Assembly (NCBI RefSeq): GCF_019968905.1
Contig: NZ_CP079946.1
Location: forward strand, 6,545,356 to 6,609,355
Length of the DNA: 64,000 nucleotides
Direction of reading: 5' to 3'
Origin: Corallococcus sp. EGB
GTDB lineage: Bacteria > Myxococcota > Myxococcia > Myxococcales > Myxococcaceae
In this document: piece by piece, positions 1-64,000 of the stretch
Layout: each line of letters opens with the position of its first letter
Numbering within the stretch: the stretch's first letter is position 1
Notes under the pieces: generated by a model
What the model saw: only the letters and a program-made list of their open reading frames with translations
Databases searched by the model: none
Told to the model about the DNA's origin: nothing
Position numbers and translations under genes: made by a program

Positions 1-369
1 GCTGAAGCCCGGCCCCAGGGCCTCCGTGTTGAAGCCCGGGAGGATCAGCGGCACGTTGCCGTCACCGCGGAAGGCGGAGCTCGCGTCCACCACCCACGCG
101 CCCGCGGCCTGCGCGGCCGGGGCCAGCGTGCGGGAGGCCTCCGCCGGCGTGGCCAGCAGCACGACGTGGAGGCCCCGGAAGGCGTCCGCCGAGGCGCGCT
201 CCACCTCCAGCGTGTCCTCGCCGTACTCCACCTCCAGGCCCTTGGAGCGCTCCGAACCGAAGGCCTGCACCTGCTCCACCGGCACGTCGCGCGCGTACAG
301 GTTCGCCAGCACCTCGCGGCCCACCACGCCCGTGGCGCCCACCACGCCAATCCGAAGGTTCTCTCTCAT
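1..369 (-). CDS. asd: Aspartate-semialdehyde dehydrogenase, N-terminal part (cut by window edge)
   Basis: Converts L-aspartyl-4-phosphate to aspartate semialdehyde, the branch point to lysine/diaminopimelate, threonine and methionine. Only the first 123 codons are in the window. The ATG at 369 opens with a Rossmann dinucleotide-binding segment (RIGVVGATGVVGREVL), followed by the family's ...VVLLATPAEASRTLAPAA... and VVDASSAFRGD...VPLILPGFN segments. The catalytic cysteine lies beyond the edge and cannot be checked. It is the last visible gene of a minus-strand run starting at uppS, 67 bases after tsaB, so co-transcription is likely but not proven. Identification is by family motifs; confidence is high. 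Confidence 0.9.
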   Translation of the reverse strand, partial: MRENLRIGVVGATGVVGREVLANLYARDVPVEQVQAFGSERSKGLEVEYGEDTLEVERASADAFRGLHVVLLATPAEASRTLAPAAQAAGAWVVDASSAFRGDGNVPLILPGFNTEALGPGFS

Positions 370-436
370 GCGGGGCTCCTTTACGTCAGCGCCCCCGCCC
401 GTGCGAGCACGACGAAGCGCCCTTGGGGCGGAGGCT

Positions 437-1180
437 TCAGTCTTCCTTCAGCCGCGCCGTGGGCGCCGGGCCCGGCAGCGGCGGGAACTTCGGATTGCGC
501 TCCGGCTCGGACGCGCGGACGTAGTGCGGCTCCAGGGCGAAGAGCGCCTCCTGCGAGTACGCCTCCGGCAGCCTCGCCAGCCGCCCCACCTCCACCGCGG
601 ACGGGAAGGCCGGGCCGGACAACAGCCGGTGCGGCGCGACGCCGTGCTTCTCCAGCGCGGGGCGGTAGTCCGCGAGCGCCGGGCCCAGCGCCACGGCCCG
701 CGGTTCGGCGGCCATGCGCTCGGCCACCTCCTCCGGCGGCATGGCCGTCTCCGGCGCCAGCGCCTCCACGACGTGGCCCACGCGGCGGTAGGCGCCCAGG
801 TAGAGGTCGTCCTTGCGCGCCACGGCGAGGCAGAACAGCGGCACGCCCTCCGGGCCCTCCAGCGCCACCGCCGCCAGGGACGACGCGCCAGCCACCTTGA
901 GGCCCGTGGCGTACGCCAGCGCCTTCACCGTGGCCAGGCCGATGCGCAGGCCGGTGAAGGAGCCCGGCCCCAGGCCCACGGCCAGCCCCTCCAGGTCCTG
1001 GAGCTTCAGCCCGTGGCGCTGGAGCAGCTCCCCGACGATGCCGGGGAGGACCTCGCTCTGCTTGTCCGGCGGAGGCACCACCACGTGCTCCACGGCGCGC
1101 ACGGCGTCCCCGTGGCGTTCCACCAGGGCAAGCGACAGCGTCAGCGTGGAGGTGTCCAGCGCGAGCAACACAGGCGACAT
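437..1180 (-). CDS. tsaB: tRNA threonylcarbamoyladenosine biosynthesis protein TsaB
   Basis: TsaB is the inactive-kinase-fold partner of TsaD; together with TsaE they transfer threonylcarbamoyl to A37 of ANN-decoding tRNAs. The 247-residue product has the ASKHA-type start LLALDTSTLTLSLAL and the diagnostic segment GLAVGLGPGSFTGLRIGLATVKALA at about residues 66-90. Length fits the family (about 220-250). The start codon at 1180 is preceded by a purine-rich GAAAGAAGGG run that directly abuts it. It lies 22 bases downstream of the rlpA-like gene in the same direction. Confidence 0.93.
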   Translation of the reverse strand: MSPVLLALDTSTLTLSLALVERHGDAVRAVEHVVVPPPDKQSEVLPGIVGELLQRHGLKLQDLEGLAVGLGPGSFTGLRIGLATVKALAYATGLKVAGASSLAAVALEGPEGVPLFCLAVARKDDLYLGAYRRVGHVVEALAPETAMPPEEVAERMAAEPRAVALGPALADYRPALEKHGVAPHRLLSGPAFPSAVEVGRLARLPEAYSQEALFALEPHYVRASEPERNPKFPPLPGPAPTARLKED

Positions 1181-1202
1181 CCCTTCTTTCGTTTCAAGGC
1201 AC

Positions 1203-1691
1203 TCAGGCCACGGCGGCCCAGAACTCCACCGGCACCTGCGACACGCGGTCGCTCCCGCACCGGTACAGCCGCACGCGCGCCAGGCCCTTGTCCAGCATGC
1301 CCAGCGCCTTCGCGGCGGCCTTCGACACGTCGATGATGCGGCCGTCCACGAAGGGGCCGCGGTCGTTGACGCGCACCTCCACCTGGCGGCCGTTCTCCAT
1401 GTTCATCACCTTCACGCACGATCCGAAGCGCTCCGTGCGGTGCGCGGCGGTGAAGGCGTTCTGGTTGAACTTCTCCCCGCTGGCGGTGCGCTGGCCGTGG
1501 AGGCCGGGGCCGTAGAAGGACGCGAGCCCCTCGCCCAGGTAGTTGCGCGGCATGTTCTTCCGGCGGGTGACCGGGGTGCCCTCGTCGCCGCCGGAGGCGG
1601 GCTCCGGCGGCTGGGGCTTCGCCGCGCGCGTCGCGCAGCCAGCGCACAATCCCATCCCCAGGAGCAGGAGCGCGGTCCGTCCTCGCATCAT
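1203..1691 (-). CDS. rlpA: RlpA-like double-psi beta-barrel lipoprotein
   Basis: Short RlpA-family protein (162 aa); characterised relatives are septal lytic transglycosylases acting on peptidoglycan strands lacking stem peptides. The N-terminus (RTALLLLGMGLCAGC) looks like a lipoprotein signal with acceptor cysteine at residue 19, though the lipobox is imperfect. The RlpA core runs from about residue 55 to the end: GLASFYGPGLHGQRTASGE, FTAAHRT..FGSCVKV, EVRVNDRGPF, IDVSKAAAKALGM. There is no C-terminal SPOR domain, unlike E. coli RlpA, so septal targeting by denuded glycan is not expected from sequence. Two adjacent ATGs (1691, 1688) are possible starts. It begins 8 bases after rseP ends. 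Lytic activity is inferred. Confidence 0.85.
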   Translation of the reverse strand: MMRGRTALLLLGMGLCAGCATRAAKPQPPEPASGGDEGTPVTRRKNMPRNYLGEGLASFYGPGLHGQRTASGEKFNQNAFTAAHRTERFGSCVKVMNMENGRQVEVRVNDRGPFVDGRIIDVSKAAAKALGMLDKGLARVRLYRCGSDRVSQVPVEFWAAVA

Positions 1692-1699
1692 CACCTCGG

Positions 1700-3334
1700 C
1701 TAGCGGGTCACGTCGTTGGTCACGGCCAGCAGCATGAGCAGGATGAGCAGCGCCAGGCCCACCATGTTCGCCACCTCGCGCACGCGCACGGGGATGGGGC
1801 GGCGGCGGATGCCCTCCCACGCCGCGGACAGGAGGTGGAAGCCGTCCAGCACCGGGATGGGCAGCAGGTTCATCACGCCCAGGTTGATGGAGATGATGGC
1901 CATCAGGTTGAGGAAGCTGTCCAGGCCCTGCTCGGCGCTCTTGGCGGCCAGCTGGTACATCATGATGGGGCCGCCAATCGTGCTGGGCGACACCTTGCCC
2001 ACGACCAGCCCGCCCAGCACCTGCACCATCTGCCCGACAATCTTCGGGACGATGAGCACGGCCTCCTTGAACGCGGCGGCCGGGCCCAGGTCGACGGTCA
2101 CCTTGTCCAACGGGGGCGTCACGTCCGCGGCGCTGTAGGACCACGGGCGCACGCCGAGCACCAGCGGCGTGCTGGTCTGCCCGAAGTCATCGCGCGTCTT
2201 GAGAGGGGCGAGCGCCAGCTTCTGCGTGCGCTCGCCCTGCGCCCCGCGCCACGTCAGCGTGAAGGGTTCGGCCTGGAGGCGGCTGAGCCACATGGTCAGC
2301 CGGGTGAAGGACTTCAGCGGCTGGCCGTTGATGGCCAGGATGCGGTCTCCGGCCTGGATGCCGGCGGCCTCCGCGGCGCTGCCGGCGGCCACGCTCGCCA
2401 CGTAGAGGTCCACGGGGTCCGCGCCCAGCGCCGCCACGCCTTCACCGGGCTGCCGCGGCAGGGTCACCTTGACCACCTCCGGCACCCGCCCCGTGACGCC
2501 GCCCACCGCCACGGGAGACAGGCGCTCGACGGTCAGCTCCAGGGGCGTGCCCTCCGCCACCTTGCCCACCTCGCGGTAGAGCGCGTCCTCGTCCTGCACG
2601 CTCACGCCGTTGACGGCCAGCACGCGGTCGAAGGTCTTGAGGCCCGCGGCGGCCGCGGCGGAGCCCTGGGGAACGCCCACCACCGTGGGCTGCGGGACGG
2701 GGCCCACGCCAATCATCCCCCGCTCGACGGTGTCCACCTGGGACACCTCCACGTTCTTCTCCGGCGTCACCTCCACCACGCGCGTCTTGCCGTCGCGCTC
2801 CACGGTGACGGGGATGGGGCGGTCGAACTTGCCGATGAACGCGTCGCGCATGTCCTCGAAGGTGCGCACCTGCTCGCCGTCCACGGACAGGATGCGGTCC
2901 CCGGGGCGGATGCCCGCGGCGGCGGCGGCCATGTCCGGCGTCACCGAGCCCACGCGCGTGGACAGCGCCTGCTGGGGGCCCAGGAAGACGAAGAAGTAGA
3001 CGAGGATGGGGAACAGCAGGTTGAAGGCCGGGCCCGCGAGGACAATCAGGCCGCGCTTCCAGGGCGGCTGCGCCAGGAAGCCGCGCGCGGCCTCCTCCGG
3101 CGGGAGCTCCTCGTGGGGCAGGTCGCCCGCCATCTTCACGAAGCCGCCCAGGGGCAGCAGCGCCACCTGGTACTCCGTCTCGCCCTTGGTGAAGCCGATG
3201 AGCTTGGGCCCGAAGCCGATGGAGAACTTGAGGACCTTCACCCCGCAGGCCTTGGCCACGAGGAAGTGGCCAAGCTCATGCACCGTGACGAGCACGCCCA
3301 AGAGGAGGATGAAGAACCCGAGGTTCTGGAGCAT
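1700..3334 (-). CDS. rseP: RIP metalloprotease RseP (site-2 protease) with three PDZ domains
   Basis: Intramembrane zinc protease that makes the second cut in anti-sigma factors and clears signal-peptide remnants. The start at 3334 (MLQNLGFFILLLGVLVTVHELGH) puts the HELGH zinc motif at residues 19-23 in the first membrane helix; an in-frame start further upstream would add an atypical hydrophilic stretch. A second membrane segment (RGLIVLAGPAFNLLFPILVYFFVF) follows near residue 100, and the LDG motif (NLLPIPVLDGFHLL) lies near the C-terminus. Between them are three PDZ-like modules, each with the G-x-G-D-x-I/V-L-x-(V/I)-(D/N)-G carboxylate-binding pattern or a close variant. E. coli RseP has two and about 450 residues; this one has 544. 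It is flanked by cdsA and rlpA. Confidence 0.93.
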   Translation of the reverse strand: MLQNLGFFILLLGVLVTVHELGHFLVAKACGVKVLKFSIGFGPKLIGFTKGETEYQVALLPLGGFVKMAGDLPHEELPPEEAARGFLAQPPWKRGLIVLAGPAFNLLFPILVYFFVFLGPQQALSTRVGSVTPDMAAAAAGIRPGDRILSVDGEQVRTFEDMRDAFIGKFDRPIPVTVERDGKTRVVEVTPEKNVEVSQVDTVERGMIGVGPVPQPTVVGVPQGSAAAAAGLKTFDRVLAVNGVSVQDEDALYREVGKVAEGTPLELTVERLSPVAVGGVTGRVPEVVKVTLPRQPGEGVAALGADPVDLYVASVAAGSAAEAAGIQAGDRILAINGQPLKSFTRLTMWLSRLQAEPFTLTWRGAQGERTQKLALAPLKTRDDFGQTSTPLVLGVRPWSYSAADVTPPLDKVTVDLGPAAAFKEAVLIVPKIVGQMVQVLGGLVVGKVSPSTIGGPIMMYQLAAKSAEQGLDSFLNLMAIISINLGVMNLLPIPVLDGFHLLSAAWEGIRRRPIPVRVREVANMVGLALLILLMLLAVTNDVTR

Positions 3335-3418
3335 GGGCAGAAGAGTAATCGCGCCCCCCGGGAGGGACAACGCACAACGCAAGGCGCAAGCCGGGCGAGC
3401 AGGCGCGATATCAGGCAC

Positions 3419-4249
3419 TTACGGCAGCAGGTGCCTCACGAACTGCACATAGACGAACACGAGCGGCGCGTTGAAGATGAGCGCGTCGATGCGATCCAGC
3501 ACGCCGCCGTGTCCGGGAATGAGCTTTCCGGAGTCCTTCACGCCGTAGGCGCGCTTGAGCATGGACTCGCAGAGGTCGCCCACGGGGCCCAGGAGGCCAC
3601 CGGCGATGCCCAGCAGCACACAGTCCCACACGGTGAAGATGGGGAAGAAGCCGAGCTTGGCGATGAACATGCCGAGCACGGAGCCCACCATGCCGCCGAA
3701 GAAGCCCTCCCACGTCTTGTTCGGGCTCACCGCCGGGTAGAGCTTGTGCTTCCCGAGGAAGCGGCCGGCGAAGTACGCCAGCGTGTCGTTGGCCCAGGTG
3801 ATGGTGAGCGCGCAGATGACCCACGCGTGCCCTTCCCCCGGCAACAGGCGCAGCGCGGACAGCGCGGTGAGGCCGATGGAGCCGTAGAGGAAGCCCGTGA
3901 CGAGGTGCGCGGCCCGGGTGGGCGCCTCCGCGAGCGAGCCCCGGAACAGGTTGTAGATCCACGCGAAGAAGAAGAAGACGGACGTGACCCAGAAGGCCGT
4001 CTCGCCCGTGCGCGCGGCGTCCCTCAGGGGGAGCAGCGGCATGACGAAGGCGGCGGCCATGCCCACCCAGGCGGCGGCGCCCAGGCGCTTCTGCGTGATG
4101 AGGTAGTACTCGCCGGCGCAGACCGCGGCGGCACCCGCCAGGAGGATGGCGCTGTAGTACCCGCCCAGGAACAGGAGCAGGAGCACCAGCGGCAGGAGGG
4201 TGACGCCTGTGACAACGCGGATGAGGAGGTTCTTGTTCTTCTCGTTCAC
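3419..4249 (-). CDS. cdsA: Phosphatidate cytidylyltransferase
   Basis: Makes CDP-diacylglycerol from CTP and phosphatidate for phospholipid synthesis at the inner membrane. The 276-residue protein is nearly all membrane segments and ends with a complete CDP-alcohol synthase signature (SMLKRAYGVKDSGKLIPGHG followed by GVLDRID). The start at 4249 overlaps the uppS stop by four bases (ATGA), indicating translational coupling. uppS-cdsA-rseP is a common bacterial gene order. It is 85 bases from the rseP start. Confidence 0.96.
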   Translation of the reverse strand: MNEKNKNLLIRVVTGVTLLPLVLLLLFLGGYYSAILLAGAAAVCAGEYYLITQKRLGAAAWVGMAAAFVMPLLPLRDAARTGETAFWVTSVFFFFAWIYNLFRGSLAEAPTRAAHLVTGFLYGSIGLTALSALRLLPGEGHAWVICALTITWANDTLAYFAGRFLGKHKLYPAVSPNKTWEGFFGGMVGSVLGMFIAKLGFFPIFTVWDCVLLGIAGGLLGPVGDLCESMLKRAYGVKDSGKLIPGHGGVLDRIDALIFNAPLVFVYVQFVRHLLP

Positions 4250-5040
4250 GCCTTGGCCCGCTGGGGGGTGTCGTCCCGGTTGACCTGGGCGGACGTCAGC
4301 CCGAAGCGCCTCTCGCGGCCCTGGTACTGCGACAGGCAGCGCAGGAACTCTTCGGTGCGGAAGTCAGGCCACAGGGCGTCGGTGAAGCACAGCTCGGCGT
4401 ACGCCAGTTGCCAGAGCAGGAAGTTGGAGATGCGCTGCTCACCGCTGGTGCGCACGATGAGGTCCACCGGCGGCAGCCCGGCGGTCCACAGCCGCGACTC
4501 CAGGTCGTCGGCGTCCAGGCGCGCGGGGTCCAGCTCACCGCGGGCGGCGGCCTGGGCCAGCTCTCGCGCGGCGCGCAGCAGCTCCTCGCGGCCTCCGTAG
4601 GAGAGCGCCAGGGTGAGCACCATGCCCGTGTTGTGGGCGGAGTCGGCCCTGAGGCGCTCCAGGGGCTCGCGGACGAAGCGCGGGAGCTTGTCCACCTCGC
4701 CAATGGCGTTGAGGCGGATGCCGTTGTCGAGGATCTCCGCGCGCTCGGACTCCAGGTACTCGCGCAGGAGGTCCATCAGGCCGGCGACCTCCTCCGCCGG
4801 GCGGGCCCAGTTCTGGGAGGAGAAGGCGTAGAGGGTGAGGGCCTGGACGCCCAGGCGGCGGGCGGTGCGGGTGACCTCGCGCACGCTCACGCTGCCCTCG
4901 CGGTGGCCCTCCAGCCGGGGCTGGCCGCGCAGCTCCGCCCAGCGGCCGTTGCCGTCCATGATGATGCCCACGTGGCGCGGGAGCGGCCGGGCCTTGACCT
5001 GGACCTCGAGAGCGGTGGGCAACACGGTGGGGCGATCCAT
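4246..5040 (-). CDS. uppS: Isoprenyl transferase (undecaprenyl pyrophosphate synthase)
   Basis: cis-prenyltransferase making the C55 lipid carrier precursor for peptidoglycan and O-antigen synthesis. The product contains PRHVGIIMDGNGRWA near the N-terminus and the C-terminal family block IVRTSGEQRISNFLLWQLAY with CFTDALWPDF. The ATG at 5040 gives 264 residues, typical of the family; an in-frame ATG at 5145 would add 35 residues (MNRSPPAGDHPTAQGDR...) without recognisable homology. First gene of the minus-strand envelope operon, divergent from the gene at 5179. Confidence 0.95.
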   Translation of the reverse strand: MDRPTVLPTALEVQVKARPLPRHVGIIMDGNGRWAELRGQPRLEGHREGSVSVREVTRTARRLGVQALTLYAFSSQNWARPAEEVAGLMDLLREYLESERAEILDNGIRLNAIGEVDKLPRFVREPLERLRADSAHNTGMVLTLALSYGGREELLRAARELAQAAARGELDPARLDADDLESRLWTAGLPPVDLIVRTSGEQRISNFLLWQLAYAELCFTDALWPDFRTEEFLRCLSQYQGRERRFGLTSAQVNRDDTPQRAKA

Positions 5041-5178
5041 GAAGCCGCGCACCCTAGCGGCGGCTTCGCGTCGCGTCCACGGGCGCGTGGCCGCCCGGTC
5101 CCCCTGGGCTGTTGGATGGTCGCCTGCCGGGGGGGAACGGTTCATGAGGGGACAGGAGACCAGCTAGAGTGGGTTTCC

Positions 5179-6021
5179 ATGAAAACTCTTCATGCCCTCC
5201 CCTCCTTCCGGCTGCTCGGCGGGCTGCTCGGCTTCTGGGTGTTCGGGACGGGACCGGCCTTCGGACAGGTGGCGGGGACGGAGACGGCGGCGTCCCGGCC
5301 CTCGGGGACGTACTTCGACGCGGCGATGACCGAGGCGGCCCGGCTCTACGAGGACCTGGAGTCGGAGCAGGCGCTCGCCGCGGTGACCCGGGCGCGGCGG
5401 CTGGCCCGGTCCGACGAGGAGCGCAGCGCGGCGGCCATCTACGAGGGCGTCATCCTGGCGGACCTGGGGCGCCGCGACGAGGCGCTGGCGTCGTTCCGGG
5501 CGGGGCTGGCGCTGGCGCCGGAGGCGAAGCTGCCGGCGAAGGTGTCTCCCAAGGTGGAGGGGGACTTCGAGTCGGTGCGGCAGGCGGTGCGGCAGGAGCG
5601 CGCGGCGCTGGCGCGGCCCGCTCCGGCGGATGCGCCCGTCCAGGCGCCGGTGGAGGCCCCGCGCACGGCCGCGCCGCCCACGGTCGTGACGGCCGCTCCG
5701 CCTTCACCCGGGGTGGACTTGAGGGCGGATGCTCGTGAGCGCGGGGTGCGCCGGGTGCCGACGGTGTCGTGGGTGCTCTTGGGGACGGGGGTGCTGGCCG
5801 GCGGCGTCGGCACCGTGTTCGGGCTCCAGTCGCGAGGGAATGTGAGCTCGGCGCGCGAGGCGGAGCTGTCCTCCCCCGACGTGAGCAGCCACCTGGACGA
5901 TGCGCGCGGCCAGGCGGTCGTGGCCAACGTCCTCTTCGGCACCGCGGCGGCGGCGGCGGTGGGTGCCATCACCACGTACTTCCTGGGCGGTGGGTCCACG
6001 GCCGCGGAGGGAACGCCATGA
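5179..6021 (+). CDS. Secreted TPR-like protein with C-terminal hydrophobic hairpin
   Basis: 280 residues; function unknown. A signal-peptide-like N-terminus (residues 1-29, ending ...GPAFGQ) is followed by an alpha-helical region at about 45-140 with alternating Ala/Leu/Arg spacing typical of one or two TPR units. Then comes an Ala/Pro/Val-rich linker (about 143-182) and two glycine/alanine-rich hydrophobic segments near 197-217 and 247-270. The pattern resembles the many TPR-linker-membrane-hairpin proteins of myxobacteria, but I cannot assign a role. Its stop overlaps the next start (ATGA), so it is probably translated with the MopE/RCC1 lipoprotein and may act with it at the envelope. Confidence 0.75.
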
Positions 6022-8021
6022 GGGCCGGGCTCGCGTGGACGCTGGGGCTGCTGTTGCTGTGCGGCTGCACCGTGCCGGGTGACGACGAGGTCCTCCTGCG
6101 GAGGTTCTGTTCGAACACCGGACGGGACTTCCAGGACGCGACGCTCCGGCTGACGGATCCGGCGGCGTGCGACCGGGGCATGGAGGTGGAGGTCCGGAGC
6201 GGGACCTTCCGCCCCGGGTGCGTCCAGGTCTCGCTCCAGGGTGGAGACAAGCGGCGGATTGCCGCCACCCAGTTGTCGGGGCCCACGCAGGTCACTCCGG
6301 AGCAACCGCGCGGCCTGCGCGTCCTGCTCTCAGAGGCGCAGGGGACCACGTTCTGGCTCCTGGCGGAGGCCTTCGCGAGCAATGCCTGCGACGGTGCTCC
6401 CACCACGAAGGTCCTGCGCTTCGTCGACCTCCCCCAGGCCAGGGTGCACCGCGTCCAGCTCGACGTGTCCCAGAGTGACGAGGACGGAGATGGCTACCCG
6501 TCCATCGCCACGGGGGGGACGGACTGCGACGACACGAACGCGGACATCCATCCGGGCGCCACCGAGTTGTGCGACGGCGTGGACAACAACTGCGTGGACG
6601 GCGAGGCGGACGCCCCGGGCATGCGGACGTGGTACGTGGACCGGGACGGGGATGGCTACGGCGAAGCCGTGATGGCGTGCGTGGAGCCCGCGGAGCGGTT
6701 GGCGGACCAGGGCGGCGACTGCGACGATCAGGACGCCTCCGTCCATCCCGGACAGAGCGAGTTCCGGTGCGACGGCCGCGACGACAACTGCGATGGCGCG
6801 AAGGATGAAGACCTGCCCATCCAGGACTGGTACCGGGACGCGGATGGAGACGGCTATGGAGACGTGACCCAGGCCGTCTCGGGTTGCGCACCGCCGCCGG
6901 GCCATGTGGCCATCGCCACGGATTGCGATGACACCCGCGCGGACATCCATCCCGGGCTCCCTGAAACCCGGGACCTCAGGGACAACAACTGCAACGGCGC
7001 CATCGACGAGTGGCTCACCCCAGGCCCGCGCATGGCCGCCACGCAGCGAACCAACCTCGCCCTGACGCCCTCGGGAACGGTCTGGGGATGGGGGAGCAGC
7101 GTCTACCAGCTCCAGGGAGACCGCGCCGACTACACCCATCCCGGCCGGATCCACGAATCCATGCTCAGCCACGTCTCCGCGCTTGCCACCGGCCTGATTC
7201 ATGCGTTGGCCCTGATGCAAGACGGGACGGTCATGGCGTGGGGAGACAACCTTTACGGACAACTGGGGCTGGGAAACAGGGCTCCGCCCGTCTCGTCACC
7301 CCAACAGGTCCCCGGCCTCACCAATGTCGTCGCAGTGGCCGCTGGAGAGTTCCATTCCCTGGCGCTCACGCGCGATGGCACCGTGTGGGCCTGGGGCAGG
7401 AACGATTCGGGGCAGCTGGGTGACGGGACTCGGGACCTGCGAGTGGCTCCGGTCAGGGTCCCGGGTTTGACAGGCGTCATGGCCCTCGCCGCGACGAGTG
7501 ACAGGTCGCTTGCCCTGAGAGCCGATGGCACGGTCTGGCGGCTCGACAGCCCAGCCATCGGGGCCCTCCCCTCGAGGGTTCCCGGGCTGACGGGCGTCGC
7601 GGCAATCGCAGCAACCGCCTCGTCTGACCTGGCCTTGAAGGCGGATGGAACGCTCTGGGCATGGGGAAGGGACCTCACCAAGGCCCCACCCCAACAGCTC
7701 ACGGGCATCGCCACCGTGGTGACCCTCGCGACTGGCGGCGACCATGCGCTCGCGCTCAAGCAGGACGGAACGGTCTGGGCATGGGGTGCCAACTCCAGCG
7801 GCCAGCTTGGAGACGGGACCACCACGGAACGCAAGCAGCCGGTACAGCTCCCCGGACTGACCGACGTCGCCTCCCTGGCCGCGGGCAGTGAGCATTCCCT
7901 GGCCGTGAAGAAGGACGGCAGCGTCTGGGGTTGGGGTTTCAACGCCGATGGGCTGATCGACGATTCGTCGATGGATGTCCTTGCCCCCAAGCAGATCACA
8001 GGTCCGGGGGCTTTGAACTGA
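6018..8021 (+). CDS. Lipoprotein with MopE-type metal-binding repeats and a seven-repeat RCC1 propeller
   Basis: 667 residues. The signal LGLLLLCGC gives a lipoprotein cysteine at residue 17. After an N-terminal region of about 140 residues come three repeats of the type DGDGY...DCDD.(N/D/R)A.(I/V)HPG...(D)NNC.G at about 155-335, the MopE/thrombospondin-3-like putative metal-binding motif. From about 340 to the end there are seven RCC1-like repeats marked by DGTVWAWG variants, enough for one closed seven-bladed beta-propeller. The fourth blade is degenerate (DGTVWRLD) and lacks the usual glycine-rich strand. The RCC1 part shows more A/T-ending codons than its neighbours. Likely a surface or periplasmic binding protein; the ligand is unknown. 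Confidence 0.82.
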
Positions 8022-8041
8022 CGCCTCCTCGGACCCGCGTG

Positions 8042-9856
8042 TCACTCCGCCGCGAGGTTGAGCTTGAAGACGTTGTCCTGCCCCGCCTTCACCTCGAAGG
8101 CGCGGGTCACGTCCTTGCCCAGGTCCTTGTTCACGACGCGCACCTGATGTGAGCCCTCCGTCACATCCACGGCGGCGAAGGGCGTCTGTCCCAGGCTCTT
8201 GCCGTCCAGGTACACCGTGCCGAACGGACGGACGCGGAACTCCACCTTTCCCTTGGGCAGCTCGCGGCGAGTCTGAGGAGGCGGTCGGCGAACGGGCGGC
8301 GTGCTCGTGTGGGTCGTCGCGGGCTTCACGGCGACCGTGGACGGAGGTGTCGGCGTCACAGGCGGAGCCACCTCCTCGGGCTTCACCTCGATCTCAGCCA
8401 CCGGCGTGCCGCTGTCCACGGAGGCGAGGGGCTCTGGCTCCACGCGCGGCTCAGGCACGGCCGGCGTCACCTTCGGCTCCGGCGGCTTCACGGGTGCGTC
8501 GTCCTTCCGGACCAGCGGAGCGGGCGCCATCACCGGAGCGGCCTTCTCCCCGCGCCCCATCAGCGCCAGTCCACCCAGGATCCCCACCACGCTCACCGCC
8601 ACCGCCGCTCCCACCCACTTCCGCCGGGGCGCCCCCGCCCCGTCAACCGGCGCTGGCGGCGCGGCAGCGGGAGGCTTCTGAACGCGCGGAGCCCGCGACG
8701 CGGAGGCCTCCGGCAGGAGGCTCCCCGCGGACGGTGTCGCGGGGTCCGTCGCCGCGTCGAACCGGCTCGACGGCATGTCCGCGCTGGGCGCCGTCACCGA
8801 GGGCACGTCCATGGACGCTCGCGAGGGCAACGGCGCCCACGCCGTGCCCGCCCGGCCCGGCATGGGCGTCGTCGCGGCCTCCGCCGCACGGGCCGCCGCA
8901 TCCCGCCCCTTCGCGGGCGTAGGCGCGGCGGGCGCACCCTCCACGCCCTCCATCACCTGCGCCACCAGCCGCGCAATCTGGTACGCGCCCACCGGCTCGC
9001 CCAGCGACAGCACGAAGCGCTCCAGGTCCGCCTGGAACGCGCGGCAGTCCGGGTAGCGCTGCTCCCGGTCCTTCGCGAGCGCCTTCTCCAGGATGCGCTG
9101 CATCGCCTCCGGCAGGTCCGGCCGGCGCGTCACCGCGGGCACGAACGGCTCGAAGAGGATGGCCTGCATCATGCTCACGTCCGTCGTCGCCTCGAACGGG
9201 CGCCTCCCGGTGAGCAGCTCGTAGAGCACGATGCCCAGCGCGTACACGTCCACGCGCCCATCCATGGCCCTCGCCTGGAGCTGCTCCGGCGGCATGTACG
9301 CCACCTTGCCCTTCACCACCCCCGTCGCCGTGCGGTGCCCCTGCCCCGCCACCTTCGCGATGCCGAAGTCCACCACCTTCACCGCGCCCTGCCGCGACAC
9401 CAGCACGTTCTCCGGACTGATGTCCCGGTGCACCAGCCCCAGCGGCGCCCCCGTCTCCGGGTCCGCCAGCTCGTGCGCGAACGCGAGCCCCTCCGCCGCG
9501 GCGGCCACCATCTTCGCGCACACGCCCGGGGGCAGCGGCTGCTTCAGCTCCAGGGAGCGCTTGATGAGCCGGCGCAGCGTGGGCCCGTCGATGTACTCCA
9601 TCGCCAGGAAGTAGCTGCCGTCCACCTCGCCGAAGTCGAAGATCTGCACCACGTTCGGGTGGTCCAGCCGGGCGGCCAGCTGCGCCTCGCCCAGGAACAT
9701 CTCAACGAACGCCTCGTCCTCCGCCAGGTGCGGCAGGATGCGCTTGAGCACCAGCGTCTTCTCGAAGCCGCGCGGCCCCGCCGCCTTCGCGAGGAACACC
9801 TCCGCCATGCCACCCGTGGCGAGCTTCCGCATCAGCTGGTACTTCCCCAATTGCAT
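8042..9856 (-). CDS. Serine/threonine protein kinase with transmembrane segment and C-terminal PEGA domain
   Basis: Hanks-type kinase, 604 residues. Kinase domain about 1-270: glycine loop [13 protein letters not shown], catalytic lysine in [26 protein letters not shown] and YMPPEQ, so all catalytic elements are present. A long Ala/Pro-rich linker precedes a membrane helix ([22 protein letters not shown], about residue 415-435). A Pro/Glu/Thr-rich periplasmic stalk then leads to a PEGA-like domain at the end ([20 protein letters not shown]). This cytoplasmic kinase-TM-external PEGA layout is common among myxobacterial kinases. Divergent from the kinase at 9985; convergent with the lipoprotein at 8021. 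Substrate unknown. Confidence 0.92.
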
Positions 9857-9944
9857 GGACAGTGAGCTTTCCCACGGTTCAACGGAAAAGTGAAACCCTC
9901 CGCACGAGCGAGCGTTCGGTGGCGCGGGCCCGCCTCCAGGACGT

Positions 9945-9974
9945 TTGACCCTGACGCGACGTGCTCCGTAGGAT
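9945..9974 (+). promoter_or_regulatory. Predicted sigma-A type promoter of the second kinase gene
   Basis: TTGACC (9945-9950), an 18-base spacer and TAGGAT (9969-9974). Transcription would begin around 9980-9982, only a few bases before the ATG at 9985, predicting a nearly leaderless mRNA. Pattern match only. Confidence 0.4.
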
Positions 9975-9984
9975 CCGCGCTCCC

Positions 9985-11103
9985 ATGCCCCCCAAGGCCA
10001 TTGGTCCCTACCGCGTGCTGGAAACGCTCGGCAGTGGCGGGGCCGGGACCGTCTATCGGGCCCTGGACCGCCGCAGCAACGACGAGGTCGCGCTGAAGCT
10101 CCTGTCGACGGGTGGCCCGTCGCTGGACGACCGCGCGGCCCGGAGGCTCGCGCGCGAATTCGAGACGCTGGCGGACCTGTCCCACCCCAACGTCGTGAAG
10201 GTCTTCGAGGCCGGCGTCCACGCGGGCCAGCCGTACCTGGCCATGGAGCTCATCGAAGGGCTCACGCTGCGCCACTACCTGGACGTGAGCTTCAACGACC
10301 TGCACACGCCCACGCCCTCCTCGCGATTCCCGCTCACCGTGCGCCGCACCGCGGACGACGACTTCGGCAGCGAGGACGGCCCGGACGAGGACGCGGACGA
10401 CGCCAGCGAGGACGACGGCACCTTCGACCTCAACGCCTTCGCGGAAGAAGCGCCCAGCGAGGACCTGGCCAGCTTCCACGGCGCCGGTGACGACGACTCG
10501 GACTCGGACGGGATGCTCCTGGTGGATCCGCGCCGCGCGGCCCCTCGCACGCCGCAGCCGCCGTCGCGCGCCTCGCCTCCGAAGGTGGCGGACCTCAACC
10601 GCCCGGAGCGCATGGGCAAGCTGAAGGACGCCATGCTCCAGGTGTGCGAGGCGCTGGCGTACATCCACGGCCACGGGCTGGTGCACCGCGACCTGAAGCC
10701 GTCCAACATCATGGTGGACGACGACCGCCAGGTGCGGCTGATGGACTTCGGCCTGGCGAAGTTCCTCGCGGATGACGCGGGCATCACCGCGGACGGCAAG
10801 CTGGTGGGCACCTACCGGTACATGGCCCCGGAGCAGATCCTGGGCGAACCGCTGGATGGGCGCGCGGACCTGTACAGCCTGGGCGTCATCCTGTACGAGC
10901 TGATGAGCGGGCGTCCGCCGTTCGACGCGAAAACGCCGCACGAGCTGTGGCGTCAGGTGCTGGAGACGGAACCTCCGCCGCTGCTCGCGCTCAACCTGCA
11001 TGGCGACCCGCAGCTGGCGCGGGTGGCCCATCGCCTCATCCGCAAGGAGCCGGACGACCGGTTCCAGACGGCCGAGGAAGTCTACGAGGCCCTCTCCGAG
11101 TGA
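9985..11103 (+). CDS. Serine/threonine protein kinase with an acidic insert between the lobes
   Basis: Hanks-type kinase, 372 residues, soluble (no membrane helix). N-lobe 1-100: [11 protein letters not shown] (17-25), VALKLL with the ATP-binding lysine at 38, and hinge YLAMELIEG near 84-92. Residues about 101-207 are an insert: a strongly acidic stretch (about 122-176, mostly D/E/S) and then a Pro/Arg/Ala-rich stretch. C-lobe: HRDLKPSN (HRD at 234-236), [35 protein letters not shown]. The ATG at 9985 begins the conserved domain directly; a GTG at 9961 is possible but lies inside the predicted promoter. The stop overlaps the next start (GTGA), coupling it to the pseudouridine synthase. Confidence 0.9.
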
Positions 11104-12037
11104 CCACGACGACGACGCACACCCTCACCGTGGACGCCCCGAAGGCGGGCCAGCGGGTGGACCTGTTCGTGGGCGAGGCCCTGGGCCTGTCCCGCGCGCG
11201 CCTGAAGCGCCTCTTCGAGGAAGGCCAGGTGCGCGTGGACGGCCGCACCGCGAAGAAGGGGCTTACCGTCACCGCCGGCCAGAAGGTCGCCGTGACGGTG
11301 GAGGAGGCCCCGCGCGAGGCCGTGCCCGACACGGAGCTCCCGCTCGCCGTCCTGCACGAGGACGAGGCCCTGCTCTTCGTGGACAAGCCCGCCGGCCGGC
11401 CCTCGCACCCGCTGCAGCCGGGCGAGACGGGCACGGTGGCCAACGCCCTGGTGGCGCGCTTCCCGGAGGTCGCGCGGGCGTCCCAGGACCCGCGCGAGGG
11501 TGGCCTGTGCCACCGGCTGGACGTGGAGACGTCCGGCGTCCTCGTCGCGGCCCGCACGCGTGAAGCGTGGACCGCCGTGCGCGAGGCCTTCAGCACCCGC
11601 GCGGTGGACAAGCGCTACCTCGCGCTGGTGACGGGTCCGCTGGCGGACGAGGGCGAGGTGGAGGTCCCGCTGCGCCACCACCCGCGCCACCCGGACCGCG
11701 TGGAGCCCGCCCCCTACGGCGCCGAGGACGCCCGCGAGGCGCTGTCCCACTTCCAGGTGCTGGCCCGCGCCGGGGACTACAGCCTCGTGGAGGTGAAGAT
11801 CCTGACGGGCGTGCTGCACCAGGTGCGCGCGCACCTGGCGGGCGTGGGCGCGCCGCTCGTGGGGGATGCGCTCTACGGTGGCCGCGAGGCGCCGGAGCTG
11901 GGACGGTTCTTCCTGCACGCCCGCTCGCTCACCGTGCCGCATCCGGTGACGAAGCAGCCCGTGAAGGTGGAGAGCCCGCTGCCGCCGGACCTGGTGGCGG
12001 AGCTGGCGCGGCACGGGCTGTCGTGGCCGGTCGCCCG

Positions 12038-12041
<4 letters not shown>
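11100..12041 (+). CDS. RluA-family 23S rRNA/tRNA pseudouridine synthase
   Basis: Isomerises specific uridines in rRNA or tRNA. 313 residues from a GTG start that overlaps the kinase stop (GTGA). Residues 1-80 form an S4-like RNA-binding domain ([30 protein letters not shown] pattern). The catalytic domain has [13 protein letters not shown], the diagnostic [12 protein letters not shown] with the catalytic aspartate, DKRYLALV and [24 protein letters not shown]. Cannot be assigned confidently to RluA, RluC or RluD. Converges on yjbQ, with the two stop codons overlapping by four bases (12038-12041). Confidence 0.92.
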
Positions 12042-12451
<410 letters not shown>

Positions 12452-12480
12452 GGCTCGCACTGTCAGAGGGGACCACTAGA

Positions 12481-13698
12481 GTGACTCACGCCATGCGAGC
12501 CATCCTCCACGTGGACATGGACGCCTTCTATGCGTCCGTCGAGCAGCGCGACAACCCGGCCCTGCGGGGCAAGCCGGTCATCGTCGGCGGGCATGCACAG
12601 CGCGGCGTGGTGGTGGCCGCGTCCTATGAGGTGCGTCCCTTCGGGGTGCGCAGCGCGATGCCCATGGCGAGGGCGGTGAAGCAGGCGCCGCACGCCATCG
12701 TGGTGAAGCCGCGCTTCTCCGCCTACGCGGAGGCCAGCGAGCAGGTGTTCGCCATCTTCGAGCGGTACACGCCGCTGATTGAACCCCTGTCGCTGGACGA
12801 GGCCTTCCTGGACGTCACCGCCTCGGTGGGGCTGTTCGGCGCGGCGGCGGACATCGCGAAGCGGATCCGCCAGGAGATTGCCCACGAGCTGAAGCTGCCG
12901 GCGTCCGCGGGCATCGCGACGGCGAAGTTCGTGGCGAAGATCGCCTCCGACCTGGCGAAGCCCAACGGCCAGCGCGAGGTGCGCCCGGAGGAGACGGTGG
13001 CGTTCCTCGCCGGGCTGCCGGTGTCGCGGCTGTGGGGCGTGGGGCCCAAGACGGAAGAGGCGATGAAGCGCGCGGGGCTCGTCACCATTGGGGACGTGGC
13101 GGCGCGCGACGTGGACTGGCTGGAGGAGCGCTTCGGCGCGGCGAGCGCGAAGCACCTGTGGGAGCTGTCGCACGGCCTCGACGCGCGGGACGTGGTGCCG
13201 GACCGGGCGGCCAAGAGCGTGGGCGCGGAGGACACCTTCGACGAGGACCTGACGGGCCTGGAGGCGCTCAAGCCGCACGTGCACGCGCAGGCCCTGCGGG
13301 TGGCCCGGCGGCTGCGGCGCGCGGCGCTCAAGGGGCGCGTGGTGCAGCTCAAGCTGAAGTTCGCGGACTTCACGCTCATCACCCGGCGCGTCACGCTGCG
13401 CGAGGCCACGGACGACGGCCAGGCCCTCTACCGCGCGGCGCTGGAGCTGCTGGAGCGCGCGCACGAGGGCAAGCCCCTGCGGCTCACCGGCGTGAGCGTG
13501 CAACTGGACGAGGACGAGCCCCAGCTGGGGTTGTTCCCGGCGGCGGAGGCCCGGTCGTCCAAGCTGAACGAGGCGATGGACCGCATCGCGGCCCGCTTCG
13601 GCAGCAAGGCCATCACCATGGCGGACATCGCGGGGGCGGAGGCGTCGGATGACGCCCCGCACCGCTCCGAGAAGCCCGTGGAGAAGCCGAAGCGGTAG
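12481..13698 (+). CDS. dinB: DNA polymerase IV (Y-family translesion polymerase)
   Basis: Error-prone polymerase bypassing lesions during DNA-damage tolerance. 405 residues: palm motif ILHVDMDAFYASVEQRDNP, catalytic SLDEAFLDVT, the helix-hairpin-helix region GLPVSRLWGVGPKTEEAMKRAGLVTIGDVA, and a little-finger domain with KSVGAEDTFDEDLTG. The C-terminal part ..QLGLF resembles a beta-clamp-binding peptide (residues about 341-346). The GTG at 12481 has AGAGGGG 9 bases upstream, whereas the ATG at 12493 has none at that distance, so GTG is preferred. No LexA-like operator was recognised in the 29-base upstream gap. Confidence 0.95.
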   Translation: MTHAMRAILHVDMDAFYASVEQRDNPALRGKPVIVGGHAQRGVVVAASYEVRPFGVRSAMPMARAVKQAPHAIVVKPRFSAYAEASEQVFAIFERYTPLIEPLSLDEAFLDVTASVGLFGAAADIAKRIRQEIAHELKLPASAGIATAKFVAKIASDLAKPNGQREVRPEETVAFLAGLPVSRLWGVGPKTEEAMKRAGLVTIGDVAARDVDWLEERFGAASAKHLWELSHGLDARDVVPDRAAKSVGAEDTFDEDLTGLEALKPHVHAQALRVARRLRRAALKGRVVQLKLKFADFTLITRRVTLREATDDGQALYRAALELLERAHEGKPLRLTGVSVQLDEDEPQLGLFPAAEARSSKLNEAMDRIAARFGSKAITMADIAGAEASDDAPHRSEKPVEKPKR

Positions 13699-13719
13699 CG
13701 CGGTCCCCGGACACGACAC

Positions 13720-13748
13720 GGGCCGGAGCACCTGGGCGCCCCGGCCCC
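13720..13748 (+). terminator. Possible terminator hairpin after dinB
   Basis: GGGCCGG (13720-13726) pairs with CCGGCCC (13741-13747) around a 14-base loop, between the convergent dinB and pcnB genes. There is no clear U-tract, so this is weak. Confidence 0.3.
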
Positions 13749-13775
13749 TTCGCGACGCGCGGATGCCGCGCGGCG

Positions 13776-15635
13776 CTACCCCTCGCCCGCGTCGGAGCCG
13801 GAGGATGCCGGGCGGTCCGAGCCCGCGCTGCTGCCCTCTGCGCTCCCATTGCCACGGCGGCGACGGCGGCGGCGGCGCTTGCGGCGGGGGCCGTCCGCGT
13901 CCCCACCGGCGCTCGCACCAGCGCGCGGCGGCGGCACCTCACCGGCCTGCCAGGCCTCCAGCGCCTCGCGGCCCTCGCCCGTGGCCTCCACCGTCATCGC
14001 GTAGACGGCCAGCGCCTCGTTGAAGAGCGGGTGGCGGCGGAAGGCGCCCGTCTTGCGGCGGCGCTCTCCGGTCAGCGTGCGCTGCATGAGGAGCAGCATG
14101 CGGCAGCGCTCGGCGATGCGGCGCGGCAGCCGCGCGGACTCCACGAAGCCCGCCAGCAGGTCCTCGATGACGCGCGACACCGACGCGCGACCGTCGTCCT
14201 GCGAGTCATCCGGCGGCGGCTGCGCGCGGCTGATGGGCACCAGCAGCGTCGCCAGCAGGATGGCGTCGTCCAGCACCTCGCCCGCCGACACGCGCTTATC
14301 CAGCGCCTGCGCGAAGGCGTAGAAGGTCTTCTCCCCTTCCTTGCCGTGCTCGCGCAGGTACGCGTCCACGGGCGGCAGCAGAATCTTCAGCGCGTCCAGC
14401 GCCGCCAGCAGCTTCAGCGCCGGAGCGGACACGCCGCCGCGGATGAGCCGGAACGTCTCCTCCAACAGGCGCGCGGGCGCGCAGCGCGGCAGGTCCTCCA
14501 CCGCGCCCTCCATCGCCGCGTACGTGCGCGACTCGATGTCCAGGTCCAGCTTCGCCGCGAAGCGCACCGCGCGCAGGATGCGCACCGGGTCCTCGCGCAT
14601 GCGGATTTCGGGGTCGCCAATCGTCCGGATGAAGCGCTCATCCAGGTCGCGCCGGCCGCGCACGTAGTCGATGACCCGGCCTTCGCTCGCGTCGTAGAAC
14701 AGGCCGTTGATGGTGAAGTCACGGCGGCGCGCGTCCTGCTGCGCGGTGCCGAAGACGTTGTCGTGCGTGATGAGGAGGTCCTCGCCGCTCTGCCCCTCCT
14801 CCGCTCCGCCCGCCGCCGGCTCCAGCTCCGTGGGGTTCGCGCGGAAGGTGGACACCTCCACGATCTTCCCGCCCTTGAAGTAGACGTGCGCCAGCCGGAA
14901 GCGCCGGCCGATGAGGCGGCAGTTGCGGAAGATGGCGCGCACCTCGCCCGGGTGGGCGCTGGTGGCCACGTCGAAGTCCTTGGGCTTGCGGCCCAGCAGC
15001 AGGTCGCGCACGCAGCCGCCCACCAGGTAGGCCTGGTGGCCGTGCTGATGCAGCCGCAGCACCACCTTGAGCGCGTCCGGATCCATCTCGTCCGGGTTGA
15101 TCTCCGCGGGCTCGCCCGTGCGGGTGGTCGTGGGCGCGTGCAGCTCCGGCTCGTTCGCGGCGGGCTCGGGCTCCGGCTCCAGGATGACGGCCTCGGGCTC
15201 CTCGGCCTCGTCGCCCGCCTCGGCGGCGGCCTGCGCGTCCTCCGCCTCCGCGGCCTTCAAGGCCTCGGTAGCGCGCAGGATTTCGTCGCTGACCTCGGGG
15301 CCGGCGTCCTCGGCGTCGTCATCGTCGTCGAACCCGTCGTCCTCCGCCGCGTCCACGGCATCGGGGGGTTCCACCGGGGCCTCGGAGGCCCGGACAGGGG
15401 TTGCGTGTTCGCTGGGGTGCTCGGCGGAGTCCGCGTGCACCTGGGCCTCGGTGCGCTCGGAGCGCTCCTCGGAGCCCGTCAGTTCCAGGGGGGAAGACAT
15501 GGAATGAACCTCGTGCGCGGACCCGGATGCCTGCGCCGCTGCCGCCTCGAAGGAGGCCTCTCCGCGCGCGTCGTCTCCGGGCGCGGCTGGCAGCGTTCCG
15601 CCAGGGGGCGGGGGATGGGTCGGGTCTCGCGTCAT
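13776..15635 (-). CDS. pcnB: Poly(A) polymerase I with acidic N-terminal and arginine-rich C-terminal extensions
   Basis: Adds 3' poly(A) tails to RNA, usually promoting decay. Class II nucleotidyltransferase core from about residue 190: LVGGCVRDLLLGRKPKDFDVAT with catalytic aspartates in DFDV, then the PAP-type segment RNCRLIGRRFRLAHVYFKGG that separates PcnB from CCA-adding enzymes, RRRDFTINGLFYD and RED..RILRAVRFAAKLDL. Residues about 50-185 are a Glu/Asp/Ala-rich low-complexity extension, and the C-terminus ends in a basic tract of about ten Arg/Lys. 619 residues, against about 450 for E. coli PcnB. An internal ATG at 15503 (residue 45) has GAGG 8 bases upstream and is a serious alternative start. 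Confidence 0.88.
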   Translation of the reverse strand: MTRDPTHPPPPGGTLPAAPGDDARGEASFEAAAAQASGSAHEVHSMSSPLELTGSEERSERTEAQVHADSAEHPSEHATPVRASEAPVEPPDAVDAAEDDGFDDDDDAEDAGPEVSDEILRATEALKAAEAEDAQAAAEAGDEAEEPEAVILEPEPEPAANEPELHAPTTTRTGEPAEINPDEMDPDALKVVLRLHQHGHQAYLVGGCVRDLLLGRKPKDFDVATSAHPGEVRAIFRNCRLIGRRFRLAHVYFKGGKIVEVSTFRANPTELEPAAGGAEEGQSGEDLLITHDNVFGTAQQDARRRDFTINGLFYDASEGRVIDYVRGRRDLDERFIRTIGDPEIRMREDPVRILRAVRFAAKLDLDIESRTYAAMEGAVEDLPRCAPARLLEETFRLIRGGVSAPALKLLAALDALKILLPPVDAYLREHGKEGEKTFYAFAQALDKRVSAGEVLDDAILLATLLVPISRAQPPPDDSQDDGRASVSRVIEDLLAGFVESARLPRRIAERCRMLLLMQRTLTGERRRKTGAFRRHPLFNEALAVYAMTVEATGEGREALEAWQAGEVPPPRAGASAGGDADGPRRKRRRRRRRRGNGSAEGSSAGSDRPASSGSDAGEG

Positions 15636-15897
15636 TCGCCTCGGAAGGGCAGCCGTCTAGCACGCATCCTCCCACCCATGGGGGTCGCGCTTAAGGACAT
15701 TCTTCAGGGACGCCGGGGGTCCACCCGGGGCCCCCTGCCCGCCCTCCATGCGCCCGCTGCCCATCGGAAAGGCGCTTCCACTGGATAACACCCGGGCCCG
15801 GGCCGCACCCCGCCCCGCGCGGGCCCCCACCGCTGGAGGGGCCGCGAAGCAAGCGGGCAGCCAGGGCCCCGGGACGGGCCCCGGCGGGCTCCAGCGC
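15636..15897. other. Intergenic region of GC-rich palindromes, no gene
   Basis: Lies between the pcnB start and the end of the HAD-like gene. It holds CCCGGGCCCGGG (15791-15802) and a 9-base direct repeat GGGCCCCGG (15864-15872 and 15876-15884) whose GGGCCC cores could fold with each other. The repeat lies just past the HAD-like gene's stop and may act as a factor-dependent terminator, but lacks a U-tract. No coding region with a ribosome-binding site was found. Confidence 0.5.
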
Positions 15898-16944
15898 TCA
15901 GGTCGGGGGCTTCAGGGAGCGCCCCTTGTGGGTCCGGGGCAGCGCGTGGGAGATGAGCGACACGTAGTCCACCGCCTGCACGCGCGGTGGGGGCGGCTGC
16001 GTGCCCAGCGCGGCCAGGCGCTTGCTGAACGCGGCCAGGATGTCCGGCACGGGGCGCATGGCGTTGAGCAGCGCGTTGGGCCCCTCCAGCGCCTGGGACA
16101 GCGCGATGGCCGCCTGCTGCAGCGGCAGCCCGCGCCGCAGCAGGTCCTGGAACGAGTTCGACAGCGTGATGATGTTGTGCCCCGCCGTCTGCACCATCTC
16201 CACGGCGATCTTCAGCACCTGCGGCGCCGTGAGGTGGCCGTCCGCCAGCAGCACCAGCGCCGCCTGGAAGTAGTTGAAGATGGGCACCACGCGCGGGCCG
16301 TAGGGCGTGAAGTGCGCGGGCGGCGTCAGCTTGTCCAGGTGGATGAAGATGCGCCGCACCGGGTCCGCGATGGGAATCTTCTTCCACGCCTCGTGCACCC
16401 GGGCGGCGTCGTCCGGGTACACCCCGCCCGCCTCCAGCACCTGGGACAGCACGCGCTCGTCCACCCGGCCCGCGATGAGGTCCGCGTAGAGCGAGTAGAT
16501 GAACGCGTCCGCCTCCGCGTCGTCGCCGAAGAGCACCTCCTCCGCCTCCACCGGCGCGTTGACGCGGCTCTCCAGGATGGCGGGCAGCTTGTAGCCCACC
16601 TGCCCTCGCAGGGCCCGGAAGCGCCCGCGCAACAGGTTGCCCACGTTGTCCTTGAGGACGAACTCGTCCCACTGGACGCCGTCCAGCTTGAGCTTCTCCT
16701 CCAGCACCGCGCGCATCTGCTTGGGGCTGCCGGACACGATGCACAGCCGCGAGTCCCCCTGCTCCGCCAGTTCGCGGATGAGGGCGGACGCACCCGGGAC
16801 GGCGACCTTCTCATGGGCCTTCTGGAACGCGGTGCGGAACAAGTCCCGCAGCGACTCGAAGTCCGTCTGGAGGTACGTCTTGTCCAGGTCCCACCGGTAG
16901 ATGCGGCGCGGGGGACGCGGATCGATGCGGTCCGGCAGGCTCAC
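15898..16944 (-). CDS. HAD-fold, App1-like putative phosphatase
   Basis: 348 residues from a GTG at 16944 that overlaps the plsX stop (GTGA). The N-terminus has IYRWDLDKTYL, a DxDxT HAD motif I with aspartates at 19 and 21, and IVSGSPKQM, a motif II serine near 71. The following F-V-L-K-D-N region resembles the LNS2/App1 phosphatidate-phosphatase family (DUF2183-like), in which DxDxT is catalytic. The C-terminal half (about 150-348) is alpha-helical and unrecognised. Coupling to plsX makes a role in phospholipid or acyl-phosphate metabolism plausible, but the substrate is inferred only from fold and context. Confidence 0.7.
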   Translation of the reverse strand: MSLPDRIDPRPPRRIYRWDLDKTYLQTDFESLRDLFRTAFQKAHEKVAVPGASALIRELAEQGDSRLCIVSGSPKQMRAVLEEKLKLDGVQWDEFVLKDNVGNLLRGRFRALRGQVGYKLPAILESRVNAPVEAEEVLFGDDAEADAFIYSLYADLIAGRVDERVLSQVLEAGGVYPDDAARVHEAWKKIPIADPVRRIFIHLDKLTPPAHFTPYGPRVVPIFNYFQAALVLLADGHLTAPQVLKIAVEMVQTAGHNIITLSNSFQDLLRRGLPLQQAAIALSQALEGPNALLNAMRPVPDILAAFSKRLAALGTQPPPPRVQAVDYVSLISHALPRTHKGRSLKPPT

Positions 16945-17984
16945 TTCGCCAGGCCCTCCTGGATGGCGGTGCCCAGCTCGTTCGCCACCGCCTTGGCGGC
17001 CACCTTGCCCGCGTTCGCGATGGCGCGCGCCCTGGAGCGGCCGTGCGCCTTGATGAAGATGCGGTCGAACCCCAGGATGGGCGCGCCGCCGTACTGCTCC
17101 CAGTCCGTGATGTCCTTCAGCCGCTCGATGCCGGAGGACAGCATGGCCAGGCCCGCGCGCCAGCGCAGGCTCTCCTTGTAGGCGTACTGGGCCAGCTCCA
17201 TCACCGTGTCGTGCACGCCCTCCAGCATCTTCAGGCACACGTTGCCCACGAAGCCGTCGGTGACAATCACGTCCACCGTGCCGCGCGGAATGTCGATGCC
17301 CTCCACGTTCCCCATGAAGTTGAGCCCCGGCATCTGCGACAGCCGCTGGTGCGCCTCCACCACCCGGGGCGGGCCCTTCTGGGGCTCCACGCCATTCGAC
17401 AGCAGCGCCACCTTGGGCCGGTCGTTGCGGGAGATGATGCGCGCGTAGGCGCTCCCCATGACGGCGAACGCCACCAGGTCCTCCGCGGTGGCCTCCACCG
17501 TGGCGCCCACGTCCAGGATGAGGCTGAAGGGGTCCTGCTTCGCGCCGCGCACGCTGCGCGTGGGGTACACCGTGGCCAGGGCCGCGCGGCGCACGCCGGG
17601 AATCAGCTGGAAGTGGCGCTTGCACGCGAGCACGCCCGCGCCCGTGTTGCCCGCGGAGACGAGCGCATGCGCCTCCCCTTCCGCCACCAGCCGGGCGGCC
17701 ACCGCGACGGAGGACTCGGGCTTCCGAGCCAGCGCCTCACCGGGCTTCTCGTCCATGCCCACGTAGTCCCCCGCGTGGTGCACGGAGATGCGCTCCCCGT
17801 TGTGCTTGATGCCCGCCAGGGCCTCGTCGATGACCGGCCGGTCCCCCACGAGCAGCGCGTGGATGTTCGGAGACTCCAGCGAGAGCTGGGCGGCACCTCG
17901 CACCACCTCCGCCGGGCCGTGATCGCTCCCCATCACGTCGAACGCGATGGTGATGTGCTGCGGCTTGCCCACCATGGTCCCCAT
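16941..17984 (-). CDS. plsX: Phosphate acyltransferase PlsX
   Basis: Makes acyl-phosphate from acyl-ACP for PlsY-dependent phosphatidic acid synthesis. 347 residues; ITIAFDVMGSDHGP at the N-terminus, VSAGNTGAGVLACK, PTRSVRGAKQDPFSLILDVGATVEA, VALLSNGVEPQKGPPRVVEAHQRL and VIVTDGFVGNVCLKMLEG are all family blocks. Starts at 17984 or 17975 (second ATG) are equally plausible. Unusually, it is not next to rpmF or fabH but is sandwiched, with 1-base or overlapping junctions, between an MFS transporter and a HAD-like gene. Confidence 0.95.
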   Translation of the reverse strand: MGTMVGKPQHITIAFDVMGSDHGPAEVVRGAAQLSLESPNIHALLVGDRPVIDEALAGIKHNGERISVHHAGDYVGMDEKPGEALARKPESSVAVAARLVAEGEAHALVSAGNTGAGVLACKRHFQLIPGVRRAALATVYPTRSVRGAKQDPFSLILDVGATVEATAEDLVAFAVMGSAYARIISRNDRPKVALLSNGVEPQKGPPRVVEAHQRLSQMPGLNFMGNVEGIDIPRGTVDVIVTDGFVGNVCLKMLEGVHDTVMELAQYAYKESLRWRAGLAMLSSGIERLKDITDWEQYGGAPILGFDRIFIKAHGRSRARAIANAGKVAAKAVANELGTAIQEGLAK

Positions 17985-17985
17985 C

Positions 17986-19305
17986 CTATGAGCTTTGCTC
18001 CGCGCCCGCCCCCGACATTCGCACCTGTGTCACCAGGGACAGTGCCAAAAGTCCACCCAGCGCCACCAGCACCGCGCCCGTCCCGTAAGGGGCCGTCGGG
18101 CCCAGACGGGTGAAGAGCAGCCCGCCCAGCGCCGGGCCCACGATGCGGCCCAGTGAACCGGACGCCTGATAAGCCCCCAACACCGCGCCCTGCCGCTCCA
18201 TGGGCGCGTGCAGTGACACCAGCGCGGACAGGCACGGCGTCACCAGCGCGGAGCCCACCGCCAGCAGGCCCATCACCGGAAACAGCCATCCGTACGACGG
18301 CGCCACCGGCAGCAGCGCCAGCCCCGCCGCCGTCAGCCCGAAGCCCACCACGGCCACCGGGGCCTCCCGCCCTCCCCTGCTCCCCGGGCCACCGGGCGCC
18401 GCCGGACGCGATGCGCCATGGCCCGCCGCCACCAGCCGGCGCACCAGCCCGCCCTGCACCAGCGCGGACAGCACGCCCACCACCGCGAAGAGCGCCCCCG
18501 AGCGCAGGCTCGCCTCCCTCAGGATGGCCGCGTCCGGATGCACCGCGTGCACCAGCCACCCGCCCTCCAGCGGCACCGGCCCGGAGGAGAGGAAGCGCGT
18601 CAGCAGGTACACGGAGAAGGTGCCCTCCATCTGCGAGAAGGCCACCGTGTAGAGCAGCACCAGCACCACGCACCGGCCCACGACGGGCAGCGTCAACGCG
18701 GCGGCCGCGCCCCGCATGGTGCGCGTGGTGGCGGAGGGCGAGTCCGCCTTGCGCGTCTCCGGCAGGAAGAACCAGGTGTTGAAGAGGTTCAGCGCGGACA
18801 GCCCCGCCGCGAACAGGCCGATGGCCCGGTTGCCGCCCCACGCCCCCAGGAAGCCGCCCAGCGCGGGCCCCAGCACGAAGCCCAGGCCGAACGCCGCGCC
18901 AATCACCCCCATGCCCCGCGCGCGCTCATGCGGCCTGGTGATGTCCGCCACCACCGCCTGCGCCGTGGACACGTTGCCGCCGGACACCCCGTCGATGACG
19001 CGCGACAGGAACAACAGGGGCAGCGTGTGCGCGAAGGCGAAGAGCACGTAGCCCACCAGCGACCCCACCTGCGACACCAGCAGCACCGGCCGCCGGCCGA
19101 AGCGGTCCGACAGCCGCCCCATGACGGGCGCCGCCACCAGCTGCATCAGCGAGTACACCGCGACGAGCAGCCCCACCGCGAAGGGGGAAGCGCCAAAGCG
19201 CACGCCGTACACGCCCAGCTGCGGAATCAGGATGCCGAACCCGATGAGGTCCAGGACGGCGATGCCGAACACCACCCGCAGCGACGCCTCCCGAGCCAAC
19301 TTCAC
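17986..19305 (-). CDS. MFS drug/metabolite transporter
   Basis: 439 residues with about 12 predicted membrane segments. The N-half contains the MFS loop motif GRLSDRFGRRPVLLVSQ between TM2 and TM3 and the efflux-type motif GAAFGLGFVLGPALGG in TM5, as in DHA1 drug:H+ antiporters (TetA-like). The start is a GTG at 19305: an in-frame ATG further upstream (19395) would require reading through a strong terminator hairpin. The stop lies one base before the plsX start, implying an MFS-plsX-HAD operon. Substrate unknown. Confidence 0.85.
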   Translation of the reverse strand: MKLAREASLRVVFGIAVLDLIGFGILIPQLGVYGVRFGASPFAVGLLVAVYSLMQLVAAPVMGRLSDRFGRRPVLLVSQVGSLVGYVLFAFAHTLPLLFLSRVIDGVSGGNVSTAQAVVADITRPHERARGMGVIGAAFGLGFVLGPALGGFLGAWGGNRAIGLFAAGLSALNLFNTWFFLPETRKADSPSATTRTMRGAAAALTLPVVGRCVVLVLLYTVAFSQMEGTFSVYLLTRFLSSGPVPLEGGWLVHAVHPDAAILREASLRSGALFAVVGVLSALVQGGLVRRLVAAGHGASRPAAPGGPGSRGGREAPVAVVGFGLTAAGLALLPVAPSYGWLFPVMGLLAVGSALVTPCLSALVSLHAPMERQGAVLGAYQASGSLGRIVGPALGGLLFTRLGPTAPYGTGAVLVALGGLLALSLVTQVRMSGAGAEQSS

Positions 19306-19337
19306 ACTCCCTCGTCCCCTTCGCGCGGGACCGTTGG

Positions 19338-19379
19338 AAAAAACAAGACCGCCGGAGCGCGTACGGGGCGCTCCGGCGG
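19338..19379 (-). terminator. Intrinsic terminator after gltC
   Basis: Perfect 12-bp stem: CCGCCGGAGCGC (19349-19360) pairs with GCGCTCCGGCGG (19368-19379) around a 7-base loop. On the minus strand the hairpin is followed by TCTTGTTTTTTCC, a real U-tract in a genome poor in such runs. It ends the gltB-gltA-gltC transcript and separates it from the MFS gene. Confidence 0.88.
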
Positions 19380-19411
19380 CCGGGGACAATCCCACTCTCG
19401 GCGCGAGGCGT

Positions 19412-21496
19412 CTACATCGCCTCGGCGGACTGGATTTGACGGTTGGCCGTGTCGCGCTCGATGCAGCCCTTGGTCAGCGTGTACTGGTACGTGCCCAGCT
19501 CGTCACGCCAGTACTCGCCCTCATAGGGCCAGTAGAGCTGATCGTCCGCCACCGCCACGGAGTACTTGTACTTCTTGACGATGGCCGTGCGGCCGCCCGC
19601 CTTGAGCTGCTCCTCCAGGAACTCCTTCTCCTTGGTGGTGGTCTCGAACTTGATGCGCAGGCCGTTGGCGAGCAGCAGCTTGAGCGAGCCCAGCTCCGTC
19701 TCCAGCTTGCCCTTGGCCATGATGCCCGCCTTGGCGATGAGGCTGGTGCGCTGGACCTTCAGGCCCTCCAGCAGCTGCTTGGTCAGCTCCGAGTACTTGA
19801 ACGTGTCGCCCTTCTTGGCGAACAGGTCCATCTCCCCCTCGAGCTCCAGGATGGAGTCGTTGGTCTTCTTCAGGTCCTGGTCCGTGAGGGCCAGCCGGAG
19901 GATGCGCTCCAGGATGATGTCCGTGCCGTTCTTCTCCAGGCCCTCCTTGTTCTTCTTCTGCACGTCCGCGAGCACCGTGTAGTACTCGGAGGCGTCCATG
20001 TTCTTCTTCACGAGCGCGTCCAGCTCGTCGTGCACGGGCAGGTAGGTGCGCTCGAAGTCCTGGAGGATGAGGTTGGACTCCCGGTAGCGGCAGTTCTCGT
20101 AGTAGATGACCGCCTTGAGGATGAGCGCCTCCGGGAAGTACTCCTCGCGGAAGAAGGGCGACGACAGGGTGATGAGGTTGCCCAGCGCCTGCTCGTACTG
20201 ACCGATGCGGTAGTTGGCCCAGGAGGACTCGAAGAGCGCCTCCAGCCACTGCGTGTTCCCGCGCTCCACCTTGTTCAGATAGAAGATGGAGAAGCGGTTC
20301 TGCTGCATGCCGTAGTGCGTGCGGGCCAGCTGCATGAAGGCCAGCTCGCGCAGCGACTTGTCCAGCTTCGCCGCCTCGCCGGTGCGGCCCGCCTGGGGAC
20401 GGGTGAGGCGCACGACTTCCTTCATCGCCTCCAGGGACGCCATGACGTCCGTGTTGCCGCGCTTGGCCGCCGCGTCCTTGTGGTTCGTGCCGTTGCGGAA
20501 GAAGGCCAGGCCCTCCAGGTACTTCGCGCGCGGGTAGAACGGATCCGTGCGCGGGATGGTCAGCGCCAGGCGCTTCACCTCTTCGAAGGACTTGTCCGCG
20601 TTCTCCGTCTGGCCCACCTGGTCCAACGCGCGGCCCCGCACGAAGTGGTAGCGCGCCAGCAGGTAGCGGAACTCGTTCCGGAACTTCTCCGGGAACTCGT
20701 AGTTCGCGTACCGGGCGATCTCATCCAGGATGACCGTCTCGTTCTGCGTCTTGCGGCTGATGAAGAACAGCCACTCCAGGCTCGTCTTGAAGAACTTCGT
20801 GGACGGGCCCGCGGCGAGGATCTTGGAGAACTCGCCCAGCGACGAGTGGTACAGCCCCATGCGGTAGAGCGACTTCGCCAGCACGTAGCGCGCTTCGACG
20901 TGCAGGCCCTGGAGCTTGGGGTCGCCGAGCAGCTCGTGGGAGGCCATGGCGGCCTTCTCGTACTCGTCGTTCTTGAACAGGCTGATGGCCGCGTCCAAGC
21001 GCTGGCGGTCCGCCGTCTTGCCGGACACGTCCACCGCGTCGAACGTCATCGTCGGCGCGGGCGGCTTGTCGTTGTCACCCGTCAGGTCCAGGCCCAGCCC
21101 GGGGGAGCCCTGGGGCGCCGGCTTGGAGGCGGGCGCGGGCTTGGAGACGGGCGCGGGCTTGGAGGCGGCAGAGGCGGGCATGGCCGGCGTGGGCGTCGTC
21201 GTCAGGGCCGCGGGCGGCGTGGCCGGGTTGCCCGCAGGGGCAGGCGCGCTGGTGGCGGCGGAGGGGGACACATCCGAGTCCGCGTCCGCGTCGTCAGCCG
21301 TGGCGGCCGCCTTGCCCTTGCCGTGCCTGGCGGACGGCTTCTTCTTCTTCGCGGAGGCCTTGGAGGAGGCCCCCTTCTTCTTCTTCTTCGACTGGCCCGC
21401 CAGGTCCAGCCCTTCGAAGGACTGGGCCAGCGTGGGGGCCGTGTACGCGAGCGTGAGCCCGAGGACGGCGAGGCGGAGGAACCGGTGGGTGCGCAT
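19412..21496 (-). CDS. gltC: Gliding motility protein GltC (periplasmic TPR protein)
   Basis: 694 residues. In Myxococcus xanthus GltC is a periplasmic TPR component of the Agl-Glt gliding machine. A signal peptide (residues 1-24, ...TAPTLAQ) is followed by SFEGLDLAG and a lysine-rich tract (about 36-62). An Ala/Pro/Lys-rich linker with repeated S-K-P-A-P units leads to a second GLDL motif (about residue 127) and then a long alpha-helical TPR solenoid to the end. Assignment rests mainly on context: it closes an operon with two outer-membrane beta-barrel proteins and a divergent lipoprotein, the arrangement of the gltK-gltB-gltA-gltC locus. It starts 5 bases after gltA and ends at a strong terminator. 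Confidence 0.8.
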   Translation of the reverse strand: MRTHRFLRLAVLGLTLAYTAPTLAQSFEGLDLAGQSKKKKKGASSKASAKKKKPSARHGKGKAAATADDADADSDVSPSAATSAPAPAGNPATPPAALTTTPTPAMPASAASKPAPVSKPAPASKPAPQGSPGLGLDLTGDNDKPPAPTMTFDAVDVSGKTADRQRLDAAISLFKNDEYEKAAMASHELLGDPKLQGLHVEARYVLAKSLYRMGLYHSSLGEFSKILAAGPSTKFFKTSLEWLFFISRKTQNETVILDEIARYANYEFPEKFRNEFRYLLARYHFVRGRALDQVGQTENADKSFEEVKRLALTIPRTDPFYPRAKYLEGLAFFRNGTNHKDAAAKRGNTDVMASLEAMKEVVRLTRPQAGRTGEAAKLDKSLRELAFMQLARTHYGMQQNRFSIFYLNKVERGNTQWLEALFESSWANYRIGQYEQALGNLITLSSPFFREEYFPEALILKAVIYYENCRYRESNLILQDFERTYLPVHDELDALVKKNMDASEYYTVLADVQKKNKEGLEKNGTDIILERILRLALTDQDLKKTNDSILELEGEMDLFAKKGDTFKYSELTKQLLEGLKVQRTSLIAKAGIMAKGKLETELGSLKLLLANGLRIKFETTTKEKEFLEEQLKAGGRTAIVKKYKYSVAVADDQLYWPYEGEYWRDELGTYQYTLTKGCIERDTANRQIQSAEAM

Positions 21497-21501
21497 GAGT
21501 C

Positions 21502-22416
21502 TCAGGAACCGGAGGGGAAGAAGAAGGACAGGCCCAGCTCGAACATGATCTGGTTGCGGAGGTAGTTGGGCGTGGGGTCGCGGCCCTTCTCCACGTAGAT
21601 GAGGTCGCGCAGCTCCGTGCGCAGCGTCATCCAGCGGTTGAAGAAGAAGCGCAGGCCGACGCCCACGTTGCCACCGCCCGTGAGGTACGACTTGCTGCCC
21701 GCGACGGGCGTGCCGTCCGTCAGCGACGTCGCCGGGCCCTTGTACTGGACCACGGACGCGCCCACGACGCCGTACATGTCGAAGTGGACGAACTTCTCCG
21801 CCAGCAGCGACAGCTTGCCGTAGATGGGCGCCCACTGGACGTCCACGCCGCCCATGAGCGTCATCTGGCCGGGCGCGTACCCATCCAATTCGCCCTTGGT
21901 GGGCGCGCGGCAGCCGCGGGTGTCACCGCCCTCGCCCGGCGTGAAGGTGCAGATCTGCGCGGAGCCCGCCACGGAGTTCAGCGCGTAGCCGGCGCGCAGG
22001 CCCACGCCCAGCGTCTCCATGGGGAAGTACGTGAGGGTGCCGCCGAAGAGGTACTTCTTGAAGAACGCGTCGCGGATGGTGACGGACGCGGACGGGCTCA
22101 GCTCGAAGCGGCCCTTCTTGAGGAACATGTGGCCGGACACCGGCCGGATGCGCTCGCGAAGGGGCCCCAGGGCGTCCTTGTCCACCTCGGACACGTCGCC
22201 GGCCTCCTCCTCCTGGGAGGTGGTGGGCGGGTTGGAGTTGGCCGCGGTCTTCGGAGCCGCGGTCTTCGGAGCCGCGGGCGCCGGAGCCGGAGCCGGTGTG
22301 GCCGGTGCGGGAGCCGCGGGCGCGGCGGCGGCCGGAGCGGGGGCCTGGTCGGCGGCGGAGGCGAGCGCGGGCACGCCCGCGCACAGGGTCAGGAGCAGAC
22401 GGACGGCGGGCTTCAT
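21502..22416 (-). CDS. gltA: Gliding motility outer-membrane beta-barrel protein GltA
   Basis: 304 residues with a signal peptide (...PALASAAD), an Ala/Pro-rich periplasmic linker (about 25-65) and a beta-barrel domain from about residue 95 (SGHMFLKKGRFELSPSASVTIRDAFF onward), ending in aromatic-rich strands (MFELGLSFFFPS). It belongs to the myxobacterial outer-membrane beta-barrel family, as does the next gene; both share the ..L(K)K(G/N)R.E(L/I)SP.. entry strand. In M. xanthus GltA and GltB form an outer-membrane complex connecting the gliding motor to the surface. Its start overlaps the gltB stop (ATGA). Which barrel is A and which is B is inferred from gene order. Confidence 0.78.
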   Translation of the reverse strand: MKPAVRLLLTLCAGVPALASAADQAPAPAAAAPAAPAPATPAPAPAPAAPKTAAPKTAANSNPPTTSQEEEAGDVSEVDKDALGPLRERIRPVSGHMFLKKGRFELSPSASVTIRDAFFKKYLFGGTLTYFPMETLGVGLRAGYALNSVAGSAQICTFTPGEGGDTRGCRAPTKGELDGYAPGQMTLMGGVDVQWAPIYGKLSLLAEKFVHFDMYGVVGASVVQYKGPATSLTDGTPVAGSKSYLTGGGNVGVGLRFFFNRWMTLRTELRDLIYVEKGRDPTPNYLRNQIMFELGLSFFFPSGS

Positions 22417-23240
22417 TCGGACTCCCTCCCCGTCGACTTGAGGGGCAGGAAGATGGAGATGCCCGCGTTGAGGGTCATGACGTTCTGGATGGCGCCCTTG
22501 CTGCTGCCCAGGGGCTGGTCCACATAGGAGGTGTTGATCAGGGCCACGTTGACGGCCAGGTAGTCCTTGGTGACGAAGCGCATGCCCAGGCCCAGGTCGA
22601 AGGCCGGGTTGAGCCCGCGGTCGGGCAGCGCGGAGGTCTCCGTCCTCACCACGCCCATGCCGCCCAGCAGGTAGCCGTCGAAGTGGAGGATGGAGTTGAG
22701 GAAGGACACCTTGCCGTAGAGCGGCGCCCACTCCAGGTCGCCCATGGCGGACCAGTTCGGCACGGAGTTGTAGATCTTGCTGTTGAAGGTGCGCTTCGCC
22801 GTGCGGACGTCATCCGACGGGAGCACCTGGATCAACGAGCCGCGCGCGGAGATGGCCAGCGTGTCGGACAGGTACCAGGCCGCCCGGAGCGACCCGCCGA
22901 ACTTCGAATAGAACGGGTCGTTCACGGAGATGCTCACGAACGGTGAGATCTCCAGGCGGTTCTTCTTCAGGTAGACCTTGCGCTGCACGCTCTTCACCCG
23001 GTCGTCCTGGGTGATGTCCGTGAGCGGCATCAGCGCTTCAATCGGGATGTCCTTCGCCGGCGTGGCGGCAGGCGGCGACGCGGGGCGGGCTTCCTCGTCC
23101 GGCGGCGGCGCGGGGTTCTCTGCGGGCGGCTTGGCCTGGGCGTCCTCGGTGAGATCGAGGCCCATGCCTTCCTGGGTCTGGGCGGGGGCCAGCGCGGGCC
23201 ACATCAGGCTCAGCGCAAGCAGCAGCGTGGGGCGGTTCAA
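22413..23240 (-). CDS. gltB: Gliding motility outer-membrane beta-barrel protein GltB
   Basis: 275 residues from a TTG at 23240, which gives a standard signal peptide (NRPTLLLALSLMWPALAPAQ) and has GGAG nine bases upstream. An ATG at 23291 with GAGG eight bases upstream would add a 17-residue, poorly charged extension. The mature protein has GMGLDLTED, an acidic/Pro-rich linker and a barrel from about residue 95 (KVYLKKNRLEISPFVSISVNDPFY) to the terminal MTLNAGISIFLPL. First gene of the gltB-A-C operon. The GLDL motif after the signal is shared with GltC. Confidence 0.77.
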   Translation of the reverse strand: MNRPTLLLALSLMWPALAPAQTQEGMGLDLTEDAQAKPPAENPAPPPDEEARPASPPAATPAKDIPIEALMPLTDITQDDRVKSVQRKVYLKKNRLEISPFVSISVNDPFYSKFGGSLRAAWYLSDTLAISARGSLIQVLPSDDVRTAKRTFNSKIYNSVPNWSAMGDLEWAPLYGKVSFLNSILHFDGYLLGGMGVVRTETSALPDRGLNPAFDLGLGMRFVTKDYLAVNVALINTSYVDQPLGSSKGAIQNVMTLNAGISIFLPLKSTGRESE

Positions 23241-23306
23241 GTCCGGGCGCTCCGTGGGGGGAGGGAACGTACTGCCACCGGAAGGCAGCATCACATCAGC
23301 CTCACC

Positions 23307-23335
23307 ATCCTATCGGCCGTATTCCCAACCATCAA
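23307..23335 (-). promoter_or_regulatory. Predicted sigma-A type promoter of gltBAC
   Basis: On the minus strand: TTGATG (23335-23330), 17-base spacer, TAGGAT (23312-23307). Transcription near 23300 would fit translation from the TTG at 23240 and would remove much of the ribosome-binding site of the 23291 ATG. Pattern match only. Confidence 0.4.
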
Positions 23336-23512
23336 CCAGCAGAATGCGCCCGCACCCTCTGGATTCCTCTCGTATCCCTTCACAATTCCACTGGGCTCAG
23401 GCCCCGCGGGTCAGGGGTTGGCGCGAGGAAGTGGTGTGCTACCGTTTCCGGGTTCCGGGCGCCGTCATCCCCCACGCGCGCCCTGTCTCCATCCTTCCTA
23501 GAGGTCTCAAAG

Positions 23513-24019
23513 ATGTTCGTGCGATCCGCGCTCTTCCTGTCCGCCGTCCTGATGCTGGGTGGCTGCGACGTCAAAACCGAGCTGGGCAAGCCGTGCACCC
23601 TGGTGCGCAAGGCCACGGCCCAGGAGAAGGCGGAGCAGGGCCGCGAGGTGGTGGAGGTGAAGGAGAAGGACATCGCCGCGGATCAGGACTTCATCTCCTT
23701 CGGTTCGCTGGAGTGCGAGGACCTCATCTGCGTGCGCGACGACCAGAGCCCCCGCAGCGAGGATCCGGAGGCGCCGGCCCTGGGCTACTGCAGCAAGGAG
23801 TGCGTGCAGGGCACGACGACGGGCTGCGATATCACCCGCACCGTGGATGACGTGGAGAAGGGGCTCAAGGAGCGCATGACGTGCCGCCCCCTGCTCCTGG
23901 ACCAGGACACGCTGGATGCCATCAAGGTCGCCGACGAGAGCTTCTACCGGCGCACCTTCGGCGAGAACAACTCGCCCTACTTCTGCGCGGGCGCCACGCC
24001 GGCGGCCCAGGGCAACTGA
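23513..24019 (+). CDS. gltK: Gliding motility lipoprotein GltK
   Basis: 168 residues. Lipoprotein signal FLSAVLMLGGC puts the lipidated cysteine at residue 18. The mature part has eight further cysteines in pairs (CTLV, CEDLICV, CSKECVQG..GC, CRP, YFC), suggesting a disulfide-rich periplasmic domain. GAGG lies 8 bases before the ATG. Encoded divergently from gltB across about 270 bases; a lipoprotein next to two OM barrels and a TPR protein matches the M. xanthus gltK-gltB-gltA-gltC cluster, where GltK is an outer-membrane lipoprotein. The name depends on this context rather than on a diagnostic motif. Confidence 0.75.
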   Translation: MFVRSALFLSAVLMLGGCDVKTELGKPCTLVRKATAQEKAEQGREVVEVKEKDIAADQDFISFGSLECEDLICVRDDQSPRSEDPEAPALGYCSKECVQGTTTGCDITRTVDDVEKGLKERMTCRPLLLDQDTLDAIKVADESFYRRTFGENNSPYFCAGATPAAQGN

Positions 24020-24042
24020 ACGGCGCACTGAACAGTCGCCTC

Positions 24043-24121
24043 GCGCGAAAGGGTTAGACCTTTTCGCGCACCCCGTACGTAAAGGCAGGGCCCGCGTTTC
24101 AAACGCCTTTGGAGCCCTGCC
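24043..24121 (+). promoter_or_regulatory. Dyad plus start-abutting hairpin upstream of the VWA gene
   Basis: Two parts. An imperfect dyad, GCGCGAAAGG (24043-24052) against CCTTTTCGCGC (24059-24069), includes the box TAGACCTTTTCGCGC (24055-24069). Then GGCAGGGC (24084-24091) pairs perfectly with GCCCTGCC (24114-24121), which touches the ATG at 24122; an inner stem GCGTT/AACGC sits in the loop. The probable Shine-Dalgarno GGAG (24111-24114) is at the base of the stem. A near-identical box and similar hairpin precede the gene at 27912. Confidence 0.55.
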
Positions 24122-25549
24122 ATGAATCGTACGGTCCTGTTCCTCGCCCTGGCTGGTGGCCTGGCCCTCACCGCGCTGGTGCTGGGCATGCCCCACGGGG
24201 ACATGTTCCCCCCCACACGAACCGGCGTCGTCGTGCCCTCCCCGCTGCCCACCCCGGCGCAGGGGACGCGCGCGTCCTCCGGCAGCCTCCAGGTGACGAG
24301 CCGGCTGTCGCATCCGTACGTGCCGGTGGGGCCGTCCGAGACGTACGTGACGGTGGACCTCACCGGCGCGGAGGTGCCCGGGGCGAAGAGGAGCCCGGTG
24401 AACCTGGCGGTGGTCATCGACCGGTCCGGGTCCATGAGCGGCTACAAGCTCCAGCAGGCGAAGCAGGCCGCGCGGCACCTGGTGTCGCTGCTGCGCGACG
24501 AGGACCGGCTGGCCATCGTGCACTACGGCAGCGACGTGAAGAGCCTGCCGTCCCTGCCGGCCACCGGGGCCAACCGCGAGCGGATGCTCCAGTTCATCGA
24601 CGGCATCTGGGATGACGGTGGCACCAACATCAGCGCGGGCCTGTCCGTGGGCCGCGCGCAGCTGGCCTCCGCCATGGGCGCGGCGACCCCGGTGAACCGC
24701 CTCATCCTGATGAGCGACGGCCAGCCCACCGAGGGCGTGTCCGACGAGGAGGGGCTGAAGAACGTGGTGAAGGAGATCCGCGCGTCCGGCATCACGGTGA
24801 GCTCCATTGGCGTGGGCACGGACTTCAACGAGAACCTGATGCAGGCCTTCGCGGAGTACGGCGCCGGCGCGTACGGCTTCCTCGAGGACGCGAGCAAGCT
24901 GTCCACCCTCTTCCAGCGCGACCTGCAGCAGGCCACCACCGCGGTGGCGCGCAACGTGGAGCTGTCCTTCGACCTGCCCCCGGGCACGACGCTGGATGAG
25001 GTACTGGGCTACCGCTACCACCAGGCCGGCAACACGGTGCGCGTGGCGCTGCCGGACTTCTCCGCGGGCCAGGTGGAGCGCGTGGTGGCGCGCCTCCACG
25101 TGACGGGGACCGCTCCGGGCCAGTCCGTGCAGGTGGCGGGGCTGATGGTCGCGTACACGGACCTGCTGGTGCAGAAGGACGTGGAGGACCAGTCCCTGCT
25201 GGCCGCGGTGGCCACGGACGTGCAGGAGGAGGTCGTCCGGCGCCAGGACAAGGAGGCCACGGTGTACGCGGCCCGGGCCCGCAGCGCGCAGAACCTCCAG
25301 AAGGCCGCGGAGGCCATGAGCCAGGGCAACCGTGCCGAGGCGAAGGGCTACCTCTCCCAGAACCAGGCCCTCTTCATGGAGGCGAGCGCGGTGGCGGGCG
25401 CGGCGGCGGTGGCGGCGGATCAGGAGGAGCAGTCCCGCACGATGCAGGAATACGACGCCGCGCAGACCGACGAGGCCCTGAAGGCCGCGACGAAGGCCAC
25501 CAAGGTGAAGGCGCTCAAGAGCTTCGGGCGCATGGGCTCGACGTACTGA
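24122..25549 (+). CDS. Secreted von Willebrand factor A domain protein
   Basis: 475 residues. N-terminal signal or anchor helix (residues 4-23), a Pro-rich linker, then a VWA domain from about 97: NLAVVIDRSGSMSG carries the DxSxS metal-ion site, followed by G-G-T-N-I-S (site threonine) and LMSDGQPTEG (site aspartate), so the MIDAS is complete. The C-terminal half has a beta-rich segment (LPDFSAGQVERVVARLHV..) and an Ala/Gln/Lys-rich helical tail (about 340-460). Similar proteins are annotated as Ca-activated chloride-channel-like, but nothing here shows channel activity. Likely a periplasmic protein-protein or matrix-binding module. Confidence 0.82.
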   Translation: MNRTVLFLALAGGLALTALVLGMPHGDMFPPTRTGVVVPSPLPTPAQGTRASSGSLQVTSRLSHPYVPVGPSETYVTVDLTGAEVPGAKRSPVNLAVVIDRSGSMSGYKLQQAKQAARHLVSLLRDEDRLAIVHYGSDVKSLPSLPATGANRERMLQFIDGIWDDGGTNISAGLSVGRAQLASAMGAATPVNRLILMSDGQPTEGVSDEEGLKNVVKEIRASGITVSSIGVGTDFNENLMQAFAEYGAGAYGFLEDASKLSTLFQRDLQQATTAVARNVELSFDLPPGTTLDEVLGYRYHQAGNTVRVALPDFSAGQVERVVARLHVTGTAPGQSVQVAGLMVAYTDLLVQKDVEDQSLLAAVATDVQEEVVRRQDKEATVYAARARSAQNLQKAAEAMSQGNRAEAKGYLSQNQALFMEASAVAGAAAVAADQEEQSRTMQEYDAAQTDEALKAATKATKVKALKSFGRMGSTY

Positions 25550-25577
25550 AGGCCCGAAGCCCGGGAGCAACGTGCGA

Positions 25578-25597
25578 GGGGGCGGCGCCCGGCCCCC
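25578..25597 (+). terminator. Possible terminator hairpin after the VWA gene
   Basis: GGGGGC (25578-25583) and GCCCCC (25592-25597) flank an 8-base loop 30 bases after the VWA stop. No U-tract follows, so it may instead be incidental. Confidence 0.3.
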
Positions 25598-25632
25598 TGC
25601 CTGCCTGTCGCCGCGACGTCACATCTTCGCGG

Positions 25633-25661
25633 TTGACCTGCGGAATCGCGTGGCCCTATCT
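25633..25661 (+). promoter_or_regulatory. Predicted sigma-A type promoter of purEK
   Basis: TTGACC (25633-25638), 17-base spacer, CTATCT (25656-25661). Predicts transcription near 25668 and a leader of about 50 bases before the purE ATG at 25720. No recognisable riboswitch fold was seen in that leader. Confidence 0.5.
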
Positions 25662-25719
25662 CCGCGTTCTTCCAGGCTTCACCCCCTGGAAGCAGGGCGC
25701 ACTGGAGGCGCGGAACAGC

Positions 25720-26223
25720 ATGGCGGCGAGCGCGAGCACCCCGTGGGTCGGGGTCATCATGGGCGGCAAGAGCGACCTGGAGCACCTGCAACCGGCGATC
25801 GACATCCTCGCCGAGCTGCGCATCCCGCACGAGGTGCGCGTCGTGTCCGCGCACCGCACGCCGGACTGGATGATGGAGTACGCGTCCAGCGCGGAGTCGC
25901 GCGGCCTGTCCGTCATCATCGCCGCGGCGGGCGGCGCGGCGCACCTGCCCGGCATGGTGTCCAGCAAGACGCTGCTGCCCGTGCTGGGCGTGCCCATGCC
26001 CACCACCGTGCTGTCCGGCTTCGACGCGCTGCTCTCCATCGTGCAGATGCCCAAGGGCGTGCCGGTGGGGACGCAGGCCATTGGCAAGCCCGGGGCCGCC
26101 AACGCGGCGCTGCACGCGGCGGCCATCCTGGCGCTGAAGTACCCGGAGCTGCGCGAGCGGCTGGCCGCATGGCGCAAGGCCCGCACGGATGAGGTGCTGG
26201 CGCAGCGCGAGGTGGCGGGATGA
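25720..26223 (+). CDS. purE: N5-carboxyaminoimidazole ribonucleotide mutase
   Basis: Moves the carboxyl group of N5-CAIR to C4 in purine synthesis. 167 residues: VGVIMGGKSDLEHLQPAIDIL at the N-terminus, VVSAHRTPDWMMEYA with the catalytic histidine, IIAAAGGAAHLPGMVSSKT and VLGVPMPTTVLSGFDALLSIVQMP, all class I PurE signatures. The ATG at 25720 is preceded by GGAGG at 11 bases and begins just before the conserved core; an in-frame start further upstream would read through the predicted promoter. Overlaps purK by ATGA. Confidence 0.96.
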   Translation: MAASASTPWVGVIMGGKSDLEHLQPAIDILAELRIPHEVRVVSAHRTPDWMMEYASSAESRGLSVIIAAAGGAAHLPGMVSSKTLLPVLGVPMPTTVLSGFDALLSIVQMPKGVPVGTQAIGKPGAANAALHAAAILALKYPELRERLAAWRKARTDEVLAQREVAG

Positions 26224-27362
26224 GCGGCCCCATGGTGCTTCCGGGCGGGACGCTGGGCATCCTGGGCGGCGGCCAGCTGGGGCGCATGATGGCGCTCGCG
26301 GCGCGCACGCTGGGCTACCAGGTGCAGGCGTTGGATCCGGACTCGGCGTGCCCGTCCCGCTCCGTGGTGGACCGCTGCCTCACCGCGTCCTTCTCCGACA
26401 CGGCGGCGGCGGAGGACCTGGCGCGACAGTGCGACGTGGTGACGCTGGAGATTGAAAAGGTGTCGCTGTCCACGCTCAACGCGGTGGCCCGGCACGCGCC
26501 CATGCGGCCCGGCGCCTCCGTGCTGGAGGTGGTGCAGCACCGCGGCCGGCAGAAGGCCTGGCTCGCCAGGGGCGGCTTCCCGCTGGGCCCGTGGCGCGAG
26601 GCGAACTCGGAGGAGGCGCTGTCCCAGGCCATCACCGCGCTGGGCGGCAGGTGCTTCATCAAGTCCAGCGAGGGTGGCTACGACGGGCGCGGCCAGTACG
26701 AGGTGACGTCGGCCTCCGAGGCGGCCGTCGCGTGGAAGGAGCTGGGCGGGCGCTCCGTGGTGGTGGAGGCCGCGCTGGACCTGAAGGCGGAGCTGTCCGT
26801 GCTGGTGGCGCGGGGGCCGGATGGCCAGCTCGCGGTGTATCCGCCCGCGTTCAACCACCATGAGGAGCGCATCCTCGCGTGGTCGCTGCTCCCCGGCCCG
26901 CTGCCTCCGGCCGTGCTGACGCAGGCGTCGCAGGTGGCGCGCGACATCACCGACGGGCTGAAGGTGGAGGGCCTCCTGGTGGTGGAGATGTTCCTGTTGG
27001 GAGACGGGACGCTGCTCGTCAACGAGGTGGCGCCCCGGCCGCACAACAGCTTCCACTCGACGGAGGTGGCGTGCCTGACGAGCCAGTTCGAACAGGCCGT
27101 GCGCGCGGTGTGCAACCTGCCCCTGGGCTCCGTGGAGGTGGTGCGCCCCGCGGCCATCGTGAACCTGCTGGGCGACCTGTGGCTCCAGGAGGGCGGGCCC
27201 CGCTTCGCGCAGGCGCTGGCGCTGCCCGGCGTCCGGCTGCACCTGTACGGCAAGCGCGACGCGCGCAAGGGCCGCAAGATGGGCCACCTGTCCGCGGTGG
27301 GCAGCACGCCCGAGGACGCGCTCCAGCGGGTGAAGGCCGCCGCCACGGCCCTGGGGATGTAA
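26220..27362 (+). CDS. purK: N5-carboxyaminoimidazole ribonucleotide synthase
   Basis: ATP-grasp enzyme carboxylating AIR to N5-CAIR. 380 residues: LGILGGGQLGRMMALAARTLGY at the start, the ATP-grasp segment CFIKSSEGGYDGRGQYEV, and metal-binding ..LLVNEVAPRPHNSFHSTEVACLTSQFEQ in the C-terminal half, then KMGHLSAVGSTPEDAL near the end. Its start overlaps the purE stop by four bases, so PurE and PurK are made together, the standard bacterial arrangement. Confidence 0.96.
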   Translation: MSGPMVLPGGTLGILGGGQLGRMMALAARTLGYQVQALDPDSACPSRSVVDRCLTASFSDTAAAEDLARQCDVVTLEIEKVSLSTLNAVARHAPMRPGASVLEVVQHRGRQKAWLARGGFPLGPWREANSEEALSQAITALGGRCFIKSSEGGYDGRGQYEVTSASEAAVAWKELGGRSVVVEAALDLKAELSVLVARGPDGQLAVYPPAFNHHEERILAWSLLPGPLPPAVLTQASQVARDITDGLKVEGLLVVEMFLLGDGTLLVNEVAPRPHNSFHSTEVACLTSQFEQAVRAVCNLPLGSVEVVRPAAIVNLLGDLWLQEGGPRFAQALALPGVRLHLYGKRDARKGRKMGHLSAVGSTPEDALQRVKAAATALGM

Positions 27363-27366
27363 CGCC

Positions 27367-27843
27367 ATGAAGACGAACGCCGCCCGGCTCCTGGACTCGC
27401 TCGGCATCGCGTACGCGCTGCGCGACTACGACGTGGATCCGGACGACCTGTCCGCGGAGACGGTGGCCGCGAAGGTGGGCATGCCGGCGGAGCAGGTCTT
27501 CAAGACGCTGGTGGCCAAGGGCGACCGCACCGGCGTGCTGATGGCGGTGGTGCCGGGCAACGCGGAGCTGGACTTGAAGGCCCTGGCGCGGCTGTCCGGC
27601 GACCGCAAGGTGGACACCGTTCCCCTCAAGGAGCTGCAGCCGCTCACCGGCTACATCCGGGGCGGCGTCACCGCGCTCGGGGGCAAGAAGGACTATCCCG
27701 TCTTCGTGGATGAGACGCTGGAGCTGTTCGACGCGGTGGCGGTGTCCGCGGGGGTGCGCGGGACGCAGCTCGTCCTCGCCCCGGCGGACTACCTCCGCGT
27801 GACGAAGGGCAGGACGGGACCCATTTCGCGGCCGAAGGCGTAG
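27367..27843 (+). CDS. ybaK: YbaK-type Cys-tRNA(Pro)/aminoacyl-tRNA deacylase
   Basis: Hydrolyses misacylated tRNA, typically Cys-tRNA(Pro), in trans. 158 residues, the normal length. Features: AARLLDSLGIAYALRDYDVD, VGMPAEQVFKTLVAKGD with the conserved F-K-T-L-V-A-K block, AVVPGNAELDLKALAR, and LTGYIRGGVTALGGKKDYPVFVDE. Starts 4 bases after the purK stop, so it is probably in the pur operon, although there is no metabolic link. The exact substrate within the YbaK/ProX/PrdX superfamily cannot be fixed from sequence. Confidence 0.92.
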   Translation: MKTNAARLLDSLGIAYALRDYDVDPDDLSAETVAAKVGMPAEQVFKTLVAKGDRTGVLMAVVPGNAELDLKALARLSGDRKVDTVPLKELQPLTGYIRGGVTALGGKKDYPVFVDETLELFDAVAVSAGVRGTQLVLAPADYLRVTKGRTGPISRPKA

Positions 27844-27911
27844 ACCCTTTTCGCGCGCCGCGCGTTCAAAGGGACATTCCCGGCCCTTGGGGCCGTTCCC
27901 GGGGTGTCCCG
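27841..27911 (+). promoter_or_regulatory. Shared box plus start-abutting hairpin upstream of the membrane/coiled-coil gene
   Basis: Box TAGACCCTTTTCGCGC (27841-27856) differs from that at 24055 by one inserted C and lies 55 bases before its ATG (52 bases in the other case). It is followed by GGGACA (27871-27876) pairing with TGTCCC (27905-27910), with inner stem CGGCCC/GGGCCG (27881-27886 and 27890-27895). The Shine-Dalgarno-like GGGG (27901-27904) lies next to the right arm. The box begins on the stop codon of ybaK. Confidence 0.55.
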
Positions 27912-29144
27912 ATGAATGCCGCCGTGTTGCAATTCCATCACCGCGAAGCCTTCGAGCACACCGTCACGCGCGCGCTGGCGGCAGGCGCCGGGGCAGGGCT
28001 CGTGCAGTGGCTCGGCCTGCGCGCGGGCATGCCGGTGCCGCTGACGTGGCTGGTGCCCGCCGCGGTGGTGCTGGCCTGCGCGCGCGGCGACCGGTGGGAC
28101 CGGGGCCTCTTGAGCGGCCTGGGGTTGGTGCTCGTCGCGCTGCCTTACGGGTTGGGCCTGTCGCCCGCGTGGACGGTGGCCACCAGCGGCGCGGCCGCCG
28201 GTGCGCTGCTGGTGCGCGCGCGCCTCAACGACCTGGGCGAGGAGGGACAGGTCGCGGAGGCCCGCCCCACCCTCGTGCACTACGGCCTGGGCGCCGTGCT
28301 GGGCGCGGGGCTCACGCTCGCGGGCGGCGTGGTGGCGAACATCCTGTCCGCGCGGCTGGCGTCCGTGGCCACGCCCACGTTGTTGGCGGCGGCGGTGGTG
28401 GGCGGCATCGTGGGGCTCTTCGTGGGGCTGGGCGCCATCGCCGCGCACCTGGGCCTGACGGCCGACCCGGTGGAGGCGCGCGCGGAGGAGTTGCTCCCGC
28501 AGCTCACCGGTGACTTCCACACGCTGTCCGAGCGCGCGCTGTCGCTCTATCGCCAGTGCGGGCAGTCGCTGGCGAAGCTGCCCCGGGAGCCCGCGCGCGA
28601 GGAGCTGGCCCGGACGCTGGCGCGGATCACCCAGGGCGCGGTGGAGCTCGCGTCCGAGTGGGCCGGCGTGGAAGCACAGCTGGAGGAGCGCGCCGCGGCG
28701 GAGTTGCAGGCGGAGCGCGACAGCCTGGAGCGCAGTGCTCGCGCGAGCACCGACGTGGTGGCGCGCCGGCAGCTGGAGGCCGCGGCGGCGTCGTTGGCCG
28801 AGGAGGTGGAACGGCTGGGGGACATGCGGCAGCGGCGCGAGCGCATCCTCGCGAGGCTGCGTGCGGAGGTGGCGCTGCTGGAGCGTGCGCGCGTGGCGCT
28901 GCTGTCGCTGCGCAGCGGCCAGGCGCAGCTGAAGGCGGCCGAGCTGGCCTCGCTGGCCCGCCGGTTCCGTGCCCTCTCGACCGCCCAGGGAGAGGAAGGC
29001 CAGGCGATGGACGCGGTCGCGGCTCAGGTCACCCTGACCCAGGTGGCGCCGGTGGAAATCGCCCCGGTGGCCCCGGTGGGTGGCGCTCCGACGGCCTCCG
29101 GGGGCGCCAAACTGCCGGAAATCCAGCGGATTCAGGGGGAATAG
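27912..29144 (+). CDS. Polytopic membrane protein with C-terminal coiled coil
   Basis: 410 residues; not recognised. The first ~185 residues contain about six hydrophobic segments (for example LTWLVPAAVVLACA, LLSGLGLVLVALPYGLGL, YGLGAVLGAGLTLAGGVVANIL, LLAAAVVGGIVGLFVGLGAIAAHLGL). From about 190 to 360 the sequence is Ala/Leu/Glu/Arg-rich with heptad-like spacing, predicting a long coiled coil facing the cytoplasm. The last 40 residues are Pro/Val/Ala-rich. Possibly a scaffold or signalling adaptor; no enzymatic motif is visible. Its leader shares the box and hairpin of the VWA gene at 24122, so the two may be co-regulated. Confidence 0.72.
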   Translation: MNAAVLQFHHREAFEHTVTRALAAGAGAGLVQWLGLRAGMPVPLTWLVPAAVVLACARGDRWDRGLLSGLGLVLVALPYGLGLSPAWTVATSGAAAGALLVRARLNDLGEEGQVAEARPTLVHYGLGAVLGAGLTLAGGVVANILSARLASVATPTLLAAAVVGGIVGLFVGLGAIAAHLGLTADPVEARAEELLPQLTGDFHTLSERALSLYRQCGQSLAKLPREPAREELARTLARITQGAVELASEWAGVEAQLEERAAAELQAERDSLERSARASTDVVARRQLEAAAASLAEEVERLGDMRQRRERILARLRAEVALLERARVALLSLRSGQAQLKAAELASLARRFRALSTAQGEEGQAMDAVAAQVTLTQVAPVEIAPVAPVGGAPTASGGAKLPEIQRIQGE

Positions 29145-29146
29145 AA

Positions 29147-29164
29147 CCTGGGGAGGCCCCCAGG
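29147..29164 (+). terminator. Possible terminator hairpin after the membrane/coiled-coil gene
   Basis: CCTGGGG (29147-29153) pairs perfectly with CCCCAGG (29158-29164) around a 4-base loop, immediately after the stop codon. It lacks a U-tract, so termination may be factor-dependent or weak. Confidence 0.4.
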
Positions 29165-29283
29165 ACGCCCCCGCCCCGGGCCCGAGGCGGCCCCCGGGGG
29201 AAGCGTCCGTTTTCGATGTTGGCCCTGTCAGGTGGTCGGGGGGGACTGAAGCTTGCGCCAGAGCGCGGTACATTTCGGGGGTC

Positions 29284-31053
29284 ATGAGCCTGCCCTCCCC
29301 CAGCACGCCCGCACCACCACCGCCCTGGCTATGGAACGGTGACGAGCCGAGGGTCGCCACCGTCTTCCAGCCCATCGTCGATCTGCTCAGCGGCGAGGTC
29401 CTTGGCCATGAGGTGCTGTCGCGAGGCCTGGGCCCGGTGGAGTCCCCCAACGAGTTGTTCAACCGCGCGCGGGTGGAGGGCTTCACCTTCGAGTTGGAGC
29501 GCGCGTGCTGGACCGCGGCGGTGCGCCGCATCGCCACGCTGCCGGAGGCGCAGCGGCGCGGGCCCTTCTTCTTCAACGTCAGCCCTGACGTGCTGAGCGA
29601 CGAGCGCTTTGGCGGCGCGTCCACGCTGGAGCTGCTGCGTCAGCACGGCCTGAGCCCGCAGCAGCTGGTGCTGGAGATCACCGAGCGCAGCACGTTCGAG
29701 GACACGGAGCAGCTGCGCATGCTCGCGCGGCGGTACGCGGAGCAGGGCTTCGGCATCGCGCTGGACGACTTCGGCGCGGGGCACTCGGGGTTGGTGACGC
29801 TGGTGCACAGCGCGCCGGACTTCATCAAGCTGGACCAGGCGCTGGTGCGGGACATCCACCTGCACACGTACCGGCAGCACCTGGTGAAGTCGCTGGTGGC
29901 GTTCGCGCAGCGCGTGGACGCGATCCTCATCGCCGAGGGCGTGGAGACGTGGAACGAGCTGGCGGTGCTCTTGCGCCTGGGCATCCGGCACGCGCAGGGC
30001 TATCTGCTCGCGCGGCCCGTGAGCTCGCCGCAGCGGCCGGGCGCGGACTTCGCGGAGCGTTGCCGCGAGGCCATCCGTGCCCTGCACCACCGTGAGCACG
30101 AGGACGACGAGACGGTGGGCAGCATGATCATCCGTCCGCCGTGCGCGCCGGTGACGGCGCAGGCCGTGGAGCTCGACCGGCTCTTCCGCCGCACGCCGGG
30201 CGAGGACCACGTCGTGCTGCTGGACGGAGAGCAGCCGCGAGCGGTGGTGACGCGGCGGAGCTTCTACGCCCGGCTCGGGGGTGCCGCCGCCAGCACGGAG
30301 TCCGCGCTTCCGGAGGGTCCGCGCGAGGCCCCGATGGTGGTGGAGGACGCGACGGCCATCACGGCGCTGGCGCGCATGGCGATGCGCCGTCCGCCCGAGT
30401 CCGTCTACGACCCGGTGGTGGTGACGGACGCGCAGGGCCACTTCCTGGGCACGGTGACGATGAAGCAGCTCATCGCGCGGGCCTCGGACCTGGAGCAGCA
30501 CGCGGCGACGGGCGCGCATCCGCTCACGGACCTGCCGGGAAGCCGGATGATCGAACGGTGGATCCGCGCCGCGCTCCAGGGCCGCGCGTTCACCATCATC
30601 TACGCGGACCTGGATCACTTCGAGGCGTACAACGACCGCTACGGGTTCCTCCAGGGTGACCGGGTGATCCGCCACACGGCGAGCATCCTGTCGGAGTGCC
30701 TGCACCTGCTGCCGGAGGGCTCGAACCTGGGCCACGTGGGCGGAGACGACTTCGTGCTCGTGTGTCCGGACGCGGTGGCGCCGGACGTGCTGCGCACGCT
30801 CTGCCAGCGCTTCGACGCGGAGAAGGTGCCGCTCTACGGTCCGGAGGACTTGCGGCGCGGCGGTGCCATGGCGGCGGGAGACAGGGTGCCGGTGACGCTC
30901 AGCCTCGCCGCGGTGGACCACCACGGCCTGTCCGCCCAGCCCCACCCCGCCGAGCTGTCCTCCGTCGCCGCGTCCCTGCGCAAGCGCGTGAAGGCCGTCT
31001 CCGCGCAGACGCAGACCAGCACGTTCCTGTTCCAGCCTGGCGCGGTGAAGTAG
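29284..31053 (+). CDS. Cyclic-di-GMP protein with EAL, CBS and GGDEF domains
   Basis: 589 residues. EAL domain about 25-255: EVLSR (Glu43, an EVL variant of EAL), FFFNVSP, LEITE, LDDFGAGHS, FIKLDQ, AEGVE and QGYLLARPV, so all metal and catalytic residues appear present and phosphodiesterase activity is likely. A CBS pair occupies about 290-410. A GGDEF domain follows: LTDLPGSRMIERWI, YADLDHFEAYNDRYGFLQGD and a GGDDF signature in place of GG(D/E)EF, with no RxxD inhibitory site upstream. Whether it makes c-di-GMP or binds GTP to regulate the EAL domain is open. Domain order EAL first, GGDEF last, is the reverse of the common one. The upstream Shine-Dalgarno is weak. Confidence 0.88.
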   Translation: MSLPSPSTPAPPPPWLWNGDEPRVATVFQPIVDLLSGEVLGHEVLSRGLGPVESPNELFNRARVEGFTFELERACWTAAVRRIATLPEAQRRGPFFFNVSPDVLSDERFGGASTLELLRQHGLSPQQLVLEITERSTFEDTEQLRMLARRYAEQGFGIALDDFGAGHSGLVTLVHSAPDFIKLDQALVRDIHLHTYRQHLVKSLVAFAQRVDAILIAEGVETWNELAVLLRLGIRHAQGYLLARPVSSPQRPGADFAERCREAIRALHHREHEDDETVGSMIIRPPCAPVTAQAVELDRLFRRTPGEDHVVLLDGEQPRAVVTRRSFYARLGGAAASTESALPEGPREAPMVVEDATAITALARMAMRRPPESVYDPVVVTDAQGHFLGTVTMKQLIARASDLEQHAATGAHPLTDLPGSRMIERWIRAALQGRAFTIIYADLDHFEAYNDRYGFLQGDRVIRHTASILSECLHLLPEGSNLGHVGGDDFVLVCPDAVAPDVLRTLCQRFDAEKVPLYGPEDLRRGGAMAAGDRVPVTLSLAAVDHHGLSAQPHPAELSSVAASLRKRVKAVSAQTQTSTFLFQPGAVK

Positions 31054-31087
31054 CCGGAGCGCGCCTCACGTCCCGGTGAAGCGCGCC

Positions 31088-32749
31088 CTACTCCCAGGCG
31101 AGGTGCAGCCGTCCGTCCTTGTAGAGGCGGTCCGTGGCCTCCAGCCCCGTGGAGCCGTTCTCCACGGCACGGTGCACGTTCGCGGGCGGTGACGGCAGCG
31201 TGTCCCGTCCCAGCGCGAACGCCTGCTCCCGGACCAGCGCCTGGTAGGCCTTGTCGAGTTGGAGCGCACGCTCCCGCGAGGGTGTCACCAGCCAGGCCAG
31301 GTCGCGGTCCCCACCGGGTGCCGCGCGCCGCACCGCGGGCAGGTCCAGCACGCCTCCTGGGAAGAAGCGATGGAGCAGCTCCTGGTTCGCGCGGAACTCA
31401 TCGCCGCCCTGCACGCGCTCGAAGTACGTCGCCGTCTCCGGCGCGGTGTGCCCTGCCTGCGGCACGTCTGGCAGTCCTCGCAGGTCCTGCGGCCTCCAGC
31501 CCTCGCGCCCCGGCACCTTGCGCGGGAACGCGAAGGTCTGGTCCACCGTCACGCCCAGGTTCGTGTGGCAGCCCATGCAGTAGACGTGCTCCTCCAACGT
31601 CTGGAGGCGCAGCCGTCCCCTGGCGTCCTCGATGAAGCCCTGGAGGCGCCAGCCGAACTCGTTGATCAACCCCAGCTCCGGCGTACCCGGAAACGCGGGC
31701 AGCCGGCCCCGCGCCTTCTTCTCCTGCTCCTCCGCGTAGAAGCTCCGCACCCGGTCGTCCGCCGGCTCCTCGTCCTTGCGCGAATAGCGCAGCTCCTTCA
31801 TCCGCGTGGACAGCAGCGAGGGCGCGTCCGGATCCACGTACCGCACCGTGTGCAGGAACTCCGTGCCCTTCGGGTACGTGTAGCGCCGCACCCGCACGTC
31901 CGCCGCGCTCCCCGCGTAGTGCGCGGGCAGGCCGTTCACGCGCTCCACGCTCGCGGACAGGACCCCGTCACCGTCCAGGTCCATGCCGCCCACGCGCTCG
32001 TCCACCGGTTCGACCCGGCGGCTCGCGCGCTTCACGTCCAGGAGGCCCGGATCCACCGTCATCGCGGCCTCCAGCACCGCGAGGTTGATGCGATACACCT
32101 CGCGCGACGGCTGTCCGCTCGCGTCCTTCCGGAAGGCCTCCGGGAGCCGGATGTAGACGTCGTCCGTGCTGCCGTTGGTGGGCCAGAACGTGCCCAGGAA
32201 CGGCTTGTAGCGCACGGCCCGCCAGCCACTGCCGTCCCGCGCGAAGCCCTCCGCGTCGAAGCCCCGCGTCAGGTCCAGGTCCGGCACCCAGCCCTTGTAG
32301 CCGCCCGCTCGCCCCAGGAGCGCGGCGCGCAGCGGCGTGTAGTTGTCCTCACGGATGTACTCGAGCGCCTCGTCATCGGAGATGGACGCCATCTCGCGCG
32401 TCCGGTCCGTGAAGAGGTTCGTCCAGTGGTTCGTCAGGCCCACGTCGCTGAAGGCGTACTCCGCCTGGAGCGAGTCGTCGGCCATCACGTTGTTGCCCAC
32501 GCCGCCCGTGTGACAGGTCCAGCATGGGTTCGAGACCCCGGCCGTCTTCGTGTAGCACATGGACGGGACCGGGGCTTCGCGGTTGGCCACGCGGCTGCCC
32601 GCCGCGAGGGCCTGCTCCAGCGGATCGAACGGCGGCGCCACCGCGGCGGGCGCGCGCAACCGCCACACGCCCGCCGCCGCGGCGAAGGCCCCCAACGTCA
32701 GGACGATGAAGACGGGGCCTCGCACCCCATCGAGCACGGATGAACGCAT
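31088..32749 (-). CDS. Membrane-anchored protein with two CxxCH haem-binding motifs
   Basis: 553 residues from the ATG at 32749 (a TTG six bases upstream is possible). An N-terminal anchor (GPVFIVLTLGAFAAAAGVWRL) is followed by CWTCH near residue 78 and CMGCH near residue 395, both c-type haem attachment sites. The region between carries DLDGDGVLSA, a calcium-loop-like stretch. Overall it resembles uncharacterised cytochrome-like proteins encoded beside PhoX-type phosphatases. It begins 36 bases after the PhoX-like gene ends, so the two are likely one operon. Redox partner and substrate unknown. Confidence 0.72.
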   Translation of the reverse strand: MRSSVLDGVRGPVFIVLTLGAFAAAAGVWRLRAPAAVAPPFDPLEQALAAGSRVANREAPVPSMCYTKTAGVSNPCWTCHTGGVGNNVMADDSLQAEYAFSDVGLTNHWTNLFTDRTREMASISDDEALEYIREDNYTPLRAALLGRAGGYKGWVPDLDLTRGFDAEGFARDGSGWRAVRYKPFLGTFWPTNGSTDDVYIRLPEAFRKDASGQPSREVYRINLAVLEAAMTVDPGLLDVKRASRRVEPVDERVGGMDLDGDGVLSASVERVNGLPAHYAGSAADVRVRRYTYPKGTEFLHTVRYVDPDAPSLLSTRMKELRYSRKDEEPADDRVRSFYAEEQEKKARGRLPAFPGTPELGLINEFGWRLQGFIEDARGRLRLQTLEEHVYCMGCHTNLGVTVDQTFAFPRKVPGREGWRPQDLRGLPDVPQAGHTAPETATYFERVQGGDEFRANQELLHRFFPGGVLDLPAVRRAAPGGDRDLAWLVTPSRERALQLDKAYQALVREQAFALGRDTLPSPPANVHRAVENGSTGLEATDRLYKDGRLHLAWE

Positions 32750-32785
32750 GCACAAGGCTCCGTCTTCGGGGACCGTCGGAACGGA

Positions 32786-35122
32786 CTACGGCCAGACGCT
32801 GAAGTTGTCCTCGCCCGGGTGCTGGACGCTGACGAACAGGCTGGTCATGTCCGCGTTGAACGCAGGGCCCGTGGCCTCCGCGTCGCTCGGCATGGACAGC
32901 ACGCGGAAGGCCTTGCGGAAGTACGGGCTGCCGCGGTGCGCGGGCGCCTGGTCCAGGTAGAAGATGCCGTCCGCGACCTTGTTGACGCCGAAGTTGCCGT
33001 CCGTGCCGAACCACACGCCGCCCTCGCGGTCGATGACCAGGTTGTCCGGCTTGGCCGCCGCGAACTCCGGCGCCGCGCTGGTGGCCGCCGCCTCGCCCTT
33101 CCACACGCGGAAGAAGTCGAAGGTGCGCGAGCCCGCGGGCGCCGCCGGATCCGCCTCACGGATGGCGAAGATGGAGCCCACCTTGTCCACCGCGCGGTTG
33201 TCCTGCGCGCCGCGCTCCTTCTTCACCCACGCGCCGTCCTTCAGCTCGGCGGTGGCCACCCGGCCCTGCTGATCCAACGCCGTGGGGTCGCCGTGCTCGG
33301 TGAAGGCCACGTAGAGCAGCGGCGTGCCGCTGGGGTCCTTCGGGTTCCACTCCGTGTCCTCGGGGCGGTTGAGCTCCATCACGCCCACCTTGTTCGCGGC
33401 CGTCCACAAGAGCTTGCGCACCTGGTCGTCGTTGGTGAAGCCGCCCATCGCGTTGTGGTTCACGTCGCGCAGCGCCGCGCCCACCTGGAGCGTCGGCTTC
33501 CCGAAGGCCTCGCCGTTCGGAGCCAGGTCCGTGCTGTCCAGGCCCAGTTGGATCCACCGGCCGTGGCCCGGCGCCGCGTCCGTGGGCACCACCCCGCCCA
33601 CCAGCGTGTCGCCCGTCGCGTTGTCCAGGCCCGCGAAGTGCGCCGCGTAGAGCGTGCCCGCGTCCAGCAGCGCGCGCACCTGCGCCTTGGTCATCCCGGG
33701 CGTATACCTGCCCTGCGACACGAACTTGAAGATGCGCCCGCCGCGCCGGTCATCGCCGCCGTAGATGACGATGGGCTGGTTCGCGAGCAGCTTCCAGTTC
33801 GCGTCCACCACGAACGTGGCGTTCTCCCAGTGCGCGCGGCCCATCACGCCCAGCTTGCGGTGGCCCGCGCCCGGCTTCTCCGCGTCCTTGCCGTACCAGA
33901 GCTCCGGCGGCTGGCCCGGATCCACCTCCGTCAGGTAGCCGTAGCCGTCCTTCCGGTGCGCGGAGTTGCGGTCCCCGCTGATCATGTCGCCGTCCGCCGG
34001 GGCCGAGAAATCGGGCGCGAGCGGAGCGCCCGGCGCGAAGCCCGGGGCCGCCGGAATCCAGTCGTTCTTCCCCGTCCACAGCGCGGCCTCCGGATCGCCA
34101 TAGACGCCCTGGACGTTCTCCTCGCCGACGATGACCGTGCCCCACGGCGTCTGGCCACCGGAGCAGTTGGAGTGCGTGCCGGGCACCACGCCCGCCGCGA
34201 GCGCCTCGCCGGAGTCGTCATGCTCCTCGCCGGAGAGCGTCACGCCCACCACCTTCGCCAGGGTGGCGCTGGAGGCGTCGTAGCGCACGTTGGCCGCGCT
34301 GCGGTCCACCGCCCAGCCGCCCGTCGCGGGGTCCTGCACCACGCGCATCCAGGTGCCGCCCACCTGCTTCTTCCACTCGCGGTTGTAGGAGGCGAGCGCG
34401 TCCGCCTGCCACGACGTGCCGTCCGCCACCGTGTTGGAGAGCGTGCCCGTGTTGCGCAGGAAGCGCGCGAAGTCCAGGTGCTGGCCAATGGGCGCCGTGT
34501 TCGCGCGCGGCTTCGTGCCGGAGATGTACTCGTGGTTGATCCACATCCAGCCGGCCGAGGCCTGCCCGTGGTACTGCGGCGCGCTGCCGTCCTGCGACCA
34601 GCCGTCACCGAAGAAGGCGATGTAGTCCACGTTCGCGCCGAAGCGCGCCGCGCCCTTGGTATAGGCCAGCGGATCCATCCACTTGATGACCGTGGTCGGA
34701 TACAGGCCCGGCACCGAGCGCACCGTGTCCGTGGAGGCGGGCGACAGCGGGAACACCAGCGGCGAGGGCAGCTTCCCCGTGACGACCTGCTCCACGCGCG
34801 CCTTCACGTACTCCGGAACGTTGGTCGCGCCCGTGCCCAGGTCGCCCCGGAACGTCACCGCGATGACGGACGACAGCGGCGTGCCGGGCTCCACCCCCGG
34901 AGCGCGCGCCGTGGCGCCCGGCCCCGGCAGTCCCTGGGTGCCCGGGCCCGGAGCTCCGGGCTCACCCGCCGGCCCCTGCGCTCCGTCCTGGCCATTCTGG
35001 CCGTCCTGCCCCTTGGGCCCCTCCGCCCCCGCGGGACCTGAATCTCCCTCGCAACCCACCCACGTCGCGGTGCCAAGCAGGAGCATCGCGCCGGTGGCGC
35101 GGCTCAACAGACGAGAAGCCAT
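32786..35122 (-). CDS. PhoX-family (DUF839) lipoprotein with collagen-like linker
   Basis: 778 residues. Lipoprotein-type signal (LLLGTATWVGC, cysteine at residue 24). Residues about 25-70 are a collagen-like Gly-X-Y run (GPAGAEGPKGQDGQ and following triplets). The rest matches the PhoX/DUF839 beta-propeller family: WINHEYISG, NCSGGQTPWGTVIVGEEN, GYLTEVDP, KLGVMGRAHWENATF and VIYGGDDRRGGRIFKFVS. PhoX enzymes are calcium/iron alkaline phosphatases, with metal ligands in such NHE, CSGG..TPWGT and GEE segments, so phosphatase activity is plausible. PhoX is normally a Tat substrate; here a lipoprotein signal without a twin-arginine is seen. Linked to the two-CxxCH protein downstream. Confidence 0.82.
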   Translation of the reverse strand: MASRLLSRATGAMLLLGTATWVGCEGDSGPAGAEGPKGQDGQNGQDGAQGPAGEPGAPGPGTQGLPGPGATARAPGVEPGTPLSSVIAVTFRGDLGTGATNVPEYVKARVEQVVTGKLPSPLVFPLSPASTDTVRSVPGLYPTTVIKWMDPLAYTKGAARFGANVDYIAFFGDGWSQDGSAPQYHGQASAGWMWINHEYISGTKPRANTAPIGQHLDFARFLRNTGTLSNTVADGTSWQADALASYNREWKKQVGGTWMRVVQDPATGGWAVDRSAANVRYDASSATLAKVVGVTLSGEEHDDSGEALAAGVVPGTHSNCSGGQTPWGTVIVGEENVQGVYGDPEAALWTGKNDWIPAAPGFAPGAPLAPDFSAPADGDMISGDRNSAHRKDGYGYLTEVDPGQPPELWYGKDAEKPGAGHRKLGVMGRAHWENATFVVDANWKLLANQPIVIYGGDDRRGGRIFKFVSQGRYTPGMTKAQVRALLDAGTLYAAHFAGLDNATGDTLVGGVVPTDAAPGHGRWIQLGLDSTDLAPNGEAFGKPTLQVGAALRDVNHNAMGGFTNDDQVRKLLWTAANKVGVMELNRPEDTEWNPKDPSGTPLLYVAFTEHGDPTALDQQGRVATAELKDGAWVKKERGAQDNRAVDKVGSIFAIREADPAAPAGSRTFDFFRVWKGEAAATSAAPEFAAAKPDNLVIDREGGVWFGTDGNFGVNKVADGIFYLDQAPAHRGSPYFRKAFRVLSMPSDAEATGPAFNADMTSLFVSVQHPGEDNFSVWP

Positions 35123-35261
35123 GCGTACATCCTCCAGGAGCTGGCGCGCGCCCCGAACCGGGTGTCGGAGCGTTCACGCGCGGCGCGCATCCTGCGGAGG
35201 TGGCATGGCGTTGCCTTGAGCAGCGCGTCACTTCTTCATCACGGGCGGCCCCGGCGCGCGA

Positions 35262-35287
35262 CAAACATGCGTCACCGGCCGCCGGTG
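35262..35287 (-). terminator. Probable terminator after the DUF192 gene
   Basis: CACCGGC (35273-35279) and GCCGGTG (35281-35287) form a 7-bp inverted repeat with one central base. On the minus strand it follows the DUF192 stop at 35290 and is itself followed by ACGCATGTTTGTCG, a short U-rich stretch. The rest of the 167-base gap before the PhoX gene shows nothing recognisable; a Pho-box-like repeat was looked for and not found. Confidence 0.45.
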
Positions 35288-35289
35288 TG

Positions 35290-35837
<548 letters not shown>

Positions 35838-35841
<4 letters not shown>

Positions 35842-36239
35842 GGGTGCTGGGGATGCAGGGGCTTGTTGAGCAGCTTCTCGGTCAGCTCGGAGCCCAGGCT
35901 GTCGGACATGAGCCGCTCCACCAGTGTCTCGAAGTCCACGCGCTGGGACTCGCTGCTGTAGATGAAGCGGATGCCCATGCCGGGCTCCTCCGCGTCCGCC
36001 TTGGACCACACCACTTCGCCCAACAGCTCGAAGGGTGCCTCGCGGTGCGGCACCGTCAGCTTGAAGAGGAAGCGCGTGCCGATGGGCAGCGGCTTCTTCG
36101 TCTTGATGAACGTGCCGCCCTTGCTGATGTTCTTCGTGTAGTCGGCGAAGAACGAATTGAGCTTCTTGTAGTCGACCTTCAGCTCGATGGGCGCACGACC
36201 GTGGGTGCGCAGTTCGGATCCGCTCTTCTGTTCGGACAT
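35838..36239 (-). CDS. PilZ-domain protein (myxobacterial type)
   Basis: 133 residues. A single PilZ-like domain of the myxobacterial paralogous group: RAPIELKVDYKKLNSFFADYTKNISKGGTFIKT, then PLPIGTRFLFKLTVPH..PFELLGEVVWSKAD and GMGIRFI. The RxxxR and DxSxxG c-di-GMP contacts of canonical PilZ are degenerate here: the second is N-I-S-K-G-G, and the first is reduced to a single arginine. Binding of c-di-GMP is therefore uncertain. Divergent from the gluzincin gene, with only 25 bases between start codons. Confidence 0.85.
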
Positions 36240-36264
36240 GCGGCCGGGGAGTATAGGGGACGCC

Positions 36265-38628
36265 ATGCGGCAAGTCCTCTCCCGCGCCCGCGCACTGTTG
36301 GGCCGTCCAGCCGTCCTGGCCACCGTGCTGCTGCTCGGCGGCGGGGGGTCGGCGCTCGTCCTCCTCCCGCTCTTCGGGGTCCCCGGCTTCGAGCTGGGCC
36401 TGGCCCTGTCCATCGCCGTCGGCCTGCTCGGGGGTGGGACAGGCATCGCCGCCGCCGCCCAGGAGCGCCGCCTCCTCACCGGCGCCGCGCCCCGGCCCGC
36501 CGGGCTGGAAGCCTCCGCCCTGCCCGGAACCGCCGTGGGCCGGGCCCTGGGCGCCAGCGCCCTCCTGAACCTGGGGGTGCTGGCCCCCCCCTTCGTGTGC
36601 GCCCTGCTCTTCGCCCGGCTTCGCACCGCGTGCGACCCGTTCGAGCTGGCCGGCTTCTATCCCCTGCTGACCCTCCCCTCCGCCCTCATCGCCGCCGCGG
36701 CGGGTGTCCTCCTGGGCTTCGCGACGGCCCGGCCCCGGGGCGCTGCGGGGCTGTATGCCCTGCTCCTCCTGGCCTCCCTGGCGGTGACGGTGTGGCCCAT
36801 CGTCTTCGGGCCCCAGGTGTTCGCCTTCAACGTCTTCCTCGGCCACCTGCCCGGTCCGCTGTACGACGAGGCGCTCCAGATGACGGCCGCGCTGGGCTGG
36901 TTCCGGCTGGAGACGCTCCTGGCGGTGGGCGTGTTCGCGGGGCTCGCCCTCGCGCTCCTGGACGTGCGCACCGGGCGCCTCTCGTTGAAGGGCGCGCGCC
37001 TGGGCGGCCTGCTGGGCCTGGCGCTCCCCTGTGTCCTGGGCATCCTCTGGATGGAGGGGCACGCCCCCCAGCTGGGCCTGCGGATGACGGACGCGTACCT
37101 CGCCGAACAATTGGGCGGCGTGCGGGAGACGGAGCACTTCATCCTGCACTACCCGCGCGGCAAGGCGCGCCAGGACGTGGACCGGATGGCCCGCGACCTG
37201 GAGTTCCGCTTCGCCCAGACGGCGGGCTTCCTGGGCGTGGCCCCCAGGGAGCGCGTGCGCGTGTGGCTCTACCGCTCCGAGGACGAGAAGCAGCGGCTGG
37301 TGGGCGCCGGCCGCACCCAGTTCGCCAAGCCCTGGCGCACGGAGCTGCACATCCAGGACAAGCCCTTCCCCCACTCCACGCTGCACCACGAGCTGGCGCA
37401 CGTCATGGCGGGCCCCGCGGGCTCCGGCTTCTTCCGCGTCACCACCCGGCTGGGCGTGTGGCCGCTGATGGGCGTGATTGAAGGGCTCGCCGTGGCCGCG
37501 GACGACCCCGTGCAGGGCGAGCTCACCCTGCACCAGTGGGCCGCGGGCATGCGCCGGCAGGGGCTGGCCCCGGACATGCGCGACCTCATGGGGCCCAAGG
37601 GCTTCTACCAGTCCGCCCCGGCGCGCGCGTACACGGTGGCGGGCTCGTTCCTGCGCTACCTGGCGGACACCTACGGCGCGGACCGGCTGCGCGCCGTCTA
37701 CGCGCACGCGGACTTCGAGGAGGCCTACGGCCGGCCCCTGAACGAGCTCGTCACGGAATGGGAGCGAATGCTGGACGCGCTGCCCCTGGACGCGTCCACG
37801 CTGGCGCGCGCCTTCGCCCGCTTCCGCACCGGCAGCCTCTTCTCCCGCGCCTGCGCCCGCGAGGTGGCCCGCCTGTCGGACTCCGCCCGCGACGCGCTCG
37901 CCAGCGACCCGCAGGACGCGCTCCAGCGCTACCAGCGCGCCGCCCGGCTCCAGCCGGAGGAGCCGTCCTTCCAGTTGGGCCAGGCCGTGGCCCTGGACGC
38001 CCTGGAGCGCGCGCCCGACGCGGCGAAGGTGCTGGCCGCGCTCGCGGAGCAGGTGAAGGACCGGCCCGCGCTCGCCGCGGAGGTGGCCGTGGCGCGCGCC
38101 GACGTGGCCCTCCACCTGGAGGACGTGGAGGGGGCCCGCGCCTTCCTCCGGGCCGCGCTCGCGCTGGACGCCGGCCCGGAGGTGACGCGCACCGCCCAGG
38201 TGAAGCTGGCCGCGCTGGAGAGCCCGTCGCGGCGCGCGCCCATCGAGGCGTACTTCCGCGCGCCCCAGGACGAGCTGCGGATGCTGCTGCTGGACCGGGC
38301 CCTGCTCACCTCGCCGCAGGACCCGTGGCTGCACTACCTGCTGGGGCGGCGGCTGCACCAGGTGGGGGCCCCGGCGCTCGCGGGCGAGCAGCTCCAGCGC
38401 GCCCTGGCGGACACCGCGCTCCCGGAGGCCATCCGCCGGGAGGCCACGCGGCTCAGGATCGAGGCCGCCTACCTGGCGGGCGACTGCGGCGCCGTGCGGC
38501 ATGAGGTGGGCGCGCTTCCGGACTATGGGGCCGCCTTCCGCGCGGCGGCCTCCGAGTGGGAGGCCCGTTGTGACTTCGAGCAGACGGCCTTTCGCGGGCC
38601 CCTGGTGCCGCGTCAGGCTTTCCGCTAG
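36265..38628 (+). CDS. Polytopic membrane gluzincin metallopeptidase with TPR C-terminus
   Basis: 787 residues; no close named family recalled. Residues about 1-265 hold around seven hydrophobic segments. A peptidase domain follows: HHELAHVMAG gives a HEXXH zinc site at 375-379, and GVIEGLAVAADD about 30 residues later supplies the third ligand Glu406, the gluzincin (clan MA) arrangement. The preceding TEHFILHYP..ARQDVDRMARDLEFRFAQTAGFLG segment is typical of MA-family proteins that start with an extended strand. From about 530 to 760 the sequence is Ala/Leu-rich TPR-like helices. The topology places the peptidase outside the cytoplasm if the seventh segment is real. Substrate unknown. Confidence 0.78.
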   Translation: MRQVLSRARALLGRPAVLATVLLLGGGGSALVLLPLFGVPGFELGLALSIAVGLLGGGTGIAAAAQERRLLTGAAPRPAGLEASALPGTAVGRALGASALLNLGVLAPPFVCALLFARLRTACDPFELAGFYPLLTLPSALIAAAAGVLLGFATARPRGAAGLYALLLLASLAVTVWPIVFGPQVFAFNVFLGHLPGPLYDEALQMTAALGWFRLETLLAVGVFAGLALALLDVRTGRLSLKGARLGGLLGLALPCVLGILWMEGHAPQLGLRMTDAYLAEQLGGVRETEHFILHYPRGKARQDVDRMARDLEFRFAQTAGFLGVAPRERVRVWLYRSEDEKQRLVGAGRTQFAKPWRTELHIQDKPFPHSTLHHELAHVMAGPAGSGFFRVTTRLGVWPLMGVIEGLAVAADDPVQGELTLHQWAAGMRRQGLAPDMRDLMGPKGFYQSAPARAYTVAGSFLRYLADTYGADRLRAVYAHADFEEAYGRPLNELVTEWERMLDALPLDASTLARAFARFRTGSLFSRACAREVARLSDSARDALASDPQDALQRYQRAARLQPEEPSFQLGQAVALDALERAPDAAKVLAALAEQVKDRPALAAEVAVARADVALHLEDVEGARAFLRAALALDAGPEVTRTAQVKLAALESPSRRAPIEAYFRAPQDELRMLLLDRALLTSPQDPWLHYLLGRRLHQVGAPALAGEQLQRALADTALPEAIRREATRLRIEAAYLAGDCGAVRHEVGALPDYGAAFRAAASEWEARCDFEQTAFRGPLVPRQAFR

Positions 38629-38683
38629 ACGCGGGCCCCTGCGGACTCAGTGATTCACGCATTGACGGAAAGGTGGATGGGGC

Positions 38684-39211
38684 ATGCACTTCGAGAAGAC
38701 GCAGTACATCCAGGGGACGGCGGACGAGGTGGAGCGCGCGCTGTTGGACGAGCGCTATTTCCCGTTCCTCCTCCAGCACCACGGCGTCCTGCTGGAGCTG
38801 CAGCCCCAGGAGGTGCGCGTCGACGGTGACCGCGTGCACCGCAAGGTGCGCTACCGCCCCAAGCCCGTCATCTCCTCCGTGGGCCCCAAGAAGGTGTCCC
38901 CGGAGTGGTTCGCCTTCATCGAGACGTCCACCTACGACAAGCGCACCAAGACGCTCAAGTTCACCAACACGCCCACGTCGCACACCATCTCCAAGATGCT
39001 GGTGAACACGGGAGTGCTGAAGCTGCGCGACCTGGGCAATGGCCAGACGGAGCGCAAGATGGAGGGCGAGCTGTCGCTCAAGGTGCCCTTCCTGCTCAAG
39101 CCCGTGGCCCTCATCGCGGAGCCGCTCATCAAGACGGAGGGGCTGAAGATCCTCGACGGTGAGCTGCCCGTGCTCAACCGCTTCATCGCTGAAGTCATCC
39201 GCGCCAAATAG
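38684..39211 (+). CDS. DUF2505 family protein
   Basis: 175 residues, no signal peptide. The START/SRPBCC-like DUF2505 pattern is visible: an N-terminal strand with ..EVERALLDERYFPFLL, a central antiparallel sheet (VRVDGDRVHRKVRYRPKP..) and a C-terminal amphipathic helix (PLIKTEGLKILDGELPVLNRFIAEVI). Such folds bind hydrophobic ligands or lipids, but no ligand can be named. The upstream AAGGTGGATGGGG provides a ribosome-binding site. 55 bases after the gluzincin gene. Confidence 0.75.
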   Translation: MHFEKTQYIQGTADEVERALLDERYFPFLLQHHGVLLELQPQEVRVDGDRVHRKVRYRPKPVISSVGPKKVSPEWFAFIETSTYDKRTKTLKFTNTPTSHTISKMLVNTGVLKLRDLGNGQTERKMEGELSLKVPFLLKPVALIAEPLIKTEGLKILDGELPVLNRFIAEVIRAK

Positions 39212-39229
39212 TCAAAGCGCGCGCGGGCC

Positions 39230-39284
39230 GGCGGGGCCTGGGAATGGGTTGACACAAATGCGGTTGAACCCATAAGGCCCCGCC
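39230..39284 (+). promoter_or_regulatory. Nested inverted repeat abutting a start codon, with promoter inside
   Basis: Outer arms GGCGGGGCCT (39230-39239) and AGGCCCCGCC (39275-39284) are perfect, and the right arm touches the ATG at 39285. Inner arms ATGGGTT (39244-39250) and AACCCAT (39267-39273) are also perfect. A TTGACA (39249-39254) and a CATAAG (39271-39276), 16 bases apart, lie in the palindrome and could be -35 and -10; transcription would then start at or next to the ATG. Confidence 0.6.
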
Positions 39285-39755
39285 ATGAACAACCGCTTCC
39301 TCGCCCTCTGCGCCGTCTTCCTCCTGGCCGCGTGCGCCCCGAAGCGCATCCCCGGCACGGAGTTGGAAGACACCGATGACACCCGCGCCATCCTCGCCGT
39401 GATGGAGAAGTACCGCGCCGCCCTGGAGGCCCGCGACGCGAAGGCCATCCAGGCGCTGGTGTCCCCGAAGTTCCGCGACGACGGCGGCACCCCGGACGAC
39501 CCGTCGGATGACCTCACCGCCGACAACCTGGGGCCCCACCTCCAGGCCCTCTTCCAGAAGCTGCAGAACCCCAAGGTGGACTTCAACGTCCGCCGCGTGG
39601 AGTTCCGTGAAGGGGACGTCGCGCTCGCCATCTACTACTGGAACGCGTCCTGGCGGATGCCCGGCCTCAACGCCCGGCCCCAGTCGGACTCGGAGCTGGA
39701 GCAGATGGTGTTCCAGAAGATCAACGGCGAGTGGAAGATCGTCTCCGGCATCTAG
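39285..39755 (+). CDS. NTF2/SnoaL-like lipoprotein
   Basis: 156 residues. Lipobox FLLAAC with cysteine at residue 17. The mature part matches the cystatin-like NTF2/DUF4440 fold: DDTRAILAVMEKYRAALEARDAKAIQALVSPKFRDDGG, followed by a beta-sheet with ..FNVRRVEFREGDVALAIYYW and a final QKINGEWKIVSGI strand. Members bind small molecules or are domain remnants; function unknown. It converges on the homoserine kinase gene, 16 bases apart, and has an unusual palindromic upstream region. Confidence 0.78.
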   Translation: MNNRFLALCAVFLLAACAPKRIPGTELEDTDDTRAILAVMEKYRAALEARDAKAIQALVSPKFRDDGGTPDDPSDDLTADNLGPHLQALFQKLQNPKVDFNVRRVEFREGDVALAIYYWNASWRMPGLNARPQSDSELEQMVFQKINGEWKIVSGI

Positions 39756-39771
39756 CCGCGGGCGGCCTTCG

Positions 39772-40740
39772 TCACACGCCCACCAGCGCCCGCAGCCCGT
39801 CCGGGCCCATGCCGTCCAGGGCCCGCGCGCGGGCGAGATAGGTGCGGAAGTCCTTGGGCGCGAGCTTGTCCGCGCCCAGCGGCGACAGGTGGTAGTCGCG
39901 AATCCGGCTGGTGGTGAAGCGCACCGCGCCATAGAGGGCGTGGCCGTACAGCGCCCGCTTCTCCACCTCCGACAGCGGCCGGGCGTCCTGGTAGCCGCGC
40001 AGGAGCGCCAGGCAGAGCGCCGGCTGGTACGTCCCCTCGAAGCACCACGCGTTGAGGGTGATGGCCACGTCGAGCGCGTACGCGTCCACGCAGGCCATCT
40101 CGAAGTCGAAGAAGGCGCCCACGCGGTCGCCCAGCCACTTCACGTTGTCCAGGAAGAGGTCCGCGTGGATGACGCCCCGGGGCTCCAGCCCCTGGTGCTC
40201 CCCTTCCGCGCGCGCGAGGTGGCCCTCCAGCTCCGCCGCCACGGCCACCAGCTCCGGCTCCGGCCGCCGCGACAGCCCGTCCAGCCAGCCCTTCACCACC
40301 CCGGGGCCGTAGGGGTTCGCGCGCGAGCCGCCGAAGGACTGCGTCACCCGGTGCAGCTTGCCCAGCTCCGCGCCCAGGCGCTCCAGCACCTCCGGCGTGA
40401 GGCGCTCGCGGGTGAGCTCCTCTCCCGCCAGCCACTTGAAGACGCTGATCCGCCCGCCGTGCAGCTCCAGGAAGGGCGTGGGCCCCCGCGGCTTGAGCAG
40501 CACGGGCGCGGGGAAGTGCGCGCGGGCGAGGTGCTCCAGCAGGGACGCCTCGAAGCGCAGGTCCTCCGGCGAGCGCACGGTGGTGTGGCGCACGAAGACG
40601 CGGCCCGCGTCCGTCTCCAGCCGGTGGTTGGTGTTGATGGAGCCCTGGGGAATGGGCGTCATGGAGCGCACGGCCCCCAGGCCGTAGGCGTCCGCCACGT
40701 GGGTGAAGGCTTCCGGGGGGAGTGTCGTGTACACGGCCAT
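39772..40740 (-). CDS. thrB: Homoserine kinase, aminoglycoside-phosphotransferase type (ThrB type II)
   Basis: Phosphorylates homoserine for threonine synthesis. 322 residues of the APH/HSK2 family: YTTLPPEAFTHVADAYGLGAVRSMTPIPQGSINTNHRLET at the N-terminus is characteristic, with catalytic GVIHADLFLDNVKW and metal-binding FFDFEMACVDAYALDVAITLNAW. The start at 40740 gives the family's usual N-terminus; 15 residues upstream are in frame but lack support. Related choline-type kinases share the fold, so the call rests on the N-terminal block. Confidence 0.86.
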   Translation of the reverse strand: MAVYTTLPPEAFTHVADAYGLGAVRSMTPIPQGSINTNHRLETDAGRVFVRHTTVRSPEDLRFEASLLEHLARAHFPAPVLLKPRGPTPFLELHGGRISVFKWLAGEELTRERLTPEVLERLGAELGKLHRVTQSFGGSRANPYGPGVVKGWLDGLSRRPEPELVAVAAELEGHLARAEGEHQGLEPRGVIHADLFLDNVKWLGDRVGAFFDFEMACVDAYALDVAITLNAWCFEGTYQPALCLALLRGYQDARPLSEVEKRALYGHALYGAVRFTTSRIRDYHLSPLGADKLAPKDFRTYLARARALDGMGPDGLRALVGV

Positions 40741-40788
40741 GGCGTGCCTCCGGGGCGTGGCGCCCCCACGTGCGTGCGCCCCCACCCG

Positions 40789-40817
40789 TTGACACCCAGG
40801 GGGGCCAGACCTATCTG
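40789..40817 (+). promoter_or_regulatory. Predicted sigma-A type promoter of the TPR gene
   Basis: TTGACA (40789-40794), 17-base spacer, TATCTG (40812-40817), giving a leader of about 60 bases before the ATG at 40884. The -10 is a moderate match; CTATCT with a 16-base spacer is the alternative. Confidence 0.45.
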
Positions 40818-40883
40818 CTCATGCCTGTCCTACTTCGCATCACTGTCTGAAAACCTTCAATCTTTGCGCGTGAGGCCACCCCC

Positions 40884-42470
40884 ATGGAAACGTCGGGCCG
40901 CGGTGACTGGAAGCGTCGCGAGGGACTGGGAAGCGCCCTGGCCCAGATTGGCGTCGCCGCCGTGCTGCTCGCGGGCGGTGTCGCCTGGTACGTGCACCGG
41001 GGACAGGTGCGCCAGGAGGTGGACGCCCACCTGCGCACGGCGCGCGCGGCGGTGCTGAAGGGCAACCCCAGCGACCTGGCCATGGCGCAGCAGAACCTGG
41101 AGACCCTCTTCACGCTCGCGCCGGATTCGCGCGACGCGCGGGCGCTGGCGGCGGACCTCCAGGCGGAGCTGTGGCTCACCCACCACCAGCCCGGCGCGGA
41201 CGCGAAGGCTCGCGAGCAGTTGGAGCGCGCGGAGGCGCTGGGCTCGCGCTCCGGTGAGCGCTACGGCGCGCGGGCGCTGCTGCTCGTGGGCGAGGGAAAG
41301 ACCGGGGAGGCGGAAAAGCTGCTGGAGGAGCTCAAGACCCAGGGCGCCAGCAGCCCCAAGCTGACGCTGGCCCAGGCGCGGCTGCTGCAGAAGGAGGGGC
41401 GCCTGTCGGAGGCCCGCCAGGCCTTCGCGCGCGCGGCGGAAGCGGCCTGGAAGGATCCGCGCTTCTCCGTGGCCTACGGCGACGCGCTGCTGGATGAGGG
41501 CCTGTTCCCCCAGGCGGTGGAGGCCTTCGGGCGCGCCACCGCCGCGAACCCGGACCACCTGCTGGCGCGGGTGTCGTCCGTGCTGGCCCAGCTGTACGCG
41601 GGGCGGCCACCGGACGGCGTGGCGGCGACGCTGGAGGAGGTGCGCTCGCGCGCCAAGGACATGACGCCCGAGCTCCAGGCCCGCGTGGCGGTGGCCCAGG
41701 CGGAGGTCGCGCTGGCGAAGGGCGCGCCGGACGAAGCGCTCACGCACGTGGACGCGGCGCTCAAGGCCTGGCCGGACGAGCACTACGCCCTCTTCACCCG
41801 GGGCCGCGCGCTCGCGGTGAAGCGCGCGCCGGAGGCCCGCCAGGCCTTCGAGGCGGCGGTGGCGAAGCGGCCCACCGCGCCGCTCCTGACGCTGGAGGGC
41901 GCGCGGCTGCTCCAGGCCCAGGGTGACGGCGAGGGCGCGCTGGCCCTGCTGGACACCTACGAGAAGACCTTCCGCGAGGTGAAGGCGCGGACGCCGGACG
42001 GCAAGGAGGCGCCCGCGCTGGACCGGGATGACCGGTACTGGCTCGCGCGCGGCGGTGTGATGGAGATGGCCGGACGCCAGGACGACGCGCTCGCCGCCTA
42101 CGACAAGGCGCTCGCGGCGCGCGGCGTGGGGCTGGCGCGGGCGCAGTACGCCAAGGGCGCGCTGTTGCTCGCGCGCAAGGACTTCGACGGCGCGAAGGCG
42201 CTGCTCACCGCCGTGGCCCCGGAGACGGGCGCGGGCACCATCCCGGAGGCCTACGCGGCGCTGGGCGAGCTGCTCTTCGCCCAGGGCGATTTCGCCGCCG
42301 GCTGCCAGCAGCACTACTTCGCGCTCGTGCGCGCCCGCGCGCAGGGCGCGCCCGTGGAGCAGCTGGCCACGCGCGCCAACGACATCAAGAAGCGCCTGGA
42401 GACCAGCGGCCAGCCCGCCATGGCCAAGGCCTGGCTCAACGAGGCCAGCCCCCTCTTCCAGCAGCAGTGA
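40884..42470 (+). CDS. Membrane-anchored TPR protein
   Basis: 528 residues. A short cytoplasmic N-terminus (residues 1-20) precedes one membrane helix (IGVAAVLLAGGVAWYVH, about 22-38), placing the remainder in the periplasm. Residues about 45-520 are a solenoid of roughly 12 degenerate TPR units, with the A-x(n)-P/A-P-D spacing visible in ..TLAPDSRDARALAADL, AAWKDPRFSVAYGDALL and AAYDKALAARGVGLARAQYAKGALLL. No catalytic motif. GAGG lies 8 bases before the ATG. Converges on the gene at 42475 with 4 bases between stops. Confidence 0.8.
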   Translation: METSGRGDWKRREGLGSALAQIGVAAVLLAGGVAWYVHRGQVRQEVDAHLRTARAAVLKGNPSDLAMAQQNLETLFTLAPDSRDARALAADLQAELWLTHHQPGADAKAREQLERAEALGSRSGERYGARALLLVGEGKTGEAEKLLEELKTQGASSPKLTLAQARLLQKEGRLSEARQAFARAAEAAWKDPRFSVAYGDALLDEGLFPQAVEAFGRATAANPDHLLARVSSVLAQLYAGRPPDGVAATLEEVRSRAKDMTPELQARVAVAQAEVALAKGAPDEALTHVDAALKAWPDEHYALFTRGRALAVKRAPEARQAFEAAVAKRPTAPLLTLEGARLLQAQGDGEGALALLDTYEKTFREVKARTPDGKEAPALDRDDRYWLARGGVMEMAGRQDDALAAYDKALAARGVGLARAQYAKGALLLARKDFDGAKALLTAVAPETGAGTIPEAYAALGELLFAQGDFAAGCQQHYFALVRARAQGAPVEQLATRANDIKKRLETSGQPAMAKAWLNEASPLFQQQ

Positions 42471-42474
42471 GCCG

Positions 42475-42966
42475 CTAGAGCAGGTCGGAGGGATCCAACC
42501 GGCGCTGCGTCGCCCTCACCACGCGCCACTCGCCGTCGGACTCCTTCTCGAAGGTGCCCTCGATGGAGTAGGCGTTGAGGACGCTGTCCCGGGCCAGGTC
42601 CTCCAGCTTGTCCGCCTGCGAGCGGCCGAAGATGAAGCGCGCCTGGAAGTCGCCCTGCGTGGGCGACACCTCGTGCACGTCGATGTCGGTGGTGAAGATG
42701 CGAACCCACTGTCCGCGCAGCACCTGCCCGGCCAGGATGCGGTGCACGTCCTGCTTGTTCCAGCCCTCCGGCGTCTTGAACCGGTCGGAGACGCCCTCCA
42801 TCACCTCGCCGACGTTCTTCTCCTCCGCCGAGCGCGTCATCGCGATGATGCGCCGGGTGACGGCGTCCTTCACGCCCGGCTCCTCGCGCGGCCAGAAGAA
42901 CAACACCAGCGCCGCGGCGACCACCGCCGCCATGCCGCTCACCACCCGGGCTTGAGTCAGCACCAT
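42475..42966 (-). CDS. Single-pass membrane protein, possible NTF2-like domain
   Basis: 163 residues; not recognised. One membrane helix at about 10-24 (SGMAAVVAAALVLFFW), then an alpha/beta domain: ..IIAMTRSAEEKNVGEVMEGVSDRF helix pair and strands VRIFTTDIDVHEVSP, QARFIFGRS and GEWRVVRATQRRL. The order helix-then-curved-sheet ending in a W-R-V-V strand fits an NTF2/cystatin fold. It begins one base after the cNMP-binding gene ends, so it is co-translated with it and may be functionally tied. Confidence 0.68.
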   Translation of the reverse strand: MVLTQARVVSGMAAVVAAALVLFFWPREEPGVKDAVTRRIIAMTRSAEEKNVGEVMEGVSDRFKTPEGWNKQDVHRILAGQVLRGQWVRIFTTDIDVHEVSPTQGDFQARFIFGRSQADKLEDLARDSVLNAYSIEGTFEKESDGEWRVVRATQRRLDPSDLL

Positions 42967-42967
42967 C

Positions 42968-44305
42968 TCAGGCGGCCCCGGTCTCCGGCTCCAGCATCAT
43001 GTCGTCCGCGTCGATGATCTCGAGCGGGCGCAGTGCCTCGCCAATCTGCTTCAGCCGGCGGTCGGACAGCTGCTCCAGGTACGTGCGGATGTTGGGGAAG
43101 GTCCTCACCAGCTCCTGGAAGGCCTCGCGCCGGAGCCACCCCGCCGCCGTCTTGCGCGTCACGGACACGGTGGCCGTGGCCCTCAGGCCCGTGAGGAGCG
43201 AAATCTCCCCCGCCACGTCGCCCTCGCGCAACACGCCCAGCGTCACCATGCCGCCCGCCGGGTCCTCCTTCTGCACCGTCAGCTCGCCGGCCAGCACCAG
43301 GAAGAGGCCCTGGGAGTACTCGCCCTCTACCAGGACCTTCTCCCCGGGCTGCAGCGCGCGGAAGGTGAAGCGCTGGAAGAAGGCGCCCCGCTCCGACTCC
43401 GGCAGCTGCTGGAAGAGCGGCGAGTTCGCCATCAGGTTGCGCATCATGCGCTGCTGCGCGAAGTCCGCCAGCAGCTGCGGCACCGCCGGGTGGCTCTTCG
43501 CCACCGCGTTGAGGTGCTCGCGGCGGATTTCGAAGACCTCCGAGTCCGACACCGCCGTCACCGTGGCGGTGGGCGGCGCGCCGGTGAGCAGCGCCAGCTC
43601 GCCGAAGATGGAGCCGCCGCCCAGGAAGCCCAGCGTGCGGTCCTCGCCGTCCGTCCTGCGCGTCACCTCGGCCTTGCCCGCGACGAGCACGTGCAGGTGG
43701 TCATCCGGCTCGCCTTCGCGGCTGATGACCTCTTCCGGCTTGATGGTGCGCCACACCATGCGCCCCACCAGGTCCACGAACGCGTCCCGGTCCAGGTCCG
43801 CGAACAGCGGCAGGGGCGGACGGCTCTGCGGATCCGCGGTGCCGCCGGTGTCCGGCGCGGCCAGCACCTCGATGGCGCGGTTGGACAGCTCCTCGCCCAC
43901 CAGGCCCATCAGGTCCGTGTCCACCTTGCCGTCGTACAGGTGCTCCGGCGGCAGCGGCGGCGGCACGGCGGCGCGGCCCGGGGCGCTGCGCGCGGCGCGA
44001 GAGTGCACGCGGTAGAGCGTCTCCTTCAGGCGCCGCTCGTTGGGGGACAGCTCCAGGGCCAGCTTGCACGCGGCCATGGCGCTCAAGAGGTAGTCGCGGC
44101 GCAAGAGCCCCTCCGCGCACGCGTGGTACGCGGTGACGGCGCGCTCGCGCTCGCCCAGCTCCGCCAGACACCGGGATGCCAGCATGCGTGAGCGGTGGTC
44201 GGCGGGCACGCGGCGAACGGCCTCCGCGAAGACGGCGAGGGCGCGCTCGAACTGGCGCTCCTCGAGCAGGTCCATGCCCAACTCACGCAACGACGACTCG
44301 TTCAT
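42968..44305 (-). CDS. TPR protein with two cyclic-nucleotide-binding-like domains
   Basis: 445 residues, soluble. Residues 1-110 form TPR-like helices (ALAVFAEAVRRVPADHRSRMLASRCLAELG). Two cNMP-binding folds follow: about 165-290 (REGEPDDHLHVLVAGKAEV, LGFLGGGSIFGELALLTGAPPTATVTAV) and about 300-425 (GEKVLVEGEYSQGLFLVLAGELTV, LGVLREGDVAGEISLLTGLRATATVSV). The phosphate-binding-cassette GE(L/I)ALL..R is complete only in the second copy, which has the arginine (TGLRATATV); the first has P-P-T, so it may not bind cAMP. No DNA-binding or channel domain. GGAG lies 7 bases before the start. Confidence 0.85.
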   Translation of the reverse strand: MNESSLRELGMDLLEERQFERALAVFAEAVRRVPADHRSRMLASRCLAELGERERAVTAYHACAEGLLRRDYLLSAMAACKLALELSPNERRLKETLYRVHSRAARSAPGRAAVPPPLPPEHLYDGKVDTDLMGLVGEELSNRAIEVLAAPDTGGTADPQSRPPLPLFADLDRDAFVDLVGRMVWRTIKPEEVISREGEPDDHLHVLVAGKAEVTRRTDGEDRTLGFLGGGSIFGELALLTGAPPTATVTAVSDSEVFEIRREHLNAVAKSHPAVPQLLADFAQQRMMRNLMANSPLFQQLPESERGAFFQRFTFRALQPGEKVLVEGEYSQGLFLVLAGELTVQKEDPAGGMVTLGVLREGDVAGEISLLTGLRATATVSVTRKTAAGWLRREAFQELVRTFPNIRTYLEQLSDRRLKQIGEALRPLEIIDADDMMLEPETGAA

Positions 44306-44356
44306 CCAGTGTCTCCAGACCGCGCACGACGACAGGTGTGACAGGAATCCAGGAAG

Positions 44357-44394
44357 GGAGGCCGCCGCCCACGGGACGAAGGTGGGCGGCCTCC
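44357..44394 (-). terminator. Probable terminator after the FHA gene
   Basis: GGAGGCCGCCGCCCAC (44357-44372) pairs with GTGGGCGGCCTCC (44382-44394) around a 9-base loop, leaving a 3-base bulge. On the minus strand it lies just past the FHA stop at 44405 and is followed by CTTCCTGGATTCC, only weakly U-rich. Confidence 0.5.
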
Positions 44395-44404
44395 GGTGCT
44401 CGCG

Positions 44405-46462
44405 CTACGAACCGCCGCCCTTCTGCAGCTCGCTCAGCGCCATCTCCGCCTTGCGCTTCACGTCCGCGCCCTCCGCGGAGGCCTCGATGACGATTTTGAA
44501 CTGCTCCGTCGCCAGGGCCGGATCGCGGTCGCGCGAGATGTACGCCGACAGGTACAGCTCCTCCACCTTCTTCTGCAGCTCATCCAGGCCGTCGCGGGCG
44601 CGCGAGTCGCCCGGGTTGAGGCGCAGCGCCTCGCGGAAGCTGCGGCCCGCCAGCGGGTACTCCTTGCGCTTGAAGGCCGCCTGCCCCGCCGCCACGGACG
44701 CGGACGCCAGCTCGTTGTCCAGCGTGTCACCCAGCGAGCCCGCGAAGCCGATCTGCCGGTACACCTCCGCCGCGCGGCGCAGCGGCTTTACGGACGCCTC
44801 CAGCGAGTTGTTCTCGTACTTCTTCTGGCCCTCCTCGAAGGCGGAGCGAAACTGGGGGATGAGCTTCTTCAGGTTGCGCGCGCGGGCCTGGATGTCCGCC
44901 TCGTTGCGGAACCTGTCCATCACCCGGTCCACCTCCAGCGTCGCGCGCTGGAAGTCCCCGCCGTTGAAGCGGCGCTCCACGTCCTGGAAGGCCTCCGCGA
45001 CGAACGCCGCGCGGCGCTGCTTGGCGTTCTCCGCCGCCACCGCCTGACGGATGCCGGCCTGCCGCACGGCCTGCTGGGCCTCCTTGGCCAGTTGACTCTC
45101 CAGGTCCGAGAGCTTCTGCTCGTAGAGGGAACGCATGCCCTGCGGCAGCTCCACGATGAGGGTGCGCGCGTCGTCCGGCCGGCGCTCCTTCAGCGCCTCA
45201 TCGATGAGGTTCAGCGTATACGTCTGCTCCCGCTGGTCGAGCTCCTCCACCAGCTTCTTGCGCTCGTCGTCCGTGCGCGCCGTGCCCTCGGGCGTGGCGT
45301 TCAGCTTCGCGCGGGCGTCCACGTAGCGGTTCTCCGCCATCAGCCCCCGGACCGCCTGGAACGAGTCCATGATGTCCTGGAGCTTCTGCGCCGCCTTGGC
45401 CACGCCGTCCACGTCGATGCCCACGCGCAGCTTCTCCGCCTCCTGGGCGAAGCGCACCGCGTCCGCGTAATCGCCGTCGCGCACCTTGTCGCGAGCGCGC
45501 TGCATCAGCTCCTGGGCGCGCACCTGGTTGGGGTCCACCGGCGGCTTGGGCGGCGGCTGGTTCCCCTTGGACAGCGCCAGGCCCATGATCAGCATCAGGA
45601 GCAGCAGGCCCCCCACCGCCGCGCCCACCTTCATCTTGAAGGTGGGCTTGAAGCCCTCGCGCGCCGACGAGCGCACCGGACGCGGACGGGGCACGCCCGT
45701 CTTGCGCGCCTTCTCGTCGCGCATCAGGTCCGCGAGCTTGTAGTTCGCGTTGGTCTTCTCATCCAGGCGAGGGTCCTTCTTCTCCTCCTTCTTTTCCTCC
45801 TTCTTCTCGACCTCGCCGGACTCGGCCTTGGCGCGCATCTCCTTGATGAGCTCGCCTTCGTCCACGAAGCGCAGGCGCGTCTTGCCCACGGAGATTTCAT
45901 CCCCGTGCTTCAGGATGCACTCGTCGACCTTCTGGTCGTTCACCTGGGTGCCGGAGATGCCGCCCAGGTCGCGCATCACCACGCCGTTCTCGCCGTAGAC
46001 GAGCTCCAGGTGGCGGCGGGACACGGTCTGGTCGCCCAGGGCGAAGTCGCATTCCTTGCTGCGCCCCACCACCATGCGCACGCCCTTGAAGCGCTTCTTG
46101 CGCCCCTTGTCCGGGCCGTCCAGCACCAGCATCAGCACCGGGGGGCCGGCGCGCGTCGTCTCGGAGTTGTCCTCCTCTTCCTCGGCGGGCTCCTCCGCCT
46201 CCGGACGCATGTCCGAGATGGAGGCCACCCGCGTCTCGCCCGTGCGCGAACGCACGGGCTCCGCGTCGCCGTACAGCTCCGGATCGCCTCCGTCCTGGCT
46301 GTCCTCGCCCGACAGGGGCGCGGACCAGTCTTCATCCGGCACGGCGGAGACGCGGCGCGAGCCGCCTCCAGCGGGAGCAGGGGGGCGGCGGTCCGCCTTC
46401 GCGCCCCCGGCCGGGCGGCCGGTGCCTGAACGCGATGACGGTGGGGGACGGCGAGGAGGCAT
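44405..46462 (-). CDS. FHA-domain membrane protein with helical periplasmic repeats
   Basis: 685 residues. A Pro/Arg/Glu-rich N-terminal tail, then an FHA phosphothreonine-binding domain at about 108-205: VVGRSKECDFALGDQTVSRRHLELVYG contains the canonical GRS and SRRH residues, and the N near 175 completes the pocket. A Lys/Glu-rich stretch and one membrane helix (MKVGAAVGGLLLLMLIMGLALS, about 275-296) follow. The remaining ~390 residues are Ala/Arg/Glu-rich helices with TPR-like spacing. It is well suited to sense kinase phosphorylation, and many Hanks kinases occur in this genome, but the partner is unknown. The ribosome-binding site is weak. Confidence 0.87.
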   Translation of the reverse strand: MPPRRPPPSSRSGTGRPAGGAKADRRPPAPAGGGSRRVSAVPDEDWSAPLSGEDSQDGGDPELYGDAEPVRSRTGETRVASISDMRPEAEEPAEEEEDNSETTRAGPPVLMLVLDGPDKGRKKRFKGVRMVVGRSKECDFALGDQTVSRRHLELVYGENGVVMRDLGGISGTQVNDQKVDECILKHGDEISVGKTRLRFVDEGELIKEMRAKAESGEVEKKEEKKEEKKDPRLDEKTNANYKLADLMRDEKARKTGVPRPRPVRSSAREGFKPTFKMKVGAAVGGLLLLMLIMGLALSKGNQPPPKPPVDPNQVRAQELMQRARDKVRDGDYADAVRFAQEAEKLRVGIDVDGVAKAAQKLQDIMDSFQAVRGLMAENRYVDARAKLNATPEGTARTDDERKKLVEELDQREQTYTLNLIDEALKERRPDDARTLIVELPQGMRSLYEQKLSDLESQLAKEAQQAVRQAGIRQAVAAENAKQRRAAFVAEAFQDVERRFNGGDFQRATLEVDRVMDRFRNEADIQARARNLKKLIPQFRSAFEEGQKKYENNSLEASVKPLRRAAEVYRQIGFAGSLGDTLDNELASASVAAGQAAFKRKEYPLAGRSFREALRLNPGDSRARDGLDELQKKVEELYLSAYISRDRDPALATEQFKIVIEASAEGADVKRKAEMALSELQKGGGS

Positions 46463-46638
46463 GGGTGGGTCCGGGTTGAAGCGGCCAGCATCTTAGAGCG
46501 CCCATCGCACGGTGGGAATGCGCTCCGGCGTTCCTTTCAGGGAAGACGGGCTCGCTCCGGTTCGTTGGCCCGCACGCCGTCCCGTCTCCGATGTAGGTTT
46601 CCTCCATTCCCTCTTTCCTCAGCGCCACGAGCCACCCC

Positions 46639-48120
46639 ATGCCCCGAGCCCTCGCGCCCTCCCGGCGCGCCCGTCCCGCCCAGCTCGCCCCTCCGGCCGC
46701 ACGGCAGGCGGCCGCGCCCCCGCTCCTGCCCCCCGGTCTGTTGGAACGTCTGCTGGCGGAAGCCATGGCGCGGGGCGCGGACTTCGCGGAGGTGTACGTG
46801 GAGCGCACGTCCACCACGGCCGTGGTGCTGGAGGAGCAGCGCATCCGCAGCGCGCAGGTGGGCCTGGTGCAGGGCGTGGGCGTGCGCGTCATCGCCGGGG
46901 CCAAGGTGGGCTATGCCTACTCCGACGACTGGGACGAGGCCGCGCTCGTCCGCGCCGCGCGCACCGCGGCGATGATCGCCCAGGGCGGCGGCTCCGAGCG
47001 CGCCTACCCCGTCAAGCGCGTGCCGGTGCCCAGCCACTACCGCGTGGGGCAGCCGCTGGAGGACGTGGCGGTGGCGCGCAAGACGGCGCTCCTCACCCGC
47101 GCGGACATCGCCGCCCGCGCCTTCGACTCGCGCATCCAGCAGGTGAACGCGTCCTATGTGGATCAGACGCGGCGCATCGCCGTGGCCAACACCGCCGGCC
47201 GCCTCAGCGAGGACACGCAGGACCAGTCGCGCATGAGCGTGCACGTGGTGGCGCTGGGCAGGGGCGGCGAGCGGCGCACCGGCATGTACGGCAGCGGCGG
47301 CCGGGTGTCCTTCACCTACTGGGACAGCGTGACGCCGGAGTCCGTGGCCGAGGAGGCCGCGCGACAGGCCGTGGCCACGCTGGGCGCGGTGGACTGCGTG
47401 GCCGGTCCGCAGACGGTGGTGCTGGCGCCCGGCTGGAGCGGCATCCTCCTGCACGAGGCGGTGGGCCACGGCCTGGAGGCGGACTTCATCCGCAAGGGCA
47501 CGTCGCTGTTCGCGGGCAAGCTGGGGGAGAAGGTGGCCTCGGACCTGGTGACGGTCATCGACGACGGCACGGTGTCCAGCGCGCGCGGGTCCATCAACAT
47601 CGACGACGAGGGCGTGCCGGGTGAGCGCAAGGTCCTCATCGAGAACGGCGTCCTCAAGGGCTACCTCTATGATCAGCTCAACGCGAAGCTGATGAACCAG
47701 CGCTCCACCGGCTCGGGCCGGCGCGAGTCCTTCAAGAGCCTGCCCCTGCCGCGCATGACGAACACCTTCCTGGCGCCCGGGGACCACGCGCCGGAGGACA
47801 TCCTCAAGGAGGTGAAGCGCGGGCTGTACTGCGCCACCTTCGGCGGAGGCCAGGTGGACATCAGCAACGGCAACTTCGTCTTCGAGGTCAGCGAGGCCTA
47901 CCAGATTGAAGACGGCAGGCTGGGCCGCCCGGTGAAGAACGCCATCCTCATCGGCGTGGGGCCGGAGGCGCTGAAGAACATCAGCCGCGTGGGGTGTGAC
48001 CCGCTGCCGGACCCCGGCATGGGCATCTGCGTGAAGGATGGGCAGATGCTGCCCGTGGGCGTGGGCCTGCCCACCGTGCGCATCGACAACGTGACCGTGG
48101 GCGGAACGAAGGTCGGCTGA
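46639..48120 (+). CDS. tldD: TldD-family metallopeptidase
   Basis: Catalytic subunit of the TldD/TldE peptidase, which degrades unfolded peptides and matures some RiPPs. 493 residues; an N-terminal Arg/Pro/Ala-rich extension of about 35 residues precedes AMARGADFAEVYVERTSTTAV. The active site motif HEAVGHGLEADFIRKG (HExxxH) and downstream cysteine-containing YCATFGGGQVDISNGNFVF match the family. Ribosome-binding site weak (CACGAGCC). The partner gene follows 8 bases later. Divergent from the FHA gene across 176 bases, in which AGACGGG (46544-46550) and CCCGTCT (46581-46587) form a spaced dyad of unknown meaning. Confidence 0.93.
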   Translation: MPRALAPSRRARPAQLAPPAARQAAAPPLLPPGLLERLLAEAMARGADFAEVYVERTSTTAVVLEEQRIRSAQVGLVQGVGVRVIAGAKVGYAYSDDWDEAALVRAARTAAMIAQGGGSERAYPVKRVPVPSHYRVGQPLEDVAVARKTALLTRADIAARAFDSRIQQVNASYVDQTRRIAVANTAGRLSEDTQDQSRMSVHVVALGRGGERRTGMYGSGGRVSFTYWDSVTPESVAEEAARQAVATLGAVDCVAGPQTVVLAPGWSGILLHEAVGHGLEADFIRKGTSLFAGKLGEKVASDLVTVIDDGTVSSARGSINIDDEGVPGERKVLIENGVLKGYLYDQLNAKLMNQRSTGSGRRESFKSLPLPRMTNTFLAPGDHAPEDILKEVKRGLYCATFGGGQVDISNGNFVFEVSEAYQIEDGRLGRPVKNAILIGVGPEALKNISRVGCDPLPDPGMGICVKDGQMLPVGVGLPTVRIDNVTVGGTKVG

Positions 48121-48128
48121 GGACTCCC

Positions 48129-49475
48129 GTGAACTACGAACAGCTCGCGAAGAAGATCGTCCAGCGCGCCGTGAAGAAGGGCGCGAAGCAGGCGGAAGCC
48201 TTCCTGGAGGTGGGCCGCCAGAGCAGCGTGCGCGTCCGCGAAGGGCAGATTGAAGACCTCACGGAGGCCACCAGCAAGGGCGTGGGCGTGCGGGTCATCG
48301 TGAAGGACCGGCTGGGCTTCGCCTACACCTCCGACTTCACCCCCGCCGGACTGGACCGCGTGGTGGACCTGGCCGTTCAACTGGCGGAGGCCGCCGCGCC
48401 CAACAAGCTGAACGGCCTGCCCGGCACGAAGGACCTGGGCAAGCGCGGGGACACCGGCGCCCTCTTCGACCCGAAGGTCGCGAACCTGCCCGGCGACTGG
48501 AAGATCAACGCGGCGCTGGAGGCGGAGCGCGCGGGCCGGGCGCAGGACGCGCGCGTGGCCACGTTCGACTCCGTGTCCGCGGGCGACTTCGTGGCGGAGG
48601 TGTACCTGGCCTCCAGCGAGGGCGCGACCGGCGGCTACTCCGGCACGTACGTGTACCTGGTCGCGGTGCCGGTGGCGGCGCAGGACGGGCAGCTCCAGAC
48701 GGGCTACTGGCTGGACTACAAGCGCTTCCTGGACGACCTGGAGTCGCCCGAGTCCATCGGCCGCGAGGCCGCGAAGCGCGCCGTGCGCATGCTGGGCGCG
48801 AAGCCGGTGAAGACGCAGCAGGTGCCGGTGGTGTTCGACCCGCTGGTGGCCGCGAGCTTCGTGGGCAACCTGTCCCAGGCCGCCAATGGCAACGCCGTCC
48901 ACCAGCAGGCCAGCGTGCTCGCGCCCCACCTGGGCAAGCGGCTCGCGGGCAAGCACGTCACGCTGGTGGATGACGGCCTGTTGCCCCGGGGCCTGGCCAC
49001 CGCGCCGTTCGATGGCGAGGGCGTCCCCACGCGCCGCACGCCCATCATCGATCAGGGCGTGCTGTCCGGCTTCCTCTACGACGCCTTCACCGCGCGCAAG
49101 GCGAAGGCGCGCACCACGGGCAACGCGTCGCGCGGCTACAACGCGCTGCCGGGCATCGGCACCACCAACCTCTACCTGGAGAAGGGCCCCAGGACGCCGG
49201 AGGAGCTCATCCGCGAGGTCCCCCAGGGCCTCTACATCACCGCCCTCCTGGGCCACGGCGCGGATCCGGTGTCCGGGGACATGTCCTGCGGGGCCAACGG
49301 CCTTTGGATTGAGAACGGTGAGCTGACGCACCCGGTGCAGGAGGTGACGGTCGCGGGCAACCTCCTCCAGATGTTGAAGGACGTGGACGCGGTGGGCAGC
49401 GACCTCCAGTTCCGGGGCGGCAGCGTGGGCGCGCCCACTGTCCGCTTCCGACAGCTCACCGTCTCGGGCGCATAG
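48129..49475 (+). CDS. TldE/PmbA-family partner of TldD
   Basis: 448 residues from a GTG at 48129, 8 bases after tldD. Same family as TldD (AKQAEAFLEVGRQSSVRVREGQIEDLTEATSKGVGVRVIVKDRLGFAYTSDF) but without a HExxxH, as expected for the non-catalytic TldE/PmbA subunit: the corresponding segment is VAASFVGNLSQAANGNAVHQQ. The C-terminal GADPVSGDMSCGANGLWIENGELTHPVQEVTVAGNLLQML is conserved. Paired with tldD it likely forms a hetero-complex. There is no RiPP precursor gene visible nearby. Confidence 0.92.
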   Translation: MNYEQLAKKIVQRAVKKGAKQAEAFLEVGRQSSVRVREGQIEDLTEATSKGVGVRVIVKDRLGFAYTSDFTPAGLDRVVDLAVQLAEAAAPNKLNGLPGTKDLGKRGDTGALFDPKVANLPGDWKINAALEAERAGRAQDARVATFDSVSAGDFVAEVYLASSEGATGGYSGTYVYLVAVPVAAQDGQLQTGYWLDYKRFLDDLESPESIGREAAKRAVRMLGAKPVKTQQVPVVFDPLVAASFVGNLSQAANGNAVHQQASVLAPHLGKRLAGKHVTLVDDGLLPRGLATAPFDGEGVPTRRTPIIDQGVLSGFLYDAFTARKAKARTTGNASRGYNALPGIGTTNLYLEKGPRTPEELIREVPQGLYITALLGHGADPVSGDMSCGANGLWIENGELTHPVQEVTVAGNLLQMLKDVDAVGSDLQFRGGSVGAPTVRFRQLTVSGA

Positions 49476-49501
49476 CCGGCGCCACGCGGTGGCCTACGCT
49501 C

Positions 49502-49533
49502 GCGGACCTCTTTCCCCCCGGTTGGAGGTCCGC
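49502..49533 (+). promoter_or_regulatory. Hairpin masking the ribosome-binding site of the ParB-like gene
   Basis: GCGGACCTC (49502-49510) pairs perfectly with GAGGTCCGC (49525-49533), a 9-bp stem with a 14-base loop. The probable Shine-Dalgarno GGAGG (49524-49528) is almost entirely in the right arm, and the left arm carries a CCTC anti-Shine-Dalgarno. The ATG is at 49539. Confidence 0.6.
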
Positions 49534-49538
49534 CCCGC

Positions 49539-50552
49539 ATGGCCGCGAAGTCCGCCCGCAAGTCCGCCGCCCCCGCGAAGTCGAAATCGGCCACGCCGCG
49601 CAAGCCGCGCCGCAAGAAGGCCGAACCGAAGTCGCGGGGCCTGAGCGCGGCGGAGGTGGCGAGCGAGGCCGTCGCCTTCCCCGACGCCCTCCTCCAGGCG
49701 GTGCGCGAGGACGGCGGCGAGGTGCTCTCCGTCTACCGAGACCCGCTGGGCGGGCACCCCATCGTCTTCGCCGCGCTCCCCATCGACAAGGTGGAGCCCA
49801 CGCCCTACCAGCGCGACCTGTCCGAGCCGCACGTCAAGCGGCTCGTCACCGCCATGGAGCGCCTGGATCGCTTTCTGGACCCCGTCATCGCCGTGCGCAT
49901 GGAGGGCCGCTACTGGACGCCCAACGGCAACCACCGGCTCAACGCCAGCCGCATGCTGGGCGCGAAGTCCATCGTCGCGCTCATCCTCCCGGACGAGGAC
50001 GTGGCCTATCAGATCCTCGCCCTCAACACGGAGAAGGCCCACAACCTGAAGGAGCGCTCGCTGGAGGTCATCCGCATGGCGCGGGGCCTGGTGGGCGCGA
50101 ACCGCCCGGGCAAGGAGTCCGCCTTCGCCCACCTCTTCGACGAGCCCTCCTTCCTCACCCTCGGCGCCGCCTACGAGAAGCGCCCCCGCTTCTCCGCGGG
50201 CGCCTACCACCCCTTCGTCAAGGTGGTGGACGGCTTCCAGGGCGTGCCGCTGCCCCAGGCCCTGGCCGTGCGCGACGCCCAGGCGGACGCGCTGCTGGAG
50301 CTGGATGACGCGGTGATCGCCATCGTCAACGCCCTCAAGGAGCGCGGCCTCCAGAGCCCCTACCTCAAGAACTTCGTCGTCGCCCGGCTCAACTTCCTGC
50401 GCTTCCGCAAGGACGGCCCTCCGCCCACCTTCGACGCCACCCTCAGCCGCATGCTCGCCAGCGCCCGCCGCTTCAACGTGGACAAGGTGCGCCGCGAGGA
50501 CATTGGCCGCATGGGCGGCGGGCCCCTGGAACCGGACGAAGAGCAGGCCTGA
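49539..50552 (+). CDS. Orphan ParB-like protein with histone-H1-like N-terminal tail
   Basis: 337 residues. Residues 1-33 are Lys/Ala/Pro/Arg-rich (AAKSARKSAAPAKSKSATP.. ending KPRRKKAEPKS), resembling eukaryotic H1 tails. Then a ParB N-terminal CTPase-like domain: LPIDKVEPTPYQRDLSEPHVKRLVTAMERLDRFLDPVIAVRMEGRYWTPNGNHRLNASRMLGAKSI; the usual GERR is GNHR. No helix-turn-helix ParB motif or clear dimerisation domain is apparent. There is no parA beside it, so it is unlikely to be the chromosome-segregation ParB. A nucleoid-related or nucleotide-binding function is possible. Translation may be controlled by the upstream hairpin. Confidence 0.8.
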   Translation: MAAKSARKSAAPAKSKSATPRKPRRKKAEPKSRGLSAAEVASEAVAFPDALLQAVREDGGEVLSVYRDPLGGHPIVFAALPIDKVEPTPYQRDLSEPHVKRLVTAMERLDRFLDPVIAVRMEGRYWTPNGNHRLNASRMLGAKSIVALILPDEDVAYQILALNTEKAHNLKERSLEVIRMARGLVGANRPGKESAFAHLFDEPSFLTLGAAYEKRPRFSAGAYHPFVKVVDGFQGVPLPQALAVRDAQADALLELDDAVIAIVNALKERGLQSPYLKNFVVARLNFLRFRKDGPPPTFDATLSRMLASARRFNVDKVRREDIGRMGGGPLEPDEEQA

Positions 50553-50598
50553 AGGGAATGGGGATTGCAGGGCGGTGTTGGAGAGGCCCCGCACTCCC

Positions 50599-52005
50599 AT
50601 GACATCTCCCACGGTCCTGGTCGTCGACGACGACCGCGCCAACCTCGATTCCGTCGCCCGCATCTTCCAGCGGGAAGGCTTCGCCACCTTGTCCGCCGCG
50701 CAGGGCACGGAGGCGCTGGAGATGCTCCGGCGCCCCGAGGTCAGCGTCATGGTCACCGACCTGATGATGCCCGGCATGGACGGCCAGGAGCTGCTCAAGG
50801 CCAGCCGGACCATCCGCCCGGACGTGGAGGTGGTCCTGATGACCGCCTACGGCACGGTGGAGACGGCCGTGGCCGCCATGAAGGACGGCGCCTACGACTT
50901 CATCACCAAGCCCCTCAAGCGCCACGCCCTGGTGAAGGCCGTGCAGAAGGCGCTGGAGAAGCAGGCGCTCGTCCAGGAGAACACCTCCCTCAAGGCCAAG
51001 CTCGCGGAGATCAACCCCGCCGGCGGGCGCGCCATGGTGGGCCAGTCCCCCGCCTTCCGCGCCATGCTGGACACCATCCGCCAGGCCGCGCCCTCCACCG
51101 CCACGGTGCTGCTGCTGGGCGAGTCCGGCACCGGGAAGGAGCTGGCCGCCCGCGCGCTGCATGAGCACTCCGCCCGGGCGAAGCAGCCGTTCATCGCGGT
51201 CAACTGCGGCGCCATCCCGGAGAGCATCCTGGAGGCGGAGCTCTTCGGCGTGGAGCGCGGCGCGTACACCGGCGCCGTCACCCGCCGCGAGGGCCGCTTC
51301 GAGCGCGCCGACGGCGGCACCCTCTTCCTGGACGAGGTGGGCGAGATGCCCCTCTCCGCGCAGGTGAAGCTCCTGCGCGTGCTCCAGGAGGGAGAACTGG
51401 AACGGCTGGGCGGCACGCAGGTCGTGAAGGTGGACGTGCGGCTCGTCGCCGCCACCAACAAGGACCTGCAGAAGGAGGTCGCGGAGGGCCGCTTCCGCGA
51501 GGACCTCTACTACCGCCTGCACGTGGTCGAGATCCGCGTGCCCGCGCTCGCGTCGCGCCGCGAGGACATCCCGCTGCTGGCGGAGGCGTTCCTGCGCCGC
51601 TTCGCCGCGAAGAACGGCAAGGTGCTGCGCGGCTTCTCTCCGGACGCGCTGAACGTGCTGGAGAACTACGCGTGGCCCGGCAACGTGCGCGAGCTGGAGC
51701 ACGCCGTGGAGCGCGCCGTGGTGCTGGCCCGCACGGACGTGCTGGAGGCGAGCGACCTGCCGGAGTCCGTGCGCAAGGGGCCCCTGGGCTCCGCCGGACA
51801 GCTGGTCATCCCCATCGGGACGCCCATGGAGGAGATCGAAAGGCGCGTCATCCACGAGACCCTGCGCCACACCCGCGGCGACAAGACGCTCGCCGCCCGC
51901 CTGCTGGGCATCGCCGCGCGCACCATCTACCGCAAGCTGGAGCGCGAGCAGGGCGGCCCGGAAACCCCCGCGACGCCCCCCTCCCCCCCCACCGACGCGG
52001 ACTGA
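50599..52005 (+). CDS. NtrC-type sigma-54-dependent response regulator
   Basis: 468 residues. Receiver domain 1-125: [10 protein letters not shown], phosphoacceptor Asp54 in [11 protein letters not shown], and ..DFITKPLK lysine. AAA+ domain about 145-380: [15 protein letters not shown] (Walker A), GAYTGA instead of GAFTGA (common variant contacting sigma-54), [13 protein letters not shown] (Walker B), and arginine-finger region [11 protein letters not shown]-terminal Fis-type helix-turn-helix is at about 420-450 ([20 protein letters not shown]). No histidine kinase lies next to it. Immediately downstream is a strong sigma-54 promoter before gspC, so it may activate the type II secretion operon; this is inference. 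Confidence 0.94.
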
Positions 52006-52036
52006 CAGGCCGTCACACCGGCCCCCGCCTGCTTTT

Positions 52037-52108
52037 GACAATTTGTCCCTGGCCCCGGTCCCCGCCGCTCCCCTGGCCGGGGCTCCGTCCTATTCCGAAA
52101 TAATTTCG
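52037..52108 (+). promoter_or_regulatory. Two AT-rich palindromes upstream of gspC, candidate activator sites
   Basis: GACAA-T-TTGTC (52037-52047) and CGAAAT-A-ATTTCG (52096-52108), both perfect dyads, stand out in very GC-rich DNA. Relative to the predicted start at about 52177 their centres are near -135 and -75, within the usual range for NtrC-type enhancer binding. Between them, GCCCCGG and CCGGGGC may form the regulator gene's terminator stem. Function unproven. Confidence 0.4.
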
Positions 52109-52150
52109 CGGACTTGGCCGTAAGGCCTGGGTTTGACGCCCGCCCAACGA

Positions 52151-52166
52151 TGGCACCTGCCTTGCT
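52151..52166 (+). promoter_or_regulatory. Sigma-54 (-24/-12) promoter of the gsp operon
   Basis: TGGCAC-CTGCC-TTGCT: the invariant GG and GC are 10 bases apart, and the -24 and -12 elements match the sigma-54 consensus TGGCAC-N5-TTGC(A/T) fully. Expected transcription start about 52177, leaving roughly 29 bases to the gspC ATG at 52206. No competing sigma-A promoter was found in the 200-base gap. Confidence 0.85.
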
Positions 52167-52205
52167 CAAGGTCCTCCATGGGGCTGGCTTTCTCCCGGAA
52201 GCGTG

Positions 52206-53123
52206 ATGGAACTCTTCTTTCGCAAGTACTTCTGGAGCGTGAACCTGCTGTTCATCCTGCTCGTCGCCCTGTTGGCGGCGCGCACGGTGAACCTGTTCGT
52301 TGAATCCTCCATCTCCCCCGCGCCCGCGTCCGAGGCTCCGGCCCGGGGCGCGCAGCGACCCCACGCCGCGGACAGCGGCCTTGCCTCCCTCGACCCGGAG
52401 CGCCTGTCGAAGCTCACCGGCGTGAAGCTGCCGGAGGTGGAGGTCGCGGTGAAGGAGCCCCCGGGTCCTCCCCAGTTCGACGCCAACGCACCGCCGGCCA
52501 AGAGCGGCCTGCGCGTGAAGCTTTTGGGCACGCTCGTCGCGGCCAACCCGGACTGGTCCTTCGCGTCCATCCAGGACATGACCACGCAGCGGTCGCAGAC
52601 GTACATGATCGGCAACAACCTGATGGGCGCCACCATCATGGAGATCGAACGCGAGCGCGTGATCATCAACAACGGCGGCCGCCGCGAGTTCATCGACGGG
52701 CAGCCCGGTGACGGCGCCGTGGCCGCCTACACCCCGCCCCCCATGGCCACTCCCGCCGCCACCCCGACCAACAGCCTGGGCAACGGCATCAAGTCCACGG
52801 GTGAGAACGAGTACGAGGTCCCCAAGGCGGAGATCGACAAGACGTTGAGCAACCTCAACGACGTGGCGATGCAGGCGCGCATCGTGCCCGCCTTCAAGGA
52901 CGGCCAGGCGGTGGGCTTCAAGCTGTTCTCCATCCGCCCGGACAGCATCTATTCGAAGATCGGCGTCCAGAACGGCGACGTCATCCGCCGCATCAACGGC
53001 TTCGACATGAACAGCCCTGAAAAGGCGCTGGAGATCTACTCGAAGCTGAAGGACTCCTCCCGCATCGAGATCGAGATCGAGCGCAACGGCGCGCCGATCC
53101 GCAAATCCTACAACGTCCGTTAA
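52206..53123 (+). CDS. gspC: Type II secretion inner-membrane protein GspC
   Basis: Links the inner-membrane platform to the secretin GspD. 305 residues from ATG 52206 (GTG at 52203 also possible). Membrane helix at about 9-26 (SVNLLFILLVALLAARTV), a Pro/Ala linker, an HR-type domain near 95-165 (LRVKLLGTLVAANPDWSFASIQDM, YMIGNNLMGATIMEIERERVIINNGG) and a C-terminal PDZ domain (VGFKLFSIRPDSIYSKIGVQNGDVIRRINGFDM). First gene after the sigma-54 promoter. GGAAG lies 4 bases before the start. Confidence 0.93.
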   Translation: MELFFRKYFWSVNLLFILLVALLAARTVNLFVESSISPAPASEAPARGAQRPHAADSGLASLDPERLSKLTGVKLPEVEVAVKEPPGPPQFDANAPPAKSGLRVKLLGTLVAANPDWSFASIQDMTTQRSQTYMIGNNLMGATIMEIERERVIINNGGRREFIDGQPGDGAVAAYTPPPMATPAATPTNSLGNGIKSTGENEYEVPKAEIDKTLSNLNDVAMQARIVPAFKDGQAVGFKLFSIRPDSIYSKIGVQNGDVIRRINGFDMNSPEKALEIYSKLKDSSRIEIEIERNGAPIRKSYNVR

Positions 53124-53151
53124 ACACCCCCGCCACAGCGCCCGCTCCTCC

Positions 53152-55761
53152 ATGAAGACGACGCTCCCGTCCTGGCTGCTCTGTCTGTGCCTCGCGCTCT
53201 CCGTCCCCGCGTGGGCCCAGCGCCGTCCCACGCAGCCCGGCTCCCCGGCCCCCGCTCCGGCGGCCCAGGGTGACCGGACCATCACCCCGCAGGGCGGTGG
53301 CGCCACGGCGCCCGCCGAGAACCAGGGCCCCCGCCAGACGCCCACGTGCGAGCAGGCCCGGCGCAACGCGCGCTACGGCATCTACTTCGACAAGGTGGAC
53401 ATCGAGAAGCTCGTCCAGACCGTGTCGGACGCCACCTGCCGCACCTTCATCCTCCCGGAGAACGTGCGCGGGAAGATCTCCATCATCGGCCCGGAGAACG
53501 GCCGCGTGGAGGTGGACGCGGACTCGTTCTACTCCGCCTTCCTCGCCGCGCTCGACGCCAACGGGCTCGCCGTCTACCCCTACGGCCGCTTCCTGAAGAT
53601 CGTCGACAAGCGCTCGGCGAAGCAGAACCCCATCCCGACCATCGTGGACGAGAACACCCCGTACACGACGAACGAGCAGATGGTCACCAAGCTGTTCAAG
53701 ATCAAGTACGTGGAGGTGGAGCCGCTGCGCGGCGTCCTCCAGCAGCTCGTGTCCAAGGACGGCGACACCATCCCGTACCCGCCGGACACCATCATCGTCA
53801 ACGACGTGGGCTCCAACATCCACCGCCTGGAGCGCCTCATCAACCAGCTGGACACCCGCGCCTCCAGCGACGAGATGCGCATCATCCAGGTGCAGTACGC
53901 CACCGCGCAGGACGTGGCCAACACCATCCAGAAGCTCTTTGAAGCCAAGGCCGGCGCGGGCGGCCGCGCGGGTCAGCGCGCAGGCGCCTTCACGCCGCAG
54001 GGCACTCCCGGCTCGCCGCCTCCCGGCATGGAGGGCGCGGCCGGCACCGAGTCCAGCGGCGTGGCCACCCTGTCGCAGATCATCCCGGACGAGCGCACCA
54101 ACAAGCTCATCGTCGTGGCCAGCCCCGCCGCCTTCGGCCGCATCCAGGACCTGGTGCGGGAGATCGACATCCCGTCCGGCAGCGGCAACAAGATCAACGT
54201 CTACCCGCTGGAGAACGCCAACTCGGAGGAGCTGGCCAGCACGCTCCAGTCGCTCGCGCAGGGCACCGCCAACCGCCCCCAGCGCGGCCCCATCCCCGCC
54301 CAGGCGCAGGGCCTGCCGCGCGCGCCCACCCAGGCCGCGGAGCTGTTCAGCGGCGAGGTGAAGATCTCCGCGGACAAGGGCACCAACTCGCTGGTCATCG
54401 TCGCCAGCCAGGCGGACTACAAGAACATCGTCCAGATCATCCAGCAGCTGGATCAGCCGCGCCGTCAGGTGTTCGTGGAGGCGGTGATCATGGAGGTGAA
54501 CCTGGACCGCAACAGCGAGTTCGGCATCAACTTCCACCAGGGCTTCAGCCTGAAGACGGACAACGGCGCCATCCCGGGCATCCTGGGCACCAACTACTCC
54601 GGCGGCTCCATCCCGCCGTCCTTCTCGCTGGCGAACCTGGCCAGCATGGGCGGCTTCCTCGCCGGCATCCAGGGCCCCGTGCTGCCGGAGCTCAAGGCAC
54701 TGGGCATCGACATCCCGGCCTTCGGCGTGGTGCTCAACGCCATGCAGCAGTCGTCCGACGTGAACGTGCTGTCCACGCCGCACCTGCTCACCAGCGACAA
54801 CGAGGAGGCCGAAATCACGGTGGGCCAGAACGTGCCCTTCCAGTCCGGCTTCACCCCGTCCGCGCTGGGCAGCTCGCTCACGGGCGGCAACACCGGCGTC
54901 AACGGCGTGCAGGCCTCGCTGCTGGGCTCGCTGGGCGGCCTGGGCTCGCTGTACGCGCCCATCACCCGCCAGAACGTGGAGCTCAAGCTCACCGTCAAGC
55001 CGCAGATCAACGAGAGCGACTACATCCGCCTGGTCATCACGGAGCAGACGGAGGAGATCGCGTCCACGGACCCCGTCCTCGGCCCCACCACGTCCAAGCG
55101 CAGCGCGAAGACGACGATCATCGCCCGGGACATGGAGACGGTGGTGATTGGCGGCATCATGCAGGACCGCACGCTGGAGTCCGTCTCCAAGGTGCCGGTG
55201 CTGGGTGACATCCCGCTGCTGGGCCACCTGTTCCGCGACACCACGCGCCGCAAGACGAAGACGAACCTGCTGCTCTTCCTCACGCCGTACATCATCCGCG
55301 GCCAGGACGACTTCCGTCGCATCTTCGAGCGCAAGATGAAGGAGCGGCAGCAGTTCGTGGAGCAGTTCTACGGCCAGGTCCCCGGCTACGACGTCGCGGT
55401 GGACTTCAGCCGCAAGCCCGGCCCCCTGTCGCGCATGAACCAGGCCGTCATCAAGGAAGAGCAGCGCGTGGAGAACGGCGGCGGCGGCACGCCCAACGAG
55501 CGCGTCATCCGCCCCAACGGCACGCAGGGCACCGGGGGGACGTCCGCTCCCTCCCCCTCCCCCGCGCGGCCGGGCGGGGGAGCGCCGCCCCCGCCGCAAG
55601 GCGCCGCCCCCGCCCCCCAGGGTGAGCAGGCACCGCGAAATTTCGAGGCGCCTCCGGAGGGTTCGGAGAGATCAGTCCCCGCGCCACAGCCCGAGGTGAT
55701 CGCGCCCACACCGGACGCGGACACGGAGCGGCTGCGCATCCAGCCGGGAGACGGAGAGTAA
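53152..55761 (+). CDS. gspD: Type II secretion secretin GspD
   Basis: Outer-membrane channel of the type II system. 869 residues: signal peptide (..LCLALSVPAWAQ), N0 domain with YFDKVDIEKLVQTVSDATCRTFILPENVRGKISI, N1-N3 repeats (IKYVEVEPLRGVLQQLV; TNKLIVVASPAAFGRIQDLVREIDIPS; ..NSLVIVASQADYKNIVQIIQQLDQPRRQVFVEAVIMEV), secretin core LLTSDNEEAEITVGQNVPFQ, and VLGDIPLLGHLFR with NLLLFLTPYII. The last ~120 residues are Pro/Gly/Arg-rich low complexity (longer than usual), possibly a pilotin- or TonB-box-like tail. There is no clear ribosome-binding site before ATG 53152, so it may depend on coupling. Confidence 0.96.
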   Translation: MKTTLPSWLLCLCLALSVPAWAQRRPTQPGSPAPAPAAQGDRTITPQGGGATAPAENQGPRQTPTCEQARRNARYGIYFDKVDIEKLVQTVSDATCRTFILPENVRGKISIIGPENGRVEVDADSFYSAFLAALDANGLAVYPYGRFLKIVDKRSAKQNPIPTIVDENTPYTTNEQMVTKLFKIKYVEVEPLRGVLQQLVSKDGDTIPYPPDTIIVNDVGSNIHRLERLINQLDTRASSDEMRIIQVQYATAQDVANTIQKLFEAKAGAGGRAGQRAGAFTPQGTPGSPPPGMEGAAGTESSGVATLSQIIPDERTNKLIVVASPAAFGRIQDLVREIDIPSGSGNKINVYPLENANSEELASTLQSLAQGTANRPQRGPIPAQAQGLPRAPTQAAELFSGEVKISADKGTNSLVIVASQADYKNIVQIIQQLDQPRRQVFVEAVIMEVNLDRNSEFGINFHQGFSLKTDNGAIPGILGTNYSGGSIPPSFSLANLASMGGFLAGIQGPVLPELKALGIDIPAFGVVLNAMQQSSDVNVLSTPHLLTSDNEEAEITVGQNVPFQSGFTPSALGSSLTGGNTGVNGVQASLLGSLGGLGSLYAPITRQNVELKLTVKPQINESDYIRLVITEQTEEIASTDPVLGPTTSKRSAKTTIIARDMETVVIGGIMQDRTLESVSKVPVLGDIPLLGHLFRDTTRRKTKTNLLLFLTPYIIRGQDDFRRIFERKMKERQQFVEQFYGQVPGYDVAVDFSRKPGPLSRMNQAVIKEEQRVENGGGGTPNERVIRPNGTQGTGGTSAPSPSPARPGGGAPPPPQGAAPAPQGEQAPRNFEAPPEGSERSVPAPQPEVIAPTPDADTERLRIQPGDGE

Positions 55762-55768
55762 GAGACCC

Positions 55769-57595
55769 ATGGACCTGACCGCCGACACCACCACCTCCCA
55801 AGGCTCCGCCGCGACGCCCGACCTGTCCGGCGGTCGCAACGACGCCACGCAGGTCGTCGGCCACGGGCTGGCGTACCTCTGCGGCCGGCCGCTGGGCGAA
55901 ATCCTCCGCGCGCTCGTTCCCAGCCTCACCCCGGAGAAGATCCAGGAGGCGCTCGCCACCCAGCAGGAGAAGGGCGGGCGTCTGGGCGAAATCCTGGTGG
56001 GCATGAAGGCCGTGAGCGAGGAGGACGTGTCCCGCGCCCTCGGCCACCAGCTGGACCTGCCCTACCTCCAGCGCATCTTCGCGGAGGAGGTGGACGCGGA
56101 GCTGGTCAAGCGCATCCCCATCAACTTCGCCCGCCAGACGCAGCTGCTGCCGCTCTCCCTGGAGGGCGACGAGGTGGTGCTCGCGGTGGCGGATCCGCTG
56201 GACACGACGGCGCTGGATCACGCGCGCCTGCTGCTGGGCCAGGGCATCCAGCCGCGCATCGCGCTCGCCTCCACCATCGTGGACGCCATCAACAGCGTGT
56301 ACGACCGCTCCGTCAACGAGGCCGAGGCGCTCGTGGACGAGATGGAGACCACGGAGGACCTGGACTCGCTGGCCCATGAGCTGGAGGAGCCCAAGGACCT
56401 GCTGGACGCGGACGACGAAGCGCCCGTCATCCGGCTGGTGAACTCCGTGCTCTTCCGCGCCGCCAAGGAGCGCGCGAGCGACATCCACATCGAGCCCATG
56501 GAGCGCGAGCTCCTGGTGCGCTTCCGCATCGACGGCGTGCTCCAGGAGGTCATCAAGCCGCCCAAGCGCTACCAGAACTCCATCATCGCGCGCGTGAAGG
56601 TGATGGGGCAGCTGAACATCGCGGAGAAGCGCCTGCCGCAGGACGGCCGCATCCGCATCAAGCTCGCGGGCCGCGACATCGACATCCGTCTGTCCACCAC
56701 GCCCACGTCCTTCGGCGAGCGCATCGTCATGCGTCTGCTGGACAAGACGGCGACGCTGCTGGACCTGGCGGAGATCGGCATGAGCCCGCAGGTGCTGGCC
56801 AACATGGAGTCGGTCATCAAGCGCTCGCACGGCATCGTCCTGGTGACGGGCCCCACGGGCTCCGGCAAGACGACCACGCTCTACGGCGCGCTCTCCAAGA
56901 TCAACACGCCGGACCTGAACATCCTCACCGTCGAGGACCCGGTCGAGTACCAGCTCAAGGGCATTGGCCAGATGGCCATCGCGCCGAAGATCGGCCTCAC
57001 GTTCGCGCAGGGCCTGCGCTCCTTCCTCCGCCAGGACCCCGACGTCATCATGGTCGGTGAGATCCGCGACAAGGAGACGGCGGAGATCGCCATCCAGGCG
57101 TCCCTCACGGGCCACCTGGTGCTCTCCACGGTGCACACCAACGACGCGGCCGGCGCCGTGACGCGACTCGTGGACATGGGCGTGCAGCCCTTCCTCGTGG
57201 CGTCGTCGCTCACCGGCATCCTCGCCCAGCGCCTGGTGCGCCGGGTGTGCCCGGACTGCCGGCAGGCCTATACGCCCACGGACGCGGACCTGAAGGAGCT
57301 GGGCTACACGGTCGAGAGCTTCAAGGCGAAGTTCGGCACGGACCGCATCTACCGCGCGGTGGGCTGCCCGTCCTGCAACCGCAACGGCTACCGCGGCCGC
57401 TCCGGCATCTACGAGTTCCTCTTCGTGGACGACGACGTGCGCCAGCTGGTGCTCAAGAACGTGGACGCGTCCACCATCAAGAAGTCCGCCCTGTCCAAGG
57501 GCATGACGACGCTGCTCGACGACGGCGTGCGGAAGATCGCCCTGGGCGAGACGACCATCGCCGAAGTGCTGAGCATCACGCAGGAGGACATCTAG
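55769..57595 (+). CDS. gspE: Type II secretion ATPase GspE
   Basis: Cytoplasmic motor driving pseudopilus assembly. 608 residues: an N-terminal GspE/MshEN domain (LGEILRALVPSLTPEKIQEAL, GRLGEILVGMKAVSEEDVSRALG), then N2E and the RecA-like core with Walker A GPTGSGKTTTLY, Asp box TVEDPVEYQLKG, Walker B ..PDVIMVGEIRDKETAEIAI and His box GHLVLSTVHTNDA. A zinc-binding four-cysteine element (CPDC and CPSC about 45 residues apart) is present. An N-terminal extension of about 35 residues (MDLTADTTTSQGSAA..) precedes the conserved domain. 7 bases after gspD. Confidence 0.97.
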   Translation: MDLTADTTTSQGSAATPDLSGGRNDATQVVGHGLAYLCGRPLGEILRALVPSLTPEKIQEALATQQEKGGRLGEILVGMKAVSEEDVSRALGHQLDLPYLQRIFAEEVDAELVKRIPINFARQTQLLPLSLEGDEVVLAVADPLDTTALDHARLLLGQGIQPRIALASTIVDAINSVYDRSVNEAEALVDEMETTEDLDSLAHELEEPKDLLDADDEAPVIRLVNSVLFRAAKERASDIHIEPMERELLVRFRIDGVLQEVIKPPKRYQNSIIARVKVMGQLNIAEKRLPQDGRIRIKLAGRDIDIRLSTTPTSFGERIVMRLLDKTATLLDLAEIGMSPQVLANMESVIKRSHGIVLVTGPTGSGKTTTLYGALSKINTPDLNILTVEDPVEYQLKGIGQMAIAPKIGLTFAQGLRSFLRQDPDVIMVGEIRDKETAEIAIQASLTGHLVLSTVHTNDAAGAVTRLVDMGVQPFLVASSLTGILAQRLVRRVCPDCRQAYTPTDADLKELGYTVESFKAKFGTDRIYRAVGCPSCNRNGYRGRSGIYEFLFVDDDVRQLVLKNVDASTIKKSALSKGMTTLLDDGVRKIALGETTIAEVLSITQEDI

Positions 57596-57601
57596 TCCAC
57601 C

Positions 57602-58858
57602 ATGCCCGTCTTTGAATACAGAGGCCTTGATTCCCAGGGCAGGCAGAAGAAGGGCCTGCTGGAGGCGGACTCGCCCAAGACGCTGCGCTCCAAGCTGCGC
57701 GCGGACGGCATCTTCCTCACGGACGTGCTGGGTCAGGCGGAAGGCAGCCGCGCGGGCGTCGCCAAGGGCGCCAACGCGAACCTGCTCGCGCGCGACGTGG
57801 ACCTGCGCAAGCTGGGCCGCGGCCGCGTGTCCACCGAGGACGTCGCCATCCTCACCCGGCAGCTGGCCACGCTCCTGGGTGCGGGCGTCACCATCGTGGA
57901 CTCGCTCAACGCGCTGGTGGACCAGGCGGAGAAGGAGCGCCTCAAGCGCGCCCTGTCCGACATCAAGCAGCGAGTGAACGAGGGCTCGTCCCTGGCGGAC
58001 GCCTTCTCCCAGCACCCGAAGATCTTCCCCAGCATCTACATCAACATGGTGCGCGCGGGCGAGGCCTCCGGCGCGCTGGACCAGGTGCTCCTACGCCTGG
58101 CGGACTTCACGGAGAACCAGGCCAAGCTGCAGCAGAAGATCATCGGCACGATGATCTACCCCGTCATCATGCTGGCGGTGGGCGGCGGCATTTTGGTGCT
58201 CCTGATGGTGTTCGTCGTCCCGAAGGTCACGAAGATCTTCGAGACGATGAAGGCCACCCTGCCCCTCAACACGCGCATCCTCATCGCCGCGTCGAACCTC
58301 ATGCAGTCGTGGTGGTTCATCATCATTCCGGCCTTCATCGCCGGCTGCGTGATGTTCATGCGCTGGACCAAGAGCCCCAAGGGCAAGCCCAAGTGGGACC
58401 GCTTCGCGCTCAAGGCCCCCATCTTCGGCAGCCTCGTGCGCCTGCTCGCCATCTCCCGCTTCGCGCGCACGCTGGCCACGCTGCTCAAGAGCGGCGTGCC
58501 CATGCTTGCCGCGCTGGACATCGTCAAGGCGGTGATGACGAACTCGGTGCTCGCGGACGCGGTGGAGAACGCCCGCGAATCCATCCGCGAGGGCGAAAGC
58601 ATCGCCAACCCGCTCAAGCGCTCCGGCCAGTTCCCGCCGCTCGTGTACCACATGGTCGCCATCGGTGAGAAATCAGGGCAACTGGAGGACATGTTGCTGT
58701 CGGTGGCGGACTCCTATGAGACGCAGGTGAACGTGCGCATCGGGGCGCTCACCAGCCTCCTGGAGCCCATGCTCATCGTGGTGATGGGCGTGATGATTGC
58801 ATTCGTCGCGCTCTCCATCCTGATGCCGATTCTGCAGGTGAACACGGCCATCCATTAG
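57602..58858 (+). CDS. gspF: Type II secretion inner-membrane platform protein GspF
   Basis: Polytopic inner-membrane protein that couples GspE to pilin polymerisation. 418 residues with two homologous halves: LTRQLATLLGAGVTIVDSLNALVDQ..LSDIKQRVNEGSSLADAFSQHPKIFPSIYINMVRAGEASGALDQVL and FARTLATLLKSGVPMLAALDIVKAVM..ESIREGESIANPLKRSGQFPPLVYHMVAIGEKSGQLEDML, plus membrane segments (IYPVIMLAVGGGILVLLMVFVVPK, IIIPAFIAGCVMF and the C-terminal LIVVMGVMIAFVALSILMPI). Length normal. 6 bases after gspE. Confidence 0.96.
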   Translation: MPVFEYRGLDSQGRQKKGLLEADSPKTLRSKLRADGIFLTDVLGQAEGSRAGVAKGANANLLARDVDLRKLGRGRVSTEDVAILTRQLATLLGAGVTIVDSLNALVDQAEKERLKRALSDIKQRVNEGSSLADAFSQHPKIFPSIYINMVRAGEASGALDQVLLRLADFTENQAKLQQKIIGTMIYPVIMLAVGGGILVLLMVFVVPKVTKIFETMKATLPLNTRILIAASNLMQSWWFIIIPAFIAGCVMFMRWTKSPKGKPKWDRFALKAPIFGSLVRLLAISRFARTLATLLKSGVPMLAALDIVKAVMTNSVLADAVENARESIREGESIANPLKRSGQFPPLVYHMVAIGEKSGQLEDMLLSVADSYETQVNVRIGALTSLLEPMLIVVMGVMIAFVALSILMPILQVNTAIH

Positions 58859-58875
58859 GTGGAGGGAGCCTCGCG

Positions 58876-59019
58876 ATGAACGACACGCTCGACCGGTGGA
58901 TCCAGCGCGCGACGCTGACGGGCCTGCTGGCCCTGGCCGCCACGCTGGCGACGGTGGGGGCCACCCTCTACGCCCACCGGGACCCGCCTGCCGCCTCCAG
59001 CGCGGGCACGGCCCCCTGA
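58876..59019 (+). CDS. Small single-pass membrane protein in the gsp operon
   Basis: 47 residues, begins MNDTLDRWIQRATLTGLLAL and ends in a Pro/Ala/Ser-rich tail. One hydrophobic segment (TLTGLLALAATLATVGATLYA, about 13-33) with basic residues on both sides. A strong GGAGGG lies 9 bases before the ATG at 58876, better than most neighbours, and the reading frame has G/C-rich third positions. It fills much of the 235-base gap between gspF and gspG. No family is recognised; it is too short to assign. A small assembly or anchoring factor for the secretion platform is a guess. Confidence 0.72.
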   Translation: MNDTLDRWIQRATLTGLLALAATLATVGATLYAHRDPPAASSAGTAP

Positions 59020-59093
59020 ATCAACCCCTCTGACATCCCGACACACCCATTGCGCGGTGGCTTGCCAGAAAGTCACCCGAAGGTGAGGAAGAC

Positions 59094-59516
59094 ATGACGA
59101 CGACGACGAACGCCAGGAAGCAGCAGCGCCGCAAGAACCGCGGCATGACCCTCATCGAGATCATGGTGGTCATCACCATCCTCGGGCTCATCGCGGCGGC
59201 GGTGGGCGTGGCCGTCATCCCGAAGCTGGAAGAGGCCAAGCAGGACACGGCCCGCCTGGACATCCGCAACATCCAGAGCGCGATGAAGCTCTACTACACG
59301 AAGAAGGGCTCGTACCCGGACACCGCCACGGGCCTCAAGGCGCTGGTGGACACCAACAACCTGGAGCGCATGCCCGTGGACCCCTGGGGCCGCGAGTACG
59401 TCTACATGAACGAGGGCGGCAAGCCGGTCATCACCAGCTACGGCGCGGACGGCAACCCGGGCGGCGAGGGTTCCGACGCCGACATCTCCTCCAAGGACCA
59501 GAACGCCAAGCAGTAA
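59094..59516 (+). CDS. gspG: Major pseudopilin GspG
   Basis: Main subunit of the type II pseudopilus. 140 residues: basic leader ending RRKNRG, cleaved before MTLIEIMVVITILGLIAAAV with Glu5, then the GspG globular domain: YYTKKGSYPDTATGLKALV, MPVDPWGREYVYMNEGGKP, ITSYGADGNPGGEGSDADI, whose acidic loop is the calcium-binding site. GAGGAAG precedes the ATG. Followed by a near-homologue that lacks the prepilin leader. Confidence 0.97.
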   Translation: MTTTTNARKQQRRKNRGMTLIEIMVVITILGLIAAAVGVAVIPKLEEAKQDTARLDIRNIQSAMKLYYTKKGSYPDTATGLKALVDTNNLERMPVDPWGREYVYMNEGGKPVITSYGADGNPGGEGSDADISSKDQNAKQ

Positions 59517-59574
59517 CGGCCGTTCTGCGGAAGCAAAGCCGCGCCTCCCGCGTGTTGTCGTAGGAATGCCCGTG

Positions 59575-60042
59575 ATGACCCCCGAGCACACTTCCTCATC
59601 GACGTCCGCGCGTGAGGCGCGAGCCGTTTCCGGCGAGCAGGCGCTCGCCCGCTCGCAGCGCCGCGGCCGGCTGCTGCTGCTGGGCGTCTTCGGCGCCGCC
59701 ACCCTGCTCGCCTTCACGCTGGTGTGGGTGACCGAGGACAACACCCTCACGCCCACCCAGCGCCAGGCCCGGGAGCAGATCCGCCGCCTGGAGGGCCTCT
59801 TCAAGGCCTACCACCGGCTGATGGGCTCCTTCCCCTCGCAGGAGCAGGGCTTCACGCCGCTCATCGAGTCGAAGGTGATTGACGCCCCGCCGCTCGACCC
59901 GTGGGGCCACCCCTACGTCTACCGCATGGTGGGCAAGACGGGCGCCGTGCTGTCGTTCGGCTCCGACGGCAGGCCCGGCGGCACCGGCGAGGCCGCGGAC
60001 CTCTTCAGCGGCGGCATCATGGCACAGGAGGTGCAGCCATGA
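59575..60042 (+). CDS. GspG-like protein without a prepilin leader
   Basis: 155 residues from ATG 59575 (AGGA at 9 bases; ATG 59566 is the alternative). The C-terminal half resembles GspG: LFKAYHRLMGSFPSQEQGFTPLI, DPWGHPYVYRMVGK, LSFGSDGRPGGTGEAADLF, including the acidic Gly-rich calcium loop. The N-terminus has an ordinary membrane helix after basic residues (GRLLLLGVFGAATLLAFTLVWV, about 31-52) but no G-(F/M)-(T)-L-x-E cleavage/methylation motif, so prepilin peptidase should not process it. Its stop overlaps gspH (ATGA). It may be an inner-membrane-fixed GspG mimic, perhaps capping or nucleating the pseudopilus; this is inference. Confidence 0.8.
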   Translation: MTPEHTSSSTSAREARAVSGEQALARSQRRGRLLLLGVFGAATLLAFTLVWVTEDNTLTPTQRQAREQIRRLEGLFKAYHRLMGSFPSQEQGFTPLIESKVIDAPPLDPWGHPYVYRMVGKTGAVLSFGSDGRPGGTGEAADLFSGGIMAQEVQP

Positions 60043-60773
60043 CGCCCGTCATGTTCATGACTCCCGCCCGCCGTCACCGCGCCCAGCGCGGCCTCACGCT
60101 GATTGAAATCTCCATCGCGCTGGCCATCGCGGCCGTGATGTTCGCGGCGGTGACCCTTGGCATTGGTGCCATCACCGGCGCGAAGGCGAAGGGCAGCGCC
60201 ACGGAGCTGGCGGGTGTCATCCGCTCGCTCTACGACTCGGCGGCGCTCAGCGGCCGGACGTGCCGGCTGGTGTTCGACATCCCCGACCCGAAGCGCGAGG
60301 AGCCCACGCGCTACCACGCGGAATGCGCCGCGGGCGGCGTCACCACCTCGCGAGACCGGGACTCGGCGCTCCGCGACGAAGCGCGCGACCGCGAGCGCGC
60401 CGCGCGCGACCGCAGGAACGGCGGCGACACGCGCAAGAACTACACGCGCTCGGAGGGCTCGCAGCCGTCCGCGCAGGAGCTGATGGACGAGGAGAAGAAC
60501 CGCATCGAGTCCCAGTCCACCTTCTCCGCGTACACCGCGGAGGAGATCTCCCCCAAGGAGCTTCCGGCGGGCGTGGCGGTGTCGGTGTGGACGCGGCAGC
60601 AGCGCGCTCCGGTGGAGAGCGGCGTGGCCTATCTCTACTTCTTCCCGCAGGGCTACACGGAGAAGGCGATGGTGTTCCTGCGTCAGGGTGACAACGCCTG
60701 GACGCTCGACGTGTCACCCCTGACGGGCAAGGTGTTCATCGCATCCGAGGCCCTGGAGGTGCCCCGCTCATGA
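60039..60773 (+). CDS. gspH: Minor pseudopilin GspH
   Basis: 244 residues, ATG overlaps the preceding stop. Leader ends RRHRAQRG, followed by LTLIEISIALAIAAVMFAAV with Glu5. Ala/Thr-rich helix then ..ELAGVIRSLYDSAALSGRTCRLVFDI, the FimT/GspH pattern. An unusual charged insert of about 50 residues (SRDRDSALRDEARDRERAARD and RRNGGDTRKNYTR) interrupts the globular domain; the rest (YLYFFPQGYTEKAMVFLRQGD..WTLDVSPLTGKV) is typical of GspH. Confidence 0.9.
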   Translation: MTPVMFMTPARRHRAQRGLTLIEISIALAIAAVMFAAVTLGIGAITGAKAKGSATELAGVIRSLYDSAALSGRTCRLVFDIPDPKREEPTRYHAECAAGGVTTSRDRDSALRDEARDRERAARDRRNGGDTRKNYTRSEGSQPSAQELMDEEKNRIESQSTFSAYTAEEISPKELPAGVAVSVWTRQQRAPVESGVAYLYFFPQGYTEKAMVFLRQGDNAWTLDVSPLTGKVFIASEALEVPRS

Positions 60774-61696
60774 GGACCCCAACGCGCAGGCGCGGGGGCT
60801 TCACCCTGCTGGAGACGATGGTGGCCATGGCCATTCTGAGCGTCGCTCTGATGGCCATCTTCGACCTCAACTCCGGCGCGGTGGCGAACCACGTCTACAC
60901 CAAGCGGCTGACCGTGGCCGCGCTCCTGGCCCGCTCGAAGATGACGGACCTGGAGCAGAAGCTCTACGACGACGGCTTCGAAGCGGACGACGACGAGCAG
61001 TCCGGCGACTTCTCCGCGGAGGGCTGGCCCCAGTTCAAGTGGCGCGCCCGCGTCATCGCGCCCAAGACGGACGGCGTGACGCCGGAGCAGCTCATCGGCG
61101 CCATCTTCAACCTGCCCATGGGCGGCGGCGACTCCGGCGACCCGCTGGGCGGCCTGGCCAGCCTCTTCGGCGGCGGCTCCAGCGGCGGCAAGGGCGGCAC
61201 GCCCCCCGGAAGCAGCACCTCGGCCAGCCCCCTGGGCGCGTCCGCCATGAGCATGGCGCAGCCCATGTTCACGCAGATGGTGGATCAGCTCACCAAGTCC
61301 GTCCGGGAGGTGCACCTCACCGTGTACTGGAAGGAAGGCACCCAGGTGGAGAGCGTGGACGTGGTGACGCACGTCGTGTCGCTGGGGCCGGGCGGCGACC
61401 GCAACGGCGGCTTCACGCCCAACGCGGGCAGCACGGCGGGCGCGGAGAACCAGTGGGTGAATCCGCGCACGGGCCAGCTGGTGGACAACCCCATCCCCGG
61501 CCCCAACGGGCAGATGCTGGACCCCAACACGCGTGAGCCGCTGGTCAACCGGGCGGCCATGCTCAACCAGCTCAACAACCCGGGTGGGCAGCAGGGCGGC
61601 GGCACCGGCAACACCGGCATCAACCCGCGCGTGCCTGGCGGCATCTTCGGCGGCGGAGGCCTGCGCGGCCTGCCGGGACGCGGGAGCATCCAATGA
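60770..61696 (+). CDS. gspI: Minor pseudopilin GspI with long Gly/Asn/Pro-rich tail
   Basis: 308 residues; family members are usually 120-150. Leader RTPTRRRGG, then FTLLETMVAMAILSVALMAIF with Glu5. The GspI fold continues to about residue 200 with an internal Gly/Ser-rich loop (DPLGGLASLFGGGSSGGKGG). From about 225 the tail is Gly/Asn/Pro-rich (..QWVNPRTGQLVDNPIPGPNG..GGQQGGGTGNTG..), probably disordered. Coupled by ATGA to gspH and gspJ. The call rests on leader type and position (H-I-J-K order). Confidence 0.86.
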   Translation: MRTPTRRRGGFTLLETMVAMAILSVALMAIFDLNSGAVANHVYTKRLTVAALLARSKMTDLEQKLYDDGFEADDDEQSGDFSAEGWPQFKWRARVIAPKTDGVTPEQLIGAIFNLPMGGGDSGDPLGGLASLFGGGSSGGKGGTPPGSSTSASPLGASAMSMAQPMFTQMVDQLTKSVREVHLTVYWKEGTQVESVDVVTHVVSLGPGGDRNGGFTPNAGSTAGAENQWVNPRTGQLVDNPIPGPNGQMLDPNTREPLVNRAAMLNQLNNPGGQQGGGTGNTGINPRVPGGIFGGGGLRGLPGRGSIQ

Positions 61697-62367
61697 AGCG
61701 GCGCATGCGAGGCTTCACCCTGATGGAGGTCATGGTGGCGGTGGGAATCACCGCCCTCATGGGCACCGTCGTCGCCCTGGCCTTCCAGACGGGCATCAAC
61801 GCGAAGGAGGTCGTGGAGGGCGAGGCGGAGCGCTACCGCATGGTGCGCGTGTCGCTCAACCGCATGGCGCGGGAGGTGGGCTCCGCTTTCGTGAGCGACC
61901 GCTACGACCTGCGCCGCTTCCGCGACCAGAACGACCGGCCCACCAACTTCATTGGCGAGCGCGACAAGCTGACCTTCACCACGTTCGCGCACCAGCGCCT
62001 CTACACGGACGTGAAGGAGTCCGACCAGGCGGTGGTGGAGTACTTCGTGGAGAACTCCACCGAGCGCGGCGCCCGTCAGCGGATGGACCTGAAGCGGCGG
62101 GTGAACCCCAACGTGGGGGACCGCATGGACCGGGGCGGCACCACGGACGTCCTCTTCGAGGGCGTCAAGGGCGTGGAGTTCGCCTACTGGGACTCCGACA
62201 AGAAGGAATGGGACGACGAATGGGACACGCGGCGCACGGAGCGAAAGGACATCCTCCCCACGCGCGTGCGCATCACCGTCATCGCCCTGGATGAGTCGGG
62301 CAAGGAGGCGCGCTACACCACGCAGACGCGCATCGTGCTCAACACGACCCTGCAGAGGTTCAACTGA
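61693..62367 (+). CDS. gspJ: Minor pseudopilin GspJ
   Basis: 224 residues. Short leader KRRMRG, then FTLMEVMVAVGITALMGTVVA with Glu5. The following ..MVRVSLNRMAREVGSAFVSDRYDLRRF and FIGERDKLTFTTFAHQRLY..VVEYFVE, FEGVKGVEFAYWDSDKKEWDDEW, PTRVRITVIALD are GspJ-like. Length typical. Start and stop overlap gspI and gspK, so minor pseudopilins are made together; in known systems I, J and K form the pilus tip. Confidence 0.93.
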   Translation: MKRRMRGFTLMEVMVAVGITALMGTVVALAFQTGINAKEVVEGEAERYRMVRVSLNRMAREVGSAFVSDRYDLRRFRDQNDRPTNFIGERDKLTFTTFAHQRLYTDVKESDQAVVEYFVENSTERGARQRMDLKRRVNPNVGDRMDRGGTTDVLFEGVKGVEFAYWDSDKKEWDDEWDTRRTERKDILPTRVRITVIALDESGKEARYTTQTRIVLNTTLQRFN

Positions 62368-63791
62368 TGGCCTTCCCCTACTTCCAGCAGGCGTCCCGCC
62401 GGCGCGGCAAGGCGCGGACGGCCCTCTCCCAGGCGCCAGCGCGCACGCCCGCGCAGCGCAAGCACCGGCGCTCGCGCGGCGTGGCGCTCATCATCGCGCT
62501 CGTGTCCATCACGCTGCTCACGGTGGTGGCCACGGAGTTCGCGTACAACAGCCGCGTGGATCTGCAGCTCGCCGCCAACCAGCGCGACGAAGTGCGCGCC
62601 TACTACATGGCGCGCTCCGGCCTATCGCTGGGGCGGCTCCTCCTGCGCTTCCAGAAGCAGGTGGACCAGACGCCCATCCCCAACCCCGCGAGCCTCCTGG
62701 GCGCGCTGGGCGGGGCCCTCGGCGGAGGCGGTGGCACCGGCACGAACAACTTCCAGCCGCAGTCGCTCAACCTCCAGCTCTGGAAGCTGGCGCGGGTGGA
62801 CTGCCACATGCTCAAGGGGCTGGTGAAGAGCGACGGCGCCGCGGACGCGGACGGCCGGCCCGTGGAGACGGGGAGCGTGGCGGTGGACCCCCACTTCCAG
62901 ATGGAAGGCGAAGAGGGGGAGAACGCGGGCGCGGCCACGCAGATGGCGGCGCAGATGCAGCGCAGGTCCTTCGGCGGCTTCGAGGGCTGCTTCCTCGCGA
63001 CCATCAGCGATGAAGAGGAGAAGCTCAACGTCATGCGGCTCAACACCGGTGGCGCGGAGGCGCAGGCCACCGCCTCGCGCATGCTGGACATGTTCTCCGA
63101 CAAGCGCTTCGAGTTCCTCTGGCAGCAGGATGACGCCAACCACGTGCGCTCCACGCCCATGGACACCGTCATCGCGCTGAAGGACTGGGCGGACGATGAC
63201 ACCACCCAGTCCAGCCTCAACCCCCGGGACCCCACCAACCCCTTCGTCAACGGCTTCGCGGACGAGGGTTCCCCGTACAGCCGCTACGAACCGCGCTATG
63301 ACGTCAAGAACGCGCGCTTCGACAGCCTGGACGAGCTGTACCGCGTGCATGGCGTCAACGACCGCTTCATGGCGGCCTTCCGCGACCGGCTCACGGTGTA
63401 CCCGGACATCAACTCCAAGCCCAACATCAACACCGACGACCCCATCATGCTGGGGCTGGCCATCATGTCCGCCGCGGACCCCAACCACCCGGACCCGCGC
63501 CTGACGGACCCCGTGTTCCTCAACGAGCTCATCACCCGCATCCGCGCCGCGCGCATGTTCAGCTTCTTCGGCATGTCGGTGGCGGACTTCCTGAACGTGG
63601 TGGAGCAGGCCGGCATCGCGGTCAACCCGCTCATCAAGGGCAACGTCCAGCAGAACCGCTACCTGGGCGACAAGAGCAAGACTTTCACCATCAAGTCCGT
63701 GGGAGAGGCGGGCAGCGTCCAGAAGACGCTCACCGCCGTCATCCGCCTGGACGACGGGCTGGGCAAGCTCGTGTATTACAGAGAGGAATAG
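62367..63791 (+). CDS. gspK: Minor pseudopilin GspK
   Basis: 474 residues. A long basic leader (about 36 residues, ending RKHRRSRG) precedes VALIIALVSITLLTVVATEF, which lacks Glu5, as is normal for GspK, the tip pseudopilin. Then NSRVDLQLAANQRDEVRAYYMARSGLSLGRLLL and, in the alpha-helical domain, INTDDPIMLGLAIMS and SVADFLNVV; a Gly-rich loop (LGGALGGGGGTGTN) lies near residue 115-128. Starts on the last base of the gspJ stop codon. Confidence 0.92.
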   Translation: MAFPYFQQASRRRGKARTALSQAPARTPAQRKHRRSRGVALIIALVSITLLTVVATEFAYNSRVDLQLAANQRDEVRAYYMARSGLSLGRLLLRFQKQVDQTPIPNPASLLGALGGALGGGGGTGTNNFQPQSLNLQLWKLARVDCHMLKGLVKSDGAADADGRPVETGSVAVDPHFQMEGEEGENAGAATQMAAQMQRRSFGGFEGCFLATISDEEEKLNVMRLNTGGAEAQATASRMLDMFSDKRFEFLWQQDDANHVRSTPMDTVIALKDWADDDTTQSSLNPRDPTNPFVNGFADEGSPYSRYEPRYDVKNARFDSLDELYRVHGVNDRFMAAFRDRLTVYPDINSKPNINTDDPIMLGLAIMSAADPNHPDPRLTDPVFLNELITRIRAARMFSFFGMSVADFLNVVEQAGIAVNPLIKGNVQQNRYLGDKSKTFTIKSVGEAGSVQKTLTAVIRLDDGLGKLVYYREE

Positions 63792-63792
63792 C

Positions 63793-64000
63793 ATGGCCCG
63801 CATTCTTGGCCTGGACCTGGGCAGCCACTCCGTGAAGGGGGTGGTGCTCAACTCCGGAGCGAAAAGCCAAAGCACCCAGGCCTACGCGGAGGTGCGCCGC
63901 GCGCAGGAGGGCGAGCGCCCCGAGACGCTGCGCGCCGCGGTGGAGGAGCTGCTCGCGAAGATGCCGCAGGGGCACGTGGACCAGATCGTCATCGCCCTGC
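63793..64000 (+). CDS. gspL: GspL/PilM-type actin-fold protein, N-terminus (cut by window edge)
   Basis: 69 codons visible. ARILGLDLGSHSVKGVVLNSG is a phosphate-1 motif of the actin-like fold found in PilM and the cytoplasmic domain of GspL; ..VEELLAKMPQGHVDQIVIAL follows. One base after gspK, at the position where gspL normally comes; myxobacterial GspL is often annotated as PilM-like. The membrane and periplasmic parts are outside the window, so GspL versus PilM is decided by context. Confidence 0.82.
   Translation, partial: MARILGLDLGSHSVKGVVLNSGAKSQSTQAYAEVRRAQEGERPETLRAAVEELLAKMPQGHVDQIVIAL

Follow-up and report, generated by a model that had tools for sequence, protein, structure and literature searches.

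A probable ECF-type promoter shared by a VWA-domain gene, its partner and two ECF sigma factor genes in Corallococcus and related myxobacteria

The VWA–CC locus and its neighbors

The window (the whole 64,000-nucleotide stretch analyzed here, from contig NZ_CP079946.1 of Corallococcus sp. EGB) carries a VWA-domain gene downstream of the gliding motility gene cglC, followed by purE, purK, a ybaK-like gene and then a second gene, hereafter CC, that turns out to be the partner of the first (Table 1). The CC protein matched no family in Pfam or NCBIfam at the cut-offs used. For purE, the ATG at 25720 is the likely start, the family query having been made from 25708. The gliding motility locus occupies 19412–24019 and comprises cglC on the plus strand together with divergent ORFs in an order fitting gltB, gltA and gltC, an assignment that comes from gene order with Myxococcus xanthus and not from a family search. 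In the part of PMC4488436 drawn on here, the M. xanthus gliding locus cglC-gltBAC is MXAN_2538-2541, and the window resembles it in joining an NCBIfam-recognized cglC to divergent ORFs. The VWA gene is probably the counterpart of MXAN_2537; a literature search on MXAN_2532-2537 returned no match for it.

The genes at 24122 and 27912 had been described at the outset as unrelated, and their lack of homology had been taken to exclude duplication. Neither view stands. In other genera CC lies directly 3′ of the VWA gene, at 17 loci (L103–L117, L119 and L120), while in the window's own genus, and in the majority of the sister-genus genomes read, purE-purK-ybaK lies between the two. The same genome also contains a paralogous pair, again adjacent (G000:C1:9166266-9168713, locus L063), with identities of about 40% and 36%; the 160 nt around its start hold no AGAYC-CGT promoter. 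Six g8 genomes that were searched gave only a paralogue-level match to CC, which in G022 is the paralogue pair. The two genes are adjacent, operon-like partners in many genera, and these envelope genes probably once formed a single operon. Because they are adjacent partners elsewhere, a local duplication of the promoter at the time the pair was separated becomes possible.

Table 1. Features of the VWA–CC locus and of the two ECF sigma factor genes. Positions are those of the window unless marked as genome positions.
Feature	Position	Strand	Remarks
cglC/gltK, adventurous gliding motility lipoprotein	23513–24019	+	NCBIfam NF033754, E 8.6e-61
Inverted repeat enclosing the first −35 element	24043–24069	+	dG −19.8, z −5.9; soon after the cglC stop codon
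−35 element TAGACC, promoter 1 (VWA gene)	24055–24060	+	core AGACC 24056–24060; conserved AGAYC-N15..18-CGT
−10 element CGTAAA, promoter 1	24078–24083	+	CGT 24078–24080, 17 bases 3′ of AGACC
VWA leader hairpin	24084–24121	+	dG −24.8 kcal/mol and z −4.4 (41-nt fragment); abuts the ATG
VWA-domain protein, 475 aa, promoter 1 target	24122–25549	+	PF00092, E 5.2e-24
purE, purK, ybaK-like tRNA-editing-domain gene	25720–27843	+	Pfam AIRC, ATP-grasp, tRNA_edit
−35 element TAGACC, promoter 2 (partner gene CC)	27841–27846	+	overlaps the ybaK stop codon TAG
−10 element CGTTCA, promoter 2	27863–27868	+	CGT 27863–27865, 16 bases 3′ of AGACC
27912 leader hairpin	27871–27910	+	dG −27.7 and z −2.6 (47-nt fragment); one base left between stem and ATG
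Partner gene (CC), 410 aa, promoter 2 target	27912–29144	+	hydrophobic N-terminal part, apparent coiled coil (sequence reading)
ECF1, 171 aa	6616258–6616770 (genome)		about 43 kb from the box; Sigma70_r2 3.5e-17, Sigma70_r4_2 7.3e-16
ECF2	5767429–5768070 (genome)	−	NF009166 3.3e-80; Sigma70_r2 9.1e-19, Sigma70_r4_2 1e-16

Two boxes upstream of the partner genes

A shared box precedes both genes: TAGACCTTTTCGCGC at 24055–24069, 52 bases 5′ of the ATG at 24122, and TAGACCCTTTTCGCGC at 27841–27856, 55 bases 5′ of the ATG at 27912, coordinates and distances that agree with the preliminary description when checked on the sequence. Box 1 supplies the 3′ arm of a 12-bp hairpin (24043–24069), and the TAG that opens box 2 (27841–27843) terminates the ybaK-like ORF at 27367–27843. 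Across the whole genome (9,431,171 bases, or 9.43 Mb), the pattern TAGACCN{0,1}TTTTCGCGC matched exactly twice, at these two boxes, which lie 3.8 kb apart, and its reversed control gave no match. The preliminary description had proposed comparing the frequency of the box near starts with that elsewhere, and for this comparison the genome offers two matches only, both 5′ of starts.

The shared 15-mer was nevertheless rejected as the functional unit, as across genera only AGAYC and CGT hold. The 15-mer alone occurs in many unrelated genomes (at least 119 stretches), and two of the 80 listed 15-mer loci that were read carry genes of the regulon proposed below. Among the matches listed are a Corallococcus interemptor record with the box 5′ of the VWA gene and a Corallococcus terminator record with the literal TAGACCCTTTTCGCGC 5′ of ECF1, a sigma factor gene discussed below. 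Judged by these comparisons, the 15/16-mer identity of the two boxes is a genus-level likeness around the true −35 element.

Conservation of a probable two-part promoter element

The form that is conserved is AGA[C/T]C-N16/17-CGT. For counting, 140 nt of upstream sequence were read with the pattern AGAYC-N15..18-CGT wherever the gene start could be placed, and matches were kept if they began no more than four residues from the query start and had 140 nt upstream. This filter left out the VWA genes of G007 and G009, both of which show the motif; VWA loci L013, L017 and L018 were omitted where the contig ends before the gene start, and the CC gene of G039 falls outside the 58 counted and carries the motif too. 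Of 40 genomes, 39 have the motif 5′ of the VWA gene (G022 has AGAAC instead), and of 58 genomes, 42 have it 5′ of CC. The latter figure separates cleanly by gene order: where CC does not directly follow the VWA gene the motif is always present (42/42), and where it does the motif is always absent (0/16), a pattern by which CC directly after VWA needs no promoter of its own. Upstream of five control genes the motif was not found at all (0/137: cglC 0/38, purE 0/21, purK 0/22, ybaK 0/34 and an EAL gene 0/22), and at these loci the background of AGAYC-N15..18-CGT amounts to about 0.02 per region of 140 nt. The VWA promoter has a spacer of 17 in 23 of 39 cases and of 16 in the other 16, the CC promoter has 16 in 40 of 42 and 17 in two, and every located promoter has one or the other, 15–18 being allowed in the search. 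AGAAC as the −35 element was seen only at the VWA gene of G022 and at ECF1 of G061. Retention upstream of orthologues, proposed earlier as a check on the box, thus holds for the two-part motif and fails for the full box.

With only two exact copies in the genome, a short distance apart, and with genes that are adjacent elsewhere, promoter 2 could be a mere local duplication of promoter 1, the 15/16-mer identity reflecting recent shared ancestry with no wider regulon behind it. Against this, the spacers of the VWA and CC promoters are unlike in sister genera (for example, TTTTCCCGCGC versus TTTTTATTCGC), only the −35 and −10 elements being held, and the distant ECF1 and ECF2 genes bear this motif too, in almost every genome examined. 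An ECF regulon leaves room for promoter 2 to have arisen by duplication, but duplication does not account for everything, and the stronger claim that nothing else lies behind the likeness is quite improbable.

Genome-wide occurrence

In the window's genome TAGAYCN{16,17}CGTT matched 14 times and its control 15 times, and in G010 the plain motif matched 9 times against 10 in the control. A broad regulon was rejected, since the plain motif shows no genome-wide enrichment, and the case therefore rests on position and conservation. Position is informative. Among the 14 matches in the window's own genome, a GC3-rich coding start lies no more than 120 nt downstream only at CC, ECF1 and ECF2; seven of the others fall within GC3-rich ORFs, and four are neither within such an ORF nor 5′ of a start. 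Two of these matches required care, as the one at ECF1 is overlapped by an over-long opposite ORF whose permease domain stops well short of it, and the one at ECF2 by an over-long upstream extension of the ECF2 ORF. In G010 two more matches have a start downstream, but they lie inside ORFs. AGAYCNTTN{13,14}CGT gave 16 matches in the window's genome against 9 in the control, four of the 16 at VWA, CC, ECF1 and ECF2. A narrower form of the motif gave 8 matches against 0. In G010 and G006, both complete genomes, TAGAYCNTTN{13,14}CGT matched five times each, at the same five sites, against one match each for the reversed control. Four of the five sites are again those of VWA, CC, ECF1 and ECF2, and no gene start in the sense direction follows the fifth within the sequence that was read.

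A housekeeping promoter, or a chance match with no specific regulon attached, would sit comfortably with the lack of enrichment of the plain motif. It does not explain why the controls are empty where the regions upstream of VWA, and of CC genes not directly after VWA, are filled almost without exception, nor why four of every five matches to the stricter pattern in two further whole genomes are these very promoters, and we regard it as highly improbable.

ECF sigma factor genes that carry the motif

CGT is the −10 hallmark of ECF promoters, and an ECF link was therefore looked for among motif-bearing genes elsewhere. Two such genes, ECF1 and ECF2, encode proteins with sigma-70 regions 2 and 4, the promoter-binding domains, as recognized by Pfam. 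The motif stands 5′ of ECF1 in 58 of 61 genomes, being absent in G057 and G059 and replaced by the AGAAC form in G061, and 5′ of ECF2 in all 60 genomes; the ECF1 gene of G017 (L188) was not placeable. The stop codon of ECF2 overlaps, as ATGA, the start of a gene for a zf-HC2 protein (3.8e-6) with a hydrophobic stretch, a candidate anti-sigma factor. Three ORFs lying less than 1.5 kb from ECF1 showed no anti-sigma domain in Pfam; one encodes a permease, another an S46 peptidase, and the third has no family.

Two side observations concern the margins of this gene set. The ECF1 genes without an upstream AGAYC (L206 and L207, in G057 and G059) belong to genomes that also have only a paralogue-level match to CC, and the absence of both the ECF1 motif and a true CC there hints at coupled loss. 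Separately, locus L355, from the metagenome genome Myxococcaceae bacterium PMG_225, bears a full promoter match (TAGACC, 16 bases, CGTTCAAGG) about 85 bases 5′ of a different VWA-domain gene (6502–7689, minus strand; PF00092 1.3e-6), possibly a further member of the regulon.

The box is thus very probably the −35 end of an ECF-type promoter that serves a small, self-regulated regulon of ECF2, ECF1, VWA and CC. The promoter form most likely reads (T)AGA[C/T]C-N16/17-CGT, judging from its recurrence at these four genes. In the literature, judged by titles and the beginnings of abstracts, searches on the promoter sequence with Myxococcus, on Myxococcus ECF regulons and on ECF classification returned no paper describing the element.

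Leader hairpins and the inverted repeat

Folding bears out the earlier remark that a hairpin ends at, or one base before, each of the two ATGs. Among 45 gene starts in the window, as called by a simple GC3 rule, none has a 40-nt leader more stable than these two. With about 27 coding bases added, the z scores of the two hairpins weaken to −2.0 (VWA) and −1.7 (27912). In the predicted fold of the VWA leader, three of the four bases of a Shine-Dalgarno-like GGAG are paired and the stem spans the spacer to the ATG. The VWA and CC leader hairpins have no sequence in common. Other start-abutting leader hairpins occur in the window at 49539 (dG −22.4) and 40740 (dG −21.6), unrelated in sequence.

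The preliminary description had left open whether the regulon element was a promoter or operator, or a translational switch in which the box and the start-abutting hairpin make up one RNA element. The exceptional stability of both leaders speaks for such a switch, as does the retention of the VWA fold, with z ≤ −2 in 11 of 11 leaders of g1, both of g25 and 7 of 10 in g37, next to 1 of 17 in the remaining set. Yet the expected transcript start falls 3′ of the box, and the CC leader is structured by the same threshold only in g1 (16/16), with 0/2 in g25, 0/4 in g27/28 and 0/20 in g37, or none of 26 outside g1. ECF1 and ECF2 carry the motif, yet their g1 leaders are without a hairpin (0/16 and 0/15). 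Covariation is weak: one of the 13 pairs of the VWA stem shows a double change, in an alignment where two misaligned g25 leaders were scored as broken pairs, and the CC leader is nearly invariant in g1 and therefore gives no covariation support. The hairpins and the box do not travel together, so a shared translational switch is extremely unlikely. Of the alternatives in the preliminary description, the promoter is the part that stands, on conservation, negative controls and the ECF genes that carry the motif, and the shared switch falls with a CC hairpin that is confined to the window's genus among the groups read. The leader hairpins may instead be a separate, lineage-specific layer with an effect on translation or RNA stability. 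Stem-loops are also frequent in the ECF1 leaders of other groups (L155–L166 and L203–L212; 12 of 16 in g37 and 5 of 7 in the remaining set).

The inverted repeat that encloses the first −35 element is distinct from these leaders. Judged by single-sequence folding, as its stem slides in register in alignments, it reaches z ≤ −2 at the VWA gene in 10 of 11 cases in g1, 2 of 2 in g25, 9 of 10 in g37 and 1 of 17 in the others, and seldom at other promoters (CC 2/42, ECF1 6/44, ECF2 5/30), 10 of the 11 ECF cases being in g37. Arms able to form a hairpin at VWA in g1, g25 and g37 would suit a repressor operator, but between genera the arms vary in sequence and still pair, as suits an RNA hairpin more than a protein site, and outside g37 the repeat is seldom seen at the other promoters. 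Its location soon after the cglC stop codon makes a terminator or 3′ hairpin the simpler reading. We consider an operator very unlikely; the repeat is possibly a cglC terminator or 3′ hairpin that overlaps the promoter.

The probable cognate sigma factor and the −35 middle base

With the promoter reading in hand, the choice of sigma factor falls between ECF1 and ECF2. ECF1, or both proteins, could be cognate with ECF2 as a target: ECF1 bears the motif in nearly all genomes and lies about 43 kb from the box, and in G016 and G007, where a strict search (E ≤ 1e-80) gave no ECF2, ECF1 is present and the promoter is retained at VWA or CC. The reverse situation, however, is found in G018, G066 and G039, which have the promoter at VWA or CC, have ECF2 and gave no ECF1 match at E ≤ 1e-25 (G018 being only 86% complete). 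The middle base of the −35 element also follows ECF2 more closely. VWA and ECF2 share it in 33 of 34 genomes (19 C/C, 14 T/T and one A/C), as against 31 of 36 for VWA and ECF1, and the anti-sigma candidate, too, has a counterpart in none of the three ORFs near ECF1 by Pfam. ECF2 is most likely the cognate sigma factor, on this sequence evidence, and ECF1 as the cognate factor, alone or beside ECF2, is unlikely, though not negligibly so.

The base at this position is mirrored in the protein. Five positions part the ECF2 proteins of C genomes and T genomes fully or nearly so. One is the residue before ENTVKSRM in sigma-4, at a site that we take to be the start of the helix reading the −35 element: S occupies it in 11 of the 12 C genomes, N in 11 of the 13 T genomes that could be read, and P in the rest. 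Of the 60 ECF2 genes, 26 were compared, from 14 of the 17 T genomes and 12 of the 43 C genomes; the row of G065 was too short for the sigma-4 residue. When the T/C label is placed on the ECF2 tree a single change suffices, so the concerted switch of base and residue may be one event; one old switch could explain both patterns.

Comparison with known systems

ECF promoters have a −35 to −10 spacing of about 16–17 bp. Their −10 hallmark is CGT and their early −35 hallmark AAC, positive autoregulation is common, and the defining features of the ECF group were later narrowed to sigma-2/sigma-4, according to the sections of PMC8103513 used here. The present element resembles ECF (group IV) promoters in its −10 CGT and its 16–17 bp spacing and differs in its −35 element, which is AGAYC (AGACC or AGATC) instead of an AAC core. 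The AAC hallmark was looked for and is absent but for the AGAAC of G022 and G061, and we therefore report the element as a variant that would work like an ECF promoter. Autoregulated ECF/anti-sigma operons offer a second likeness, recognized here from sequence alone, in the motif 5′ of the ECF gene itself, the overlapping zinc-finger anti-sigma candidate and the small regulon; unlike in the usual operons of this kind, two ECF genes share one promoter type.

The general stress response of alphaproteobacteria offers another comparison. The same sections of PMC8103513 give AAC and CGTT for EcfG promoters, describe control of EcfG as a partner-switch, and present SigT/SigU as a case in which the second ECF gene is a target of the first. 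Congruent with the EcfG pattern, the −10 element is CGTT at most ECF1 promoters, at ECF2 and at roughly half the CC promoters, and a second ECF gene as the proposed target of the first recalls SigT/SigU. The −35 element, the zf-HC2 anti-sigma candidate and the very small regulon set the myxobacterial system apart from EcfG.

A proposed ECF2 regulon and its implications

From these comparisons we infer the direction from ECF2 to ECF1, the start points and the existence of a release signal. A candidate zinc-finger membrane anti-sigma factor would release ECF2, and the released ECF2 would transcribe its own operon, ECF1, the VWA gene at 24122 and CC at 27912. An ancestral VWA–CC operon would have been split, leaving the separated CC with its own copy of the same promoter. 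More tentatively, in a wider picture that is somewhat less likely than not, the regulon may extend through the whole myxobacterial family, with two ECF genes in cascade that act through one non-canonical AGAYC/CGT promoter class for an envelope system of VWA plus membrane partner beside the gliding locus. CC would have gained its promoter copy at separation, the sigma-4 S/N residue would have changed together with the −35 C/T base at unlinked promoters, and the stem-loop leaders would form a second, translational layer in some lineages.

These predatory soil bacteria possess dozens of ECF genes, and the targets of most are unknown. If true, the proposal would tie a specific ECF sigma factor, its anti-sigma factor and a promoter sequence to defined targets in such organisms. 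It would also provide a clear case of an operon that was split and retained its co-regulation through a second promoter copy, and the pairing of a sigma-4 residue with a base of the −35 element, which departs from the AAC rule, would be testable.
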